Source: Candidatus Magnetomicrobium cryptolimnococcus (GTDB lineage: Bacteria; Nitrospirota; Thermodesulfovibrionia; Thermodesulfovibrionales; Magnetobacteriaceae). Taken from it: 64,000 nucleotides of DNA. Under the pieces are notes generated by a model. The model made no database searches and had not been told where the DNA came from. It was given only the letters and a program-made list of their open reading frames with translations. Shown piece by piece: positions 1-64,000 of this stretch; the first letter of the stretch is position 1, and every line of letters begins with the position of its first letter. The stretch is taken from positions 1 to 64,000 of the forward strand of contig JAGYWI010000005.1 of the NCBI GenBank assembly GCA_018606805.1, read 5' to 3'. The position numbers and the translations under genes are program-made.

Positions 1-61
<61 letters not shown>

Positions 62-95
62 TCGTAAGTATTATACATTATTTGATACGTATTAT

Positions 96-174
96 CAATA
101 AGATAGTTAACTTTTTTTTCAAACATAGCATTTTTGTTGTTGACAAATAGATATTATAATAGTTAATCTTATTG
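96..174 (+). promoter_or_regulatory. Candidate promoter/operator region of the magnetosome cluster
   Basis: A consensus-like TTGACA (140-145) is followed by AT-rich DNA containing GTTAAT (162-167, 16-bp spacer) and a perfect TATAAT (155-160, spacer too short for that -35). A 9-bp inverted repeat, CAATAAGAT (96-104) and ATCTTATTG (166-174), brackets these boxes and could be an operator. The first gene starts at 217 behind a GGAGAG-type ribosome site. The promoter assignment is inference from motif and position only. Confidence 0.4.
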
Positions 175-216
175 AGATAGTCATTTTAATAAAAGCTGTA
201 ATTTTGGAGAGAAAAG

Positions 217-753
217 ATGGAGCACTTAACAAAAGATACTTATGATGATTTTGATAATAAAGAAAACGTTTTTTCTAAGATGGTGGGCTATTCATATGCC
301 TTAGTAGAATACATGGGTGTTATATCTTATAGTTATGTAAAGGCTGGTAGCGAGCTAATTGGTCATTCTGCGATAACTGCTACAACACCAATATGGGGTG
401 CAACAAAAAAGAGTTACAAATTTACGGTTAAACCTATTGGTAACATAACAAAAAAAAGCCTAAAGGCAACTATGAATGGTTACAAAGCTATGGCAAAGGG
501 GATTGGCGCTGGTTATAAAAAGACTATGGACATTTGCACTACTAAAAAAACAAGACAACTTAACCGCATGGAAGAATTGCTCATAAAAATAGATGAAAGG
601 CTTGTAGAGCTTGGAAGGCATGGTGTTATTATACAAAGCGGTAACATACACATGGAAAAGCAAGAAAAACGGCAGCTTAGCAAAGAAAGAGATGCCTTTT
701 TAAAGGGTATTGTCCAGGAAAATATTGCACTTAGAGATAAATCGGGAGTGTGA
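217..753 (+). CDS. Unknown magnetosome-cluster protein with C-terminal helical hairpin
   Basis: A 178-residue protein of unknown function, the first gene of the cluster, 48 bp before mamK. Residues 20-55 are hydrophobic and aromatic-rich (possible membrane-associated segment). Residues 70-115 are basic with many Lys and Gly. Residues 115-172 form a charged predicted helical hairpin. The layout (hydrophobic or amphipathic start, T/K/S-rich linker, helical hairpin) recalls parts of the proteins at 2137 and 15526. The AGAGAAAAG stretch before the ATG is a fair ribosome site. Position suggests a magnetosome-associated (man/mad-type) protein that may link membrane and cytoskeleton, but no family is recognised. 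Confidence 0.7.
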   Translation: MEHLTKDTYDDFDNKENVFSKMVGYSYALVEYMGVISYSYVKAGSELIGHSAITATTPIWGATKKSYKFTVKPIGNITKKSLKATMNGYKAMAKGIGAGYKKTMDICTTKKTRQLNRMEELLIKIDERLVELGRHGVIIQSGNIHMEKQEKRQLSKERDAFLKGIVQENIALRDKSGV

Positions 754-772
754 GGGCAGAGCCCTCACTTTG
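748..772. repeat. Short palindrome between the first gene and mamK
   Basis: The sequence GTGAGGGC-AGA-GCCCTCAC forms an 8-bp perfect stem directly at the stop codon of the upstream gene. A related palindrome recurs at 12221-12240. It is not followed by a T-run, so it is more likely a small interspersed palindrome or RNA-processing site than a terminator. Confidence 0.5.
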
Positions 773-800
773 TATATGTTTCTTTTTAGGAGCTTTTAAG

Positions 801-1877
801 ATGTCAAAAATTAATATTGTAAATATGGGTATAGACCTTGGAACTTCAAGAACAGTGATTGCTTGCGATAATGGAGTTAGGGCTTTTGTACCAAGTATTG
901 TAGGTTTTCCAAAAGATGCAGTATCACAAAAGCTTTTCGGCAAAAACGTCGTTGTTGGAGAAGAAGCGCTTAAACACAGGATGGCACTTAATATCATTCG
1001 CCCATTTGAAAGAGGGGTTGTCAAGTTTTCTGATGAGGGGATGACTGATGAAGAGTACAATAAATCAATAGAGGCAGCTAGGTTAATCCTTGAACATATG
1101 GTTAATATAGCCAAAGAAGGGGCTATTTATGAAAGCGACCAGTTCATTGTAAGAGGTGTACTTGGAGCACCGGCGCTAGCGAGCATTAAAAACAAAAAGG
1201 CTTTGTTAGATGTGGCAAGAGGCATCTTGGATGATGTCTTGGTAGCATCAGAACCTTTTACTGTGGCATACGGGCTGGGATTGCTAACAAATGCCCTTAT
1301 CATTGACATAGGAGCTGGCACTGTTGATATTTGTAGAATGCACGGCGTTATACCTACAGAAGAAGATCAGATAACCACGACTAAAGCAGGAGATTATGTT
1401 GATGGGGTGTTTTTTAACCTTATAAAGAAAAAGTATCCAGACGTTAATCTAACCTTGAACATGGTAAAGCGTTTTAAAGAAGAAAACGCTACTATTTCAG
1501 AACATGGGGAAAAAATCTATATAGAAGTTCCTGTCAAGGGTAAACCGGAAAGGCGTGATGTTACTGAGGAATTAAAGCAAGCGTGCCGCTCTATCGTGCC
1601 TGATATTGTCAAAGGGGTTGAAGGTCTTATAGCGTCGTTTGACCCGGAGTTTCAGTCAGGGCTTAAAGAAAACGTGATTTTAGCTGGCGGCGGTAGTCAG
1701 ATTATTGGTCTAAAGAAGGAAATTGAAGATTACATGAACAAAACACTAGGTTACGGACGAGTGATAAAGATAGAAGAACCGTTATTTGCTGGAGCCAATG
1801 GTGCTTTGTTACTTTGTAAGGATATGCCGGATGAGTATTGGCATGAACTAAAAAGCAGGGATTCTAAAAAGTTATGA
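801..1877 (+). CDS. mamK: MamK, actin-like magnetosome filament protein
   Basis: A 358-residue bacterial actin that polymerises in the cytoplasm to align magnetosomes. The ATPase fold shows phosphate-1 (GIDLGTSRT, residues 10-18), the catalytic-type Glu in ASEPFTVAYG (Glu151), phosphate-2 (DIGAGTVD, 169-176) and the adenosine motif (LAGGGSQIIGL) near the C-terminus. An upstream in-frame start at 750 would add 17 residues, but the start at 801 follows AGGAGC and gives the normal MamK/MreB N-terminus. MreB is the alternative; length and the mam neighbours favour MamK. The 3' end overlaps the next gene by 4 bp, so the two are probably coupled. Confidence 0.93.
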   Translation: MSKINIVNMGIDLGTSRTVIACDNGVRAFVPSIVGFPKDAVSQKLFGKNVVVGEEALKHRMALNIIRPFERGVVKFSDEGMTDEEYNKSIEAARLILEHMVNIAKEGAIYESDQFIVRGVLGAPALASIKNKKALLDVARGILDDVLVASEPFTVAYGLGLLTNALIIDIGAGTVDICRMHGVIPTEEDQITTTKAGDYVDGVFFNLIKKKYPDVNLTLNMVKRFKEENATISEHGEKIYIEVPVKGKPERRDVTEELKQACRSIVPDIVKGVEGLIASFDPEFQSGLKENVILAGGGSQIIGLKKEIEDYMNKTLGYGRVIKIEEPLFAGANGALLLCKDMPDEYWHELKSRDSKKL

Positions 1878-2122
1878 TCTTTAATAAAACCTTTTTAGTA
1901 ATTTTAATTGTGTTGTTTCTTTTTGTTGTATTTATAGATCAGAATTTTGTCCATGTGCCTATAAAACTCTTTTTTGGCGGACCTTTTCATTTACAGTTAA
2001 GTGTGATTATCCTTGCAAGTATGGGGATTGGGGCATTGATAACTCTAATTGCTGTATTTATAACAAATAATGTAAAGAAAAAAATTAATAATTTAAAAGA
2101 AAAGGAAATTCGGTATAAATAG
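1874..2122 (+). CDS. LapA-domain two-TM protein, MamL-like
   Basis: An 82-residue protein with two hydrophobic helices (about 6-24 and 40-66), a short loop between them, and a basic charged tail (from about 68). This is the layout of the LapA (DUF1049) family. MamL of alphaproteobacterial magnetosome islands has the same size, two helices and basic C-terminal tail. The ATGA overlap with mamK points to translational coupling. A role in shaping or recruiting the magnetosome membrane is inference from architecture and position. Confidence 0.65.
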   Translation: MIFNKTFLVILIVLFLFVVFIDQNFVHVPIKLFFGGPFHLQLSVIILASMGIGALITLIAVFITNNVKKKINNLKEKEIRYK

Positions 2123-2136
2123 GAGGAGTTCAATTA

Positions 2137-2802
2137 ATGGAAAAAACTTTTAGGTACAAAATGGAACATATTGGTGATATATTTATAAATATGATAGAAA
2201 AAACCACACAAGCAGCGAGAAATTCGGCTAAAGGGGTTGTGCTTACTCATGACATTCATGACTCAAGGAGACAGAGAAAAAGGGTCATTAAAAAACTTGG
2301 CGCTAAGGTTATAGAATTAAAAAAAGAAGGTAAAAGCCTTGATTTAACTCAAAATCAAGAGGTTATGGATATATTAAATACAATTGAGAGCTTAGAGTCA
2401 AAAGAGATTGATTTATTAAGAAAAAGACAGGAAAAGGTATATGTAAAGACTGGCTCTTGGTTTAGTAGGTGTAAGTGTAAAGATAAAGACAAGAAAACTG
2501 AACCGTTTATTATAGATGTACAAGAAGATGTTACAGCTAATAATAAAAGTGAATTAGTACAAGTTGGTGAATTTGTTGAAGAAATTATTACACCGGCCTT
2601 TGAAGAAAAAACCCCTGTTGAAGAAGAACAGGAGGAGGTTTCACTTTTAACTGATTCTACGGAAGAAACAGCTAACAGTGATGTGGCTATCGCTGAAGAT
2701 AGTGAAACTAATGTAGCTAAAGAGGAAGGTTCACAAAATGAAGTTGTAGAAGTGTCAACCGATGAGTCTTATAATCAAGATGATAATAAGGCTCAAATGT
2801 AG
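2137..2802 (+). CDS. Unknown magnetosome-cluster protein, helical hairpin plus acidic tail
   Basis: A 221-residue soluble protein of unknown function, with a strong AGGAGG-type ribosome site. Residues 50-110 are a basic helical hairpin with the pattern K-L-G-x-x-V-x-x-L, a Gly-containing turn and I-x-x-L-E-x-x-E-I-x-x-L, resembling the N-terminal module of the HEAT protein at 15526. A short Cys-Lys-rich stretch (CKCKDKDK) follows, then a strongly acidic, low-complexity tail (about 130-221) rich in Glu, Val and Ser/Thr. Acidic tails can bind cations, but no mms6-like motif is visible. Confidence 0.7.
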   Translation: MEKTFRYKMEHIGDIFINMIEKTTQAARNSAKGVVLTHDIHDSRRQRKRVIKKLGAKVIELKKEGKSLDLTQNQEVMDILNTIESLESKEIDLLRKRQEKVYVKTGSWFSRCKCKDKDKKTEPFIIDVQEDVTANNKSELVQVGEFVEEIITPAFEEKTPVEEEQEEVSLLTDSTEETANSDVAIAEDSETNVAKEEGSQNEVVEVSTDESYNQDDNKAQM

Positions 2803-2813
2803 GGAGGTATACA

Positions 2814-2966
2814 ATGTCTAAGTTTTTTATGAGCCTATTTATAGGGGTTTTTATGCTTTCTTTATTATTTGAAATTATTAGTAGGACTAATCCAAAATTA
2901 GCCGAGAGTTTGCTTAATAGTTTTATTAAATACAGCGGGTTACAAGACAAAAAAGAGGAGGAATAA
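2814..2966 (+). CDS. 50-residue single-TM peptide between the acidic protein and MamP
   Basis: A short reading frame with a strong ribosome site (AGGGAGG, 7 bp before ATG) encodes 50 residues: a hydrophobic helix at about 4-22 (MSLFIGVFMLSLLFEII), then an amphipathic segment and a charged KKEEE end. It fills the gap between two cluster genes in the same orientation. It is too short to assign to a family and is not MamI, which is found at 8291. Small single-helix proteins are common in magnetosome clusters, so I believe it is real. Confidence 0.65.
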   Translation: MSKFFMSLFIGVFMLSLLFEIISRTNPKLAESLLNSFIKYSGLQDKKEEE

Positions 2967-2989
2967 CCCTACTCTGTGGGTATGACGGT

Positions 2990-4006
2990 ATGAGATTTTC
3001 TTCTTCAAAGACTACAAATTATGCTATGGTGTTTTTAGTTATAGCTGTGCCTATATATTTAATATTTGTTGTTCGGCCTATAAGTATTTTAGATGATATG
3101 TTTACTAAGGTTTTTGCTTTAGTGAAAAACGAAATGGAAATACCGGAAAGGGTTACACAAAAAAATAATTTTATTGGTGCAAACCCATATGTTGTTGCTG
3201 GCAGCCGTATTGGAGAACCAACTCCACAGTTAAATACTCAGCTTGATACTCCGCCAAGTGCTAATATAGAAACAAATCCTCAAACAGACACTGGCACAGT
3301 TGTCCAAGGAAGCCAGCTACAACAGTTGCCAGAATCTATTCAGCCCAAAATAGACCCCTATGGTGTTGCCAATATGGCGCGGCCAATATGGCGCGAGTTG
3401 AAACAACCAGCTCAACTGCCAGCTACAACTTCTACTACTGCAACTGCATTAAATGGCGCTATAGACAAAATCCTGCAAGAAGGGCACTGGATAGGTCTTG
3501 AGGTGATTCCGTTAACGGCAAATATTGCCTTAGCCAACAACATTCCGCTTGAGCTTAAGGGGGTGTTGGTGGATGAAGTTACGCTCCTATCTGCTCAAAG
3601 CGGTATCTTGGCAGGCGATGTTATCACCGCTATTGGTGCGGAAAATGTAACCGATCTGAAGTCTTTTCAAGAAGCTACAAAAAAAGTGGCTAATACCTCA
3701 GAGGCAAATATTAATGTATACAGGGAAGGTATGGTAAAAGACATAGCCCTTCAATCAACGGATGTGTTTGGTATGGCGCAAATGGAAGCAGCTCCGATGA
3801 TACTTGCAACTGATAGAGCACCGCATGGTTATTATGGGCCATGTGATAAGTGTCATACAATTTCTAATACTAACAAAAATGTAGCACATTTACAAAAAGA
3901 TGCTGGGGATGTTTTAACTACAACAGCACCAGTAATCAAATGGGGCGCTACAGCACCGCATATGGATAGAGGGGTATGTATAAACTGTCACAAAATAATA
4001 ATGTAA
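2990..4006 (+). CDS. mamP: MamP, PDZ and magnetochrome protein
   Basis: A 338-residue magnetosome-membrane c-type cytochrome. MamP proteins tune the Fe(II)/Fe(III) ratio during magnetite formation. An N-terminal membrane anchor (about 11-28) is followed by a long Pro/Gln/Thr-rich linker, a PDZ domain (about 165-258) and two C-terminal magnetochrome motifs, CDKCH (285-289) and CINCH (330-334). Each motif is preceded by the typical APH and Gly/Arg-Gly context. The linker makes it longer than the roughly 270 residues usual in alphaproteobacteria. The end of the second magnetochrome overlaps the start of mamM by 31 bp. Confidence 0.92.
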   Translation: MRFSSSKTTNYAMVFLVIAVPIYLIFVVRPISILDDMFTKVFALVKNEMEIPERVTQKNNFIGANPYVVAGSRIGEPTPQLNTQLDTPPSANIETNPQTDTGTVVQGSQLQQLPESIQPKIDPYGVANMARPIWRELKQPAQLPATTSTTATALNGAIDKILQEGHWIGLEVIPLTANIALANNIPLELKGVLVDEVTLLSAQSGILAGDVITAIGAENVTDLKSFQEATKKVANTSEANINVYREGMVKDIALQSTDVFGMAQMEAAPMILATDRAPHGYYGPCDKCHTISNTNKNVAHLQKDAGDVLTTTAPVIKWGATAPHMDRGVCINCHKIIM

Positions 4007-4887
4007 GATATTCCGAATGTGCTCGGTGTGAAAGCAAGGCTGGCGCTATCGCTATATCTATCAATTTGGCGTTAGCCTTATTTAAATTTATAATTGGCAT
4101 GTTAAGTGGCAGTAAGGCAATACTTGCCGATTCACTCTATTCTTTAAAGGATTTCTTTGTTGCCCTAGTGGTCTTTGTAGGAGTAAAAATATCCAGTAGA
4201 CCAGCAGACAGTAATCATCCCTATGGACATGAAAAGGTAGATTTTGTTGCTATCTTTATTATAAGTCTTGCCATACTCGTAGGTACGGTTTTTGTATTAT
4301 TACATTCGGTAAAGGATTTATGGACAACTTACACAAGTACGTTTAATCCGCCCAAATTTATAGCATTTTGGGCTGCATTAATATCGTTAGTGGCAAATTA
4401 TCAACTTTACAGGTATCTACATTGTCTTGGAACAAAACTAAAAAGCCCTGCTATTTTAGCAAGCGCTAAACATAATCATTCAGATGCTATGTCATCGGTT
4501 ACGGTTGCTATAGCTATGTTAGGGACAAAGTTTGGTTTTGCTTTTTTAGACCCAATAGTCGCCGTTATAGAAACAATTGACCTTATACGATTAAATGTGG
4601 TCATGTTAAAAGATTCTATTAATGGAATGATGGACAGGGCGGTTAGTGAGGATTTAATAAAGAAGATAGAGTCTATAATTGTGTTAGTGCCGGGGGTTAA
4701 AAAGGTCAAACAGATTGTGGGTAGACGTATGGGGCATGGGGTTTGGTTTGATGTGGTCATAATGGTAGACCATAACCTGCCTTATGAAAATGGCTATCTT
4801 ATAAGTAAGCAGGTTGAGGCTTCATTAAGAAATAGAGTTGATAATATTGCAAACATAGATATAAGGATTAAACCGTATACACCATGA
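3976..4887 (+). CDS. mamM: MamM, cation diffusion facilitator
   Basis: A 303-residue CDF transporter thought to move iron into the magnetosome vesicle and to stabilise MamB. It has six helices, transmembrane metal-site residues Tyr55/Asp59 (YSLKD) and His166/Asp170 (HNHSD), and a C-terminal cytosolic domain with Trp257 and Asp259 in GVWFD, matching the MamM regulatory site. YSLKD and AKHxHxD resemble MamM rather than MamB. Translation probably couples to mamP because the genes overlap by 31 bp. The ribosome site (AGAGGGG) lies unusually close to the ATG, so the exact start is less certain. The last 4 bp overlap the next gene. Confidence 0.9.
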   Translation: MYKLSQNNNVRYSECARCESKAGAIAISINLALALFKFIIGMLSGSKAILADSLYSLKDFFVALVVFVGVKISSRPADSNHPYGHEKVDFVAIFIISLAILVGTVFVLLHSVKDLWTTYTSTFNPPKFIAFWAALISLVANYQLYRYLHCLGTKLKSPAILASAKHNHSDAMSSVTVAIAMLGTKFGFAFLDPIVAVIETIDLIRLNVVMLKDSINGMMDRAVSEDLIKKIESIIVLVPGVKKVKQIVGRRMGHGVWFDVVIMVDHNLPYENGYLISKQVEASLRNRVDNIANIDIRIKPYTP

Positions 4888-5543
4888 ATATATCATACGA
4901 TAGTCTTTTTAAAATTTTAACGGTTTCGGGGATTAATCTTCAATTTATAAAGCAGCGGGTACGTGGAATGGTTGAAGATTATAAAGTAAACACAGGACGA
5001 CCTGACCATGAGGTGGCAAGGGAAGTCAGCAGGGCTTTGATAACCAAGAGTGTTTTAAAGGTGGGCAGTATTAGTGTGCTTACTTCATCGTCTTTTGCTG
5101 TGCCGGGTCTTGGCAGCATTATCGGCATGCTTTTTGCTGGTGCTGTGGATTTTTTACTAATTTTAAAAGAACAAGTGGAACTCTGTTATAAGATAGCGGC
5201 TGCATATAACGTGGAACTTGATACTAAGGAACTACAGGCAGTGTCTCTTGCCATACTGGGGTTTTCATTTACTACAGGGGTGGTTACTCAGGTTGGGGAA
5301 ATTGCTATTAAAAAAACTATAGATAATATGGCTAAGAGATATATAGTTAAAGGCATAGAGGAATCTTCCCAGGAGGTAGCAAAGGCTATACTGCCTCGAT
5401 TATTAGGCAGAGCCTCTAGGTACATACCCCTGATAAGTATCCCAGTAAGTACCTCTATTAATGTTGTTTCCACCTTAACTGTGGGTAAACAAGCAATAGA
5501 GTATTTTAGTAATTGGAAAAGTGAAAGAGCTGAGCAACCATGA
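4884..5543 (+). CDS. EcsC/DUF697-like membrane protein of the magnetosome cluster
   Basis: A 219-residue protein between mamM and mamQ, overlapping both neighbours by 4 bp. Residues 55-95 contain a long hydrophobic, Gly/Pro-containing segment ending in an Asp (GAVDFLLILKEQ). With the following IAAAYNVEL this resembles EcsC or DUF697-type membrane-associated domains. A second hydrophobic region lies near 180-200. EcsC proteins have no firmly known reaction. The tight coupling implies a magnetosome role, but nothing in the sequence says which. Confidence 0.6.
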   Translation: MNISYDSLFKILTVSGINLQFIKQRVRGMVEDYKVNTGRPDHEVAREVSRALITKSVLKVGSISVLTSSSFAVPGLGSIIGMLFAGAVDFLLILKEQVELCYKIAAAYNVELDTKELQAVSLAILGFSFTTGVVTQVGEIAIKKTIDNMAKRYIVKGIEESSQEVAKAILPRLLGRASRYIPLISIPVSTSINVVSTLTVGKQAIEYFSNWKSERAEQP

Positions 5544-6154
5544 AAACGGTTATTCAAAAAAATATGTATATAGTGGCATTTTTAACAGGGCTATGTTTCC
5601 TTTCTGTTATTTTACGGCTTTCATATAATAAATATATTGACAGACTTCATTTCTTGGAAGTTGCCTACGACAACTTAGAAGTAGAGATACAAAGACGTCA
5701 TGACATTATAACAAGGAATTTAGCTGTCGTTAGAAAATACTTAAATACTGAAAAGCAGATTATTGATAAGTTGGTTACGCTAAACGGATTAATAGAAAAT
5801 AATGCAGATGAAGCCCAGCAGGAGCATATTAAACATGACATAATAACACTTTTAAATAGGGTTAATATTTTATTAGAATCCTATCCGGATATAAAAGCCT
5901 CATCCCCCTATGAGTTTTTCATACAAAGCATGAAATACACGAGTCTTCGCATAACAAACAAAAGAAACGAATATAACGCTAAGGTTCATGATTACAATAC
6001 ATTTTGTCGGATGTTTCCTTATAAAAACCTAACGGTTTTTTATGGTTGCTTTAATATACCGTTTTTTGAAGCTACATTAGATGCCAAGAAGATGGTGTCT
6101 GTCAATCATTTGTTAAATAACGGTAATGAAACAGAGGGAGAGACAATCTATTAA
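5540..6154 (+). CDS. mamQ: MamQ, LemA-family magnetosome protein (second copy type)
   Basis: A 204-residue LemA-family protein: one N-terminal membrane helix (about 9-28), then a long helical bundle with the conserved LEVAYDNLEVEIQRRHDII stretch and a later PDIKASSPYE segment typical of LemA/MamQ. MamQ is needed for magnetosome membrane formation in model strains. A paralogue lies at 11046, so this cluster has two, as reported for Nitrospirota clusters. It overlaps the EcsC-like gene by 4 bp and is followed at once by mamB. Its C-terminus ends soon after the bundle. Confidence 0.88.
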   Translation: MKTVIQKNMYIVAFLTGLCFLSVILRLSYNKYIDRLHFLEVAYDNLEVEIQRRHDIITRNLAVVRKYLNTEKQIIDKLVTLNGLIENNADEAQQEHIKHDIITLLNRVNILLESYPDIKASSPYEFFIQSMKYTSLRITNKRNEYNAKVHDYNTFCRMFPYKNLTVFYGCFNIPFFEATLDAKKMVSVNHLLNNGNETEGETIY

Positions 6155-6155
6155 T

Positions 6156-7049
6156 ATGAAAATGAAATATCCACAGTGTAAACGATGCGGTGAATGGTCT
6201 CCAAGACTTGCATTTATAGGGAATTTGAGTATATCCATTTTTAAATTTTTTGTAGGCATATCCAGTGGCAGTAAAGGACTTGTGGCTGATGCTGTACACT
6301 CCGTAGCCGATGCCACTTCATCTTTATTTATATTGATTGCTTTAAAGATTGCCAAAAAACCAAAGGATATAACCCATCCATTTGGGCACGGTAAGATTGA
6401 GTATATAAGTACGATAATGGCAAGTATCTTCATTTTTGTCTGTGCAACAACAATATTTATAGATGCCCTTTCCAGCTTTAAAGGTGAAGTACACACCATT
6501 CCTAAAAACTCAGCAATATTTGCAACAATAATAGCCCTCATATACAGTTACCTTATGTATAGTTCAAACACATGCGCAGGGACACAGTTAAATAGCCCTG
6601 CCCTTGTAGCCGATGCCTCTGAAAGCAAGGCTGATGCCCTTGCCTCCATAGCTGTGTTGGCAGGTCTCATTGGCACTAAGTTAGGGTTTTATTATGCAGA
6701 TACGGTGGCAGCATCGATGGTTTCTTTATTTGTCTTTCACATAAGTGTTGAGATGTTTTTAAAGGGCGTAAATGGCCTTATTGATGTGTCCATAGATAGT
6801 GAAACGATGGAAAAGATAGTTACACTTTGTAAACGCATTGATGGTGTAGAAGATATAAAAAGTATACGCTCAAGGAGCATGGGGCAGAGATGGCTTATAG
6901 ATATAAACATAGATGTAGATAAAAAGCAAAGCGTTTTGAATGTCCATGTTATTAGTGAGCACGTAAGGGCTTTGATTATGGAAAAGATAGAAGGTGTAGA
7001 GGATGTATTTGTACACCCTGCCCCTGTGCATAAGTGGAGGATATGGTAA
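6156..7049 (+). CDS. mamB: MamB, cation diffusion facilitator
   Basis: A 297-residue CDF transporter. MamB is essential for magnetosome vesicle formation and takes part in iron transport. Start 6156 is preferred over an in-frame start 30 bp upstream inside mamQ because AGAGGGAGAG lies a proper distance before it. It shows six membrane helices, a helix-2 site HSVAD (His48/Asp52), HPFGHGK after helix 2, a helix-5 site region ASESKAD, and a C-terminal cytosolic domain. VNGLIDVSID corresponds to VHGLMDSSVD of MamB, and an N-terminal CxxC (CKRCG) resembles CRDC of MamB. Its stop overlaps the next start (TAATG). Confidence 0.9.
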   Translation: MKMKYPQCKRCGEWSPRLAFIGNLSISIFKFFVGISSGSKGLVADAVHSVADATSSLFILIALKIAKKPKDITHPFGHGKIEYISTIMASIFIFVCATTIFIDALSSFKGEVHTIPKNSAIFATIIALIYSYLMYSSNTCAGTQLNSPALVADASESKADALASIAVLAGLIGTKLGFYYADTVAASMVSLFVFHISVEMFLKGVNGLIDVSIDSETMEKIVTLCKRIDGVEDIKSIRSRSMGQRWLIDINIDVDKKQSVLNVHVISEHVRALIMEKIEGVEDVFVHPAPVHKWRIW

Positions 7050-7432
7050 TGACGGTTGATAGCGTTTGGGCTAACACCTCTATGTTTTTATTAATAATCG
7101 CAAACGTATATTATCCAGCTAAGGAATTAGCTATAAGGTGCGGCTATAACCCAAAAGAAGTGGAAGGCTTTTTTAATCAATACATAAAAGTACATATAGT
7201 ATTGAATTTTTTTGGTTTAGTTGCAGCAGTTTTACATGGGGTTTATGCGTATGAAAACAACATATTTCTACGCGGTTCGTTTTTTGTAATGTTGCACCTT
7301 GCTATATCTGGTATGGTGTTATATATAGGTAATGTGCAAGATAATACAAGAATAAAAATTCTATATTTTCAAAAAGTGGGGTTTATTTTATGGCTATTTT
7401 TAATTGTAATAGGACATTTAAATTTTTTTTAA
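7049..7432 (+). CDS. Small four-helix membrane protein, candidate heme b protein
   Basis: A 127-residue integral membrane protein coupled to mamB by a TAATG overlap. The start at 7049 has GTGGAGG at a good distance, better than the upstream GTG at 7034. Four hydrophobic helices are predicted. Histidines lie in or next to helices: His49 and His63 are 14 residues apart in one helix, the spacing of bis-heme-binding helices in b-type cytochromes, with further His83 and His123. No CxxCH is present. The family is not recognised. It could be a man/mad-type membrane protein handling electrons for iron, but heme binding is inference. Confidence 0.7.
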   Translation: MTVDSVWANTSMFLLIIANVYYPAKELAIRCGYNPKEVEGFFNQYIKVHIVLNFFGLVAAVLHGVYAYENNIFLRGSFFVMLHLAISGMVLYIGNVQDNTRIKILYFQKVGFILWLFLIVIGHLNFF

Positions 7433-7467
7433 CTCTAAATATTAAGTTGAAATATAGTAAACGTAGA

Positions 7468-7556
7468 AGGATAACTAAAGATATAACAAGCTAAAAGTTT
7501 TTGGAAAGGGGGTGTGGGGGAAGAACCTTTTTGCCAAAAAAGGTTTTCCCCCACGA
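7468..7556 (+). repeat. Interspersed G-rich hairpin repeat, copy 1
   Basis: It starts with AGGATAACTAA, continues through CAAGCTAAAAGTTTTTGGAA and GGGGGTG, and ends in an inverted repeat (GTGGGGG at 7514-7520, CCCCCAC at 7548-7554, with inner arms AACCTTTTT/AAAAAAGGTT). Related copies lie at 30353-30443 (reverse), 30985-31050 and 35335-35470, with a diverged one near 57850-57975. The copy sits between the MamB and MamA parts of the cluster, where it could also act as an RNA hairpin or partial terminator. Confidence 0.8.
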
Positions 7557-7606
7557 ATCTTTTTCCTTAATTTCTATATTTTTTTAATAGGAGGTAACAG
7601 TTTTAT

Positions 7607-8254
7607 ATGTTAGGGTTTAATTTTGATGTAAGTGATTTCAGATTTTTCCTTAAAGCCATATCAATAAACTTTATGAAAGTGCTGGAATCGTTAGTAAATG
7701 CGTATAACAGTATGTTTCAGGTAAAAGCTGAAGATATAGTTAAGGTGTATACGGAAATAGGTGATGAGTTAAGTAAAAAGACAGATAACGAAGGTGCTCT
7801 AAAAGCCTACAAAAAGGTACTTGAGGTAGATTCAGGTAATATTCATGCCCTTTCAAGACTTGGACGGTTGTACCTTAATTATGGTCTTGCAAATGACGCA
7901 ATTGAGGTATTAAGAAAGGCAACCGTCTTAGATAAGACAAGGGCAAAGCATTTCTACTTACTTGGCTCGGCATATTTTATGGTAGATAATAATCAAGATG
8001 CCATAAATGCCTTTACTGAGGCTATAAGGCTTAATCCAAAGTACAGTTATGCTTATTACAAACTTGGGCTTGTGTATGACAGTATATCGGATTTTGACAA
8101 GGCTATAGAATCATATGAAAATGCAATATCCATAAACCCTAACTTTGTGAAGGTGTACCAGAGCTTAGGACTTGCTTACGAGGGCAAAGGGATGAGAGAG
8201 AAGGCTGTCCAATATTTTAAAAAAGCATTAGAAAAAGAGGAAAAAAACGCATAA
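7607..8254 (+). CDS. mamA: MamA, TPR protein of the magnetosome coat
   Basis: A 215-residue protein made of about five tetratricopeptide repeats from residue 45 to the C-terminus; units such as YYKLGLVYDSISDFDKAIES are clear. MamA self-assembles into a coat on the cytoplasmic face of magnetosomes and serves as a docking scaffold. The first 40 residues are not TPR and are rather hydrophobic. AGGAGG precedes the start by 12 bp. TPR proteins are common, so identification rests on size and on position directly before mamI and mamE. Confidence 0.87.
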   Translation: MLGFNFDVSDFRFFLKAISINFMKVLESLVNAYNSMFQVKAEDIVKVYTEIGDELSKKTDNEGALKAYKKVLEVDSGNIHALSRLGRLYLNYGLANDAIEVLRKATVLDKTRAKHFYLLGSAYFMVDNNQDAINAFTEAIRLNPKYSYAYYKLGLVYDSISDFDKAIESYENAISINPNFVKVYQSLGLAYEGKGMREKAVQYFKKALEKEEKNA

Positions 8255-8290
8255 CTGCGTAAAATATTTTTTTTACTGGAGGTGTTTTAA

Positions 8291-8545
8291 ATGCTAAACA
8301 TTGTATTTGGATTAATAGCTATATGTTTGGGGATTTGGGGGGTTGCTAATTATTGGTGGTATGTTGTTGATTTTCTATCTGCCGTTTTACCCTTAATGCT
8401 AATAGGTGGTGGGTTTGTTGCCGTACTTGCTGGAATGAAAAATAGTGGCCTTAAGATGAAGATAAAGGAAGAAAACGGAACGCACCCTAAGACAAAAACG
8501 CCGGTAGCGGCTGCCGATGATTTAGATGAAGAGCCTGAAGTCTAA
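8291..8545 (+). CDS. mamI: MamI, small magnetosome membrane protein
   Basis: An 84-residue protein with two membrane helices (about 1-20 and 33-53) joined by the short WWYVVDFLSAVLP loop. This closely follows the MamI pattern (AWWWSVVEFLRGAVP in alphaproteobacteria). A charged Lys-rich then acidic tail of about 30 residues follows. MamI is required for membrane invagination and magnetite nucleation in model strains. Its ribosome site is GGAGGTG. It sits between mamA and mamE in a co-directional run. Confidence 0.88.
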   Translation: MLNIVFGLIAICLGIWGVANYWWYVVDFLSAVLPLMLIGGGFVAVLAGMKNSGLKMKIKEENGTHPKTKTPVAAADDLDEEPEV

Positions 8546-8569
8546 GCAATATTAGAAAGGAAATATTTT

Positions 8570-11044
8570 ATGCAAGATATAGGAAGAGACAATTATGATT
8601 TTCAAAGACCGACTGAGAGCTGTCCAAAAAACTACAAGCCTTGGGTTTGGACTTTATTAGTAATGATGGTGGTAACCGTGCTGTGGACACTTTATGAAAA
8701 CTACCAAGGTGGCGGGTTTATGAGACAGTTAGTTGAAAAAGACGATGGACTGAAGATGCGGGATTTTTCTAATATGTACAGCACGGCAGCGATAGAGTCA
8801 GGGGCTGTTAAAAATGTTCAAAACAGTTACCACAATATAATAGAAAAGGTAAGACCTGCGGTCATTAGCATTGATGCGGTTTTGGGAAAGCCACTAACAA
8901 ACGCTAACGACATTCCGCTTGCACCGGGCGTTGTGGAGCCTAACTTTACAAGGGTTGGCTCTGGCGTTATAATAGAGCCCAGAGGGTACGTGCTAAGCAG
9001 CCTGCACGTCATTGCAGGGGCTGACTCCCTTAAAGCCACTGTGCATACTCAAAGCGGTGCTCAGGTTTACCCTATAAATGTTGTCAATGTGGATAAAAAC
9101 ACAGACCTTGTCCTTTTGAGAATCCAAGGCGATGGACCATTTCCTTATGCAATATTAGGGGATTCTGACAATGCTCACACAGGGGATATTGTACTTGCCA
9201 TGGGTAGTCCCTTTGGCTTTGACCAAACGGCAACAGTCGGTATTATAAGCAGCACTAAGCGCACTGTAACTATAAATGGTAAACTTTATGAAAATCTGCT
9301 GCAAACCGATACCCCTATAAATAAGGGTAATAGTGGAGGCCCACTTATTGATGCTGAAGGTAACGTTATAGGTATAAATAATGCCATATACTCACCAAAT
9401 GGAGTATTTACTGGTATAGGGTTTGCTTTACCAATAAATCAGGCAGATTCCCTCGTTGCTGGTGTTATAGACTTTGGCAATTCGCCCGTTCAAGCCGTTG
9501 CAGGGCAAATAGTTGCATGGGGCAATAGAGGACGTCAAGTTGGCAACAGCTATCGGTTTGGAAATGGTCAAGTGATAACCCCTCCACACACGCCGCGTGG
9601 TAGATGTATTACCTGTCATCCACAGCTTTGCCAAAACCTAAACCCTATAGCTCCTTTTCACCCAATCGTACCTGGTCAGCCTAATAACAATAATATACAA
9701 AACGTTGGATTTGTAAAGCAGGAGCTGCCATTTCTTGGCGTATCTGTTATAGATGTGGACTCAGTGGTTGCTGAGCACTTCGGCCTACTCTACCCTACCG
9801 GTGTCCTTGTTGAACGTGTGTATGACAAAACACCGGCTAACGATGCTGGCGTTTTACGTTCTGACATCATAATGCGTGTAGATGGAAGAAGGGTAAGAAG
9901 CGCTGTAGAGTTTATGCAGTTAATTCAGTCTGAAAAGATAGGAAAAACCTTTGATTTACTTATCTATAGAAGTGGTTCACGAAAGGCAATAACTATAAAC
10001 ACCGTGCAATTTCCGACATTTGAAAATCAACCACTAAAGACTAATAAGCAGGCATTTGCTTGGCTTGGCTCAGAGATTACGGATTTAAACGCTACTTTAA
10101 AGCCCTACATAAAAAATGGGGTTTATGTAAAAGATGCCGATGGTATCCTTAATCGTGCTGGGGTTATGAGGGGAGATGTCATTGTAGGAATAAATGGCAG
10201 TATCGTACAAGACATAACCTCTTTTATAACAATAGCAAACGCTACAAGCGTACTTGATGGTATAAAGCTTGATATATTAAGAAGCGGCCAAAACATATCA
10301 ATAAATGTAACACCAAACGTAGGTGGTCAGGTTAAACCCGCAGCTTACGTACCGGATGTGCAGTCTATAGCTGCTTGGCCTGTGGCTGCTCAACTTACAA
10401 TACCAGCACCTCCAGTAGCTAATAATATGAAAGAATTTGAATGGCAAGGCTCAGAAATCAGCCCAATAAATAGCACCATTGCCCCATACATACCATACGG
10501 TGTTATGGTTGCCGATGTTGGCGGAATACTTAGGCGCAATGGGGTTATGTCTGGGGATATTATTGTCGGCATCAATGGAGCAAAGGTTACGGATATTGGT
10601 TCTTTTATAGCTATGACAAATAATCTTGACTTAAGAGATGGGGCACTTTTAGATATTTTACGTCAAGGGCAGCAGGTTTACGTAACAGTTAAGCGGGGAA
10701 GTGCCTTTACATTAATAGCAGGAGGAAAGGCTAACACGGCAGCAACAGCACCTGCTGCTGCTAAGCCAAAAAACACAGAAGTTGAGTGGCTTGGTAGTGA
10801 GTTTGGTCCAATCAATCAAGCCCTCTCAGCATATATTAAGTCTGGGGTGTACGTGCTTGACCCAGGCGGTGTTTTAAAGCGTTCTGGGGTTCAAAAAGGT
10901 GATGTCCTTGTTGCCATAAATGATTACAACATAAGCGATATAGATTTTTTTGCTAACATGATTAAAAATATAGACGTAAAAACAACAAAACCTACACTTG
11001 AAATAATACGCTCTGGTCAAACGGTACAAGTTGAGGTAAAGTAG
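8570..11044 (+). CDS. mamE: MamE, HtrA-type protease with magnetochrome and four PDZ domains
   Basis: An 824-residue membrane-anchored trypsin-like protease. MamE processes other magnetosome proteins and controls the switch to crystal growth. Order: cytoplasmic tail, membrane helix (about 24-41), HtrA protease domain (about 85-300) with an apparently intact triad His146, Asp179, Ser255 (GNSGGP), one magnetochrome motif CITCH (346-350) in RGRCITCH, then a PDZ domain (about 385-480). Three further PDZ-like units start near 495, 645 and 765, each opened by a W-x-G-S-E signature and containing GDVIVGIN-type motifs. Alphaproteobacterial MamE has two magnetochromes and two PDZ domains, so this layout is different. 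Confidence 0.92.
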   Translation: MQDIGRDNYDFQRPTESCPKNYKPWVWTLLVMMVVTVLWTLYENYQGGGFMRQLVEKDDGLKMRDFSNMYSTAAIESGAVKNVQNSYHNIIEKVRPAVISIDAVLGKPLTNANDIPLAPGVVEPNFTRVGSGVIIEPRGYVLSSLHVIAGADSLKATVHTQSGAQVYPINVVNVDKNTDLVLLRIQGDGPFPYAILGDSDNAHTGDIVLAMGSPFGFDQTATVGIISSTKRTVTINGKLYENLLQTDTPINKGNSGGPLIDAEGNVIGINNAIYSPNGVFTGIGFALPINQADSLVAGVIDFGNSPVQAVAGQIVAWGNRGRQVGNSYRFGNGQVITPPHTPRGRCITCHPQLCQNLNPIAPFHPIVPGQPNNNNIQNVGFVKQELPFLGVSVIDVDSVVAEHFGLLYPTGVLVERVYDKTPANDAGVLRSDIIMRVDGRRVRSAVEFMQLIQSEKIGKTFDLLIYRSGSRKAITINTVQFPTFENQPLKTNKQAFAWLGSEITDLNATLKPYIKNGVYVKDADGILNRAGVMRGDVIVGINGSIVQDITSFITIANATSVLDGIKLDILRSGQNISINVTPNVGGQVKPAAYVPDVQSIAAWPVAAQLTIPAPPVANNMKEFEWQGSEISPINSTIAPYIPYGVMVADVGGILRRNGVMSGDIIVGINGAKVTDIGSFIAMTNNLDLRDGALLDILRQGQQVYVTVKRGSAFTLIAGGKANTAATAPAAAKPKNTEVEWLGSEFGPINQALSAYIKSGVYVLDPGGVLKRSGVQKGDVLVAINDYNISDIDFFANMIKNIDVKTTKPTLEIIRSGQTVQVEVK

Positions 11045-11045
11045 T

Positions 11046-11747
11046 GTGACGGATAAGACAAATCTCAATAAAATAATCAAGAAAATGTATGCAAAAGAAC
11101 TTGACCTAATAGACGCTGTCCCTCACAGTATAAGAATCAAAAGGACAGGTCTTTTAGGTCTATTAAAGAAACTTGTATGGGAAAAACACTCTATTGCTAT
11201 AAAAATGGCTATCCTTTCTTTAACGTTAGCTATTATTTCAGGTGCCATTTATTATTACAATTTTTTTACTATAAATCTATATAACGTGAAAATGAAAAAG
11301 GCTAATGTCGAGGTACAACTTCAAAGAAGAAACGATCTAATACCAAATATAATATATGCTGTCAATGAATACATGGATTACGAAAAACATGTATTTACGC
11401 ATGCAGCAGACGTAAGGGCAGCTGTCAAATCCTTAGAAGATTCAATCAAAAAACAGGGGATAGATACAGATACCGCAGTGCTTTCAAAGTTTCAGGCAGT
11501 TGCAGAAGCCTACCCAGCACTTAAAGCCTCGGAAACTTATAAGTCCCTTATGGGAGAACTTTCAAGCACTGAAAGCATGATAGCCGATATTCGGCAGGAA
11601 TATAATAAAGATGCTAATTTTTATAATTCTCGCTTAAACATGTTTCCCGGGTTTTTATTTAATTATATATTTCGTTTTAAACCAATGGAGGTTTTTGAAT
11701 CCGACGCAGTAGCTCATTCAGCTCCTAAAATATCTAAGACGCAGTAG
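11046..11747 (+). CDS. mamQ: MamQ, LemA-family magnetosome protein (first copy type)
   Basis: A 233-residue LemA-family protein starting with GTG one base after the mamE stop, so it is probably coupled. A basic cytoplasmic segment of about 50 residues precedes one membrane helix (about 53-75), then the LemA bundle with the conserved VEVQLQRRNDLIPNI stretch and the YPALKASETYKSL motif, both diagnostic of LemA. This copy is closer to canonical LemA than the one at 5540. MamQ is needed to form the magnetosome membrane in model strains. Confidence 0.9.
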   Translation: MTDKTNLNKIIKKMYAKELDLIDAVPHSIRIKRTGLLGLLKKLVWEKHSIAIKMAILSLTLAIISGAIYYYNFFTINLYNVKMKKANVEVQLQRRNDLIPNIIYAVNEYMDYEKHVFTHAADVRAAVKSLEDSIKKQGIDTDTAVLSKFQAVAEAYPALKASETYKSLMGELSSTESMIADIRQEYNKDANFYNSRLNMFPGFLFNYIFRFKPMEVFESDAVAHSAPKISKTQ

Positions 11748-11762
11748 GAGGTAAAAATAAGT

Positions 11763-12179
11763 ATGACAAATATGGAGATTATACAAAAAATACGTACCAT
11801 GAGTGAAGAAAGAAGGAATAATGTATTTATAAGGATTTTAGAAAATGCCCATAAATTAGATGATTTTTTCAAAAATAAGAGCGTTTCAATAGAAAAGGCA
11901 AAGGTAGCATCTCAAAAGACTACAGACGAAATATTAAGCATGGTACAAAAGAACCTCTACAACTTGCAAGCTGAAAACGACTCACTAAGGGGAGAATTAA
12001 AAAAGCTGAAACAACAAGTAGATAGCGTAGATAAGCTTAAAAGGGAAATTGTAACACTAAACAATGAACTTAGTAGAGAAAGAGCTAAAATGGCGGAAGT
12101 TATAAAGGAAAAGGCTGAAAATGACAAGAAATTAGAGAAAATGCAGCTTTATTGGGAAAAACATGTCGCACGACAATAA
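11763..12179 (+). CDS. Short coiled-coil protein of the magnetosome cluster
   Basis: A 138-residue soluble protein with a strong AGGAGG ribosome site. Residues 65-130 show a continuous heptad pattern (LQAENDSLRGELKKLKQQV and onward) predicted as a coiled coil; the first 60 residues are helical and charged. No catalytic motif is seen. It opens a block of coiled-coil genes resembling the mad23/25/26-type genes of Nitrospirota and Desulfobacterota clusters, which are thought to help organise chains or bullet-shaped crystals. The exact mad number cannot be decided from sequence alone. Confidence 0.7.
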   Translation: MTNMEIIQKIRTMSEERRNNVFIRILENAHKLDDFFKNKSVSIEKAKVASQKTTDEILSMVQKNLYNLQAENDSLRGELKKLKQQVDSVDKLKREIVTLNNELSRERAKMAEVIKEKAENDKKLEKMQLYWEKHVARQ

Positions 12180-12220
12180 GAAAAAATAAAAGATAAAAGA
12201 TAAAAAATAGAAGATAAAGA

Positions 12221-12300
12221 GTGAGGGCACTGCCCTCACACTCCCTGGGACTCGTCCTTTGGGAATCTCGTTCAAGTGGTTTCACCCCTTGAACCCCTGC
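12221..12300. repeat. Intergenic palindrome cluster
   Basis: The gap between the coiled-coil genes holds GTGAGGGCA-CTGCCCTCAC (12221-12240), like the palindrome at 748-772, followed by TTCAAGTGGTTTCACCCCTTGAA, another short inverted repeat. No coding potential is apparent. These look like small mobile palindromes or mRNA-processing hairpins. Confidence 0.5.
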
Positions 12301-12341
12301 TCAGTTAGTTGGGAGTAAAAAATATTTTAGAGGTTTTTTTT

Positions 12342-13412
12342 ATGCAAGAATTAGATAAGCATTTTACATTTAAGATAGATACTGAAGAGATGCGTATTTT
12401 AAAAAATGAACGGGATAGCTTGGTGCTTCAGCTTAAGAATTGGCAAAACGGCTTAGAGCAGAAAATTGCGGAATTTTCAGAGCTATCGAAACAAAACGAA
12501 AAGCAAAAGACGAATGTTTCATTAATACAAAACGAAGTTAAAGAGATACAGTCTATCGTATTAACCTATAGACAGAAGTTAAAAAGCATGTATGCCAGAA
12601 AGGGGCTTGACGAGGTAGAGAAGGAAATAGAGTATTATAAAGCGCAAAAGGAATTTTTTAAGATACAAAAAGATAGGCTTGATGCTATTAAAGAAGAAGT
12701 CATAGTTGATCCGAATGAAACAAGAAGTGAGGTTAGAGATTGTGATAAAGAGTTAAAAGAAAAGGTAATAGCCTTTAACATATACGAAAAGGAGAAGGAG
12801 CAATTACAAAAAGACATTACTTACTTTGAAGAAGCTGGCAGTATATTTATAAGGCTTGAAGAGAGGAAAAAAATATTAAATGATATAAAAGCCAAGTTTG
12901 ACAATAAAAATAATGAGTTAACTGTAATTAAAAGTAGAGTTACGCAGCAAAAAGAAAAACTTTCTCACCTTCAAGATACTATTGGTGAGCTAACTAATAA
13001 GTATTTAGAGGTTGAGGGTAAGAGTAAGTCCATAAAGGCGTTATTAAGTGAAAGAGATTTGATAAAATCAAAAGTTACAGGGCTTATAAATGAAGACAAC
13101 GGTTTAAAAGTACAGTTGCAGGGGATTGAAACTGAACTAGAAAGTAAAACCACGACTTTAACAGAATTAACACAAAATAGAAAAAATATGGATGATGCCT
13201 TCATGCAAGTCAGTGAGGAGCTTATAAAGGTAGGCAATGACCTTACAGCAGCGGTGCAGGCAAAGCAACGGTATGTACTCATAAGAGAAAACTACGAGGA
13301 AGGCATTAAAAGTATGAAAGAATCCTTAGTGGAGAGTTTTGCACTAAAAGACGCACTTGAGTTTATAACAAATGGTGTTAAGGAGTTTTCAAACAGTATA
13401 ACGGAGTTTTAA
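12342..13412 (+). CDS. Long coiled-coil protein (Mad-type)
   Basis: A 356-residue protein predicted to be almost entirely coiled coil, with heptads rich in Lys, Glu, Leu and Ile from about residue 15 to 340. There is no signal peptide, membrane helix or enzymatic motif. The start at 12342 (after AGAGG) is preferred over an in-frame start 33 bp upstream. The next coiled-coil gene follows after 6 bp. Similar proteins (Mad23, Mad25 and Mad26 groups) are typical of Nitrospirota magnetosome clusters and are thought to link magnetosomes with filaments. The precise orthologue is uncertain, since coiled coils align poorly. Confidence 0.75.
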   Translation: MQELDKHFTFKIDTEEMRILKNERDSLVLQLKNWQNGLEQKIAEFSELSKQNEKQKTNVSLIQNEVKEIQSIVLTYRQKLKSMYARKGLDEVEKEIEYYKAQKEFFKIQKDRLDAIKEEVIVDPNETRSEVRDCDKELKEKVIAFNIYEKEKEQLQKDITYFEEAGSIFIRLEERKKILNDIKAKFDNKNNELTVIKSRVTQQKEKLSHLQDTIGELTNKYLEVEGKSKSIKALLSERDLIKSKVTGLINEDNGLKVQLQGIETELESKTTTLTELTQNRKNMDDAFMQVSEELIKVGNDLTAAVQAKQRYVLIRENYEEGIKSMKESLVESFALKDALEFITNGVKEFSNSITEF

Positions 13413-13418
13413 AAAACT

Positions 13419-14567
13419 ATGGATGAATTTGAAAAAAAAACAGGGGTAACAAAAAAAGAACTTTTTGATTTAATTAATGATGCAGGGACATGGATAGTTT
13501 CGAAAAAAACGAACAATTTTTTAAAGGCAGACATTATTAAGTACAAGAAGGATATTATCCATATTCAAGATAGAATGGAAACAGTCAAAAGGAGGATAGG
13601 AGAGCTAAATGAGTTTGGTAAAACTGTTTCTGTAGAGTTTGATAATGCAAAAAAAGAGCTTACGGAAGTTAAGCTTGAAAGGCAAAGGGTTGAAGAGGAG
13701 TTTCGTAGGGTAGAACAACTTGATATAATAGCTAGTGAGCTTGATGAAATAAAGAAAGAATACGATAATGTTTGTATTGTGTACAATGTGTCTGTAACTA
13801 AAGAGAGAAAAAACCAAGAAGAGTTAGAAAACCTGTTAGCCTTAAAGGAATGGTATGACGGGGAAAGACGAGCCATAGAGAGGGAAATAGAAAGTATTGT
13901 TGGAGAGATATTTATACTTGAAGACAAAAAAACGGAGATAGCCAAAGTTATACCGGATTATACAACTGCAGAGAGTTTAAAAATAAAAGAAACACAAGCA
14001 CAAGCTGAGCTTGATGGCTATGAAACATTAATTAATGATATAACAGCAAAGATGGTAACATTAGATGAAGAGGTAGCTGAGCTTTCTGTAGAAGATGAGC
14101 GTCTTGCCGATGAAGACGACAGATTAAATAGGCAAAAGGAAGAGCTTACACAAAAAATCACAGAACTTGAACTTTATGAAAATGAAGATATGGTAAGAGC
14201 AGAAATAGAGGACCTAAAGATAACACAGCAGAGGCTTTCTGAGCTTATAAAAGAAAAAACAATAGCCATTGAAGGAAATACAGCCTCACTTACTGAGATT
14301 GATAAGCAGATAGCTGAAGAGCTGCATTTTAAGCAAATGTTTGACCAAAAGGAACAGTCAATTAAAGATAAAAGGCATCAATTAGACACTATTAATAAAG
14401 AGATAAACACATTTTCAGATGGTATTAAATTAGATGGTAAGGTTTTAGAAATGGTAACCGCCATCAGGAGTTATGTATTATCAGTAAACAACACCCTAAA
14501 TAGCGAAATTGCAGAGTATGAGCATATGGTGAAAGACTTTCTTACAACAGTAACGGCAGAGCTATGA
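13419..14567 (+). CDS. Long coiled-coil protein (Mad-type)
   Basis: A 382-residue soluble protein. Residues 1-30 look globular (KKTGVTKKELFDLINDAGTW) and the rest is coiled coil, including runs of acidic heptads around 225-250 (SVEDERLADEDDRLNRQ). There are no metal or nucleotide motifs. It follows the previous coiled-coil gene by 6 bp and overlaps the TauE-type gene by 4 bp, so the three are probably one translational unit. A structural role in magnetosome chain or crystal organisation is inferred from position. Confidence 0.75.
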   Translation: MDEFEKKTGVTKKELFDLINDAGTWIVSKKTNNFLKADIIKYKKDIIHIQDRMETVKRRIGELNEFGKTVSVEFDNAKKELTEVKLERQRVEEEFRRVEQLDIIASELDEIKKEYDNVCIVYNVSVTKERKNQEELENLLALKEWYDGERRAIEREIESIVGEIFILEDKKTEIAKVIPDYTTAESLKIKETQAQAELDGYETLINDITAKMVTLDEEVAELSVEDERLADEDDRLNRQKEELTQKITELELYENEDMVRAEIEDLKITQQRLSELIKEKTIAIEGNTASLTEIDKQIAEELHFKQMFDQKEQSIKDKRHQLDTINKEINTFSDGIKLDGKVLEMVTAIRSYVLSVNNTLNSEIAEYEHMVKDFLTTVTAEL

Positions 14568-15487
14568 TAGTTGAGAGGAATATGAAAAAAAATATTATAG
14601 TAAGCATCATTATATTAGGGGTGATTTTGTGTATTCAAAGTAGTGCCTATGCTAACGTTTACATAAACCATAGCGTAGTGGCTAATACCTTTGACGTAAT
14701 TACATTAATAATAGCTGGGGTATTTGTAGGCGTAATTGGTACATTAATAGGTGCTGGGGGTGGTTTTTTAGTAGTTCCGTTTTTGATTATAAATTATGGT
14801 TTTTCCCCTCAACATGCAGTTGGTACTTCTATGGCAGTGGTGTTTTTAAACGCCCTTTCAGGCACGTTTTCCTATGTATCACAAAAACGTGTAGATTATG
14901 AACTTGGAATTAAGTTTTCAGTGTTTGCACTGCCTGGTGTTATTATTGGTACAATTATTGAGCAATACATAACTGTAATGATGTTTTCTGTAATATTTTC
15001 GGTCTTATTACTAAGCATAGCCTATCTTTTACTATTTCAAAAAGAGTTTTATTTAATATGTGATAATAATACAAAAAGTTTAACTTGTAGAACTTTAGTT
15101 GATGCACATGGTAACGAATATAATTTTTGTCCAGATATGAATATAGGGTTTGGAGGTAGTTTTTTTATTGGTATAATATCAAGTTTATTTGGTATAGGCG
15201 GCGGCCTTATCCATGTGCCTTTAATGACGTTTATTGGTGTCCCGGTTCACGTAGCAACAGCAACATCTCATTTTACGATAGTGATTACAAGTTTTATTGG
15301 TTTGATTATTTATATGGGCTTAAATACTGTTGACATCAATTATGCAATATTTATAGGTATAGGTTCCATTTATGGGGCATATGTAGGTGCAAAACTTGCT
15401 ACAATAACAAAGGAAAAGGTTATAAAACAAATTATTGCTGTTGCACTTATAATAGTGGCGATAAAACTTGTTTTTAACATTATTTAG
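14564..15487 (+). CDS. mamO-Cter: TauE/SafE transporter, MamO C-terminal-domain type
   Basis: A 307-residue integral membrane protein of the TauE/SafE family with about eight helices and two copies of the family's Gly-rich signature (TLIGAGGGFLVVP at about 62-74 and LFGIGGGLIHVP in the second half). In alphaproteobacterial MamO such a domain is fused behind an inactive protease. Stand-alone versions are described in Nitrospirota clusters as mamO-Cter. A Cys-containing loop of about 30 residues separates the halves. The ATG at 14564 overlaps the upstream stop; 14582 is an alternative. The substrate is unknown, and anion or sulfur-compound export is usual for the family. Confidence 0.8.
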   Translation: MIVERNMKKNIIVSIIILGVILCIQSSAYANVYINHSVVANTFDVITLIIAGVFVGVIGTLIGAGGGFLVVPFLIINYGFSPQHAVGTSMAVVFLNALSGTFSYVSQKRVDYELGIKFSVFALPGVIIGTIIEQYITVMMFSVIFSVLLLSIAYLLLFQKEFYLICDNNTKSLTCRTLVDAHGNEYNFCPDMNIGFGGSFFIGIISSLFGIGGGLIHVPLMTFIGVPVHVATATSHFTIVITSFIGLIIYMGLNTVDINYAIFIGIGSIYGAYVGAKLATITKEKVIKQIIAVALIIVAIKLVFNII

Positions 15488-15525
15488 ATTAGAAACTTAC
15501 CACAATAGGGGGTATTAAAAACTAT

Positions 15526-16908
15526 ATGGAAAACGGACAACCAAAACGTACAGGGTTTTTAAATTTAATAGCAAAGGCACTAAATACAAGCGGCAGTGTT
15601 GCCGTTAAGGCATATGACTCAACAGCCAGCTCGCTTGATAAGGCCTTACACTTTGTAGTGAAAACGACACCTTCCGTTACAAAGACTGTTTCAAAAAAGA
15701 CTGCTAATGCCTTTACGGGTGGACTTGGCTTAATGAAATTTAAAAATGGCACTAAAGGTGTAAAGACACAAGTAAAGGACTACGAAACTAAGATAAAGGA
15801 TATTTATTACGAAATAGGCATGCAGCAAGCTCAAGGCAGCGCTGATACGGATAATATAAAAACGCTTATATCGCAGATAAAGGAATATGAACAGGAAATC
15901 CAAAGATTAGTTGCCCTTTCCGATAAAGATGAAAAGGTAAAGGAAAAACCAAGCAAAAAAGCTGAAAAGACTCAACAAAAGGCTAAAAGCTACAGTAACA
16001 CTGAAATAGTGTCTTTAATTAAGACTCAAATAGAAAAGGCTTTGCGTGAAGGCATCTTTGAAGATAGAGCGGATAGGGCTATCTTTGAAAATATAACAAA
16101 TGATTTGCTTGATAGCGATGTGGAAGTCAAGGTGCTTGCAGCCTCAGAGCTTGGTAAACTTGGCAATCCTGCCGCCGTACCTATTTTAGTAGAAGCACTT
16201 AAGTTTAATAATATCTATCTTACCTTAGAGATAATTAACTCTCTTGTTAACTTGGAATCCCATCTTTCGGTAAATGTGTTTAAAGAAAAGGTGCATGATG
16301 AAAATTATAAGGTAAGAATCAGTGCACTAAGGGGCATATATAAACAGACCTCTGGGGCTGAATGTATAAAACATCTAACCAATGCCTTACAAGATAGAAA
16401 CCCAGACGTTAGACGGTCTGCCGTTACCTATCTTGGCTGGAAGGATAGCGAGCAAGCCGTACCGGGGTTACTGCAAAGTCTTCAGGATAGGGATGAAAAA
16501 ATCAGAAAGGCTTCAGTTACAGCACTTTCCTCAATAAGAGATAAAGCAGCAGTGCCTTCACTTATGCGCATGATAATGGATGAAAGTATTGAAGTACGTG
16601 AAAAAGCTCTTGAGGCTTTAAAAAACATCACAGGTATGAACATACAGGTAGAGGTACTTCATAAATCAGATAGTGAGCTAGAAGAGCAGTTTAATAAACT
16701 AAAAGAATGGTGGCAGCAAGAACAATATAGGGCAATTGATATTGGAGTTAATGACACTAAATTAGAGCAAGATTATAAAGAAACAACTGTAAACACAGCG
16801 GTAGAACAAACATATGATGAGCCACTTTCTGAGGAAATAGCAGAATCTGAGCTATCCTATGAACAAAACAGTAATAAAGAAAATAAAATCTTAATTGAGG
16901 AATCTTGA
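15526..16908 (+). CDS. HEAT-repeat scaffold protein of the magnetosome cluster
   Basis: A 460-residue soluble protein. Residues 1-75 are Ala/Ser/Thr/Lys-rich and amphipathic. Residues 80-130 form a helical hairpin (KIKDIYYEIG, then IKEYEQEIQRL) resembling those in the proteins at 217 and 2137. Residues 190-380 contain about six HEAT/PBS-like repeats (units such as DSDVEVKVLAASELGKLG and DRNPDVRRSAVTYLGW). The tail is acidic. HEAT arrays bind proteins; here the partner could be the magnetosome surface or the filaments. It begins after GGGGG-rich DNA with no clear consensus ribosome site. Confidence 0.75.
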   Translation: MENGQPKRTGFLNLIAKALNTSGSVAVKAYDSTASSLDKALHFVVKTTPSVTKTVSKKTANAFTGGLGLMKFKNGTKGVKTQVKDYETKIKDIYYEIGMQQAQGSADTDNIKTLISQIKEYEQEIQRLVALSDKDEKVKEKPSKKAEKTQQKAKSYSNTEIVSLIKTQIEKALREGIFEDRADRAIFENITNDLLDSDVEVKVLAASELGKLGNPAAVPILVEALKFNNIYLTLEIINSLVNLESHLSVNVFKEKVHDENYKVRISALRGIYKQTSGAECIKHLTNALQDRNPDVRRSAVTYLGWKDSEQAVPGLLQSLQDRDEKIRKASVTALSSIRDKAAVPSLMRMIMDESIEVREKALEALKNITGMNIQVEVLHKSDSELEEQFNKLKEWWQQEQYRAIDIGVNDTKLEQDYKETTVNTAVEQTYDEPLSEEIAESELSYEQNSNKENKILIEES

Positions 16909-16911
16909 TTT

Positions 16912-17565
16912 ATGGACACATTTGAAACAGAAAATTGGGATAACCCATATGACGTCATAAAAAAACACTTAATTCATAGTAGAGAGTCTATATCTAACTA
17001 TAGTGACTACATAATTACCGAATTGGGCTCTTTGTTTGAGGAAATAAAGGCACTTGAAGCTGAAAACAATGAACTATTTAAGCGTTCTAAAGAGTTAGAA
17101 ATAAAGTTAAGGGATAAGAAAATTATCCTTCATGAAAAATACGAAGAACTTGGTGAGCGTAAAAAAGACTTTATAGAACCAAAGACAGATGAAAATACTG
17201 TGCTTTCGGAGGTACAGTTTCTTGAGCAAGAACGGGATAGTCTAATAAAACTATATAAACAAGCATCAGATGCCTTGGTTGATTATTTAACAGAAATAGG
17301 TAATTCTATAATTGATATGGATTTTATAAAAGGCGAGATAGCAGCGCTTACGGATAAGCTGAAATCCATAGAAGATAAGCTGCCAACTAAATTAAATGAT
17401 CTGGAATACATAGAAGATAAGATTAAATGGTCAAAAAAGGCTATTAAAGAGCTAAGTAAAAGGATACAGGATGTTAAAATTAGCTCTAAAGAGTTTTATT
17501 ATAAAAAGATGGACTACAAACCCTTAGATTTAACAATAGATAATAGGAGCGCATATGACAAATGA
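16912..17565 (+). CDS. Coiled-coil protein (Mad-type)
   Basis: A 217-residue soluble protein starting 4 bp after the HEAT gene. Residues 40-85 and 110-190 form coiled-coil segments (heptads around KALEAENNELFKRSKELEI and later LKSIEDKLPTKLNDLEYIE). There is no membrane segment and no known catalytic motif. It overlaps the next gene by 11 bp. It belongs to the co-directional structural block of the cluster. Function unknown; probably architectural. Confidence 0.72.
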   Translation: MDTFETENWDNPYDVIKKHLIHSRESISNYSDYIITELGSLFEEIKALEAENNELFKRSKELEIKLRDKKIILHEKYEELGERKKDFIEPKTDENTVLSEVQFLEQERDSLIKLYKQASDALVDYLTEIGNSIIDMDFIKGEIAALTDKLKSIEDKLPTKLNDLEYIEDKIKWSKKAIKELSKRIQDVKISSKEFYYKKMDYKPLDLTIDNRSAYDK

Positions 17566-18292
17566 TGATAACGTAAAAGAATCAAAAAACCTACCGAAAA
17601 AAGATGTAGGTGTATCATCGTTATTACCTAATTTTAAAGACACTCCATTTATGCCAGTAATAAAGGGGCTTGATATACTTAGAAGAGATGAAAGTGCAAA
17701 TGACATAGAAAAAACAGTAACAAGCATGTACGAAATAGTGCAGAGTATGGAGGAACAGCTGCACCGCGTCATTTCGATAAACAAATTGCTTGAGATGGAT
17801 ATAAAGGATGCTAAGGAAATTATAGCTAATTTAAAAGAAGAAAAAGAAGAGTTACAAAATCGCCTTAGATTTATAGAAAACGAGTTTCCCATAAATCGGG
17901 AGCTTCAGATGGAAATTGAACATTTAATCGAGGAGCGCAATAACGCGCAGTTTATAATAAACGACATGAAACATCAGTTAGAAAAAACGCAGCAAATGAG
18001 GGCGCATGAGTCTTATCAAAACTATGAAGACAGACAAAAAGGTATGATGGATGAAATTACATTTCTTGAGAGAAAACTTAATAAAGCAATAGAACATATT
18101 GATGTCTTAAAGAAAGAAAACATCATATTAAAAAATGAAAAAGGTGCTCAGTTAAATAAAATAATTACCCTTGAAAAAGACCTTGCACTAACCTTAGAGG
18201 AAAAGGATATACTATTTAGAGAGTTAACTAAATCGCAGACAATGCTTAGCGATATACGTTCTAAGTTTTCTGAATATAACCAAGAGGGTTAA
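17555..18292 (+). CDS. Coiled-coil protein (Mad-type)
   Basis: A 245-residue protein with a short disordered start (about 1-45, containing PLLPNF-like residues), then nearly continuous coiled coil to the end. TAGGAGC precedes the ATG, which lies inside the end of the previous gene (11-bp overlap), so both frames are used there. No enzyme motifs are visible. The repeated arrangement of small coiled-coil genes suggests partners that assemble with one another. Confidence 0.72.
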   Translation: MTNDDNVKESKNLPKKDVGVSSLLPNFKDTPFMPVIKGLDILRRDESANDIEKTVTSMYEIVQSMEEQLHRVISINKLLEMDIKDAKEIIANLKEEKEELQNRLRFIENEFPINRELQMEIEHLIEERNNAQFIINDMKHQLEKTQQMRAHESYQNYEDRQKGMMDEITFLERKLNKAIEHIDVLKKENIILKNEKGAQLNKIITLEKDLALTLEEKDILFRELTKSQTMLSDIRSKFSEYNQEG

Positions 18293-18315
18293 TTTTTATT
18301 GAGGGGGGAGCTTTA

Positions 18316-18894
18316 ATGAGTACAGAAGAAGGTAGACCGAGAATCAACCAAAAAATAAATTTAGATAAATATGAGCAAATAAAGTCAACACTTAATAAAG
18401 TAAAAGAGCTTAAGGGTAAGAAAAATTTATTAATTGAGGAAAAACATAAGATATTACATGAAATTCAATCTTTAGAAACCGAAATAGAAGGCATTGATGT
18501 AGCTATAGCAACAACGCAAAAACAGATAGATTCGCTTGTAGGCAAAACCGTAACATATAAGAGCAATATAGATATTCTACAACTAAGATGCGACGAATTA
18601 ACGGAAGATATTAATCGCCTTAAAACTAATATAAACCAAATAAATGAAGATATAGATAACTGCAAGGTTTTAAAACTCCATATTGAAAGAGAGAAAAAAA
18701 ATCTGGAAATGGAAAGAGATAGTGCTGTTAAAAATATAGCCTTGTTAGAAGATGGAATGTTGGCAGTTTCACAAAGAAAGATGATTAGCGTACCATATCT
18801 AACCAAATATGACGAATTATTAAAGACTTTATATAAGAATTTTAAGGATGTACAAATAAAAATGGAGGTTGCCCTTAAAATAAATAACATATGA
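18316..18894 (+). CDS. Coiled-coil protein, last gene of the magnetosome block
   Basis: A 192-residue protein, coiled coil through about residues 20-150, with a short globular-looking C-terminus (VPYLTKYDELLKTLYKNF). The ribosome site GAGGGGGGAG lies 8 bp upstream. It ends 22 bp before the HDOD gene and is the last protein that looks magnetosome-related by content. Function unknown. Confidence 0.72.
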   Translation: MSTEEGRPRINQKINLDKYEQIKSTLNKVKELKGKKNLLIEEKHKILHEIQSLETEIEGIDVAIATTQKQIDSLVGKTVTYKSNIDILQLRCDELTEDINRLKTNINQINEDIDNCKVLKLHIEREKKNLEMERDSAVKNIALLEDGMLAVSQRKMISVPYLTKYDELLKTLYKNFKDVQIKMEVALKINNI

Positions 18895-18916
18895 TAAACA
18901 AATTTGTGGATTATCT

Positions 18917-20206
18917 ATGCCTTTAAAAATCTTTATATTAACTGATAATAATTCTGACAAAGGTCTTATTGGTGGTTTTTTAGGAAACGCATTTCCAAAC
19001 TCAAGTATTGTGGCATCAGATACAGAAAACCACACAAAAGAGAAACTGATAGAAAAGCCTTTTTCGGTAATTATTATAGATACAGATATGTCTTTTAGTA
19101 ATGAGAATAAACTTTTTAATATAATCAAGGCAAATCAACCCGATGATACTATCTTAGTGATAACATCGAGGTCTAAAGATATAGAGCTGATTAACAACTT
19201 ACAAGACAAAAAAAAGGTTATATATATATCAAAGCCAATAAGATATAGTATGTTTAGCGAACAAGTAATACCATACCTTGAAGGACACAGAGATAATAAA
19301 GAATCTGATAAACTATTAGATGAAAAAAGATATATACAAAATATAGAAAAATGCAGCCAATGCACTGTAGATAAAGACTTAAAAGGGATAATTATCCCGC
19401 CGCAGCCTAAAATAATTATGGATGTTAGCAATGAAATAAGAAAACCACATATAAATTTTAAGAAACTCTCAGACCTAATTAAAATGGATGTTTTTATGGC
19501 GTCAAGGGTTTTAAAGTTAGCCAACTCTTCGGTTTATGGTGGCGGCAAGGTTGATTCCATATTAACAGCATTAAATGTTTTGGGATTAAATACATTTAAA
19601 AATCTTGTTATATCAGTTGCCCTGCAAAATGTACTGGAAAAATGGGGGGCTTTTGATGAGCGATTCTGGGCACACTCTTTAAGTGTGGCACACATATGCG
19701 ATACTATTGCTAAGAGGCAGTTTACAACAAACACTAATCTTGCCTATTTAGTAGGCCTTTTTCATGATAGCGCTATACCAATACTTATGAAAAAGTTTAA
19801 AACATATAGAGATTACTTTAATATGGTTGTAGGAAATATTCACAATATAAATAAAAGTGAAAATAAGATATTTAAAACTAACCATTGTGTCTTAAGTGCA
19901 TTAATAGTAAAAACATGGGGGTTACCCTCCCCTATTTACGTTGCTATTGAAAATCACCACAATAGCAGTATTGATTTAACAAAACATAGGATTGATGACT
20001 TGGATACCTCTAAGCTTTGGGCTACAGTTGTTGTAGCAGAGCAATTATACGGGCATTATAGTACAGCTTATGGCAGTTTTTTTGAAAATGAAGAAGATTG
20101 GCAAGGTAATTATGGAAGGGCACTTGAGGAACTTGAGCTAAGTTTAGCAGACCTTAAAGATATTAAGTTGGAGTCATTTTCTATTATAGATAGCTTAAAT
20201 ATATAG
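18917..20206 (+). CDS. HDOD-domain protein with N-terminal receiver-like domain
   Basis: A 429-residue cytoplasmic regulator. Residues 1-120 fold like a response-regulator receiver (central strand ending IIIDTDM, then VITSRS and KPIRY), though the usual acidic pair after the first strand is absent, so phosphorylation is doubtful. Residues 165-375 are an HDOD domain (PPQPKIIMDV, then ASRVLKLANSSVYG and LFHDSA), a degenerate HD fold that senses or relays signals without known catalysis. It starts the signalling set after the magnetosome genes and could control the following kinase, but no target is visible. Confidence 0.82.
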   Translation: MPLKIFILTDNNSDKGLIGGFLGNAFPNSSIVASDTENHTKEKLIEKPFSVIIIDTDMSFSNENKLFNIIKANQPDDTILVITSRSKDIELINNLQDKKKVIYISKPIRYSMFSEQVIPYLEGHRDNKESDKLLDEKRYIQNIEKCSQCTVDKDLKGIIIPPQPKIIMDVSNEIRKPHINFKKLSDLIKMDVFMASRVLKLANSSVYGGGKVDSILTALNVLGLNTFKNLVISVALQNVLEKWGAFDERFWAHSLSVAHICDTIAKRQFTTNTNLAYLVGLFHDSAIPILMKKFKTYRDYFNMVVGNIHNINKSENKIFKTNHCVLSALIVKTWGLPSPIYVAIENHHNSSIDLTKHRIDDLDTSKLWATVVVAEQLYGHYSTAYGSFFENEEDWQGNYGRALEELELSLADLKDIKLESFSIIDSLNI

Positions 20207-20262
20207 AAAAAACTATTAAAAATATTTAATTGTGGAAGATATAACACACTTAGGAGTTATAT

Positions 20263-21468
20263 TTGAATATGGATATGCAAAAAATAGATAAAAGGTATTC
20301 TATCTTGATAGTTGATGACGAACCAGATATATTGGATGCCTTATACGATACATTTATAGATAATTACGATGTATACAAGGTAGGTACTTCAAGAGAGGCA
20401 CTTACTATGTTAAGAAATAAAACACAAGAAATAGACCTGATTATATCTGACCAAAGAATGCCTGAAATTACAGGTACTGAGCTTTTTAAGCAAGTAAATA
20501 GCAATTTCCCCTCGGTTGGAAAGATATTGCTTACCGGTTATTCTGACATAAATACTGTAGTGGATGCCATAAATAAAGGTAACGTAGATAAATATGTACC
20601 TAAACCATGGAAAGAAGAGGAAATCTTAAGGATTGTACTTGAGGTTATTAATAAAAGACTACAAAAATCAATTGAAGAAAGAAAACGGATAGAGTCTCAA
20701 TTGGTACAAAATGCTAAGTTAGCGTCGCTTGGTGAGTTGGTCGCTGGCATAGCTCATGAAATCAACAATCCTTTGAGTTTTATAAATTCTAATCTAAATA
20801 ACCTATCTAAATTTTTAAACAATATTTTTACATTAATGGATAGAGTTAATAATTTCGACTTAAAGGATAACGATAAATTAGAACTTGAAAAGAGCAAGAA
20901 ACATATTAATTATGATTACATACGAGGAAGGCTAAACCAATTAGTTGAACGGTCTATTGTCGGTGTTGAAAGAATGAGTAAAATCATAAATGATCTGAAA
21001 TCATTTTCAAGATTAGATGTATCTGCCAAAAATAGAGTAAATATAAATGACGAAATAGACATAACTTTAAATATAATGGTAAGTGAGTTCCAAAATAGAA
21101 TCACTGTCATAAAAGAATATGATACGCTTCCTTATTTAGAATGTTGTGCATCTAAACTAAATCAAGTGTTTATGAATATTTTAATAAACGCTGCTCAAGC
21201 GATAGAAGGCAAAGGTAATATCATAATACGCACTACTTATGAAGATAACCTTATTAAAGTAGCTATCACTGATACAGGGAAAGGCATTCCTGAAAATATT
21301 TTAGATAAAATATTTGATCCATTTTTTACAACAAAGCCTGTAGGACGCGGTACAGGGCTTGGCCTATCCATTAGTCATGGAATAATCAGAGATCATAACG
21401 GAGAAATTCTAGTAGAAAGTACTGTAGGTAAAGGAACAACTTTTATAATAAAATTACCGCTTAAATGA
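20263..21468 (+). CDS. Hybrid sensor: receiver domain followed by histidine kinase
   Basis: A 401-residue soluble protein. An N-terminal receiver (residues 11-130) has acidic residues VDDE, phospho-acceptor Asp63 (ISDQRMP) and Lys114 in KPW. A linker leads to a HisKA domain with His165 ([10 protein letters not shown]), and a HATPase follows with N box ([12 protein letters not shown]), DTGKGIPE and [11 protein letters not shown]. There are no membrane helices. The kinase may be switched by an upstream kinase through its receiver. The TTG at 20263 is 6 bp after AGGAG; an ATG at 20269 is the alternative. It is followed directly by a REC-PAS gene. Confidence 0.88.
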
Positions 21469-21500
21469 TAAACCATATTATCTTAAAAGAGGAAAAAAAC

Positions 21501-22283
21501 ATGCCTAATAAAGAAACTAAACCTATAATTTTATGTATTGACGACGAACAAGATGTACTTGACAGCCTATATGATACTTTTATGAACAGATATGAAGTTA
21601 AAACTGCTACTAATGGTCAAGAAGCTATGAGGATATTTGATGAATCGGATATATCCATAGTAATAACAGACCAACGTATGCCAGACATGGAAGGTACAAA
21701 GATACTAAAGCAAATAAACGAAAAAAAACCAACATGTAAAAAAATCCTCCTAACAGGTTATTCAGATATTAGCGCTGCAATTGATGCAATAAATACAGGC
21801 TCAATAGATAGATATTTTAATAAACCATGGGATAATGAAGAATTACTTATGGTGGTTGAATATTTAATTAGTGCATATAATCACGATAAGTTTCTTGAGC
21901 ATATGGAACAAGATATTAAATACATGGAGACTAAGAACAAAATAAAAAACGAAGAACTCGCTTTATTAAAAAATTTTATAGAATGTTATGTAATAGGGGT
22001 TTGTTTAATTAATACTAATAGTGAAATAATCCTAATGAACCAAAATGCCCTTGAAATCCTTGTATATAAAGATTTAAATGCAGTAAAAGGGAAAAAATAT
22101 AATGAAGTGTTTATGTTAGATGATAATAAGAAAAAAGAGTTTCTTCAAAAATGTAAAGACAAAGACATGTCTTTTGGCGAAATTCAAGCAATAACATCTG
22201 ATGGTACAAAGATAAAGGTGCAAATTAATACAATATTTAATAAACATAAAAATTATGAACTCATTGGGATACTTGTTAAGTAA
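21501..22283 (+). CDS. Response regulator with receiver and PAS domain
   Basis: A 260-residue protein. Residues 7-130 are a receiver with CIDDE, phospho-acceptor Asp57 (VITDQRMP), TGYSD and KPW, very like the receiver of the preceding hybrid kinase. Residues 150-258 form a PAS domain (ECYVIGVCLINTNSEIILMN). No DNA-binding or catalytic output is present. The start at 21501 follows AAGAGG with good spacing; an in-frame ATG at 21465 overlaps the upstream stop. It is probably a signalling adaptor in the same phosphorelay. Confidence 0.85.
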   Translation: MPNKETKPIILCIDDEQDVLDSLYDTFMNRYEVKTATNGQEAMRIFDESDISIVITDQRMPDMEGTKILKQINEKKPTCKKILLTGYSDISAAIDAINTGSIDRYFNKPWDNEELLMVVEYLISAYNHDKFLEHMEQDIKYMETKNKIKNEELALLKNFIECYVIGVCLINTNSEIILMNQNALEILVYKDLNAVKGKKYNEVFMLDDNKKKEFLQKCKDKDMSFGEIQAITSDGTKIKVQINTIFNKHKNYELIGILVK

Positions 22284-22354
22284 AGATTATGTCATAATCA
22301 AGTAAGACAGTTTTTAAATATAATCAAAAAGTATAAACTTATGAGGGGAAAATA

Positions 22355-22639
22355 ATGTACTATCCTATAAAAATATTTTATAGTGAAGAAGATGAAGGTT
22401 TTATTGCAATAGCACCTGATTTACCGGGGTGTTCTACTTTTGGTAAGACGGAAATGGAAGTAATAGAAAAAATAACTATTGCAAAAGAATTGTGGATTAA
22501 AGATGCACAGATACATCATGAGGCTGTGCCTCGCCCCTCTCCAATAGAGGATACTATTAAACAGAAGAAAATATATTGGCGTTATTGTAATACTTCAACC
22601 CCTATTTGTCTGAGGCGTTTAAGCAACAAAGGCGTTTAA
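22355..22639 (+). CDS. HicB-family antitoxin-like protein, C-terminus atypical
   Basis: A 94-residue protein. The first 65 residues match the HicB partial RNase-H-like fold (FYSEEDEGFIAIAPDLPGC, then a helix and a P-x-P-S-P segment). HicB proteins neutralise HicA mRNA interferases. The last 30 residues are rich in Arg, Tyr and Cys and do not look like the usual DNA-binding or folded end, so a frameshift is possible. No hicA is seen on either side. It is best read as an orphan or decaying antitoxin. Confidence 0.55.
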   Translation: MYYPIKIFYSEEDEGFIAIAPDLPGCSTFGKTEMEVIEKITIAKELWIKDAQIHHEAVPRPSPIEDTIKQKKIYWRYCNTSTPICLRRLSNKGV

Positions 22640-22640
22640 G

Positions 22641-22661
22641 CAAACTCAATTTTGGAGTTTG
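22641..22661. other. Small hairpin between convergent genes
   Basis: CAAACTC-AATTTTGG overlaps GAGTTTG to form a 7-bp stem in the gap between the HicB-like gene (plus) and the cNMP kinase (minus). It could reduce read-through, but there is no clear T-run. Confidence 0.25.
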
Positions 22662-22697
22662 ACCCTCATGCCTTTGAAGGCTTGGGGGAGATAATTA

Positions 22698-23984
22698 TTA
22701 TTTAACAGGTATAACTAAAGTAACAATAGTCCCCTCCCCTTCTTTACTTTCAATGTTAATATCTCCGCCTAAGCCTTTTAATATGCTTTCAGTTACCGGC
22801 AATCCCATACCAATCCCCTTACCAACTCGTTTTGTTGTGAAGAAATGGTTAAAGGCCTTATCAATTGTATCTTTAGACATCCCATAACCATTATCTATAA
22901 TCTTTAAGACAATCTCTTTATCGTTATTATCATAGGAAGCGGTTATTTTTATTCTACCATTATTTTCTATAGCATCTATAGCATTTTTAATCACATGCGT
23001 TAGACAAAGCGTTAGATCACTAGTAGAGATTAATATACTCGGTGTTTCATGCAGCTCTGTTATGAATTCTATATTTTTTGAATGTTGCATGGCCAATATG
23101 TTAATTACATTGTTAATAAAATCTCCAATATTAACGGTTGTACTATTTTCTACATCCAAACGGGCAAAATCCATCATACTTCTTATAATTTTCTCTATTC
23201 TGTTTATACTTCTATCTATTGATGCAATTTTTTTATCAAACGATTCTACAATATCATCGTATTTTGACTCTCCATCAAGTACATCCAATTTTTTTCTTAT
23301 AAAACCAATACCACTTTTAATAATACTTAGTGGATTATTTATCTCATGCGCTATACCAGCAGCTAACGTACCTATACCAACAATCCTATCTATAGCTAAT
23401 AATTGCATATCCCTTTGTCTTAACTGATAGGTCTTCTTTTCTACTTCTTGTTCCAACTCCTCATTATATCTAAGTAGCGTCTCTCTTGATCTTATTAACT
23501 CTTGTACTAGTTTAAGGTGTGTACTAGTAAGTCTTTTATTTATTCCCCATAGCAGATTTCTTGAAAATGTCTGATTGATACTAAAATGAGTCCAAAAATC
23601 CTCTTCTATTATTACCCCTAACAAACAGTCAGTATGAGTTTTAATAGTAGCTGTACGTACAGTTTTATGTATTATAGCCATTTCTCCAAAAAAAGAGCCT
23701 TCTTGTATAGTTGCAATTAGTATATCATCACCTTTATTATCTGCAACATATACACCCACTGTACCTTGCAAAACAAGCATTAAACTCTTACCAATAGTAC
23801 CTTCCCTAAAAACTGTAATCCCTGCTCCTATTTGTTTTAATTGTATATACTTAGCCAATTCTTGTAGTTCTTCTTTAGTGAAGGTATCATCTTTTTCAGT
23901 TATATTTTGAAAAAGAATATTTTTCTTCATCAAATATAATATATTGTCCTCTGGTAACAACATTACCTTATCATCGTTTCTCAT
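22698..23984 (-). CDS. Histidine kinase with N-terminal cyclic-nucleotide-binding domain
   Basis: A 428-residue soluble kinase. Residues 25-150 are a cNMP-binding beta-roll (FREGTIGKSLMLVLQGTVGV, GSFFGEMAIIHKTVRTA). A coiled-coil linker (165-195) precedes a HisKA domain with His213 ([10 protein letters not shown]). The HATPase has IDNGYGM and KGIGMGLPV. In the cNMP pocket GEMAIIHKTVRTA keeps the Glu and Arg positions, so nucleotide binding is plausible. It is divergently placed against the REC-PAS gene set and may feed the same pathway. Confidence 0.88.
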   Translation of the reverse strand: MRNDDKVMLLPEDNILYLMKKNILFQNITEKDDTFTKEELQELAKYIQLKQIGAGITVFREGTIGKSLMLVLQGTVGVYVADNKGDDILIATIQEGSFFGEMAIIHKTVRTATIKTHTDCLLGVIIEEDFWTHFSINQTFSRNLLWGINKRLTSTHLKLVQELIRSRETLLRYNEELEQEVEKKTYQLRQRDMQLLAIDRIVGIGTLAAGIAHEINNPLSIIKSGIGFIRKKLDVLDGESKYDDIVESFDKKIASIDRSINRIEKIIRSMMDFARLDVENSTTVNIGDFINNVINILAMQHSKNIEFITELHETPSILISTSDLTLCLTHVIKNAIDAIENNGRIKITASYDNNDKEIVLKIIDNGYGMSKDTIDKAFNHFFTTKRVGKGIGMGLPVTESILKGLGGDINIESKEGEGTIVTLVIPVK

Positions 23985-24188
23985 TAATATAGTATATGTT
24001 ACCTGTTATAGAAAAGTAAATAAAAAATAGAACAAGAGATAACACAACTAAAAAGCAAAGAAAAGGAATAACCTTATATACTAAAAAAAAGGGTTATAAA
24101 AAACAGGAGTATCTTTTCTGCGGATTAAAACTGGATTTAATTAGGAAACACTTTTCTATTTGAAAATTCTAAAAATAGCTATATAAAC

Positions 24189-24743
24189 TTATTCCTCAAA
24201 TACATCTTTAATCTCAACTTCAAAACCACTTATTACATTTGACTTAACAACCCCTTCTCCCTCAGCAATAGAAAAAGGTTGGTATTTACCATCTTCAAGC
24301 GTTAATATCTCTATAGTGCTTAACTCCGGTATAACAATCCAATATTCAGGCACCTTATAGCTTTCATATATTTCTTTCTTTATAATAGTATCTCTGGTGT
24401 AGGACCCTTGAGACACTATCTCACACACCATATCAGGCACACCTCTTATCCACTCTTTTATTATCCACATGTTTTCTTTTTTGATAAACAAAAGGTCTGG
24501 CTGCATTCTATTAACGCCTTCTTCTAAAATAACATCTAATGGAGATATGGACACCTTTCCTAAGTTATTTTTTTTTACATAAGCTTTCAAAATAAAACCT
24601 AAATTAAACACTACATCTTGATGTTTAAAAAACGGACTCGGTCCCATAACTTCTTTCCCGTTGATTATCTCTGTTAAATCAAAATCTCTACTTAAAGAAG
24701 CCGATAACCCCTTTGGGTTTACTTTTATCTGTATAGTATCCAT
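24189..24743 (-). CDS. Uma2-family (DUF820) restriction-endonuclease-fold protein
   Basis: A 184-residue protein with the Uma2 pattern: QPDLLFIKKE and PDMVCEIVSQGS with acidic residues of a PD-(D/E)xK-like core, a Lys-containing helix (KKEIYESYKVPEYWIV), and a C-terminal strand region (SGFEVEIKDVF). Members are numerous in cyanobacteria and Nitrospirota; their role is unknown and nuclease activity is predicted from fold. There is no partner gene here. Confidence 0.8.
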   Translation of the reverse strand: MDTIQIKVNPKGLSASLSRDFDLTEIINGKEVMGPSPFFKHQDVVFNLGFILKAYVKKNNLGKVSISPLDVILEEGVNRMQPDLLFIKKENMWIIKEWIRGVPDMVCEIVSQGSYTRDTIIKKEIYESYKVPEYWIVIPELSTIEILTLEDGKYQPFSIAEGEGVVKSNVISGFEVEIKDVFEE

Positions 24744-24777
24744 GACTTAAATATTAATTTGGTTGATTTTTAAAAAC

Positions 24778-25956
24778 TTAAACCGCAATACTTTCTTTGC
24801 TTTTATTTTTTACTCCTGATAGAACTGTCTCTGTATTAAACGTACCAGCTATCGCCTGTTTAGGACATTTAGTTGTACAAATTCCACACCCTATACATCT
24901 ATTTGCATCTATCGTATGTATCTTCTTCATTTCGCCAAAAGCCGCATTTACAGGGCACACCTTCATGCACATATTACATCCAATACACTTTTCATCTATT
25001 ATGTACGCCTTGTTCCTATTAGGCAGCAAATCCACTATAGCCTTCGTTGGACACTTAGCTTTACATAAACCACACACCTTACATTTATCAACATTGATTC
25101 TTGCAAGATTATCTGTAAGCGCTACAGCCTCAAATGGGCATACCTTAACACATGTCCCACAGGCTATACACCCAACCTGACACTTTAATCTTACATCAGT
25201 TCCTCTATCTTTCGAATGACACGCAACTATTACTGCCTTACTTCCCGGCAATATCTCTATAACTTTCTTTGGGCATACATTAGCACACACCTTACAACCA
25301 GTACACTTTTCTATATCTACAATAGGCAGATTATATTCATTCATCTTAATGGCTTTAAATGGACACGCCCTTTCACAAGTTCCAAACCCTAAACACCCAT
25401 AATCACAGGATTTAACGCCCCCACCTGCAAGTACTGCCGCACGACAATCGGTAATACCTTCGTACTTAAACTTTCCTAACGCCTTTGTACTGTCCCCTTG
25501 ACACATTATCCGTGAAAATTCAGATTCCCTAATAACCGGTATCTTGCCCGTTATCTGAGCAACAAGCTTGGCAGTCTTTTCTCCTCCAGGTGTACATAAC
25601 GTAGGAGGCACATTAGGATTTGTTACAACTGCCTCTGCATACTGTCTACAACCAGCATATCCACACCCTCCGCAATGGGCATTTGCCAATACCTCTGTTA
25701 CTGCCTCTATGCGAGGGTCCACCTTAACAGCAAATTTCTTTGCTGCTATTGCTAATCCAAAACCAAACACTAACCCCACAATACTTAAAAATATAATGGT
25801 ATTTTGTATCGTTAAAATTAAATTGACTGACTCTCTCGCTTCTACACCACCACCAACACCAACACTCGGTATCAAAAAACCATTCAATAAGTTAATCAAT
25901 GAATCAATTATGTTTGTAAAACTATTTAAAATATCAACTAAATGAAAAAATTCCAT
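24778..25956 (-). CDS. rnfB: RnfB, iron-sulfur subunit of the Rnf complex
   Basis: A 392-residue subunit that passes electrons from ferredoxin into the ion-pumping Rnf complex. One N-terminal membrane helix (about 48-70) is followed by the four-Cys cluster domain (HCGGCGYAGC, then a Cys in TLCTPGG), and six ferredoxin-type CxxCxxCxxxCP motifs, i.e. three 2[4Fe-4S] modules. Many RnfB proteins have only two such motifs, so this is an extended version as in acetogens. It is the last gene of rnfCDGEAB on the minus strand. Confidence 0.93.
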   Translation of the reverse strand: MEFFHLVDILNSFTNIIDSLINLLNGFLIPSVGVGGGVEARESVNLILTIQNTIIFLSIVGLVFGFGLAIAAKKFAVKVDPRIEAVTEVLANAHCGGCGYAGCRQYAEAVVTNPNVPPTLCTPGGEKTAKLVAQITGKIPVIRESEFSRIMCQGDSTKALGKFKYEGITDCRAAVLAGGGVKSCDYGCLGFGTCERACPFKAIKMNEYNLPIVDIEKCTGCKVCANVCPKKVIEILPGSKAVIVACHSKDRGTDVRLKCQVGCIACGTCVKVCPFEAVALTDNLARINVDKCKVCGLCKAKCPTKAIVDLLPNRNKAYIIDEKCIGCNMCMKVCPVNAAFGEMKKIHTIDANRCIGCGICTTKCPKQAIAGTFNTETVLSGVKNKSKESIAV

Positions 25957-26010
25957 ATATTGTTACACCCTTTTTGGTTTATTAATCTTGTTATTTTATA
26001 TAACACTATA

Positions 26011-26604
26011 TCATAATGTTATCATTCCAGCAAACCCAGTAAAAGCCAACGCTATGAGAGCTGTCGTTATAAAGGCTATTGGCAACCCAGCAAATGGTCT
26101 TGGCACATCGGCAAGCTCTAACTTTTCCCGTATACTTGCCATAATCACAAGCGCTAACGCAAAACCTATACCAGAACCAAGCCCAAATACAAGGCTTGTC
26201 ATAAAGGTATACTTCTCACCTGCATTTATCAAAGGCACAGCCAGTATTATACAGTTGGTAGAAATAAGCGCCAGATAAACACCTAACTTATAGTAAAGTC
26301 CCGGTGTTATTTTCCTCATTATTGTATCTGAGGCTTGCACAAACGTTGCTATGATACCTATAAATACGACTATTTTTAAAAACGTTATATCCAGCGGAAT
26401 CATTACATAGTTATATATAAGCCAACTTAAGGCCGCCGATATAACCATAACAGCCGTAAATGTTACACTCATCCCAACGGCAGTTTCCATTTTTTTAGAG
26501 ACACCAAAAAATATACAAAGCCCTAAAAACCTTGTAAACACAAAATTGTTTATCAACGACGCAGATATAAAAAGCTCAAAAAGATGAACTAATTCTTTAT
26601 CCAT
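26011..26604 (-). CDS. rnfA: RnfA, membrane subunit of the Rnf complex
   Basis: A 197-residue, six-helix integral membrane protein of the RnfA/NqrE family, which with RnfE holds the ion path and a shared iron-sulfur site. The family N-terminus (NNFVFTRFLGLCIFFGVSKK) with its helix-1 Cys is present, as is the second Cys-containing repeat (ISTNCIILAVPL). The length is normal. It lies between rnfE and rnfB. Confidence 0.95.
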   Translation of the reverse strand: MDKELVHLFELFISASLINNFVFTRFLGLCIFFGVSKKMETAVGMSVTFTAVMVISAALSWLIYNYVMIPLDITFLKIVVFIGIIATFVQASDTIMRKITPGLYYKLGVYLALISTNCIILAVPLINAGEKYTFMTSLVFGLGSGIGFALALVIMASIREKLELADVPRPFAGLPIAFITTALIALAFTGFAGMITL

Positions 26605-26641
26605 AATTTATTCAACCTCCATAAACTTCCTCGTTCATTGG

Positions 26642-27289
26642 TCATTGGTCTGTAGCACCACCAGCGCCTTTACCACCATAAAACCGCATATCTATCCAGT
26701 TGAAAAACCCCATTAAAAGCCCTGTGGTTAAAAACCCGCCAGCTGGCAGCAGCATTATCAATAACGGCTTTGCATTAATCAATTGCAATCCTATAAGGCT
26801 TCCCTTGCCAAGTAGCTCTCTAAAGAAACTGATTACCGTTAAAGCCAGCAAAAACCCTAAGCCCATACCTAACCCATCAAAAAATGATGGAACCATACGG
26901 TTTTTACTTGCAAAAAACTCTGCCCTTGCTAAAATTGATGCAAAAGCCACTATCAATTGAATATATAAGCCCATCTGTTTGTATATCTGTGTAAAAAACG
27001 CAGCTGTCAAAAGGTCTATTACCGTAACCCAGCCAGATATTATCAACATATAAACAGGTATTCTAACCTTTGGATTAATCACATATCTTAGCGCAGATAC
27101 AGTTATATTTACCATAATTTGAACAAACACAACGGCAATGCCCATCATTAAGGCTGTCTTCATACTATTTGTTACAGCTATTGCTGGACATAAACTAATA
27201 GCCAAACGGAATATGGTATTATCCTTAAAAATCCCTACAAGAACGGTTTTAAGATAATTTATCTTTTCAGGTTCTTCATGGTGCAACAT
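26642..27289 (-). CDS. rnfE: RnfE, membrane subunit of the Rnf complex
   Basis: A 215-residue membrane subunit homologous to RnfA and NqrD. About six helices are seen, with the typical NTIFRLAISLCPAIAVTNS start and SGWVTVIDLLTAAFF segment. It is paired with RnfA in the membrane core. Its start lies inside the end of rnfG (14-bp overlap), so translation is probably coupled. Confidence 0.95.
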   Translation of the reverse strand: MLHHEEPEKINYLKTVLVGIFKDNTIFRLAISLCPAIAVTNSMKTALMMGIAVVFVQIMVNITVSALRYVINPKVRIPVYMLIISGWVTVIDLLTAAFFTQIYKQMGLYIQLIVAFASILARAEFFASKNRMVPSFFDGLGMGLGFLLALTVISFFRELLGKGSLIGLQLINAKPLLIMLLPAGGFLTTGLLMGFFNWIDMRFYGGKGAGGATDQ

Positions 27290-27866
27290 TAGTATTAGCC
27301 CCTCCTTTGAGAGATTCCTTTAAAAACTCAAGCCCCTTCTTTATAGCATCTTCCGACACAGCCCTTGATGATATGGTTGCACCCGTAATTGATTGAACAT
27401 ATTCAGTTGTTTCAACCTTCTGAACCTTTAGATGTTCCACATCCTTGCCTTTAAACTGTCCCTTAAACTTATCACTTTCTATTTCATCACCAAGACCGGG
27501 GGTCTCGGAGTGATGCAATATGTTAACACTTTTTATTTTAAAACTCTCATCTACAGCAAACAATACATCAATATAACTGGAATAACCCTTCCCAAACGAC
27601 TGAACAATGTAACCAAGAAACACTCCATCCTTTCTTGCCTCATAGTATTCAGCATGCTTTTCATGTGGTTGCCAATCACCAAGCTTACGTATATCATTAT
27701 TGCCAGCTTCAGGTATCATCTTTTGTAATGATTCTTGCTTAAATCTTTCGTTATTTTTAAATATTATAGGTGAAGTTTTTGCGTAAACCAACGCTAAAAG
27801 TAGACCTCCTACCGTATAAATAATAAGCAAATTAACCGCTATCTTTAATATATCTTTGTATGTCAA
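27276..27866 (-). CDS. rnfG: RnfG, FMN-carrying subunit of the Rnf complex
   Basis: A 196-residue protein with an N-terminal membrane helix (about 9-28) and a periplasmic FMN-binding domain. The covalent FMN site is seen in SITGATISS, where the second Thr is the expected attachment residue, and HSETPGLGDEI is another family motif. It relays electrons outside the membrane towards RnfC and RnfD. Directly coupled to rnfD and rnfE. Confidence 0.94.
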   Translation of the reverse strand: MTYKDILKIAVNLLIIYTVGGLLLALVYAKTSPIIFKNNERFKQESLQKMIPEAGNNDIRKLGDWQPHEKHAEYYEARKDGVFLGYIVQSFGKGYSSYIDVLFAVDESFKIKSVNILHHSETPGLGDEIESDKFKGQFKGKDVEHLKVQKVETTEYVQSITGATISSRAVSEDAIKKGLEFLKESLKGGANTNVAP

Positions 27867-28910
27867 TTACTTACCCTTTCTTAATCCAAATACCTTTTGC
27901 TTTAAGTTTCTGTCTATTAAAGGAGCAAAACAATTCATTATTAAAATTGCAAACATAACCCCCTCTGGATAACCTGCCTTCAACCTTATTAAAACTGTTA
28001 AAATACCACAACCAAAACCAAACACTAACCTTCCCTTCTTTACAGATGGCGACGTTACATAATCAGTAGCCATGAAAAACGCCCCTAACATCAATCCACC
28101 ACTTAGCACATGCAAAAGCGCATCACCTGTAAACAACCCTTCTTTGCCGCCAAGTATCCATGAAAATAACCCAACCGTAGCCAAATATGATACCGGTATA
28201 TGCCAGCTAATATAGCGCCTGAGCATTAAAAATAGCGCCCCTATCAATATTGCAATAACCGAGGTTTCACCTATCGAACCAGCCCGCTGCCCTATTAAAA
28301 GATTCATGTACAAATCAGCCTTTGCAGCATAAGGCTCAAACACTTTAGCAATACCTTCAAGCTTCAATATCCCAAGAGGAGTTGCGCTCGTTTTTCCATC
28401 AAGCCACATCCCTATATTACTAAAAGCAGCCCCTATATTATTTAAATCAAACATTTTAGACGGTTCAACCCAAGAAGTCATAGCCCTTGGCCATGTTATT
28501 AACGCAAAAGCCCGTCCTATCAGTGCAGGGTTAAATATATTGTATCCAATCCCACCAAATATTTGCTTAGTTATTCCAACAGCTATAAAGGAACTTATTA
28601 ATGGTATGTAAAAAGGCACAGTTACCGGCATAGTAAGCCCCAAAAGCAAACCAGACAAAAAAGCACTACCATCACCAATAGTTATAGGCTTACCAGCTAA
28701 CTTTTCAACAAACCATTCGCTAAAAAGCGCACCTACAATACATAGTGCTGTAACAAAAATAACCCTTAAGCCAAAAAAATAAACACCACACAGAAGAGCC
28801 GGCAAAAGGCTTACCACCACTGTCCACATTATCCTTGGTACGGTTTCCACACTTCTTACATGTGGGCTAACGGTTACTATAAAATCACTTTCTTTTCTTT
28901 TTATTTCCAT
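27867..28910 (-). CDS. rnfD: RnfD, FMN-binding membrane subunit of the Rnf complex
   Basis: A 347-residue polytopic subunit of the RnfD/NqrB family. DGKTSATPLG carries the family's FMN-threonine motif. Start SPHVRSVETVPRIMW is characteristic (binding site for the partner subunits), and about nine or ten helices follow. It is placed between rnfC and rnfG. Confidence 0.95.
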   Translation of the reverse strand: MEIKRKESDFIVTVSPHVRSVETVPRIMWTVVVSLLPALLCGVYFFGLRVIFVTALCIVGALFSEWFVEKLAGKPITIGDGSAFLSGLLLGLTMPVTVPFYIPLISSFIAVGITKQIFGGIGYNIFNPALIGRAFALITWPRAMTSWVEPSKMFDLNNIGAAFSNIGMWLDGKTSATPLGILKLEGIAKVFEPYAAKADLYMNLLIGQRAGSIGETSVIAILIGALFLMLRRYISWHIPVSYLATVGLFSWILGGKEGLFTGDALLHVLSGGLMLGAFFMATDYVTSPSVKKGRLVFGFGCGILTVLIRLKAGYPEGVMFAILIMNCFAPLIDRNLKQKVFGLRKGK

Positions 28911-28932
28911 TATACCTTAACCACTAATATTA

Positions 28933-30243
28933 TTAACGTTTAACCAACGTTTTAGCAAGCCTGATTTGCTGTACTATAGGCCTTTTTGCAGGACACACAT
29001 ATGTACACGATCCACACTCAAAACAGTCAAACAAATTATAGTCCTTACAATCCTCGTAAAAACCCCTCTCCACATACACACTAAACATCTGCGGCATTAG
29101 CCCCATAGGACAAGCCTCAATACACCTTCCACACCTTATACACGCTCTGTACTTTTCATAATGGGTCAAACCCTGCTCTACCAAGGCAACAATACCCGAT
29201 GTCCCTTTTGTTACAGGTATATCTGTGCTATAAAGTGCAAATCCCATCATCGGTCCACCAGCTATAACCTTACTTACTCCAGCCTTAACTCCACCACAAT
29301 AGTCTATAACGTCTTTTATCTGCGTACCTATCCTTACCTTCAAGTTCTTCGGATTTTTAATACCAGCCCCAGTTACACTAACCACTCGCTCAACAACCGG
29401 TCTATTATATCGCACCGCCTCATATATAGCATACGCTGTACCCACATTCTGTACAACAACCCGCACATCCATCGGTAAACCACCAGCCGGCACTTCTCTA
29501 TTTAATATGGACTTTATAAGCATCTTTTCAGCCCCTTGAGGATACTTTACCTTAAGAGGCAATACCTTTATACCCTCAAATCCAGCACACGCACTAACCA
29601 TATATTTGATTGCATCTTTTTTGTTATTTTCTATACCAACATATCCATTCGCTACCCCCAAGACCTTCATCAACACCCTCAACCCTTCAAGCACTTCTAT
29701 TGGTTTTTCAACCATCATTCTATGGTCTGCCGTCAAATATGGTTCACATTCAGCGCCGTTTATAATAATCGAATCTATCGGTTTTTCTTTTGGTGGACTT
29801 AGCTTTACAGAAGTTGGAAAGGTAGCACCTCCCATACCCACTATACCAGCCTGCTTAATCCTCTCTTTTAACACATCCGGCTCTTTGTTTATGTAGTCTT
29901 CATCTTCCTCTAACTCCACAGCTTCATCTTTCCCATCATTTTCTATTACTACACTCAAAACCATTCTACCTGTAGAACTCGGATGATTTCTTATCTCAAT
30001 CACCTTGCCAGAAACAGAAGAATGTACCGAAGCCGAAACAAAAGCAGTTGGCTCACCTATCTTGCTATACATAAAAACCCTCTGCCCCGGTTCCACTACC
30101 GGCTTACAAGGAGCTCCAGCATGCTGGCTTAAGGGAATAACAAGTTGCTTTGGCGCCTTTAAATTTTCTATTGGCAAATTCGCTGTGTATAACTTATTGT
30201 CATTAGGATGTATACCCCCCACACTAAAAGTCAAAAGCCCCAA
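28933..30243 (-). CDS. rnfC: RnfC, NADH-oxidising subunit of the Rnf complex
   Basis: A 436-residue peripheral subunit that exchanges electrons with NAD+/NADH. It has an N-terminal barrel-sandwich region (PLSQHAGAPCKPVV), a Gly-rich FMN/NADH-binding segment (GMGGATFPTSVKL, then NGAECEPYLTADHRMM), an SLBB region, and two ferredoxin motifs, CIRCGRCIEACP and CFECGSCTYVCP. It is the first gene of the operon, so the promoter should lie in the repeat-rich region to its right (about 30244-30350). Confidence 0.95.
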   Translation of the reverse strand: MGLLTFSVGGIHPNDNKLYTANLPIENLKAPKQLVIPLSQHAGAPCKPVVEPGQRVFMYSKIGEPTAFVSASVHSSVSGKVIEIRNHPSSTGRMVLSVVIENDGKDEAVELEEDEDYINKEPDVLKERIKQAGIVGMGGATFPTSVKLSPPKEKPIDSIIINGAECEPYLTADHRMMVEKPIEVLEGLRVLMKVLGVANGYVGIENNKKDAIKYMVSACAGFEGIKVLPLKVKYPQGAEKMLIKSILNREVPAGGLPMDVRVVVQNVGTAYAIYEAVRYNRPVVERVVSVTGAGIKNPKNLKVRIGTQIKDVIDYCGGVKAGVSKVIAGGPMMGFALYSTDIPVTKGTSGIVALVEQGLTHYEKYRACIRCGRCIEACPMGLMPQMFSVYVERGFYEDCKDYNLFDCFECGSCTYVCPAKRPIVQQIRLAKTLVKR

Positions 30244-30352
30244 ATCTACTATCCCTCCATAAATAAAATATTAATGCTTATGTGATAACATGATTAATGA
30301 CATCGTGTCAAGAAAATTTATGACAAAAGAAAAAAATAGAAAAAATAGAAGA

Positions 30353-30443
30353 GCGGGGGAAAACCCTTTTGAAAAAGGGTTCTTCCCCCGCACCCCCTTT
30401 CCTAAAACTTCTAGCCTGCCACTTTTTTAGTTATTCCTCTTAT
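30353..30443 (-). repeat. Interspersed G-rich hairpin repeat, copy 2 (reverse)
   Basis: The hairpin GCGGGGGAA...TTCCCCCGC (30353-30391) is followed by the family's left part in reverse orientation: CACCCCCTTTCCTAAAACTT, then AGTTATTCCTC. Read on the minus strand this gives GAGGAATAACTA, AAGTTTTAGGAAAGGGGGTGCGGGGG, matching the copy at 35335. Confidence 0.8.
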
Positions 30444-30513
30444 CTTTTACTATATTAACTTCTATCATTGGAACTTTGTTATTTCCCTTAAGCTATTGTG
30501 TTACATGACAACT

Positions 30514-30602
30514 AAAGCGTCTATTGGGGAAAGTGCACGGCCTAAAGAAAGCCAAAAAGACGGCTTTCTTATACGGCCGTGCCATTTCCCCATAGACGCT
30601 TT
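30514..30602. repeat. Large imperfect hairpin
   Basis: The left arm begins AAAGCGTCTATTGGGGAAAG (30514) and the right arm ends CATAGACGCTTT (30602). The arms of about 28 bp pair with a few mismatches, and the centre (AAGAAAGCC...GGCTTTCTT) is itself palindromic. It looks like a miniature non-coding mobile element or a strong RNA hairpin. Confidence 0.75.
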
Positions 30603-30845
30603 GGTGTAATCAGGGGGAGGAAAAAGCGCTCCCCCTGAAAAAAGACCCCCTCTGACTCTTTTTTCTACTGGTGCGCAAACGCACCAGAGTGCTACCACTG
30701 TGCAACACCATACCCACTTGATAACCAAAGCATAGGGCAGACACATAGGTCTGCCCCTACACACCATCGTAAAGCCTCTGCGCTAGCTCCAAAAGAGCTA
30801 TAGAGGGGGTTTAAGGGGGAGATTTTTTCCTCCCCCTTTTGCGCC

Positions 30846-30910
30846 AAATCGCCGACGGGCAAGAGTCTCCCCGTTTTTTTATAGGGGAGACTCTTGCCCG
30901 TCGGCGATTT
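30846..30910. repeat. Perfect 27-bp inverted repeat
   Basis: Arm AAATCGCCGACGGGCAAGAG... (30846-30872) and its exact reverse complement (30884-30910) are separated by an 11-base T-rich loop. It has no coding content and no downstream T-run in either direction that would mark a normal terminator. Confidence 0.85.
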
Positions 30911-30984
30911 ATTCGTTATGCCTGCACAAGCTTTGGGAAAGAAAGTGCCATCCTCCACAGTTATAGCATTTAGCACTTATTGTC

Positions 30985-31050
30985 AGGATAAAAGTTTTAG
31001 GAAAGGGGGTGCGGGGGGATAACCCTTTTGCCTAAAAGGGTTTCCCCCTG
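30985..31050 (+). repeat. Interspersed G-rich hairpin repeat, copy 3
   Basis: AAAGTTTTAGGAAAGGGGGTGCGGGGGG followed by the inverted repeat GGGGGATAACCCTTTT...AAAAGGGTTTCCCCC (31014-31048). Same family as copies at 7468, 30353 and 35335. Confidence 0.78.
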
Positions 31051-31132
31051 CTCTTCTATTTTTATTTTTTCCGCAAATTTGACAAAAATAGTTACACAAA
31101 AATAGTTACAAATGATATAATTAATAAAAATT

Positions 31133-32710
31133 ATGAGCGCGAAAAAGGATGCTATTATAAAACGGGGTACTCCTATAAATGTTGGTAATAAAGGCAGTAT
31201 TTTAACTTCACCTTTTCTGTATTTATCGCTTTTTTCATTATATGTAATAATTCAGGTCTTGTTTGGTGAACGTATACCTGTCAATGGTGGATTGGGATGG
31301 GACGGAATAGAATATGCTAGATATTCAAGGGATTATTTTAACGAGATAACTAAAAATCGGCATGAGTTTTTAATTTCTTATGAGGCACTACGTTCCCTAC
31401 CGTTCCTTGTTGTATATATTATACATAAAGTATTGTTTATTACTCCAACGGATGAGGCATTAATACAAATCTGGAGAGTAATGAATGGTTTTATGATAAT
31501 ACTATCATTATATTTGTTTGTTTGCTCGCTAATGTTTCATGGTATTGAGAGACGTTACCAGATATTGGGTCTTACGCTTTTTTTTCTTAACTTCATAGTT
31601 TCAAAACACCTTATTTACTACTCCATTCAAACAGATGCCATTGCACTATTTCTATCGTCATTGTCTTTATTTTTGTATTTGCGTGGGAAGGCATATTTAT
31701 TATTATTGACCACGTTGTTTGCCTCCTTTTCTTGGCCTATAGGAGGAATGATGAATCTATTACTATTATTATTTCCTTATAAAAAAGATGCACCTTCTAT
31801 ACCTTTTAAATTGTATGGGTTTAGTGAGCAAGCGCTTTCAAAATTTAGATGGTCTTTTGAAGATATTAGGATACGTCTTTTTATGGCATTTATTGGTACT
31901 TACGTCTTAATGGCTTTTGCATACATCATCATATATTTTTTTAATTTTGCAGTTCCATGGCAGCCACCAATTCCTGTATTTAAACCGCTTGCCCCTGTTG
32001 GGCTTTTTATCTTTTGCTGTTATTTTTTTATGGTCTTTTACTATTTTCTTTCCTTATCTCCGTTTAAGACCTTAGCGCACTCAATAAAGATTCGATCAAT
32101 AGTATTGTTTGTATTGGCTTATGTGTTAATTTATTTGATCAAGGTATTATTTTTAAAAGGCTATTTAGGGCTTCATGAGCTGCGTACGTCAACGGAGCAT
32201 ACGATAACGAGTGTTTTTATGTTTTTAAGCTACCACAGTGCAAAACCGGGTGGTTTCATTGTTGGTAATGCTGTTGGGTTTGGTTTGATTTTTATGTTAT
32301 TTATAGTACATATGGATAAATTTTTTGAAGCCCTTTATGAACACTATTATCAGATGGCGTTTATGGTAATACTTTCGGTGTTAATTACTATGGGACCTAC
32401 TTCAAGGGAGATGATATATAATTTTCCATTTGTGGCGTTTATAATAATTATAGCGTTAGCTAAGATGAATTATTCTGGTAGAGAGCTTGCAGTTTTTTAT
32501 GTAATGGCTTTTATTGCTTCTAAAATATGGTATTCACTGCCAACTGATATTGATTATGGGAATTTTGGCATTTATTCATTTATAGGCTGGCCTGTCCAGC
32601 ATTATTTTATGAATTTTGCTGAATCTATGAGTTGGAATACTTATGCTGTACAGGGTATAATATTCCTTATATTTATGGCTGAGCTTATACGTATAAGAAT
32701 AAAAGCCTGA
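31133..32710 (+). CDS. Polytopic membrane protein, probable GT-C-type glycosyltransferase
   Basis: A 525-residue membrane protein with about 11 or 12 helices. The first extracytoplasmic loop has GLGWDGIEYARYSRDY. An Asp in the first loop after helix 1 is the usual mark of GT-C glycosyltransferases, which use lipid-linked sugars. It lies 31 bp upstream of a glycosyltransferase family 9 gene. A distantly similar N-terminal layout is seen in the protein at 61299. Substrate unknown, and the family assignment is tentative. Confidence 0.6.
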   Translation: MSAKKDAIIKRGTPINVGNKGSILTSPFLYLSLFSLYVIIQVLFGERIPVNGGLGWDGIEYARYSRDYFNEITKNRHEFLISYEALRSLPFLVVYIIHKVLFITPTDEALIQIWRVMNGFMIILSLYLFVCSLMFHGIERRYQILGLTLFFLNFIVSKHLIYYSIQTDAIALFLSSLSLFLYLRGKAYLLLLTTLFASFSWPIGGMMNLLLLLFPYKKDAPSIPFKLYGFSEQALSKFRWSFEDIRIRLFMAFIGTYVLMAFAYIIIYFFNFAVPWQPPIPVFKPLAPVGLFIFCCYFFMVFYYFLSLSPFKTLAHSIKIRSIVLFVLAYVLIYLIKVLFLKGYLGLHELRTSTEHTITSVFMFLSYHSAKPGGFIVGNAVGFGLIFMLFIVHMDKFFEALYEHYYQMAFMVILSVLITMGPTSREMIYNFPFVAFIIIIALAKMNYSGRELAVFYVMAFIASKIWYSLPTDIDYGNFGIYSFIGWPVQHYFMNFAESMSWNTYAVQGIIFLIFMAELIRIRIKA

Positions 32711-32741
32711 TTTATATTATCTTATTTTTTGGAATATCACG

Positions 32742-33923
32742 ATGAACATAAAAAAAATGAGAAAAATAGATAAATATGTGGGTGCTTTCATTTGTATTTG
32801 TCTTGAAATATATAATAGATTCAAAAAAATTATAAGTTTTATCCCATCACATTCCGATAAGCATATAAAAAATATATTGATAACCAAGTATTTAGGGATG
32901 GGCAGCATATTACTTGCCACACCGATGTTACGGTCATTGCGTCATAGGTTTCCACAAAGCAGGATTTCCCTTATCACTTTTACAAATAATGCAGACTTTG
33001 CAAGGCAGCTTACCATATTTGATGAAGTTATCGGGTTTAGGACATCTAACTTATTTTTGTTAGCCTTAGATGTGGTGCAAACACTTATAAAGATAAGAAG
33101 ACACCGATATGATGTGGTATTTGACCTGGAGTTTTTTGCCCGTTTTTCAACAATAATATCCTATTTAAGTGGAGCTCCCATGCGCGTAGGGTACTACTTG
33201 CCAAGCATGTGGAGAGGGGACCTTTTAACCCATCACATACATTTTAATCCACACAAACATGTTACGGAGATATTTTCAGCGCAGCTTGCTGTTTTTGGCA
33301 TTACGGTTACAGATTTTAAACTTACCCCACCAATTGTACATGGCACTGCTATGGCAACGTTAATGGCAAAATTGCAAAGGAGCGGACTTACTGATAAGCA
33401 ACACGTGGTATCTATAAATGTAAATGCTAGCGACCTTTGCGAGGAACGGAAATGGCCTATTGAGCGCTTTGCTGGTTTAATAGACTATATAGTTAATAAA
33501 AGGCAGGATGTTAAAATAGTGCTTGTTGGCTCTAAGGGTGAGAGGGATTACGTAAGCAACATATTTAATACTCTATCTACCAAGGTTAACAATAATGTAG
33601 TAAACTTTTCCGGTATTTTGAGCATGGATGAATTTATAAGTTTACTTAAAATAAGCTATCTTTTTATCACAAACGATAGCGGACCACTACATATAGCCTC
33701 AGCACTTGGCATAACTACGCTATCTTTTTTTGGTCCTGAAACCCCCACGTTATATGGGCCGGTTGGTAGCAAAAACGTGATTTTTTATTCGGATATTTAT
33801 TGCAGCCCATGTTTGAATGTTTATAATGCAAAAACCGCTATGTGTGATGGGAACAACGTCTGTATGCAAGAAATTCATCTTTCCCATGTTATTGCAACTT
33901 TGGAAGAAAAAAAACTTTTATAG
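32742..33923 (+). CDS. Glycosyltransferase family 9 (heptosyltransferase-like)
   Basis: A 393-residue GT-B enzyme. The N-terminal Rossmann half starts with ITKYLGMGSILLATPMLRSL, the classical GT9 opening. The C-terminal donor-binding half has FITNDSGPLHIASALG and SFFGPETPTLYGPVG. It lacks a signal peptide and acts at the inner face of the membrane. It probably adds heptose or a related sugar to lipopolysaccharide or another surface glycan. The radical SAM gene follows by 21 bp. Confidence 0.88.
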   Translation: MNIKKMRKIDKYVGAFICICLEIYNRFKKIISFIPSHSDKHIKNILITKYLGMGSILLATPMLRSLRHRFPQSRISLITFTNNADFARQLTIFDEVIGFRTSNLFLLALDVVQTLIKIRRHRYDVVFDLEFFARFSTIISYLSGAPMRVGYYLPSMWRGDLLTHHIHFNPHKHVTEIFSAQLAVFGITVTDFKLTPPIVHGTAMATLMAKLQRSGLTDKQHVVSINVNASDLCEERKWPIERFAGLIDYIVNKRQDVKIVLVGSKGERDYVSNIFNTLSTKVNNNVVNFSGILSMDEFISLLKISYLFITNDSGPLHIASALGITTLSFFGPETPTLYGPVGSKNVIFYSDIYCSPCLNVYNAKTAMCDGNNVCMQEIHLSHVIATLEEKKLL

Positions 33924-33944
33924 AAGCTTTAAGGAATATAACAA

Positions 33945-35318
33945 ATGGCAAAAAAAGTATTACTGTTAAATCCACCGGGTAAAAAACTATACATAAGAGA
34001 TTATTATTGCAGTAAGGTGTCAAAGAGTAATTATCTGTTTCATCCGATAGACCTGTTGATGCCAAGTGGTATGTTGGCGGAGCGATATGAAACGTTCTTA
34101 ATTGATGCAATTGCTCAGAGGTTAACACAAAGCGAGTGCTTGGCTATGATTGATATTATATCGCCAGATGTTATCATTTCCCTAATAGGTGCGGTGTCTT
34201 TTAAAGAGGATATGGAATATTTAAAAGGTCTTGCAAAAGAGGGAAGGCAAATCATAGTTAGCGGAGATGCCGCTATGGAAGAACCAGCAGCGTGGTTAAA
34301 TGAGCACCAGTTTATAGATGCTGTAATACTCGATTTTGCTTCAAAGGAGATTGCACAATTCCTCACTGGTGAGCTTAAAGGGCTTTCCTCGATTGTCCAC
34401 AGAAATGATGATTGGGCCAGTTATAGGAGGCCAGTAAACGAGGAGTTTTCTATTACCGTTCCAAAACATGAGCTTTTTGCAGGTATTCCATACCGCTTTC
34501 CCTTTGTTAAACATAGGAGATTTTCAACCGTGTTAACCGCATACGGATGTCCTTTTAAGTGTTCATTTTGCATAATAGGCACGTTAGGATACAGGTACAG
34601 AACCGTTGATAATGTTATGGAAGAGCTTCGCTATATAAAGAAGCTCGGTACAAAAGAGGTGTTTTTCTATGATCAAACATTTGGGATAAATCGTAAGAGG
34701 TGTCTTGAGATATGTAACAGAATAAAGGGCTATGGTTTTGGTTTTGGATGGGTGTGTTTTTCAAGGGTAGATGTTTTAGATGAGGAGTTCCTTAAAAACA
34801 TGGCGACTTCTGGGTGTCATACTATAATATTTGGTGTTGAGTCGGCAAGTAGTGAGATTTTAAAGAAATATCAAAAGGGATATACCAAAGAGCAAATTCG
34901 AGAAACCTTTGGACTGTGCAAAAAATATAATATAAGGACTGTTGCTACATTTATAATTGGACTTCCAGAAGAAACTTGGCAAACAGCAAGCGAGACAATA
35001 GAGTTTCTAAAGGAAATAGATTGTGACTTTGCATCTTTCAACGTTGCAGTGCCACGCAATAACACAGGTTTAAAAAAAGAGGCTATAAATACCGGGCTTA
35101 TAGATTCACAGTTGGAAACCATGGACCAAACAGGCTCAGAAATAGCTATGCCTACAAAGTTTTTGTCTAAAGAGGACGTCTTGAGTTTAAAAAAGAAAGC
35201 GGTTAAGGATTTTTACTTAAGACCAAAATACTTATTAAAACGCCTTAAAAGCATAACATCAGTTTATGAATTAAAAGAACAGATATATGAAGGTATCTCT
35301 ATGTTTAGGGGGCTTTAA
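33945..35318 (+). CDS. B12-binding radical SAM enzyme
   Basis: A 457-residue protein. Residues 1-135 form a cobalamin-binding-type Rossmann domain (LLLNPPGK, then ADAI-like segments), without the DxHxxG motif. A radical SAM barrel follows with CPFKCSFC (CxxxCxxC) near residue 203, then GVESASSEILKKYQKGYT, typical of the BchE/HpnP-type class. The C-terminal region is helical. The reaction cannot be predicted. It follows the GT9 gene closely, so lipid or glycan modification is a reasonable guess. Confidence 0.85.
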   Translation: MAKKVLLLNPPGKKLYIRDYYCSKVSKSNYLFHPIDLLMPSGMLAERYETFLIDAIAQRLTQSECLAMIDIISPDVIISLIGAVSFKEDMEYLKGLAKEGRQIIVSGDAAMEEPAAWLNEHQFIDAVILDFASKEIAQFLTGELKGLSSIVHRNDDWASYRRPVNEEFSITVPKHELFAGIPYRFPFVKHRRFSTVLTAYGCPFKCSFCIIGTLGYRYRTVDNVMEELRYIKKLGTKEVFFYDQTFGINRKRCLEICNRIKGYGFGFGWVCFSRVDVLDEEFLKNMATSGCHTIIFGVESASSEILKKYQKGYTKEQIRETFGLCKKYNIRTVATFIIGLPEETWQTASETIEFLKEIDCDFASFNVAVPRNNTGLKKEAINTGLIDSQLETMDQTGSEIAMPTKFLSKEDVLSLKKKAVKDFYLRPKYLLKRLKSITSVYELKEQIYEGISMFRGL

Positions 35319-35334
35319 TTTATACTAAAACAAA

Positions 35335-35470
35335 TGAGGAATAACTAATAGATGGCAAGCTAAAAGTTTTTGGAAGTGCGTAGGCGCACTCCCGTAGGTG
35401 GTGGGGAAGAACAGGGAGGTGCGCCTCTGCACCCTTTTTGCCAAAAAAGGTTTCCCCCCGCATCCTCTAT
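35335..35470 (+). repeat. Interspersed G-rich hairpin repeat, copy 4 with insertion
   Basis: Starts GAGGAATAACTAATAG, continues GGCAAGCTAAAAGTTTTTGGAA as in copy 1, and ends with ACCCTTTTTGCCAAAAAAGG and TTTCCCCCCG. Two extra palindromic pieces, GTGCGTAGGCGCAC and GGGAGGTGCGCCTCTGCACC, are inserted in its G-rich part. It lies between two convergent genes. Confidence 0.78.
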
Positions 35471-35499
35471 CTTTTTTCTTTTGTTTTTATCATTTTTCT

Positions 35500-37131
35500 T
35501 TACTCAAGAACCTGAAACTCAGAGACATCTTCCCTAAGAGTATTAGCTACGTTAGCGGCTTCATTTACTTCGTACATAACATCATTAGATAAACTAACAA
35601 TATCTCTTGCAATAGTGGCAGTTTTTTCAATGTTTCGTGCAACTTCTTCAGAGGCAGCCGACTGTTGTTCAACAGCAGTCGCAATTTGTGTAATTTGGTC
35701 TCTAACTGTTTGAACTGCAATAACAATACTGCTTAATGTATCTCCAACCTCTTTTATATAACTATTAGCCTTTGTAACTGTAGTTGCAGCATCTTTCATG
35801 GACACAGATGTTTTATCTGATTCTCTTCTAACAGATACAATTTTTGAAGAGATTTCATCGGTAGCTTTAATGGTTTTTTCAGCGAGTTTTCTTACCTCAT
35901 CAGCAACAACAGCAAACCCCCTTCCCTGTTCACCAGCCCTTGCAGCCTCTATGGCAGCGTTTAAGGCAAGAAGATTTGTCTGGTCTGCTATTTCCTTAAT
36001 AACCGTAATAATTTCCCCTATTTCTGAAACTCGCTGATTTAAGCTATCAACTGTTTTAGCGAGTTCTTGTGTAGAGGCGTATACCTTGTCAACAACCTCT
36101 ATGGTGTCATCTGCAACTTCTTTACCAATAGAGGCCTTTTCCATGGCATGTTCTGAAGTTACAGCAGCAGTTGCAGCATTTTTAGCTATATCAGTTATTG
36201 TAGCACTCATTTCCTCAGCAGTTGCAGCTATATTGCTTGCATGTTCAGATTGATTATTAGCACCGGCTGACGTATGCTCGGATTTTTCTTTTAGAGAGTG
36301 TAAAATATCCACTACTTGTATAGTTGATGATAGGATGTTTTTTATTATATCGTTAAATGTGTTGGACATTTTGTTTATATTGTCAGAAAGTATTCCCAAT
36401 TCATCCCTACCATTGTAATCTATACGTTTAGTAAGATTGCCTGCTGATATGCGTTTTATCTCTTCAACCATCATACCTATGGGAATATTAATGCTATTTG
36501 CAATAGAACATGCAAACACTACTAATAAAAACACTATTATGCCAACCCAGATTAATGCCTGTTTTAATGAATTTGTAAATTGTACGTCAACATCATCAAT
36601 ATATATACCACTTCCAATAATCCATCCCCACGGTTGAAAACCTTTTACAAAAGATACCTTTGCTACTGGCTCACTAACACCGGGCTTTGGCCACATATAA
36701 AACACAAAGCCGCTACCACTTTTTTTAACTGTTGATACAAATTCAATAAACAACCTCACCCCGTCAGGGTCTTTCATATCAGATAGGTCATGCCCGTCTA
36801 ATTCTGGCTTAAATGGGTGCATTACCATTGCAGGGGACATGTCGTTTATCCAGAAATAATCATCCTCACCATAACGCAGAGATTTAACCATATCTATTGC
36901 AAGTGATTTTGCTTGTGCTTCGGAGATTTTCCCCTTACCGTACAAATCGTAACAGTATTTGACAACCCCATATGCCTCCTCTACAAGGTGCATGGTTTTA
37001 GTTTGTTTCTCCTTTTCTATTGTGTCCCTTAAATCATACGCATTTTTTACTACCAAGGCAAACAGACAACACATAACAATAATGACCAATAACCATAAAC
37101 GTTGTTTAATCTTAAGATTTTTAAAAAGCAT
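35500..37131 (-). CDS. Methyl-accepting chemotaxis protein with Cache sensor
   Basis: A 543-residue receptor: helix 1 (about 10-30), a periplasmic single-Cache domain (about 35-185; [16 protein letters not shown], later [15 protein letters not shown]), helix 2 (190-212), HAMP (212-265), then a signalling domain with the hairpin tip [39 protein letters not shown] (in part). The domain order is the common class for small carboxylate or amine ligands. Magnetotactic bacteria carry many such receptors. No C-terminal CheR-docking pentapeptide is visible. Confidence 0.93.
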
Positions 37132-37335
37132 TTATGCTTAACACCTCCAAGTAAAATTAACACGATACAATTATATTCATTTAGTTATCTTTAATCAAAC
37201 ATTAAAAGACAAAATAAAAATCACACCAAAAATTGTTCATTAGGTGTATAAAACTGTGAAAAACTTTATTACCCCACTTGAATAACCATGACGTTTTCTT
37301 TTATTATATGTGGTATAGTATTAGCGGAGGTTAAT

Positions 37336-39147
37336 TTGAACAACACATATAAGAGTGTATTTGTTTGGTTATTAATAGCAGGGTTGATGATAATCCTATT
37401 TAATCTTTTAAGTATGCATCAGTTACCCCATAAGGAAATGGTGTTTTCTGACTTTCTCTTAAAACTCGAAAAAGGCGAGATTCGTGAGCTTATTATAGAA
37501 GAGCAGGAGGTTGTTGGAAAACTACTAGATGGGAGCGACTTTAAGGCTTACGTAGTGGATTATCCGGACTTTGTTAGAGACCTGCGAGATAAGAAAATTA
37601 AAGTAACGGTTAAACCGCCACAGCAAAGTCCGTGGTATGTTAGTTTCTTTTTTTCGTGGGGACCTATAATTTTTCTAGCGCTTATTTGGATATTTTTTAT
37701 GAGACAAATGCAAATAGGCGGAAATAAAGCTATGTCCTTTGGAAAATCCAAGGCACGCCTTATTTCGGATAAGTCCACAAAGGTAACATTTAAAGATGTA
37801 GCTGGGGTTGAAGAGGCAAAGGTTGAGGTACAAGAAATAATAGACTTCTTGTCTGATCCACAGAAATTTACCAGACTTGGTGGTAAAATTCCAAAAGGAG
37901 TACTTTTAGTTGGCCCACCGGGAACAGGTAAAACCCTCTTAGCAAGGGCAATAGCAGGGGAAGCGGATGTGCCGTTTTATTCCATATCAGGGTCAGATTT
38001 TGTTGAAATGTTTGTCGGTGTGGGTGCTTCAAGGGTGCGAGACCTGTTCGAGCAGGCAAAGAAAAACGCTCCGTGCATCATATTTATAGATGAAATAGAT
38101 GCCGTGGGACGTCATAGGGGAGCTGGTCTTGGAGGTGGACACGACGAAAGGGAGCAAACGTTAAATCAACTACTTGTAGAAATGGATGGTTTTGAAGGTA
38201 AAGAGGGGCGTATAGTTGTTGCAGCAACAAATCGGCCAGACGTTTTAGACCCAGCGCTTCTTAGACCGGGGCGTTTTGACCGTCAGGTAGTTGTATCACC
38301 ACCGGATGTAAAAGGCAGAGAGGCTATTCTTTTTGTTCACGTGAAAAACATACCGTTAGGCAGTAATGTTGATTTAGCCGTAATAGCAAGGGGTACACCT
38401 GGTTTTACAGGGGCTGATCTGTCAAATCTTGTCAATGAAGCAGCGCTATTAGCAGCAAGGGAGTCTAAGGATAAGGTGGAAATGGTTGATTTCGATCAAG
38501 CCAAGGACAAGGTATTGATGGGCGTTGAACGAAGAAGCATGATAATTAGCGAATCAGAAAAGAAAAACACAGCATATCATGAATCCGGGCATGCACTTGT
38601 CGCAAAGTTAACACCACATACAGACCCCATACATAAGGTAAGTATTATACCGCGAGGTAGAGCGCTTGGTATAACTCAACAGCTTCCTATTGATGATCGT
38701 TATACATACTCGCGTGATTATCTGCTTAATACACTAAAGGTGTTGATGGGTGGAAGGGCTGCTGAAGAAATAGCTTTAAATCATCAAACAACAGGTGCTG
38801 GCAATGATATTGAAAGGGCGACGGAACTTGCAAGAAAGATGGTAACAGAGTGGGGTATGAGTGAAAGACTAGGACCACTTACCTTTGGGAAAAAGGATGA
38901 ACAAATATTTCTTGGTCGGGAGATTGCAAGACATAAGGATTATAGCGAAAAAACAGCCGAAGATATAGATATAGAAGTAAAAAATATTGTCATGAACGCC
39001 TATATGGATAGTAAAAAATTATTACAGGAAAATTTTGATATTCTCGATGCTGTAGCAAAAAGACTACTTGTTAAAGAAACAATTGACGGACAAGAGATAG
39101 ATGTCATTATCAACGAAACCAATGATAAGAGGGTAGCTGTTGTTTGA
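37336..39147 (+). CDS. ftsH: FtsH, membrane AAA+ zinc metalloprotease
   Basis: A 603-residue protease that extracts and degrades membrane and regulatory proteins. There are two membrane helices (about 8-25 and 107-124), Walker A GPPGTGKT, Walker B IIFIDEID, the second region of homology, and zinc motif HESGH. I prefer the TTG at 37336, 5 bp after GGAGG, because it gives the usual short FtsH N-terminus; a 16-residue longer form from ATG 37288 lacks a good ribosome site. It overlaps folP by 4 bp. Confidence 0.94.
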
Positions 39148-39995
39148 ATATTGTCGTTAACAATCAGTTGTTTGATTTTTCGAAAAAAACTTACATTATG
39201 GGAATCCTCAATATTACAGAGGATTCGTTTTCCGATGGTGGTAAGTTTTTGCACAAAAATGCAGCTATAGAGCATGCGTTGCAAATGGAGGAGGAAGGCG
39301 CTGATATTATAGATATTGGGGGGGAATCAACAAGGCCTGGGGCTTCTATGATAGACAGCAAAGAGGAATTGCGGAGGGTCTTGCCTATAATTGAAGAATT
39401 GGCAGCAAAGGTAAAAACTATCTCAATTGATACATATAAACCAGAGGTAGCCAAAGAGGCTATTGAAGCTGGGGCTTCAATAGTTAATGATGTCTATGGG
39501 CTTCGTTATAATAGCAATAAAATGACTGAAGTAATAGCCAAATACGATGTACCGGTAGTTATTATGCACATGAGGGGTACGCCTGAAACAATGCAAAAAA
39601 AGATTAGCTATATTAATTTGCTATCTGAGATTTCGGCTTTTTTTAATGAAAGTTTTAAGCTGGCTGCTTCAAATGGTATAGATGAAAATAAAATAATAAT
39701 AGATCCGGGTATTGGTTTTGGTAAAACCTTTGCCCATAATTTGCAATTAATAAAAAATCTGCAAAAATTCAAAATATTAAATAAACCCATATTAGTTGGC
39801 CCATCAAGAAAGACTTTCATAGGGGAAATACTTGGTAATGTACCAACAGGTAAACGGCTCATGGGAACCGCTTCAGCTGTAACTGCCTGTGTGTTAAACG
39901 GAGCAAACATCGTAAGAGTACACGACGTTAAAGAAATAGCGCAGGTTGTAAAAATAGCAGATGCTATAAAACACGCAGATATCTTGGAAGTTTAA
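39144..39995 (+). CDS. folP: Dihydropteroate synthase
   Basis: A 283-residue TIM-barrel enzyme that joins p-aminobenzoate to the pterin pyrophosphate in folate synthesis. Signatures: [34 protein letters not shown] and GPSRKTFIG. It starts with TTG in a TTGA overlap with the ftsH stop, an arrangement common in bacterial ftsH-folP pairs. It ends just before miaA. Confidence 0.94.
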
Positions 39996-40913
39996 GTGCA
40001 ATTGCTACCGATAGTGCTCACCGGACCTACCGGTGTGGGTAAGACTGTTGCAGCCATACTCTTAGCGGAGTATTTACATGGTGAAATTATTAATGCCGAT
40101 TCTATGCAAGTCTATAAAGGTATGGACATCGGTACGGCAAAACCTTCACGCGCTGAACAGCTGCGTGTAAAACACCACCTAATTGATATAGTACAGCCAT
40201 GGGAAACCTTTAGTTGTGGCAAATATTTAGACTATGCGGCACCTTTAATAGAATCGCTTATAACTAAAGGAATTAGGCCAATAATAGTCGGCGGCTCTGG
40301 CCTTTACATCAGGGCACTTACGGAAGGACTTTTTAAAGCTCCAGACGCTGATTGGTCACTACGCAATTATTTAATGGAACTTGAAAGCATAGCACCAGGT
40401 ACATTATATAATAAGCTAAAGTCTATGGATACGGAAGCTGCCTCTAAAATAATGGAAAATGATTTACGGCGCATAGTACGGGCGCTTGAGGTACGCCTTA
40501 TAAGCGGTAAAAACATTACAAAATTACAAAGGGATTTGACCACGGCTACCCTACCCTACAGATTTATTAAAATATGTTTAACCAGACAAAGGGATGAACT
40601 CTACTGTATGATTAATAAGAGGGTGGATACCATGATTAGCCTTGGGCTGGTTGAAGAGGTAAGACAACTTATAAGTCAAAACATAGCAGCCACACCGTCT
40701 CAGGCTATTGGTTATAAAGAAATGTTTTCTTATCTTAAGGGCGAAAGCACACTGGATTTAACTATTGACGCAATCAAGCAAGGTACTCGACGATATGCTA
40801 AAAGACAATTATCATGGTTTAGACAAGAAAAAAATCTACAGTGGATTGACATTAGTGGCGTTTTTAATGGAACAGAAATATTTCAAATAATAAAGAAAGT
40901 TGTTATCTCTTAA
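39996..40913 (+). CDS. miaA: tRNA dimethylallyltransferase
   Basis: A 305-residue enzyme that adds an isopentenyl group to A37 of tRNAs reading UNN codons. P-loop GPTGVGKT, DSMQVYKGMDIGTAKP, and the C-terminal TRRYAKRQLSWFRQ region are all present. It starts with GTG directly after the folP stop. The miaA-hfq order matches many other bacteria. Confidence 0.95.
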   Translation: MQLLPIVLTGPTGVGKTVAAILLAEYLHGEIINADSMQVYKGMDIGTAKPSRAEQLRVKHHLIDIVQPWETFSCGKYLDYAAPLIESLITKGIRPIIVGGSGLYIRALTEGLFKAPDADWSLRNYLMELESIAPGTLYNKLKSMDTEAASKIMENDLRRIVRALEVRLISGKNITKLQRDLTTATLPYRFIKICLTRQRDELYCMINKRVDTMISLGLVEEVRQLISQNIAATPSQAIGYKEMFSYLKGESTLDLTIDAIKQGTRRYAKRQLSWFRQEKNLQWIDISGVFNGTEIFQIIKKVVIS

Positions 40914-40999
40914 GAAATTTTATAATATTAGGTTGAATTATTAAACGAAATGCTTTATTGTATAGGGGTAAATAATTAGAAGGAGGCGGGGTATAGACG

Positions 41000-41239
41000 A
41001 TGGGAGGTATTAAAAATACTAATTTACAAGATACATATCTAAATGTACTAAGAAAAGAAAAGGTAAATGTTACGGTGTATTTAATGAATGGTGTGCGTTT
41101 AAAAGGTATGATTAAAGCCTTTGATAGTTTCGTTATTATACTGCAAGAACAAAAGCAGCAGTTGATATATAAACATGCTGTCTCATCAATAGTGCCAGAC
41201 CAAGATATAAACGTTATTGACGATGTACGAGAAACATAA
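41000..41239 (+). CDS. hfq: Hfq RNA chaperone
   Basis: A 79-residue Sm-like protein that forms a hexameric ring and helps small RNAs pair with mRNAs. The Sm1 (NVTVYLMNGVRLKGMIKAFD) and Sm2 (LIYKHAVSSIVP) motifs are complete, including the Lys-His pair. The acidic tail is short. A strong AAGGAGGCGGGG lies upstream. The same frame stays open after its TAA stop and encodes the Nudix protein. Confidence 0.95.
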   Translation: MGGIKNTNLQDTYLNVLRKEKVNVTVYLMNGVRLKGMIKAFDSFVIILQEQKQQLIYKHAVSSIVPDQDINVIDDVRET

Positions 41240-41626
41240 AAAAACCCTCTACCAACTGTTGATATAATCATAGAAATAGGAGACGGTATTGTACTAATAA
41301 AAAGGAAAAATCCACATCATGGCTTGGCATTACCCGGAGGGTTCGTTGATTACGGGGAACCCCTTGAATTGGCTGCAATTAGGGAAGCTAAAGAGGAAAC
41401 CGGCTTGGATGTGCAACTGAGCAGACAAATGCACACCTATTCAGCACCATCAAGGGATAGTAGATTTCATACGATAACAACTGTGTACATAGCTAAGGCG
41501 GAGGGAGTGCCTGTGGCAGCTGATAATGCTGTGGAGTGTGATATTTTTCAAAGCAATACACTGCCCAAACCATTAGTGTTTGACCATGAGCAAATATTAA
41601 ATGACTACTTTGTAAAAGTTTATTGA
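41240..41626 (+). CDS. Nudix hydrolase without a canonical start codon
   Basis: The Nudix box is intact ([20 protein letters not shown] followed by TGL). The first ATG/GTG/TTG codon in frame is TTG at 41324, which would delete the first strands. Yet the protein-like sequence ([20 protein letters not shown], then [12 protein letters not shown]) begins directly behind the hfq stop in the same frame. So the real product may start at a rare codon (ATA or ATT), come from stop read-through of hfq, or reflect loss of its ATG. Coordinates give the full homologous frame. Likely ADP-ribose or nucleotide pyrophosphatase. Confidence 0.65.
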
Positions 41627-41647
41627 TATTGTATTTGGAGGATTAAG

Positions 41648-42337
41648 ATGATCAAGTTTATGCATAAGCACGCTAAGTTTTTTTATGTCTTTCTTTTTCT
41701 TATAATTATTTCATTTATTTTTTTATATATAGGACCAATACACGATGAAGTGCAGTCTACACCCATAATAGAAATAGGTAAGAAAAAAATCTACCCTGAT
41801 GAGTTTTGGAAAACTTACGAAAACTTAGAAAATCGCTATAGACAAATGTATAAAGAGAAATTCGATGAAAAAAAGGCAAAGGAACTCAATATTGTAGACC
41901 AAACCATTATGGGTTTTGTTGCCGATGAGTTAATGTTTTCAGCATCCAAAAAAGCTGGCATTGTAACTAGTCATCAGGAGCTTAACGATGCAATAGTAAA
42001 CGATCAGTTGTTTGTCAGAGATGGAGTCTTTTCAAAGGACATCTATCTAAATACGTTAAAACTAAATGGCCTATCACCAAAGACATTTGAAAATATGAGA
42101 AGCCAACAATTATCAATGGCTAAGATGAAAAATATTATTGAGCTATCAACCACAGAAAACGTAGAGTTAGACGAAAGCATAAAGTCTATGAAAGATGCTA
42201 ACGAGGAAATGCTAAGTTCACTTAAAGAAAGTCTTTTGAAACAAAAATATAATAAGCTTATAGCAGCATACGTAGATGGGTTTAGTAAGACTGTGCCTAT
42301 AGTTGTGAGAAGGGAGTTGATTGCTACAAATAATTAA
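41648..42337 (+). CDS. SurA/PpiD N-terminal-domain chaperone-like protein
   Basis: A 229-residue protein with an N-terminal membrane anchor (about 10-29) and a periplasmic helical domain like the SurA/PpiD N-terminal chaperone (a strand with IIEIGKKKIYPDEFWKTYE, then VADELMFSASKKAG and FVRDGVFSKDIYLNTLKLNGLS in parts). There is no parvulin PPIase domain. It probably assists folding of envelope proteins. Good ribosome site (GGAGG). Confidence 0.75.
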   Translation: MIKFMHKHAKFFYVFLFLIIISFIFLYIGPIHDEVQSTPIIEIGKKKIYPDEFWKTYENLENRYRQMYKEKFDEKKAKELNIVDQTIMGFVADELMFSASKKAGIVTSHQELNDAIVNDQLFVRDGVFSKDIYLNTLKLNGLSPKTFENMRSQQLSMAKMKNIIELSTTENVELDESIKSMKDANEEMLSSLKESLLKQKYNKLIAAYVDGFSKTVPIVVRRELIATNN

Positions 42338-42431
42338 TATTTTATAATGGTGTTTATATAGATACAAAAAAATATATTATAATTGATATTATATAATAGT
42401 TTAAAATCTGCGATAAGGGTAATAAAGCATA

Positions 42432-44591
42432 ATGAACAATTTATTGAAAAAGATTCTTATAAGAATAAGCAGTTTTTTTCCCTTTCTTGAATGGTTTAAA
42501 GATTACTCAACCGTAGCATTTAGAAGTGACTTAATTTCAGGTATTACGGTATCACTTGTGCTTATACCACAGTCTATGGCATATGCACAACTTGCAGGGT
42601 TACCTGCCTATTATGGTCTTTATGCCTCTTTTTTACCACCGATTATTGCATCTCTTTTTGGCTCAAGTAGACAGCTTGCAACCGGTCCAGTAGCAGTTGT
42701 ATCTCTAATGAGTGCAGCAACACTTGAACCATTGGCAACAAAGGGCAGTGAAGGCTTCATTGCTTATTCAGTGCTCCTTGCCCTATCTGTTGGCATGTTC
42801 CAGTTCATACTGGGGCTTTTTCGTTTAGGATTGGTCGTCAATTTTCTTTCCCATCCGGTAATAATAGGTTTTACAAACGCTGCAGCAATAATTATAGCAA
42901 CCTCACAATTAGCAAATCTATTTGGAGTCTCCGTAGACAATGCCGAACATCATTACGAAACTGTTATAAATACAGTAAAAGCAGCAATGGACTATACACA
43001 TCTGCCCACCTTATCATTTGGTGTTTTGGCTTTTACCATTATGATAGTATTAAAAAAATTAAATCCCAAATTGCCTAATATTCTCATAGCTGTTGTTATT
43101 ACTACAGTTTTATCGTGGCTATATGGCTTGGAATACAATCAAAGTATAAATTTATCTTTTATAGAAAATAAAGAAATTGCTACAAAGATTCAAGTTTATA
43201 ATAATTCATTTAAGGAACTAAATGAGCTTTCAAAACAATATGCTGAGTTGGGTACTTTGCATGAAGAAATAAAACGTAACAAGGGTGCTCACTCCATAGA
43301 GGCGCTTAGTGTTTTTCAAAAATTGGAGCTAACGCAGTTATTATTAACTGAATTAAAAGAAAAGATCAAATTTATACGTAGTGAGCTTAGAGGTTATAAA
43401 TTAGTTGAAAAACAAAATAGTGGTAACGAAAAAGGCTTTATACTACTTAATGATGCAAACAAAGACACCCCAAAATCCCCAATATGGCATATTAAAGTGG
43501 GTAATAAGGGCATTGACGAAGAGAAGGTATCGCTAAGCGGAGGCGGAGCAGTAATTGGCAACATACCAAAAGGACTCCCAACTGTTGCCTTTCCAAAGAT
43601 AGATATGCACGTTTGGGCTAAAATCTTTCCAAATGCCATGATAATATCAATATTAGGGTTTATGGAAGCAATATCTATAGCAAAGGCAATGGCTACAAAA
43701 ACCGGGGCTAGACTTGACCCAAACCAAGAACTGATTGGCCAAGGGCTAGCAAACGTCATAGGCTCATTTGGTCAAAGCTACGCTGTATCAGGGTCGTTTT
43801 CACGCTCTGCCGTTAACTTTCAATCCGGTGCTGTTACAGGTATGGCAAGTGTGATTACAAGTATTATCGTGGTAATCACGCTTATGTTTTTTACTCCACT
43901 ACTATATCACCTGCCGCAGTCAGTGCTTGCATCAATTATAATGATGGCCGTCTTTGGGTTAATAAACATAAAAGGGGTTCTACACGTTTGGCATGCTCAA
44001 AGGTATGATGGAGTTGCCTTAATATTAACGTTTATATTTACGTTGGCTTTTGCTCCACACTTGGATAAAGGTATAATGATAGGAGTTGCCTTTTCCATAG
44101 GGCACTACCTATACCGCAGTATGAAACCGCAGTTTGTGCTACTTTCAAGGTATGAAGACGGTACGCTTAGAAATAGTGACATTTTTGGTTTAAATCGCTG
44201 CGAGCACATATCCGCCTTAAGTTTTGACTCATCTTTGTATTTTGCTAATACGTCATATCTGGAGGACCAAATACTGCTTCAATTATCAGAAAAACCGCAC
44301 CTAAAACATATACTTATTTGTTGTGAAGGTATAAATGAAATAGACGCTACAGGTGAAGAGGCATTAGGTGTAATAGTAACCAGGCTCCGGGATAGAAACA
44401 TTGATATATCCTTTGTTGGAATGAAAGACCAAGTGTTTGATGTTATAAAACGTACAGGACTTTATAATAAAATTGGGGAAAAAAGGATTTTTAGGACCGA
44501 AGCCCAAGCTATTGAAGCTATTCACCGATATGCCCACGAAGGAAGCACTGAGAAGGATTGTCCATTGTTACAGGTATGTTATTTAAAATGA
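42432..44591 (+). CDS. SulP-family anion transporter with STAS domain and large insertion
   Basis: A 719-residue transporter. SulP motifs: LISGITVSLVLIPQSMAYA, GLYASFLPPIIASLFGSSRQ, and a STAS domain at about 570-700 (EINEIDATGEEAL-like). Members carry sulfate, bicarbonate or other anions. An extra stretch of about 135 residues (about 236-373), charged and partly coiled coil, splits the membrane domain before GNIPKGLPTVAFP. Typical SulP proteins have 550-600 residues. The neighbours (carbonic-anhydrase-like protein, signalling proteins) suggest bicarbonate as substrate, which is inference. Confidence 0.88.
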   Translation: MNNLLKKILIRISSFFPFLEWFKDYSTVAFRSDLISGITVSLVLIPQSMAYAQLAGLPAYYGLYASFLPPIIASLFGSSRQLATGPVAVVSLMSAATLEPLATKGSEGFIAYSVLLALSVGMFQFILGLFRLGLVVNFLSHPVIIGFTNAAAIIIATSQLANLFGVSVDNAEHHYETVINTVKAAMDYTHLPTLSFGVLAFTIMIVLKKLNPKLPNILIAVVITTVLSWLYGLEYNQSINLSFIENKEIATKIQVYNNSFKELNELSKQYAELGTLHEEIKRNKGAHSIEALSVFQKLELTQLLLTELKEKIKFIRSELRGYKLVEKQNSGNEKGFILLNDANKDTPKSPIWHIKVGNKGIDEEKVSLSGGGAVIGNIPKGLPTVAFPKIDMHVWAKIFPNAMIISILGFMEAISIAKAMATKTGARLDPNQELIGQGLANVIGSFGQSYAVSGSFSRSAVNFQSGAVTGMASVITSIIVVITLMFFTPLLYHLPQSVLASIIMMAVFGLINIKGVLHVWHAQRYDGVALILTFIFTLAFAPHLDKGIMIGVAFSIGHYLYRSMKPQFVLLSRYEDGTLRNSDIFGLNRCEHISALSFDSSLYFANTSYLEDQILLQLSEKPHLKHILICCEGINEIDATGEEALGVIVTRLRDRNIDISFVGMKDQVFDVIKRTGLYNKIGEKRIFRTEAQAIEAIHRYAHEGSTEKDCPLLQVCYLK

Positions 44592-44612
44592 GTTTATAAT
44601 AAGGGAAAAACA

Positions 44613-45440
44613 ATGTCAATAATTATGCTAAATAGCCAGCCATACAGTGGTGGTAAAGATATTGCTATTATGTTATCAGCAAAGATAGGATATAAAAACA
44701 TTGGCGAGGAGATTTATGAATTAACAGCAAGGCATTATAACGTTCCAATAAATAAAATTAAAAATGCACTATACGACGCCCCATCACTTTTTAGCATGAT
44801 GTGGCAAAAACGGCAAAAATATATTATCTATTATCATGCAACACTTTTAAGCCAGCTAGTCCAAGATAACTTGATATACTATGGTTATCCAGGTCATATT
44901 TTAGTACAAGGCATATCCCATGTATTAAAAGTATATATTAGCGCTGATATAACAGATAGGGCACGGCGAAAGTCAAATACAGAAGGTACAAGTGATACAT
45001 ATGCGCTTAAAGAACTTGTACGGGAAGATAAAAAACATAAGCAATTGCTGCATATTTATTTAAATGCTGATGATACAAACCCAGCACATTACGATATGGT
45101 ATTAAATACCAGCCAAATGACTATGGAAGATGCAGCTAATTATATTGCCGAGTCGGTTGCCAATAAACGATTTCAGTCAATGACATACTCTACGGGATTA
45201 GTTAAAAAATTAGATTTGACGTTTCGGATAAAAGCAGCTATAATCCATATAGATGCAAATATAGATGTAAAGATTGAAGAGGATAATGTAATAATAAATA
45301 CAAAGGTCTCAAGAGAAAAAGAGAAAGAAAAAAGGGCTATGCTCATTCAAGAAATACTGAAGAATTTTGAAGAAATAAAGACATGTGATATTGTTACAGA
45401 GGTAGATTATTTTAGTAGCTTATCTTCTTCATTAAGATGA
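44613..45440 (+). CDS. Cytidylate-kinase-like protein
   Basis: A 275-residue protein. Residues 1-185 resemble the cytidylate-kinase-like family: start MSIIMLNSQPYSGGKDIAIM is a diverged P-loop, followed by lid and helix regions (LVQGISHVLKVYISAD). The P-loop keeps GGKD but lacks a normal GSGKS/T, so catalysis is doubtful. Residues 200-270 form a BON-like alpha/beta domain. It starts 21 bp after the SulP gene and is paired with a second, more degenerate copy carrying a receiver. Confidence 0.68.
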   Translation: MSIIMLNSQPYSGGKDIAIMLSAKIGYKNIGEEIYELTARHYNVPINKIKNALYDAPSLFSMMWQKRQKYIIYYHATLLSQLVQDNLIYYGYPGHILVQGISHVLKVYISADITDRARRKSNTEGTSDTYALKELVREDKKHKQLLHIYLNADDTNPAHYDMVLNTSQMTMEDAANYIAESVANKRFQSMTYSTGLVKKLDLTFRIKAAIIHIDANIDVKIEEDNVIINTKVSREKEKEKRAMLIQEILKNFEEIKTCDIVTEVDYFSSLSSSLR

Positions 45441-45501
45441 TTTAACATAACACACGATACATCTTGAACTAAGTATATGAAAATTATGCAGGGGGATATA
45501 A

Positions 45502-46725
45502 ATGTCAATTATAGCGCTTTCTAATGGATTATCCTGTTTAGAAGAAGCCTTACTTAAGGAAATTATAGAAAAAACTAAATACAGCTATATTTCAGAAGAA
45601 GATATAATCAATAAAGTTTCAAAAAAATATAATGTATCAGCAAAAAAGTTCATAAAAGCCCTATACTATGCACCATCCATATTCAATGAATTTACTCACG
45701 AAAAACAAAAATATCTCGCTTATATTCAACAATACTTGGCAGAAAGTCTAACCCAAGATGAGCTCATAATACACGGGTTCATCACCCACTTAATCCCAGT
45801 AGAAATTGCACATATTTTAAGGGTATGTCTTGTTTCAGATATATCGTATAGAAAGAAAAAATTGATAGAGACACGTAAAGTAAACGAAAAAGAAGCAGAA
45901 TCGGTCATACTTAAAAACGATAATGAACTTAACATATTAACGAAATATATTTTTAATAAATCACCGTGGGATAGCTCTTTATATGATATTTTAATTCCTG
46001 TAGACAAAGTGCCTTTAAATGAGGCAGTCAACTTAATAGTGGAAAGTATAGAAAAAAAACTAATCCAATTATCACAAGAATCTGAGCAAGCAATCTCGGA
46101 TTTTAAACTATCCTCCCAAGTAAAACTAACTTTAATAGAAAAAGGGCATGACGTAAAGGTAGTTGCAAAAAATTACAATATAAACATAATAATTGACAAA
46201 TACACGATGAGATTAAAAAAACTGTCAGAAGAATTGAAAGAAATAGTCCGTACAGTAGAAGGAGTGCAGGAAATAACCATTGAAACTGGACCAAATTTCA
46301 ATGATGCTATATATAGAAGATACTCATTTGAAGAGCCATCAAAGGTGCTTGTCGTAGACGATGAGAAGGATTTTGCCCTAACCTTATCAAAAAGATTACA
46401 GCTTCGGGACGTTGGCTCTGCTGCTGTGTTTAGTGGTGAGGATGCACTTAGTATTATAGAAGAAGAGATGCCGGAGGTGCTAATTTTAGACCTAAAAATG
46501 GGCGGGATTGATGGTATGGAGGTACTGCGTTCAATAAAGACCAAATATCCAAACATAGAAGTTATAATGCTAACAGGGCACAGCTCGGAAGCAGTAAAGG
46601 AAGAGGCTAAAACGCTTGGAGCTTTTGAGTTTTTTGAAAAGAGTGCTAAAATAGATAACATACTTGGAGCTGTTAAAAAGGCTTATGTCAAAATAAGAAA
46701 AAATAAACTTGAAGAAGAGGCTTAG
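45502..46725 (+). CDS. Degenerate cytidylate-kinase-like domain fused to a receiver
   Basis: A 407-residue protein. Residues 1-190 align in layout with the preceding kinase-like protein (shared FIKALYYAPSIF and YNVSAKKF segments) but the P-loop is lost (SNGLSCLEEALL). Residues 200-265 are a BON-like domain. Residues 280-400 are a receiver with VVDDEKD, phospho-acceptor Asp330 (LILDLKM), LTGHSS and a Lys near FEKS. Probably a phosphorylation-controlled binding protein. It precedes the histidine kinase by 9 bp. Confidence 0.75.
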   Translation: MSIIALSNGLSCLEEALLKEIIEKTKYSYISEEDIINKVSKKYNVSAKKFIKALYYAPSIFNEFTHEKQKYLAYIQQYLAESLTQDELIIHGFITHLIPVEIAHILRVCLVSDISYRKKKLIETRKVNEKEAESVILKNDNELNILTKYIFNKSPWDSSLYDILIPVDKVPLNEAVNLIVESIEKKLIQLSQESEQAISDFKLSSQVKLTLIEKGHDVKVVAKNYNINIIIDKYTMRLKKLSEELKEIVRTVEGVQEITIETGPNFNDAIYRRYSFEEPSKVLVVDDEKDFALTLSKRLQLRDVGSAAVFSGEDALSIIEEEMPEVLILDLKMGGIDGMEVLRSIKTKYPNIEVIMLTGHSSEAVKEEAKTLGAFEFFEKSAKIDNILGAVKKAYVKIRKNKLEEEA

Positions 46726-46734
46726 CTTAGTAAA

Positions 46735-48501
46735 ATGTCATTAGATTTTAAATATTGGATTAAAAAATATTTGCCCATAGATAGCGTTATAAATGCACCT
46801 GGCCACTATCGCCGCCTAAAAATATATATTAATCTTTTTGTAATTTTCATATCTGTTGTTTTCCTATTAATCATACTATTTGTAAGTAAACTCTGGCTTA
46901 TGAATTTCTTAAAACAAGAAACAGACAATATGATAAAATGGCAGATGGAAAATACAAAGAATAATCTTGAATATTTTATAAACACTAAATTATCAAGCTT
47001 AAAATTTATGCTATCAGTGTATGGAATAGAAGCACTGAAAGATAAAAATACGTTGAGCAAATGCCTTATTAATTTACAAAAAGAATTTGGAGAAATCGTT
47101 GACATAGGTATAATTGATTCAAATGGTATAATGGTAACCTACGATGGACCATATAAGATGGAAGGAAATAAATACCTTGACCATGAGTGGTTTAAACAAG
47201 TTGCTGTACAGGGAGTGTTTATTAGTGACGTATTTATGGGATTTAGAAAACTGCCCCACTTTGCCATTGCTATAAAAACAGAAAAACCTGGGCCAAAAGA
47301 AATAGGGAATGAGTTTCTGGTTATTAGAATAACAATAGATGCTAGCACACTATCAAAGCTATTAAAAAATATGACCGTAAATGAAGGCGATGACGTATTT
47401 TTAGTCAATGGAGTAGGTGTGGTACAAACACCATCAAAGATGTTTACAGGCCTAATGGATTCATACCTAAGCGATGTATCAGCAGTTATAGATAACAATA
47501 TTAAGTTACTTAGCAAAAATATTCATAGTGGCAAAGAAAAGATTGTAGGTTTATTGAAAATAAAAAATACTTTATGGACACTCATAACCATAACAGAACC
47601 AAAAGGAGATATATTTATAGCCAAGCTATTCTTAAGAGAACTTCTTGCTATATTTATTATAAGCGTACTTATTATTTTGACAATAACAATAGTGATTACA
47701 CAAATTTTGGTTAACTGGATACGTATAGCCCATGAGGAACGAGAAAGGGCAATGGTGGAAATAGAACACTCAAGTAAGCTTGCCGCTATAGGGAAACTCG
47801 CCGCTGGAGTTGCCCACGAAATAAATAATCCCTTATCAATTATAAGCCAAAGTGCAGGCTTGATAACCGATTTTGTTGAAATCAATAGAGAAGTAGTAGA
47901 TGACGATTTTAAACCTGTATTAGGTAAATTTGAACAGCTTTCTAACTCAATTGTAAATGCCGTAGGACGTTGTCATACTATTACACATAGACTCTTAGGT
48001 TTTGTCAGAAGGGTAGATGTTAAGTATGAATTAATAAACCTAAAGGACGCAATAAAAGAAGTCATTGGCTTTCTTGAAAAAGAACTACTATATAAAAATA
48101 TCCAGTTAGTTGAAAATTATGACGCAGCTCTACCAAGTATTGTTACAGATAAGGGACTTTTACAACAAGTAATACTTAATATTATAAACAATGCCTTTGA
48201 TGCTGTTGAAAAAGGTGGTATTATAGAAATCTCAGTAAAACCAATAGATGAAGAGAAAGCCCTTATTTCTATTAGAGACAATGGGCACGGAATTAAGCCA
48301 GAACAAGTGAAAAATATTTTTGAGCCATTCTATACAACTAAGGCTAAAGGCAAAGGTACTGGCCTTGGACTTTCTATTTCACATAGTATTGTAAAGAAAA
48401 TGGGTGGCACTATTACCGTAGACAGCGATATTGGAAGGGGAGCATGTTTTATGATAGAATTACCGTTAAAAAAAGAAATAACTGTTAATGCTGAACAATA
48501 A
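46735..48501 (+). CDS. Membrane histidine kinase with Cache-like sensor
   Basis: A 588-residue sensor kinase. Two helices (about 31-56 and 303-327) enclose a periplasmic Cache-like domain of about 240 residues (VDIGIIDSNGIMVTYDGPY, then FKQVAVQGVFISDVFMGFR). A HisKA with His361 (AGVAHEINNP) and a HATPase ([29 protein letters not shown]) follow. Its stop overlaps the response-regulator start by 14 bp, so the two are coupled. The sensor could detect an external small molecule or anion. Confidence 0.88.
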   Translation: MSLDFKYWIKKYLPIDSVINAPGHYRRLKIYINLFVIFISVVFLLIILFVSKLWLMNFLKQETDNMIKWQMENTKNNLEYFINTKLSSLKFMLSVYGIEALKDKNTLSKCLINLQKEFGEIVDIGIIDSNGIMVTYDGPYKMEGNKYLDHEWFKQVAVQGVFISDVFMGFRKLPHFAIAIKTEKPGPKEIGNEFLVIRITIDASTLSKLLKNMTVNEGDDVFLVNGVGVVQTPSKMFTGLMDSYLSDVSAVIDNNIKLLSKNIHSGKEKIVGLLKIKNTLWTLITITEPKGDIFIAKLFLRELLAIFIISVLIILTITIVITQILVNWIRIAHEERERAMVEIEHSSKLAAIGKLAAGVAHEINNPLSIISQSAGLITDFVEINREVVDDDFKPVLGKFEQLSNSIVNAVGRCHTITHRLLGFVRRVDVKYELINLKDAIKEVIGFLEKELLYKNIQLVENYDAALPSIVTDKGLLQQVILNIINNAFDAVEKGGIIEISVKPIDEEKALISIRDNGHGIKPEQVKNIFEPFYTTKAKGKGTGLGLSISHSIVKKMGGTITVDSDIGRGACFMIELPLKKEITVNAEQ

Positions 48502-48883
48502 AACAGAAGAACAAATAAGAGTACTCTTAGTAGACGATGAGGAGTCCTTCGGCTCAGTATTAGTTGAACGTCTAAGGCTCAGAGGATATGAGGCAGATTA
48601 TGTTTATTCTGCTGTAGGGGCAATTGAATCGGTAAAAAATACCCCTTACGACGTAATACTTCTTGACCTTAAAATGCCGGGTTTAGATGGCATTAGTGTG
48701 TTTGAAAAAATCAAAGCAATAAACCCAGCCATTGAAATTATAATTATTTCAGGACGGTTGGATGTTGATAATGTAAATAAAGAGGTGATTGATTCTGCAT
48801 TTGACTATTTAGTTAAACCATTAAATATAAATGAAGTCATACATAAAATAACACATGCCTATAAAAAGAGATACCATTCTTGA
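48488..48883 (+). CDS. Single-domain response regulator
   Basis: A 131-residue CheY-like receiver: VDDEES, phospho-acceptor Asp60 (ILLDLKMPG), ISGR in place of the usual T/S, and KPLN. No output domain. It overlaps the kinase gene and lies 17 bp upstream of the LCIB-like gene, so it probably relays a signal within this locus. Confidence 0.88.
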   Translation: MLNNKTEEQIRVLLVDDEESFGSVLVERLRLRGYEADYVYSAVGAIESVKNTPYDVILLDLKMPGLDGISVFEKIKAINPAIEIIIISGRLDVDNVNKEVIDSAFDYLVKPLNINEVIHKITHAYKKRYHS

Positions 48884-48900
48884 CAGGGGGACCGTAATAT

Positions 48901-49695
48901 ATGGGAGTGGATCATAAAGAATTTTTAAATAAGGCTGTATTTATACCCGACCTTTGTGAACAAATAAAGGTTATTATGGAAAGATATAATATTGATTTGG
49001 GTAGAAATGCTATATTGGTTATTATAACATGTCTTGATGATCAATGTACTACAGTTATAGAGTACATCAAAAGAGAGTTAAGGAAGTTTCACCCGAAAAG
49101 TAGCTCTAAGGATGATGATAATATTATTCATATAGAAAAATTTTATGGAATGAGGCTCTTTGGCGGTATATTTATACCAGAGATAAAGACATACGAAAGC
49201 TTACTTCCTGCAGCACACCATATACCGGAAAAAGAAAAAGGAAACCTTTTAATATTAAATTTTTCTCATATTGGATATGATTATGAAAAGAAACACTTTG
49301 GAAAACTCGTACGCTACGGACATATAAATTCCACACACGCTTGTGGAGCTATTAAATCACTATATGAAAGAATTATAAATAAAAAAGATATGCCTATAGA
49401 TGCTGATTTAAAGGCACTTAGTAATTACTTACAGGAAATAGTTAAAACATATAATATAAAGAAACAAACAAACGGATTAGACATTCTTCAACTAACAATA
49501 AAGGCCTATGAACACCAAATACCTTGGTTAAAAGGGCAGTTAAAAGAGCTATCACTTTTGGATCGTATAAACATTATATATATCGGTGGAATAGAAATAG
49601 ACATGAGCAAAACATGTGAGGAAATGAATAAGGATAAGGTAGTAATTATAGAAAAGTTTATTATAGATAATACTGGCACAGTAGAAATCATATGA
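48901..49695 (+). CDS. LCIB-like putative carbonic anhydrase
   Basis: A 264-residue soluble protein. The order of motifs resembles LCIB-type (theta/beta-related) carbonic anhydrases: Cys44 and Asp46 in TCLDDQ, a GG-x-x-IP segment, His106/His107 (AAHHIP), then NLLILNFSHIGYD, RYGH and Cys148 in HACGA. Cys-His-Cys would be the zinc ligands. The Arg of the classical CxDxR dyad is Gln48 here, so activity needs testing. The C-terminal 100 residues are unusual. The SulP gene in the same run supports a role in inorganic carbon handling. Confidence 0.6.
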   Translation: MGVDHKEFLNKAVFIPDLCEQIKVIMERYNIDLGRNAILVIITCLDDQCTTVIEYIKRELRKFHPKSSSKDDDNIIHIEKFYGMRLFGGIFIPEIKTYESLLPAAHHIPEKEKGNLLILNFSHIGYDYEKKHFGKLVRYGHINSTHACGAIKSLYERIINKKDMPIDADLKALSNYLQEIVKTYNIKKQTNGLDILQLTIKAYEHQIPWLKGQLKELSLLDRINIIYIGGIEIDMSKTCEEMNKDKVVIIEKFIIDNTGTVEII

Positions 49696-49785
49696 AAAAA
49701 GATAGAATAGAAAAGGTAAGGATGCTGAGGCACACCTCCCTCAATCTCGCCTTTTAATAGAGTGCAGGGAGGTGTGCCTCCACAC

Positions 49786-49807
49786 CTTCGCTGCGCTCGC
49801 AATGACA
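49786..49807. repeat. Interspersed CTTCGCTGCGCTCGC repeat
   Basis: The CTTCGCTGCGCTCGC-AATGACAA piece recurs with one mismatch (CTTCGCTACGCTCGC) at about 60732-60753. In both places it sits beside a palindrome in intergenic DNA, which suggests a small mobile repeat. Confidence 0.65.
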
Positions 49808-49811
49808 AACA

Positions 49812-50115
49812 TGTATAAATCAATACCGTTCGGCATAAATATTGTTTAAATAAAATTTCACAAATTTATAACACCTTTCGATTTGATAAGGACAAAGTGT
49901 AGATAATAAAAATAGGGCAGACACATAGGTCTGCCCCTACAATACCCGTATTTTTGTAGGGGCGAACCTTTCGCGTGTTCGCCCTTAATTTTTGTTACCT
50001 ATTAAATCGAAATGCGCTAATGACAAATAGACTCAAAATAAATACACCGTGAAAGTGTTTTTAACTGTAACTATACCATCAGCATAATTAATGCCGAACG
50101 GTATTGTGTATAAAT
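49812..50115. mobile_element. MITE with 16-bp inverted repeats and 9-bp target duplication
   Basis: Perfect terminal inverted repeats CAATACCGTTCGGCAT (49821-49836) and ATGCCGAACGGTATTG (50091-50106) enclose 286 bp. Both ends are flanked by the same 9 bases, TGTATAAAT (49812-49820 and 50107-50115), i.e. a target-site duplication. The inside is non-coding and contains the GGGCAGAC/GTCTGCCC and GGGCGAAC/GTTCGCCC palindromes. It must have been moved by a transposase elsewhere in the genome. Related sequence lies at 63688-63783. Confidence 0.88.
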
Positions 50116-50215
50116 ATTATATGACCACTACCCATTCAGGACTACCCAATACCGTAACTCATTGAAAATAAAAACCAATTTAAGAGGGGTGCGGAATGTC
50201 AGTTTTATCTAACGA

Positions 50216-51538
50216 TTATTTCATTTCAAGCACTTTTAGTATACGCTTATCAATCCAGCTTTTATCCCACCATGGCACAGGGCTAACAAATACACCGTGG
50301 CACAGTATGCCAAAATGCAGATGATCACCAACGGCTAGACCGGTTTGACCACTTAGTGCTATTTTTTGGCCCTTTGTTACCTCTTGTCCCACCTTTACCT
50401 CTATTGATGTAAGGTGTCCATATAGGCTCATAAGATTAAGACCGTGGTCTATGATTACCGTATTTCCATAAATTCCTATTGTTCCAGTAAAGACAACAAT
50501 ACCATTATTAGAAGCCTCTACCGGTGAGTTGGACAGAGATGCCAGATCATAGCCAAGATGTATACTATGACTTACAACCTTGTCCTCATATATGTAATCT
50601 CTTTCATCACCAAAGGTAGCAAACACCTTACTGTTTTTCATTTGTATAAATCTATCTTTCCAGAGTAGTTTTTCCACACTTTTTCGGGCTATTTCCTTTA
50701 CCTTTTCATCGTCAGCAACACGCCATTTTTCATTTACCTCTAAAAAGGCATCCAGCTGTTTTATGTCTTGTGGAGTTTTACCGAGCAGGGGATAGATTTT
50801 TTGATTCATAAAGTCATCCCCTATCTTAATAGAATCTTTTCTATATTTTGTTGGATTGATTATTGTTTTTACAGTTGTCTGGGACTTATTCCCTACACTA
50901 TCTACGGCAACAACCTGGATTGGTTCTTTTATTGGCAGATAGCGTTCTATAGGATAGATAACAAAATAATGACTTTTTTGGCCATCAACACCAGCTGTTG
51001 CCTTATAGCGTTTACCACCAGCTTCCACATACACTTCATCCGCACCGTCAGCATTTGCAAGCACGCTTGCGGCAGAGCCTTGGCTTGTTATATATGTATC
51101 GCTTAATACGCTAACTACAGGTGGCACTGTATCTACCTTTGCATCAACCACTATTTCAGTCTTTTTAAATAGACCTGAGCGCGCCCTTATTGTTACCGTT
51201 ATGTCGCCATCGCTTAAACCAGCCTCTTTTGGCTTTATTGATAGTTTATATTCTTTATGGTTTACATCTGGTTTATCATCCAAAATAATAAATTCCTTTT
51301 CTGCCTGTTTAAATGTTATCAATACAGATTTGACAGGGAAATTATTTTCTACCATTAAGTAAACCTCTTTTGTTGCCGGCAACATCTTTAAGCTATCAAC
51401 ACCCTCTATTTGAGGGGAATGTACACTAAATATCCGGTACAAAAACACTGACAATAAAAACAACACAAGTAATGCTGGAATTAATAGTATATAGCGCAAA
51501 TTCCATTTAATACCTTCACCAACATGCTTTATTTTCAT
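50216..51538 (-). CDS. M23-family peptidoglycan endopeptidase (LytM domain)
   Basis: A 440-residue protein with an N-terminal membrane anchor (about 14-34), a long extracytoplasmic beta-rich region (about 35-310) and a C-terminal LytM/M23 domain. Zinc-ligand motifs: HLGYD (HxxxD) and HLHFG (HxH), with GNTVIIDHG and LYGHL between them. All ligands are present, so it is probably active in cleaving peptidoglycan cross-links rather than an EnvC-type activator. It is the leftmost gene of a minus-strand run. Confidence 0.9.
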   Translation of the reverse strand: MKIKHVGEGIKWNLRYILLIPALLVLFLLSVFLYRIFSVHSPQIEGVDSLKMLPATKEVYLMVENNFPVKSVLITFKQAEKEFIILDDKPDVNHKEYKLSIKPKEAGLSDGDITVTIRARSGLFKKTEIVVDAKVDTVPPVVSVLSDTYITSQGSAASVLANADGADEVYVEAGGKRYKATAGVDGQKSHYFVIYPIERYLPIKEPIQVVAVDSVGNKSQTTVKTIINPTKYRKDSIKIGDDFMNQKIYPLLGKTPQDIKQLDAFLEVNEKWRVADDEKVKEIARKSVEKLLWKDRFIQMKNSKVFATFGDERDYIYEDKVVSHSIHLGYDLASLSNSPVEASNNGIVVFTGTIGIYGNTVIIDHGLNLMSLYGHLTSIEVKVGQEVTKGQKIALSGQTGLAVGDHLHFGILCHGVFVSPVPWWDKSWIDKRILKVLEMK

Positions 51539-51603
51539 CCTGCTTCTCCTTTTTTACAAAGACATCAGGTATATATTTTTCAAAAAATTACACAATATAT
51601 ATT

Positions 51604-52323
51604 TTATGGAAACATACTGTTTATTTTATCAACCAACTCATCAATTGTAAATGGTTTTTCTATACGGTCATAAAATCCATAAAGTTTATACTGTTGCATA
51701 GCACAATCCAAGATTGCTCCACTTATAACAATTGCCTTAACATTTTGATTTATTTGTAATATACTATTAACAGTATCTATCCCACTGAAATTCCCTTTCA
51801 AGTGTAAGTCCACAATTAATAGGTCATACGGTTTATCAGTTATAGCAGCTTCTTTGTATAGATTAATAGCCTCTTGTCCATCCTTAGCCTGACAAACCTC
51901 ATAGCCGCTAATACTTAAAAGCTCACACATAGTGGTTCTTACATTGTCATCGTCATCTATAAATAATAGTTTTAACTGCCTTGCACACATTGATGTAGTA
52001 TTATGTTTACATATTGCAAGGTTATTTTCTATGTGCTTTACTTCAAGCTGACAAACAATAGTAGTAGGTGAGCTTGAAAAATCATTCAATAGTTTTAATA
52101 AGTAATGCGAATAAATTTGTGCTTCATTACATGCCCGTTCAGCCTCTTCAAGTCTTGTATATGCCCTATTATCATCATCAATTAAACGCTTAGCAAGGTT
52201 AACGTTTCCTAAAATAGCCGTTAGTTTATTATTAAAACAATGTGCTGCATCATATACACTTTTATAAAATACTTCTGCACTAACATGGTGTTCATTATAA
52301 TTACCTTTCATAAACTGACTCAT
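51604..52323 (-). CDS. DHp-like segment fused to a receiver domain, no ATPase
   Basis: A 239-residue protein. Residues 20-85 look like the histidine-bearing dimerisation hairpin of hybrid kinases (AHCFNNKLTAILGN with His28), but no HATPase follows. Residues 115-238 are a receiver with acidic cluster IDDDD, phospho-acceptor Asp172 (LLIVDLHLKG) and KPF. It could act as a phosphotransfer protein or a kinase-docking decoy. It overlaps nadB by 4 bp. Confidence 0.75.
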   Translation of the reverse strand: MSQFMKGNYNEHHVSAEVFYKSVYDAAHCFNNKLTAILGNVNLAKRLIDDDNRAYTRLEEAERACNEAQIYSHYLLKLLNDFSSSPTTIVCQLEVKHIENNLAICKHNTTSMCARQLKLLFIDDDDNVRTTMCELLSISGYEVCQAKDGQEAINLYKEAAITDKPYDLLIVDLHLKGNFSGIDTVNSILQINQNVKAIVISGAILDCAMQQYKLYGFYDRIEKPFTIDELVDKINSMFP

Positions 52324-53912
52324 TTTGTAGCTTCAACAGCCGGCCGTCTATCATAAATAATAGGCAAGCTTAAATCCTCAGTTCTTTTTATAAAAATATC
52401 CTTCAAATTACATTTTTCCGGATAATCTGCCCTAAAATGCGCCCCTACACTGCACTTCCGCTCATATGCCATTTTACTTATAAGTAACGCTGTGTGCGCT
52501 ATGTTTTTAATCTCATTTTCAAAACGCGTACCATACGTCCTCGTTGTTATCTCTTTAAGGCCTTCTATAAACCCTATAGCTTCCTCCAGTAAAGAAGCTG
52601 TCCTGATTATCCCAACGTTTTTCCACATTAACCGCCTTATTTGGTTGCGTACTTCATCTGGATTTTCTATTTTATCAAAATGCCCAGGGGCTTTCAGTAA
52701 TTCTAAACTTACATGAACACTGATCCCACCATATCTGGCAGCACTCTTACCAGCCCTTTGACCAAAAACCAACCCCTCCAATAGGCTATTACTTGCAAGC
52801 CTGTTTGCACCATGTACACCTGAACACGCCACCTCCCCTGCTGCAAACAATCCCTCTATGTTCGTCTTGCACTCAACATCCGTATCAATCCCACCCATAA
52901 AAAAGTGTGCTGCTGGTGTAACCGGCACCTTTTCAGTTGCTATATCTATATCATATTTTAAACACGTGGTATATATGCGTGGGAAACGTCCCTTTATGTA
53001 TCCCTTTTCAAGGTGCGTAATGTCCAAAAAGACGTTCCTGCACGCTGTCCTTTCAAGTTCGGACACTATAGCCCGTGAAACCACATCCCTTGGGGCTAGT
53101 TCACCGTCGCTGTGATATTTCTTAGCAAATTGTTCACCATATATATTAATTAAAATACCGCCTTCACCACGCAACGCCTCACTTAACAAAAACTGTGGTG
53201 CAGACGGGGCGTATAGGCTTGTCGGATGAAACTGAACAAACTCCATATTTCTAAGCAAAGCGCCAGCCCTATAGGCTGCTGCAAAGCCATCACCTGTTGC
53301 AACCATCGGATTAGTTGTCCGGGAAAATATCTGCCCGCCACCACCTGTAGCCAACACCGTTGCCTTTGCTAGCACAGCGCTTATTTCGTTATCTTTTAAC
53401 ACATAAACACCATAACATCTGCCATTTTCCACTATCAGGTCTAAAAAATACGCAAAGGCATACCGTTCTACATTAGCAAGCCCCCTTACCTTATTAATAA
53501 GGACACGCTCAAGCTCCTTACCTGTAGAGTCCCCGTGGCTATGGAGTATCCTCTTACGTGAGTGTGCTGCTTCTAACGTGAAAGAAAGTTTACTCTCATT
53601 TTTATCAAACTCCGCCCCCCAGTCTATAAGCTCCATAATGCGTTGTGGTCCTTCTTCAACCGTAACATGCACAGCCCCTTCATCGCACATACCATCTCCT
53701 GCCTTTAACGTATCTTCAAAGTGCACGGTTATTGTGTCCTCATCGCTAAGTGCTACAGCCACTCCGCCTTGAGCGTACTCTGTATTTGACTCTGAAAGCG
53801 TGTCTTTTGTTATTACACAAACCCCTCCATGCCTTGATAACTCTATTGCTGCCCTTAAGCCTGCAACTCCGCTTCCTACAACTAAATAATCTACTTCTTT
53901 TATTTTCATCAT
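52320..53912 (-). CDS. nadB: L-aspartate oxidase
   Basis: A 530-residue FAD enzyme that turns L-aspartate into iminoaspartate, the first step of NAD synthesis. FAD-binding GSGVAGLRAAIEL is at the N-terminus, with SEALRGEGGILIN, AAHFFMGGIDTD and GANRLASNSLLEG following. Length and C-terminal helical domain match NadB rather than succinate dehydrogenase. nadA and nadC are not in the window; nadE lies at 58087 on the other strand. Confidence 0.94.
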   Translation of the reverse strand: MMKIKEVDYLVVGSGVAGLRAAIELSRHGGVCVITKDTLSESNTEYAQGGVAVALSDEDTITVHFEDTLKAGDGMCDEGAVHVTVEEGPQRIMELIDWGAEFDKNESKLSFTLEAAHSRKRILHSHGDSTGKELERVLINKVRGLANVERYAFAYFLDLIVENGRCYGVYVLKDNEISAVLAKATVLATGGGGQIFSRTTNPMVATGDGFAAAYRAGALLRNMEFVQFHPTSLYAPSAPQFLLSEALRGEGGILINIYGEQFAKKYHSDGELAPRDVVSRAIVSELERTACRNVFLDITHLEKGYIKGRFPRIYTTCLKYDIDIATEKVPVTPAAHFFMGGIDTDVECKTNIEGLFAAGEVACSGVHGANRLASNSLLEGLVFGQRAGKSAARYGGISVHVSLELLKAPGHFDKIENPDEVRNQIRRLMWKNVGIIRTASLLEEAIGFIEGLKEITTRTYGTRFENEIKNIAHTALLISKMAYERKCSVGAHFRADYPEKCNLKDIFIKRTEDLSLPIIYDRRPAVEATK

Positions 53913-53929
53913 AGCTCTATAATCTTGAA

Positions 53930-54622
53930 TTAATAGCCATAGTTTGGCATTAAATCGCTAAATGAATCCATAGTCAGCAGCTCTATTTCACCATCATCAT
54001 CATATTGCTGCATAGCACCATCTCGCTTAACCGCCAAGTATTTTATGCCATAGTGTTTGGCTGTCAGTACGTTTTGTTCCATATCATCTACAAAAAGCGT
54101 CCGCTCCTTGTCAAAGGCTATCGTCTTTTCAGCATTTTCCCAATACTGGAGATTTTCCTTTGGATAACCCATATCCATTGATGTAACCGTAAAGTCAAAG
54201 TACTTATCTAATGCAGATTTAGCCATTTTTATGTCAATCGTCTTGTAATGGGCATTGGTAGCAAGTACGACTTTCTTTTTGTACCGACGAAGCTCCTTTA
54301 AAAACTCCTCAACGTATGGGTTTACCTTTAAAATATGGGCTATTTGGGCAGTCATACCCGGTATATCTAAGCCAAGCTCAGTAGACCAAAAGTCTAAATC
54401 CGTCCAGTTTAACGTACCTTCAAGGCTTCTATATTTTTTAAAAAGCTCTTCCTTCGCATTTTCAATGTCCATGCCGTTTTTACTGCTATATTCACTTGGA
54501 ACAAGCTGCCGCCAAAAGTAATCATCAAAGTGTTTATCAAAAATAGTACCGTCCATATCTAAAAGTACATATTCCACTTCGCTCCAAAGTGCTTCTTTTA
54601 ATTTATTTATTACCATCTTCAT
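53930..54622 (-). CDS. HAD-family phosphatase (YrfG/nucleotidase-like)
   Basis: A 230-residue HAD hydrolase. Motif I is DMDGTIFD, motif II is the Thr in LATNAH, motif III/IV residues appear near KENLQYW and FVDDMEQN. The cap helices (DDYFWRQLVPSEYS) resemble the YrfG group of GMP/IMP nucleotidases. It lies 18 bp from nadB and 29 bp from the YkgJ-type gene. The exact substrate is not certain. Confidence 0.82.
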   Translation of the reverse strand: MKMVINKLKEALWSEVEYVLLDMDGTIFDKHFDDYFWRQLVPSEYSSKNGMDIENAKEELFKKYRSLEGTLNWTDLDFWSTELGLDIPGMTAQIAHILKVNPYVEEFLKELRRYKKKVVLATNAHYKTIDIKMAKSALDKYFDFTVTSMDMGYPKENLQYWENAEKTIAFDKERTLFVDDMEQNVLTAKHYGIKYLAVKRDGAMQQYDDDGEIELLTMDSFSDLMPNYGY

Positions 54623-54650
54623 CTATCATTCATACAAATTAGTTAGGATA

Positions 54651-55247
54651 TTAAGTTATCTGACCCCTTAGGTAGTCAAGAATCATTTCTGAGATAGTTT
54701 TCTTATATTTTTTAAAAAAGACCATCTCCTGCCTAATCCCCTTTTCTATACTAGCAATAAGCGTAAAGTATCTGGTGCGGTCTATTATAAGTGTCAAATC
54801 AGTTCCATTATTTTTTTCTTGAAAAACATTACAGCCATTCCACTGCTGCCCCTTCCTACCCGGTGTGTGTAATACCGATGGCAGCCCATGTACCCTGCAT
54901 ATTAATGGCCTGTTTTCATATACTATACACTTGCCATCGAAATTAACCGGACACATTATTTCAAGCGACTCCTGAGCATAGCCAACCCTTGCTATCTGCT
55001 GAAAATAATCCCGTGCCCGCACACTAACGTCTTCCATTACGCTATCTTCAAGCTTATCAAGCCCCTCACAAAAATAGAAGTACTCGGCTAACGTATAGTG
55101 ATTAAATACTGTCTTACAACAATTATCCGGACAACCCTCACACGAAAACCCGCCGTAATGACTTTGCCCTTTTTTATATTCAATATCTATGTCATTAAAA
55201 ACATTTTCTAGTTGCTTAATATACGGCTCCATGTCTGTTGTGGACAT
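54651..55247 (-). CDS. YkgJ-family cysteine cluster protein
   Basis: A 198-residue protein with the conserved Cys pattern of the YkgJ/Fli B-like family: CEGCPDNCC near the N-terminus, then CPVNFDGKCIVYENRPLICR and a late Cys in WNGC. The cysteines probably bind zinc or an iron-sulfur cluster. Function unknown. It is located between the HAD and hisB genes in a co-directional run. Confidence 0.8.
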   Translation of the reverse strand: MSTTDMEPYIKQLENVFNDIDIEYKKGQSHYGGFSCEGCPDNCCKTVFNHYTLAEYFYFCEGLDKLEDSVMEDVSVRARDYFQQIARVGYAQESLEIMCPVNFDGKCIVYENRPLICRVHGLPSVLHTPGRKGQQWNGCNVFQEKNNGTDLTLIIDRTRYFTLIASIEKGIRQEMVFFKKYKKTISEMILDYLRGQIT

Positions 55248-55283
55248 ATAAACTTGTAACCTCCCATCTCTATTTAAAAAACG

Positions 55284-55874
55284 TTAGTCTATTACCCCTT
55301 TTGTTGAAGGAATACCGTATGTCCTTTCATTGACTTTAACAGCATGTAAAATAGCCCTACCCAAAGCCTTAAAGATTGCTTCAAATACGTGGTGCGTATC
55401 CCGACCATAGTGCACTATAATATGTAAATTTATCATAGCATGTACACTAAAAGCCCTGAAAAAATCTTCAAAAAGCGCAACCTGCAGGTCCTTTATATAT
55501 TCATAGCTACTATCCACCTGATACACTAAAAAAGGCCGTCCACTTATGTCTATAATAACCTCTGCAAGTGCTTCATCCATAGGCACCTTTGCTACCCCAA
55601 AACGCTCAATACCACCCTTATCTTTTAGCGCTTCCCTTAATCCCTTACCAAGACTTATGCCAATATCTTCCATCAAATGGTGGTAATCTATCTCAATATC
55701 TCCCTCTGCCCGTACCCTCATGTCCATAATACCATGTCGGCACATTAGCGTTAACATATGGTCCAAAAATGGAATTGACGTCTTTATATCATATTCACCC
55801 TTGCCATCAAGGTTTAACTCCACCATTACGCTTGTTTCACTAGTTTTTCTTTCTATATATGATGTTCTCATCAT
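55284..55874 (-). CDS. hisB: Imidazoleglycerol-phosphate dehydratase
   Basis: A 196-residue enzyme of histidine synthesis, acting on imidazole glycerol phosphate with Mn2+. The His-rich motifs DYHHLMEDIG and DTHHVFEA carry metal ligands, and FLDHMLTLMCRHG is family-typical. It is a single-function enzyme without the phosphatase domain of enterobacterial HisB. It overlaps hisC by 4 bp. Confidence 0.96.
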   Translation of the reverse strand: MMRTSYIERKTSETSVMVELNLDGKGEYDIKTSIPFLDHMLTLMCRHGIMDMRVRAEGDIEIDYHHLMEDIGISLGKGLREALKDKGGIERFGVAKVPMDEALAEVIIDISGRPFLVYQVDSSYEYIKDLQVALFEDFFRAFSVHAMINLHIIVHYGRDTHHVFEAIFKALGRAILHAVKVNERTYGIPSTKGVID

Positions 55875-56899
55875 ACGTTACCTGTAATCTCCCTTAAAGT
55901 ACGAAGAAAAAACTCGTTTTCATCCGGCGTCCCTACAGTAACACGGAAATAACCCTCAAGGGCGCCACCTAGTTTCTTTACCAATATGCCCTGCCTTAAC
56001 AACGAAGCGTATATATCCTTAGCACTCTTAGTCTTAAATAAAATAAAATTAGCCTCCGACGGGTACACCTTTATTCCATGCAAACCCCTCATCGTCTCAT
56101 AAAGCCTCCGCCTTTCTTCCACTATCTTTTCAACCGTATGGTTAATAAAATATGGATTGTCAAGAGCCCTCATAGCCAGCTCCTGAGATAACGTATTTAC
56201 ATTATAAGGAAGCCTCACTTTGTTTATTTCAGCAATCAGCCTTTCATAACCAATAGCAAACCCCATCCGTAACGCTGCAAACCCTATTTTGCTCATCGTA
56301 CGCATCACAATTACGTTTTCATAATGGGCATTAATAAACCCCTCAACACTTGAAAAGGCTATATATGCCTCATCCACGATAACAACACCCGTAGCTGCAT
56401 TAATTACTTGGATTATCCTCTCCCTTTCAAAGGCATTACCGCTTGGGTTATTTGGAGAACTTATATAGATAATCCTCGGCTTTTCTTTATTTATAGTCTC
56501 AACCACCCTATCCACATCTATATCAAATCCACCATCAAGGGCAACACTTATGGTTTCCTCCCCCAACACCTTTGCTACTATCTCATACATAGCAAACGTT
56601 GGCTGCAATACCATAACCGGCCCACCAAACACCATCGTTATATAATATATTAACTCATCCGAACCATTCCCGTATACAATATTTTCTGCCTTTACATTTA
56701 ACTGCTTTGCAAGCACCCTCTTTAAACCCATAGCCTGTGGGTCCGGATACCTGTTTGGCTTAAACCCCTCCAGTAACCTCTCTTCAAAAACATATCCATA
56801 AGGGCTTTCATTTGCATCAAGCTTCACCCTACACGGTATGTCCTTTATCTCATAGGGCTTTAAAGCCAGTATGTTTTCTTTAACCAGCCTGCTCAACAC
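55871..56899 (-). CDS. hisC: Histidinol-phosphate aminotransferase
   Basis: A 342-residue PLP enzyme, fold type I. Signatures: KLDANESPYG at the N-terminus, SPNNPSGN, DEAYIAFS, and the PLP lysine in RTMSKIGFAALRMG. It transfers the amino group from glutamate in histidine synthesis. It directly follows hisG (1-bp junction) in the hisG-hisC-hisB order. Confidence 0.95.
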   Translation of the reverse strand: MLSRLVKENILALKPYEIKDIPCRVKLDANESPYGYVFEERLLEGFKPNRYPDPQAMGLKRVLAKQLNVKAENIVYGNGSDELIYYITMVFGGPVMVLQPTFAMYEIVAKVLGEETISVALDGGFDIDVDRVVETINKEKPRIIYISSPNNPSGNAFERERIIQVINAATGVVIVDEAYIAFSSVEGFINAHYENVIVMRTMSKIGFAALRMGFAIGYERLIAEINKVRLPYNVNTLSQELAMRALDNPYFINHTVEKIVEERRRLYETMRGLHGIKVYPSEANFILFKTKSAKDIYASLLRQGILVKKLGGALEGYFRVTVGTPDENEFFLRTLREITGNV

Positions 56900-57775
56900 T
56901 TACGGTATTACCTTATTAAGCGGGTATTCAACAATACCAGTAGCACCAGCCTTCTTAAGCCTTGGTATCAAATCCCGCGCATGCCGCTCATCAATAACAA
57001 CTTCTACCGAGGACCACCCCTCATCCGTAAGCTTCGAAATAGTCGGTGAATGAAGCGCTGGCAATAAAGCAAGTACGTCATTTAAGTTTATCTCACTAAC
57101 ATTCATCTTAAGGCCAACCCTCTCCTCAGCAGTCAATGCACCCTTTAAAAGCATTACAAGATTTTCAATCATCTCACGCTTTTGCTCATCCTGCCAAGCA
57201 CTTTTATTTGCAATAAAACGCGTCGTTGACACCAAAATGGTCTCAACTATCCGCAAATTGTTAGCCCTTAAAGATGTCCCTGTTTCCGTCAATTCTACAA
57301 TAGCATCAGCCAACTGCGGCGGCTTAACCTCCGTAGCCCCCCACGAAAAATCCACCTGAGCATTTATGCCATGTTCTATCAAATACCTTTTCGTATACCC
57401 AACTAGCTCAGTAGCAATCCTCTTACCATGCAAATCATCAATAGACCTAATATTCGACCCCTCCGGCACCGCTATAACCCAACGCACCGGCTTCAACCCC
57501 TCCTTGGCATAATTTAACTCAGCAACCTCTACTATATCTGCCCCCTGCTCTAATACCCAATCATAACCGGTAAGACCACAATCTAATATACCATTTTCCA
57601 CATACCGCGCCATCTCCTGCGCCCTTATTAACATTGCCTCCAGATAATCACAATCTATCGATGGATAATACGATCGCCGTGATACACTTATCTGATACCC
57701 CGCCTTTTTAAATAATTTGAACGTTGATTCCTGTAAACTCCCCTTTGGAAGCCCTATTTTTATTCTTTTAGTCAT
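56900..57775 (-). CDS. hisG: ATP phosphoribosyltransferase
   Basis: A 291-residue enzyme, the first step of histidine synthesis (ATP plus PRPP). I use the ATG at 57775 ([18 protein letters not shown]), which has GAGAGG upstream; a longer frame from 57946 is translated repeat DNA. The long-form C-terminal regulatory domain (feedback by histidine) is present, so no HisZ is needed. [15 protein letters not shown] is the typical PRPP-site motif. First gene of the minus-strand his run. Confidence 0.95.
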
Positions 57776-57849
57776 AATTAAAACAAACCTCTCAAAAATA
57801 ATGTAGTTTTTTATTATACCAAATAAACAGCAAAGAAGAAAAAAAGAAA

Positions 57850-57975
57850 AGAAAAAAGATAGAGGATGCGGTGGAAAACTTTTTAGGCAAAAAGGTGCGA
57901 AGATGCACCTCCCTGGCGCACCTGCCGTAAAGGTGCGAAGGCGCACCCCCCGTAAAGGTTTTCCCCCCGTTCCTC
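57850..57975 (+). repeat. Diverged interspersed hairpin repeat, copy 5
   Basis: The hisG-nadE gap (about 310 bp) contains GGATGCGGTGGAAAACTTTTTAGGCAAAAAGG, several tandem GGTGCGAAG/GCGCACC pieces, and GGTTTTCCCCCCG. It resembles the right half of the copy at 35335-35470 with extra GTGCG palindromes. Both flanking promoters must lie close to or within it. Confidence 0.6.
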
Positions 57976-58086
57976 TATTTCCTCAACTTAATGGCATTGA
58001 TGGGTCCACCTTACCCCTATATTTTTTTCTTTTCTATTTTTCCCTTTTTTCTATTTTTTCTTTCTCATTTTAGTTATAATTATAAG

Positions 58087-59808
58087 ATGAAAAAATTACG
58101 GCTTGCGCTTGGTCAGATCAATACAACTGTTGGTCATTTAGAAGGCAATATAAACAAAATAATTGAGTACGTTAAGAAGGCTGAAGACTTAAGAGCTGAT
58201 ATCATAGCCTTTCCAGAGTTAAGCATTACAGGTTATCCACCTGAGGATTTATTATTAAAAACCCACTTCATTAAAAACAACATGTTAATGATTGAGCGGT
58301 TAAAGGCGTATAGCAACAATATTGTCATACTATCTGGGTTTGTTTACGGAGAGGATGACATTTTCAATGCTTGTGCTGTTATGTATGAAGGGAAGGTTTT
58401 GCATGTATACAAAAAGATATTTTTACCTAACTATGGTGTGTTTGATGAGTTGAGATATTTTAAAGCAGGCAGGGAGCTTCCTTTATATGAGATATGCGGT
58501 GTAAAGGTGGGGGTCAATATTTGTGAGGATATGTGGTATCCAGATGGTCCTGCTCATGAGCAGGCTTTAGCAGGGGCGGAGGTCATCATTAATATTAACG
58601 CTTCACCGTACAGTATGTTTAAGGGGGCTTTTCGCCAGACGATGCTTTCTGTTAGGGCATTTGATAACTCTGTAATTATTGCCTATGTAAACTCTGTTGG
58701 GGGACAAGATGAGCTTGTTTTTGATGGGCACAGTTTAGTGGTTGATCCTAAGGGAAGGGTTATTGCAAGAGGCAAGCAGTTTACTGAGGAATTGATTGTT
58801 GTTGATTTGGATATTGAAAGTGTTTTTATGGCAAGGCTTCATGACCCAAGAAGGCGGCTTAAAAAAGATATTACTAAGGATATAAAAACCGTATTTGTTA
58901 GCAATCGCTGTATTGAAAAACCACTAGTTAATGTTAATACAACAAAAGATAATGAGCCTATGGAGCATAGCGAGGAAGTATATAATGCCATTTTGATGGG
59001 CACTAAGGATTATATACTTAAAAACCGGTTTTGTTCAGTAGTTATTGGTCTAAGTGGTGGTATAGATTCAGCTATTGTGGCAGTCATTGCAAAAGATGCT
59101 ATTGGTAGTGAAAACGTAAAAGGGGTGTTTATGCCATCCCAATATACCTCAGTAGAGTCTAGTGAGGATGTTTATGCACTGGCTAATAATTTAGGCATAG
59201 ATGTTATTGAGATACCTATTGTGGATATTTTTAATAGTTATCTTATAGAGTTATCTACCATCTTTAAGGGGATGCAGGTTGATACAACTGAAGAGAACCT
59301 GCAAGCGCGTATTCGTGGTAACATTCTTATGGCTATTTCTAATAAATTTGGTTCATTAGTATTAACCACGGGCAATAAGTCTGAGATGTCTGTTGGTTAT
59401 GCTACGTTATATGGTGATATGGCTGGTGGTTTTGCTGTTATTAAGGATGTACCAAAGACGCTTGTTTATAAAATTTCACGCTGGAGGAATACTAAGGGTA
59501 TAGTTATTCCTGAGCAGATTTTAATAAAAGAGCCAACTGCTGAGCTTAAAGAAGGGCAGAAGGACTTGGACTCTTTACCACCTTATGAGACTTTGGATAC
59601 GATACTTGAGGCTTATGTGGAAAAGGAGCTTAGTTTTACTCGGATATTGGATGAGGGGTTTGATGCTGAGACAATAAAAAAGGTTTTACAAATGATTGAT
59701 ATGAATGAATATAAGAGAAGGCAAGCCCCACCGGGGGTTAAGATAACCATGAGGGCCTTTGGAAAAGATAGGCGGATGCCGATAACTAATCGTTATAAAG
59801 ATTATTGA
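58087..59808 (+). CDS. nadE: Glutamine-hydrolysing NAD+ synthetase
   Basis: A 573-residue, two-domain enzyme. Residues 1-270 are a nitrilase-type glutaminase with Cys in NICEDMWYP and Glu/Lys partners (FPELSITGYPPED; YKKIFLPNYGVFDE). Residues 290-573 are the NAD synthetase with P-loop GLSGGIDSA. The start at 58087 (MKKLRLALGQI) is chosen; the upstream in-frame ATG at 57991 adds 32 residues of hydrophobic, T-rich intergenic translation. Completes NAD synthesis begun by nadB. Confidence 0.95.
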   Translation: MKKLRLALGQINTTVGHLEGNINKIIEYVKKAEDLRADIIAFPELSITGYPPEDLLLKTHFIKNNMLMIERLKAYSNNIVILSGFVYGEDDIFNACAVMYEGKVLHVYKKIFLPNYGVFDELRYFKAGRELPLYEICGVKVGVNICEDMWYPDGPAHEQALAGAEVIININASPYSMFKGAFRQTMLSVRAFDNSVIIAYVNSVGGQDELVFDGHSLVVDPKGRVIARGKQFTEELIVVDLDIESVFMARLHDPRRRLKKDITKDIKTVFVSNRCIEKPLVNVNTTKDNEPMEHSEEVYNAILMGTKDYILKNRFCSVVIGLSGGIDSAIVAVIAKDAIGSENVKGVFMPSQYTSVESSEDVYALANNLGIDVIEIPIVDIFNSYLIELSTIFKGMQVDTTEENLQARIRGNILMAISNKFGSLVLTTGNKSEMSVGYATLYGDMAGGFAVIKDVPKTLVYKISRWRNTKGIVIPEQILIKEPTAELKEGQKDLDSLPPYETLDTILEAYVEKELSFTRILDEGFDAETIKKVLQMIDMNEYKRRQAPPGVKITMRAFGKDRRMPITNRYKDY

Positions 59809-59845
59809 GTTCGTTTACTAAAATATCTTGTAAAAGGAGTAAGTC

Positions 59846-60241
59846 ATGGTATTTCAATGGTCAAAGCAGCTTTCTGTTGGTGTAGAGCAGATAGATGAGC
59901 AGCATAAGGAACTCTTCCATCGCATTAGTAGGTTAATAGAGTCCAGTCAAGAGGATGCGTCGTTAGCGTTTGTTTTTGAGTTTCTTGAAAAATATGTAGA
60001 AGTACACTTTGCCTTGGAAGAGACATATATGGAACGTTATGATTATCCCAAGTTATCAGACCATGAAAATGAGCATACGATATTTTGGGAAAATTATGCT
60101 GAGATACGGCAGGCTTATAATGACAGTGGGGTTACAGAGGAGCTAACCGCTCGAATTAAAGAGCATCTTTGTGATTGGTTGGTTAAACATATCTTAAAAG
60201 TGGATATGGAGTTAGGTAATTTTTTGAAGACAAAACTATGA
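59846..60241 (+). CDS. Bacteriohemerythrin
   Basis: A 131-residue non-heme diiron O2-binding protein. The iron ligands are visible: His in EQHKELFHR, HFALEETYM with Glu, HENEH, and HLCDWLVKHILKVD. Ribosome site AAGGAG. It is followed by a second hemerythrin after 28 bp (to the preferred start). Such proteins are common in microaerophilic and magnetotactic bacteria for O2 storage or sensing. Confidence 0.92.
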   Translation: MVFQWSKQLSVGVEQIDEQHKELFHRISRLIESSQEDASLAFVFEFLEKYVEVHFALEETYMERYDYPKLSDHENEHTIFWENYAEIRQAYNDSGVTEELTARIKEHLCDWLVKHILKVDMELGNFLKTKL

Positions 60242-60269
60242 TAAAAAAGATATTTTGGGGGATGTTTGG

Positions 60270-60680
60270 ATGGTTTTTAAGTGGACTGAACAGCTTGCGG
60301 TAGGGGTTGATATTATTGATAATCAACATAAGGAGTTGTTTGACAGGGTAAACAAACTAATTGATGCCTTCAATGAAGAAATTGATGAAGGTATAGTTAG
60401 GGAATTGTTGGATTTTCTTGGGACTTATGTTGATGAACATTTCTCTTTTGAGCAGGATTTAATGAAACATTATAATTATAATGATATTGATATTCATGTA
60501 TTTTCGCACAAGCTATTTACTGAAAACATGGCTAAAATCAAAAAAGAAATATTAACCAATGGTGTTAACTATGTATTAACACAGCATCTACAGGATCACT
60601 TGTGTGATTGGTTAATTAACCATATATATAAAGAAGACAGAAAGCTTGGGACTTTTTTACGTTTAAATGGTAAACAGTAA
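60270..60680 (+). CDS. Bacteriohemerythrin, tandem paralogue
   Basis: A 136-residue hemerythrin. I use the ATG at 60270 since MVFKWTEQLAVGVDIIDNQH matches the start of the neighbour (MVFQWSKQLSVGVEQIDEQH) and GGGGGA lies 7 bp upstream. Ligand motifs NQHKELFDR, HFSFEQDLM, HVFSHK and HLCDWLINHIYKED are all present. Paralogy with the first copy is clear from start, length and motif spacing. Confidence 0.92.
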   Translation: MVFKWTEQLAVGVDIIDNQHKELFDRVNKLIDAFNEEIDEGIVRELLDFLGTYVDEHFSFEQDLMKHYNYNDIDIHVFSHKLFTENMAKIKKEILTNGVNYVLTQHLQDHLCDWLINHIYKEDRKLGTFLRLNGKQ

Positions 60681-60723
60681 AGGTTGTTTAACTATTGCAA
60701 TTGTATTAGAATAAGGGGAAAGT

Positions 60724-60772
60724 TCAGCCGCACCTTCGCTACGCTCGCAATGACAACGTGGGGGCTGAACTA
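60724..60772. repeat. Intergenic palindrome with CTTCGCTACGCTCGC repeat
   Basis: GTTCAGCC-GCAC...GTGGGGGCTGAAC forms an imperfect hairpin (about 60721-60770) around the CTTCGCTACGCTCGCAATGACAA repeat, a near-copy of the one at 49786. It lies just before the ribosome site of the DsrE gene. Confidence 0.6.
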
Positions 60773-60796
60773 TTACGAATAAGGAGGTTTAATATC

Positions 60797-61153
60797 ATGG
60801 CTAAGTTTTTGTTTCTTATTACAAGAGGTCTGGATGACCCCGTGCGTGCAACTCGTGGTTTGATGCTTGCAAAGGTGGCTAAGGAAAAAGGGCACGATGT
60901 GCACATATTTTTGACCGATGATGCTGTGTTTTTGGCTAAAGAGGGGCTCTTAGATAATGTTATGACGCCAAGCGGTGATGAGGCACTTTCACATATGGGG
61001 TATTTAATTGCAAATAAAGTGCCTATTACTGTGTGTGTACCATGTGCTCAAGCTCGTAAGCTTTCTGACACTGAACTGATAGAAAATGCTACATTTGGTA
61101 AAGCGCCACAATTAATTGATGTTGCAGAAGATGCTAGGGTTTTTACGTTTTAG
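60797..61153 (+). CDS. DsrE/DsrF-family protein
   Basis: A 118-residue small alpha/beta protein of the DsrE/YchN family. The start at 60797 follows AAGGAGG; a longer frame from 60758 is not supported. GLDDPVRATRGLMLAKVAKEKG and VHIFLTDDAVFLAKEG are family-typical. The Cys in VCVPCAQAR (two) lie where DsrE-like proteins have a reactive cysteine, so sulfur transfer is possible. Confidence 0.85.
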   Translation: MAKFLFLITRGLDDPVRATRGLMLAKVAKEKGHDVHIFLTDDAVFLAKEGLLDNVMTPSGDEALSHMGYLIANKVPITVCVPCAQARKLSDTELIENATFGKAPQLIDVAEDARVFTF

Positions 61154-61298
61154 ATAATGACTTTGGTGGAGGTAATACAGTAATTAAAGGTGTGTTAAAT
61201 ATCCTGCCATAAAGGGTTAGGGGGCTATTTTTAAACCCCTTACTCTTATCTTGAGTTTAATATATTTGCACTTGTACCTTTAGTTCTACTAAAAATAA

Positions 61299-63617
61299 AT
61301 GTATAAATTAAAGAATTTTGATAAGTACTTAGCATATTTTTCTATACTATATTTGGTTTTGCCGTATTTTTTGTTTATACTTGGTTGGCTTAAGTTTTAC
61401 TATGCACTACCCATTGCAGTTGTTTTAGTGTATTCAATCTATTCAACATTAAAGGCTATTAATCAGTACTCTATTAAGGTAGCTACCCAATTATCTAGCC
61501 AATCATCCACTATCGCTAATGATTTAGAGGATGTCAGTTTTTGGCCTGTGATGCTTACTTTTTTAATTATAATCTTGTGGGTTGTGTTATCCGGTAGTGG
61601 AGCGATTGGTTTTCAAAACGGCGATTATTTTAAACACAATGCCGTTTTAAGTGATTTAATAAAGCACTCATGGCCTGTGCAGTACGGGAAAACTAACTAT
61701 TTTGAAACCATAGACAACTCTCTCCTTGTATATTATATGGCGTACTATCTACCGTCGGCTGTAGTTGGAAAGCTTTTGGGCTGGGATATAGCCAATTTAA
61801 GCATGCTCATTTGGACTATTTTAGGTGTTTTTCTTGGTGTTTTATGGATATTTGCCGTTGTTAGGCGTCGCTTTATATTTGTATGTATTTTGTTTATATT
61901 TTTTAGTGGTCTGGATTTTTTGGGATATGTTTTGACTCATTACGAATATCCCAAAGGAACGCTGCATATAGAGTTTTGGGCTGAAAAGTGGCAGTATACG
62001 TCTATGACAACAGCGCTATTTTATGTGCCACAGCAGGTCATTCCATGTTGGATTTTGACTGGTTTATTTATGGCCTTTAACACTCGTTATGGTATTAGAA
62101 GAAATGTTGCTTTCATATATTCATTAGGTATTTTTTGGGCTCCTTTTGTTTTTGCTGGACTCTTTCCTTTTGTGTTGCTTGCTACATTTACAACTAATAA
62201 AGGCTCGTTATTATCTGGAAGGGATTTCCTTGAGTTATTGAATTTTAATAATTTGATAATGGCTCCTTTAATAGTTATACTTATTATGATTTATTATGTT
62301 TCCGGTCCTGATATGTCGCTGCCACACGGGTGGCTATGGCGTGTTATGGATATGTATGATAATTGGAGTAAGTTAGTTATATTTTATCTTATAGAGTTTT
62401 TAATTTTTGCACTTTTAATTAAAAATGTTACGAAGGATATGCGTCTTTGGTTTTATACTGCTATATTGTGTTTGTTTATAATTCCATTTTACAAATTTGG
62501 TCAATATAATGATTTTGTTATGAGGGTGTCTCTGCCAGCCATCTATGTGTTGTTTATTTTTATAGCGAAGACTTTTGTAGATTTAGGCATGAAGGGCTTT
62601 GAAAGTAGATTGCTGCTAATATTTCTAATGCTTGGTGCCATTACGCCAGGTCAGGAATTTTCTGCAAGTATTAAACAGTTTGATAAAAAGCAAAATATTT
62701 TTGATATATTAAATATAGGAGGGGATATTTATTCCAGACAATATATTGGGGATTCCTCTTATACTAAATTTTCCTATATATTAAAAAAGGATGATGATAT
62801 AGAAAATATTGTTAATTACGTAAAATACTATACATCAAAAAGAAAACCTGTAGATGGGGACATCAATAGGGATGGTAAGACCGATTTAATCGGTGTAAAC
62901 CCTGCCGGTGAATTTTATTACTCTGTAAACCTTGAGGCATGGAACTACGTGGCTGCAAATATGGTACAGATAGGGCATGGAGACCTCAATAGGGATAATA
63001 AAGCAGATTTAATTGGTATTGATATAAACAATAAGGTTTACATCTCATATGATTTGGGCAAGAAGTGGCAGCTTATTGCTGGTCAACTTAAAAGTGTAGT
63101 AACTGCAGACCTTAACGGAGACGGAAAGGATGATATAATAGGAAACATGAATGACTCCCATACACACTATTCAACCGATCTTGGGCAGCATTGGCAACCG
63201 TTAGACATTTTATTTCAAAGTGTAAGTGGCGGAGACATTAACGGTGATGGCAAGGATGAACTATTTGGTGTTAAGGGTGATGGAGAGATATTTTATACGC
63301 TTGATTTTATCAATTGGCAAAAAGTCCCCGGAAATTTAGTAGATGTTGCTAGTTGTGATATAAATTTGGATGGAAAAGATGATATTGTCGGTATAGATAA
63401 GACTAATCATATATTTTACACAACTGATTTAGGTGGCAGTTGGGTAAATATACCTGGGGATTTGATACATATTTTGGTTGGTGACTATAATGGTGATGGC
63501 AAGTGTGATATTGCTGGTGTTACTAGTGAACACTATTTGTACTATACTTTAGATTTGGGTGGTCATTGGAATACAATTGGAATTACAATACTCCTTGTAA
63601 ATTGGTTATCTGCATAA
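61299..63617 (+). CDS. Large membrane protein with six Ca-loop/Asp-box repeats
   Basis: A 772-residue protein. Residues 1-475 have about 11 helices and an early extracytoplasmic loop with GFQNGDYFKHN, reminiscent of GT-C-type membrane enzymes. Residues 520-765 contain six repeats of about 40 residues, each with a Ca-binding-type loop DxNxDGKxDxxG (e.g. DINGDGKDELFG) and a second motif close to an Asp-box, S/T-x-D-x-G-x-x-W (e.g. STDLGQHW, TTDLGGSW). These look like FG-GAP/VCBS and BNR hybrids, forming a probable propeller. No symbol is justified. No consensus ribosome site is obvious before the ATG. Confidence 0.7.
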   Translation: MYKLKNFDKYLAYFSILYLVLPYFLFILGWLKFYYALPIAVVLVYSIYSTLKAINQYSIKVATQLSSQSSTIANDLEDVSFWPVMLTFLIIILWVVLSGSGAIGFQNGDYFKHNAVLSDLIKHSWPVQYGKTNYFETIDNSLLVYYMAYYLPSAVVGKLLGWDIANLSMLIWTILGVFLGVLWIFAVVRRRFIFVCILFIFFSGLDFLGYVLTHYEYPKGTLHIEFWAEKWQYTSMTTALFYVPQQVIPCWILTGLFMAFNTRYGIRRNVAFIYSLGIFWAPFVFAGLFPFVLLATFTTNKGSLLSGRDFLELLNFNNLIMAPLIVILIMIYYVSGPDMSLPHGWLWRVMDMYDNWSKLVIFYLIEFLIFALLIKNVTKDMRLWFYTAILCLFIIPFYKFGQYNDFVMRVSLPAIYVLFIFIAKTFVDLGMKGFESRLLLIFLMLGAITPGQEFSASIKQFDKKQNIFDILNIGGDIYSRQYIGDSSYTKFSYILKKDDDIENIVNYVKYYTSKRKPVDGDINRDGKTDLIGVNPAGEFYYSVNLEAWNYVAANMVQIGHGDLNRDNKADLIGIDINNKVYISYDLGKKWQLIAGQLKSVVTADLNGDGKDDIIGNMNDSHTHYSTDLGQHWQPLDILFQSVSGGDINGDGKDELFGVKGDGEIFYTLDFINWQKVPGNLVDVASCDINLDGKDDIVGIDKTNHIFYTTDLGGSWVNIPGDLIHILVGDYNGDGKCDIAGVTSEHYLYYTLDLGGHWNTIGITILLVNWLSA

Positions 63618-63687
63618 ATAAAGGATATTGGTAAGGGTATGAATTACACTCCCTGCGTGAGCCCCATTTGGCAGTAAGCTAATGCTA

Positions 63688-63783
63688 CAATACCGTTAAG
63701 TTAAGAGATACATGTATTTTTGTAGGGGCGAACCTATGTGTTCGCCCTTAATTTTGTACCTATTAATATTGAAATGCGCTACC
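63688..63783. repeat. Partial relative of the MITE
   Basis: It starts with CAATACCGTT, the outer 10 bases of the MITE end at 49821. It continues with GTATTTTTGTAGGGGCGAACC, a TGTTCGCCCTTAATTTT stretch and TACCTATTAA...TTGAAATGCGCTA, the same order as 49947-50020. The left part of the element is missing and no clear right terminal repeat is seen. Confidence 0.7.
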
Positions 63784-63796
63784 GATTGTTTCTATT

Positions 63797-64000
63797 TTAA
63801 TTACCAATTAGTGCTTTTAAAACACGCTTATTTAATTGCCTGAGGTTTGACGATGCGGATTTGGCTATTGATTTCATAAGCTTAGCCAATATAATAGTGC
63901 TTTCTGTTTCAAGCTCAGCAAAAACCCCCTTTGACATTATAAAGAGCTCCGTATCTTCTAAAGCAACAGCTTCAGCGCTGTGATTTTTTCTGCCTTCGAC
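63797..64000 (-). CDS. Cyclic-nucleotide-binding protein, C-terminal part (runs off window)
   Basis: 67 residues plus stop in an open minus-strand frame. Residues AVALEDTELFIMSKGVFAEL match the last strand and helix of a cNMP-binding domain of the CRP/FNR type, and the following helix (LAKLMKSIAKSASSNLRQLN) matches the dimerisation helix. No DNA-binding domain follows before the stop, so it is probably a stand-alone or N-terminally fused cNMP domain. The start lies beyond 64000. Confidence 0.7.
   Translation of the reverse strand, partial: VEGRKNHSAEAVALEDTELFIMSKGVFAELETESTIILAKLMKSIAKSASSNLRQLNKRVLKALIGN

Follow-up and report, generated by a model that had tools for sequence, protein, structure and literature searches.

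Mad2 of a Nitrospirota magnetosome gene cluster as a candidate b-type heme protein of the magnetosome membrane

Magnetochromes need electrons entering or leaving the magnetosome lumen, and those such as MamP influence the balance between Fe(II) and Fe(III). To our knowledge, no established electron route to the magnetosome lumen exists outside the alphaproteobacteria. The literature that was searched holds no proposal for such a route, no paper proposing heme for Mad2 and no paper linking mad genes with cytochrome b. Among characterized proteins, Mad2 of Desulfovibrio magneticus RS-1 (DMR_41120) had no evident homologue (Rahn-Lee 2015, PMC4287615). RS-1 mad2 mutants have no magnetic response and form rare jagged or round particles; three alleles are described, a stop at position 37, G162S and H101Y, and the strains carrying either missense change are non-magnetic (PMC4287615). 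Redox roles have likewise been proposed from sequence for two other RS-1 proteins, Mad1, which carries CxxCH c-type heme motifs, and Mad6, which is NapH-like and carries a NapH domain (PMC4287615); Mad2 has neither. Mad2 is needed for the RS-1 magnetic response while its function is so far unassigned, and two missense alleles that by numbering fall on its histidine core make a heme role directly testable. RS-1 can be edited by a published genome-editing method (PMC6210102).

In Nitrospirota, the published gene order is mamP-mamM-mad31-mamQ-mamB-mad2-mamA-mamI-mamE. Ca. Magnetobacterium casense and Ca. Magnetominusculus xianensis, among others, largely share this order, and mad2 occupies the same position in their respective strains MYR-1 and HCH-1. 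The window analysed here, the first 64,000 nucleotides of contig JAGYWI010000005.1 of Candidatus Magnetomicrobium cryptolimnococcus, encodes MamP (a magnetochrome), MamM and MamB (cation-efflux proteins), MamQ (LemA-type), MamA (TPR) and MamE (a PDZ protease) at matching places, and a small open reading frame lies between mamB and mamA, as mad2 does in the published Nitrospirota clusters. Given this synteny and the homology to its relatives at the mad2 position of known magnetotactic bacteria (E 1e-16 to 1e-22), the reading frame is almost certainly mad2. An assignment to man6 was dropped because the published order puts mad2 here. MYR-1, HCH-1 and LBB02 are the named strains among the Mad2 profile matches. 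The resemblance to mad2 of RS-1 and of magnetotactic Nitrospirota lies in an adjoining mamB, a nearby mamQ and homology to the Nitrospirota and Desulfobacterota proteins encoded there. The earlier note had presented the protein as new; it already bears a name, and the phenotype of its RS-1 mutants has been published. That the frame is a real gene for 127 residues was borne out, homologues being present in 18 of the 19 genomes from its family; 12 of 296 sampled Nitrospirota also have one. "His-rich" overstates its composition, since four of the 127 residues are histidine and the Mad2 family averages about 4%.

The mamB stop codon (TAA, 7047-7049) and the mad2 start codon (ATG, 7049-7051) overlap by one base, which suggests that translation of mad2 is likely coupled to that of mamB. 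A Shine-Dalgarno-like GGAGG at 7036-7040, within the last mamB codons, offers mad2 a suitable ribosome-binding stretch. The earlier note had described the two as fused in translation; the mamB TAA and the separate, overlapping ATG of mad2 rule out a translational fusion. The window has an in-frame GTG at 7034, and in several relatives, too, a possible start in frame lies within mamB, so the exact start of mad2 is uncertain. The features are listed in Table 1.

Table 1. Coordinates of mad2, its neighbours and the codons of interest in the window
Feature	Position	Strand	Basis or remark
mamP, PDZ and magnetochrome (MCR) domain; candidate electron partner	2990..4006	+	PF18509 E 4.9e-15, two stretches
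mamB, cation-efflux (CDF) transporter	6126..7049	+	Pfam Cation_efflux E 5.8e-42
Alternative in-frame start GTG at 7034 (+5 aa)	7034..7048	+	upstream of the mad2 ATG
mad2	7049..7432	+	127 aa, stop included in coordinates; four predicted transmembrane helices
H49 codon, helix 2; predicted cytoplasm-side heme ligand	7193..7195	+	His in 25/26; conserved face of helix 2
H63 codon, helix 2; predicted lumen-side heme ligand	7235..7237	+	His in 26/26; RS-1 H101 by numbering
H83 codon, helix 3; unlikely ligand	7295..7297	+	only the window sequence has it in 26; ~145 degrees from conserved face
Y106 codon; predicted ligand lost in the window copy	7364..7366	+	His in 23/26, motif LHTQQ
G122 and H123 codons, end of helix 4; H123 predicted second lumen-side ligand	7412..7417	+	both invariant; G122 = RS-1 G162 by numbering
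mamA, TPR protein, downstream neighbour of mad2	7607..8254	+	domain search; order as in L023, L031, L041 and L043
mamE, trypsin-like protease with PDZ domains	8570..11044	+	domain search; one CxxCH in translation

An AlphaFold2 model of the window protein, built with 24 aligned sequences, has helices at residues 3-30, 35-66, 72-93 and 98-123 (mean pLDDT 91.9). The Mad2 of Ca. M. xianensis is modelled with the same helices, the first one broken in two (mean 86.6). The four helices claimed earlier are thus found in the model, as is the spacing of 14 residues between H49 and H63 within helix 2, and all four histidines of the window protein lie inside predicted helices, none of them outside as would have told against the claim. 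In helix 2, the conservation moment places H49, N53 and H63 on one face (permutation p < 0.001); that of helix 4 does not reach significance (p about 0.06). Segments 25-46 and 93-105 are rich in lysine and arginine, and segment 65-72 is acidic. By the positive-inside rule the former would be cytoplasmic and the latter lumenal, so H63 and H123 would be on the lumen side.

Conservation was read from 51 distinct Mad2 core sequences pooled from family searches, and column by column from an alignment of 26. Four histidines, at window positions 49, 63, 106 and 123, are present together in 44 of the 51, one pair in each of two membrane helices; three of them are present in the window protein. In the alignment, N53, H63, G88, G122 and H123 are invariant even though identity to the window protein falls as low as 14%. 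The earlier note had named H49, H63, H83 and H123: the first, second and fourth are conserved across phyla, and H83 occurs, within that alignment, in the window sequence only. The two-plus-two pattern of the relatives is completed by the histidine at position 106, which that list did not include and which is tyrosine in the window. H83 is unlikely to stand in for this missing fourth histidine, being absent from the other aligned sequences and pointing about 145 degrees away from the face of helix 3 that is conserved. Compared with Mad2 of RS-1 and Nitrospirota, the window copy also has valine in place of the second histidine of an HGH motif.

The remaining exceptions to the four-histidine pattern are few. 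L043 has threonine at 106, L047 has glutamate at 49 and arginine at 106 but keeps H63 and H123, and a Geobacteraceae paralogue pair (L046/L080) retains histidine at 49 only, H63 and H123 having gone together; in the last two sequences the C-terminal part falls outside the match. The genomes of L043, L047 and L046 hold additional mad2 copies with all four histidines.

The RS-1 missense alleles seem to fall on the same core. Three Desulfobacterota homologues of 166 residues (L067, L068, L070) have histidine at exactly 101 and glycine at exactly 162, in the alignment columns of H63 and G122 of the window protein; H101Y and G162S would accordingly map to these two residues by the numbering of the homologues rather than from the RS-1 sequence. 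In that numbering the four conserved histidines are residues 87, 101, 146 and 163. The RS-1 locus tags imply the order mamQ-mad2-mamB, which these three loci share. Desulfobacterota relatives carry about 40 extra N-terminal residues compared with the window protein.

Four helices with histidine pairs on helices 2 and 4 constitute the layout of cytochrome b. The Mad2 family resembles the four-helix core of cytochrome b/b6 (PF00033) in its four helices, in histidines 14 apart on helix 2 and in two histidines on helix 4. It differs in lacking profile similarity, in a helix 4 spacing of 17 instead of 13-14, and in that no further helices or quinone-site motifs were identified. PF00033 is absent among the window-protein matches up to E 10 and reaches 0.2% in the hhalign comparison with the family. 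More broadly, Pfam and NCBIfam give Mad2 no significant or consistent heme-family match, only chance-level ones: one of the 26 members matches prokaryotic cytochrome b561 (PF01292) at E 0.13, which is not significant, and one matches DUF4405 (PF14358) at E 0.014. In hhalign, neither cytochrome b nor seven control families matched Mad2. The best family there was PF01292, which ranked ahead of the seven controls (P 0.001-0.003, probability about 10%), and Ferric reductase-like PF01794 gave P 0.034 with a single member compared. In a global alignment the last-helix histidine pair of PF01292 is in register with Mad2 106 and 123, which is suggestive only; the other conserved histidines of b561 lie one each in helices 1 and 2, unlike those of Mad2, and the match is not significant.

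In structure comparison, VIA-align returns a cytochrome b6 chain (1vf5_A, Z 10.4), the cytochrome b of hydrogenase-1 (9.3-10.5) and cytochrome b561 (9.6-9.9), scores within a range that may mean no more than a common arrangement. Designed helical bundles head the list with Z up to 13.5, many non-heme bundles score like the cytochromes, and voltage-sensor domains and cytochrome c oxidase subunit III match the fold too. Foldseek returned nothing below E 0.5, and a sequence search of solved structures with Mad2 found none. The modelled fold is compatible with heme and proof of nothing, and the fold search alone decides nothing. The comparison to cytochrome b made earlier thus stands as far as the conserved H49, H63 and H123, the two-plus-two histidines of the relatives and the RS-1 alleles placed by numbering are concerned; no profile or fold match adds significant backing.

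By alignment and model, Mad2 is a four-helix membrane protein with a conserved core around the histidines of helices 2 and 4. A somewhat better than even case can be made that it binds b-type heme and conducts electrons through the magnetosome membrane, the window copy having kept the lumen-side histidine pair. In the mechanism that we infer, H63 and H123 would hold a heme b on the lumen side, H49 and a histidine at 106 would hold a second heme b toward the cytoplasm, and the two hemes together could pass electrons across the membrane. The joint losses in L047 and in L046/L080 speak for this pairing. The likeliest lumenal partners would be magnetochrome proteins such as MamP, and the other partner would likely be a quinol or another carrier on the cytoplasmic side. 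The link from MamP and MamE to the quinone pool put forward in the earlier note would be of this kind. With tyrosine at 106, the second heme of the window copy is probably lost or differently ligated. The window protein is a natural variant without one of the predicted ligands.

It is possible, if doubtful, that the window Mad2 is partly degenerate within this heme reading, with no trans-membrane electron transfer and either a single lumen-side heme or a fading function. Position 106 is histidine in nearly all aligned relatives, and the search for a second copy in the window genome (98.5% complete) found this one only, whereas the genomes of L043 and L047, whose copies share this loss, also encode intact ones. 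Speaking against decay, the window copy retains H49, H63, G88, G122 and H123, its reading frame is intact and its place in the cluster is kept.

The same conserved histidines and RS-1 alleles would also fit a heme-free protein whose histidines themselves coordinate iron or some other metal and which serves beside MamB as a subunit for metal handling or as a permease subunit. The overlap of mad2 with the gene of a cation-efflux transporter favours such a role, as do the acidic residues on the lumen side and the extra histidine that many relatives have two residues past H63. Histidines spaced by 14 and 17 in two helices, together with invariant glycines in helices 3 and 4, nevertheless appear more like bis-histidine heme ligation than like a clustered metal site, and the four histidines are kept in relatives whose genomes have no convincing MamI; direct metal binding is judged unlikely. 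Somewhat less probable is a structural or scaffold role, in which Mad2 shapes crystals or recruits partners and its histidines serve packing only. The rare jagged or rounded particles still formed by RS-1 mad2 mutants agree with this (PMC4287615), and a published comparison has proposed a role in crystal morphology. Yet histidines and glycines invariant at low identity, combined with the non-magnetic H101Y and G162S strains, suggest a cofactor site, and degenerate copies tend to lose their histidines pairwise.

Distant relatives (L071-L077) have all four histidines and, in the six that were aligned, are 14-20% identical to the window protein. At most of the distant loci examined, the mad2-like gene lies beside a small open reading frame, one of which matches the C-terminal domain of NfeD. 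MamI-like scores in these genomes are weak and equal to the background level of control genomes, so the hosts are probably not magnetotactic. At L081-L086, which cover mad2-like genes and their neighbours in genomes with no convincing MamI, the distant Mad2-like proteins have all four histidines; most lie beside a small NfeD-like reading frame and two near a DUF302-like protein. A search of viral contigs for Mad2 found none.

In two Geobacteraceae genomes (L046:5998-7733 and L060:3873-5775), a mad2 paralogue overlaps a gene for a Rieske [2Fe-2S] protein (PF00355, E 1.3e-13), which is followed by mamP. This arrangement is the strongest contextual hint of a redox role, although the paralogue adjoining the Rieske gene itself lacks three of the four histidines. 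The only Rieske gene found in the window genome is on another contig, adjoining a cytochrome b gene. Two Geobacteraceae genomes, G307 and G308 (L050, L051, L054, L055, L079 and L080), each hold four mad2-like genes; in G307, one lies between mamB and mamA and the others elsewhere.

Returning to the heme reading, a bolder form of it can be put forward tentatively: the small Mad2 proteins may form a family of diheme b cytochromes that has so far gone unrecognised, linking a carrier such as quinol on the cytoplasmic side to lumenal magnetochromes and so setting the iron redox state of the magnetosome. If true, the Geobacteraceae paralogue, the Rieske protein and MamP would form a reduced bc1-like chain for mineral formation, and the relatives that have an NfeD-like neighbour and whose genomes show no convincing MamI would extend the family beyond magnetosomes.

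In the window cluster, MamP has two magnetochrome stretches, and no magnetochrome domain was matched in MamE at E 0.01. The window MamE is 824 aa long compared with 575-616 aa in several Nitrospirota relatives, with roughly four PDZ stretches and with C-terminal segments that repeat. Between mad2 and mamA, a palindromic G-rich repeat spans 7508-7552. Its left arm recurs in the window at 30378-30397 and 31005-31024, where none would be expected by chance, so the repeat resembles an interspersed element, one that could function as a hairpin.
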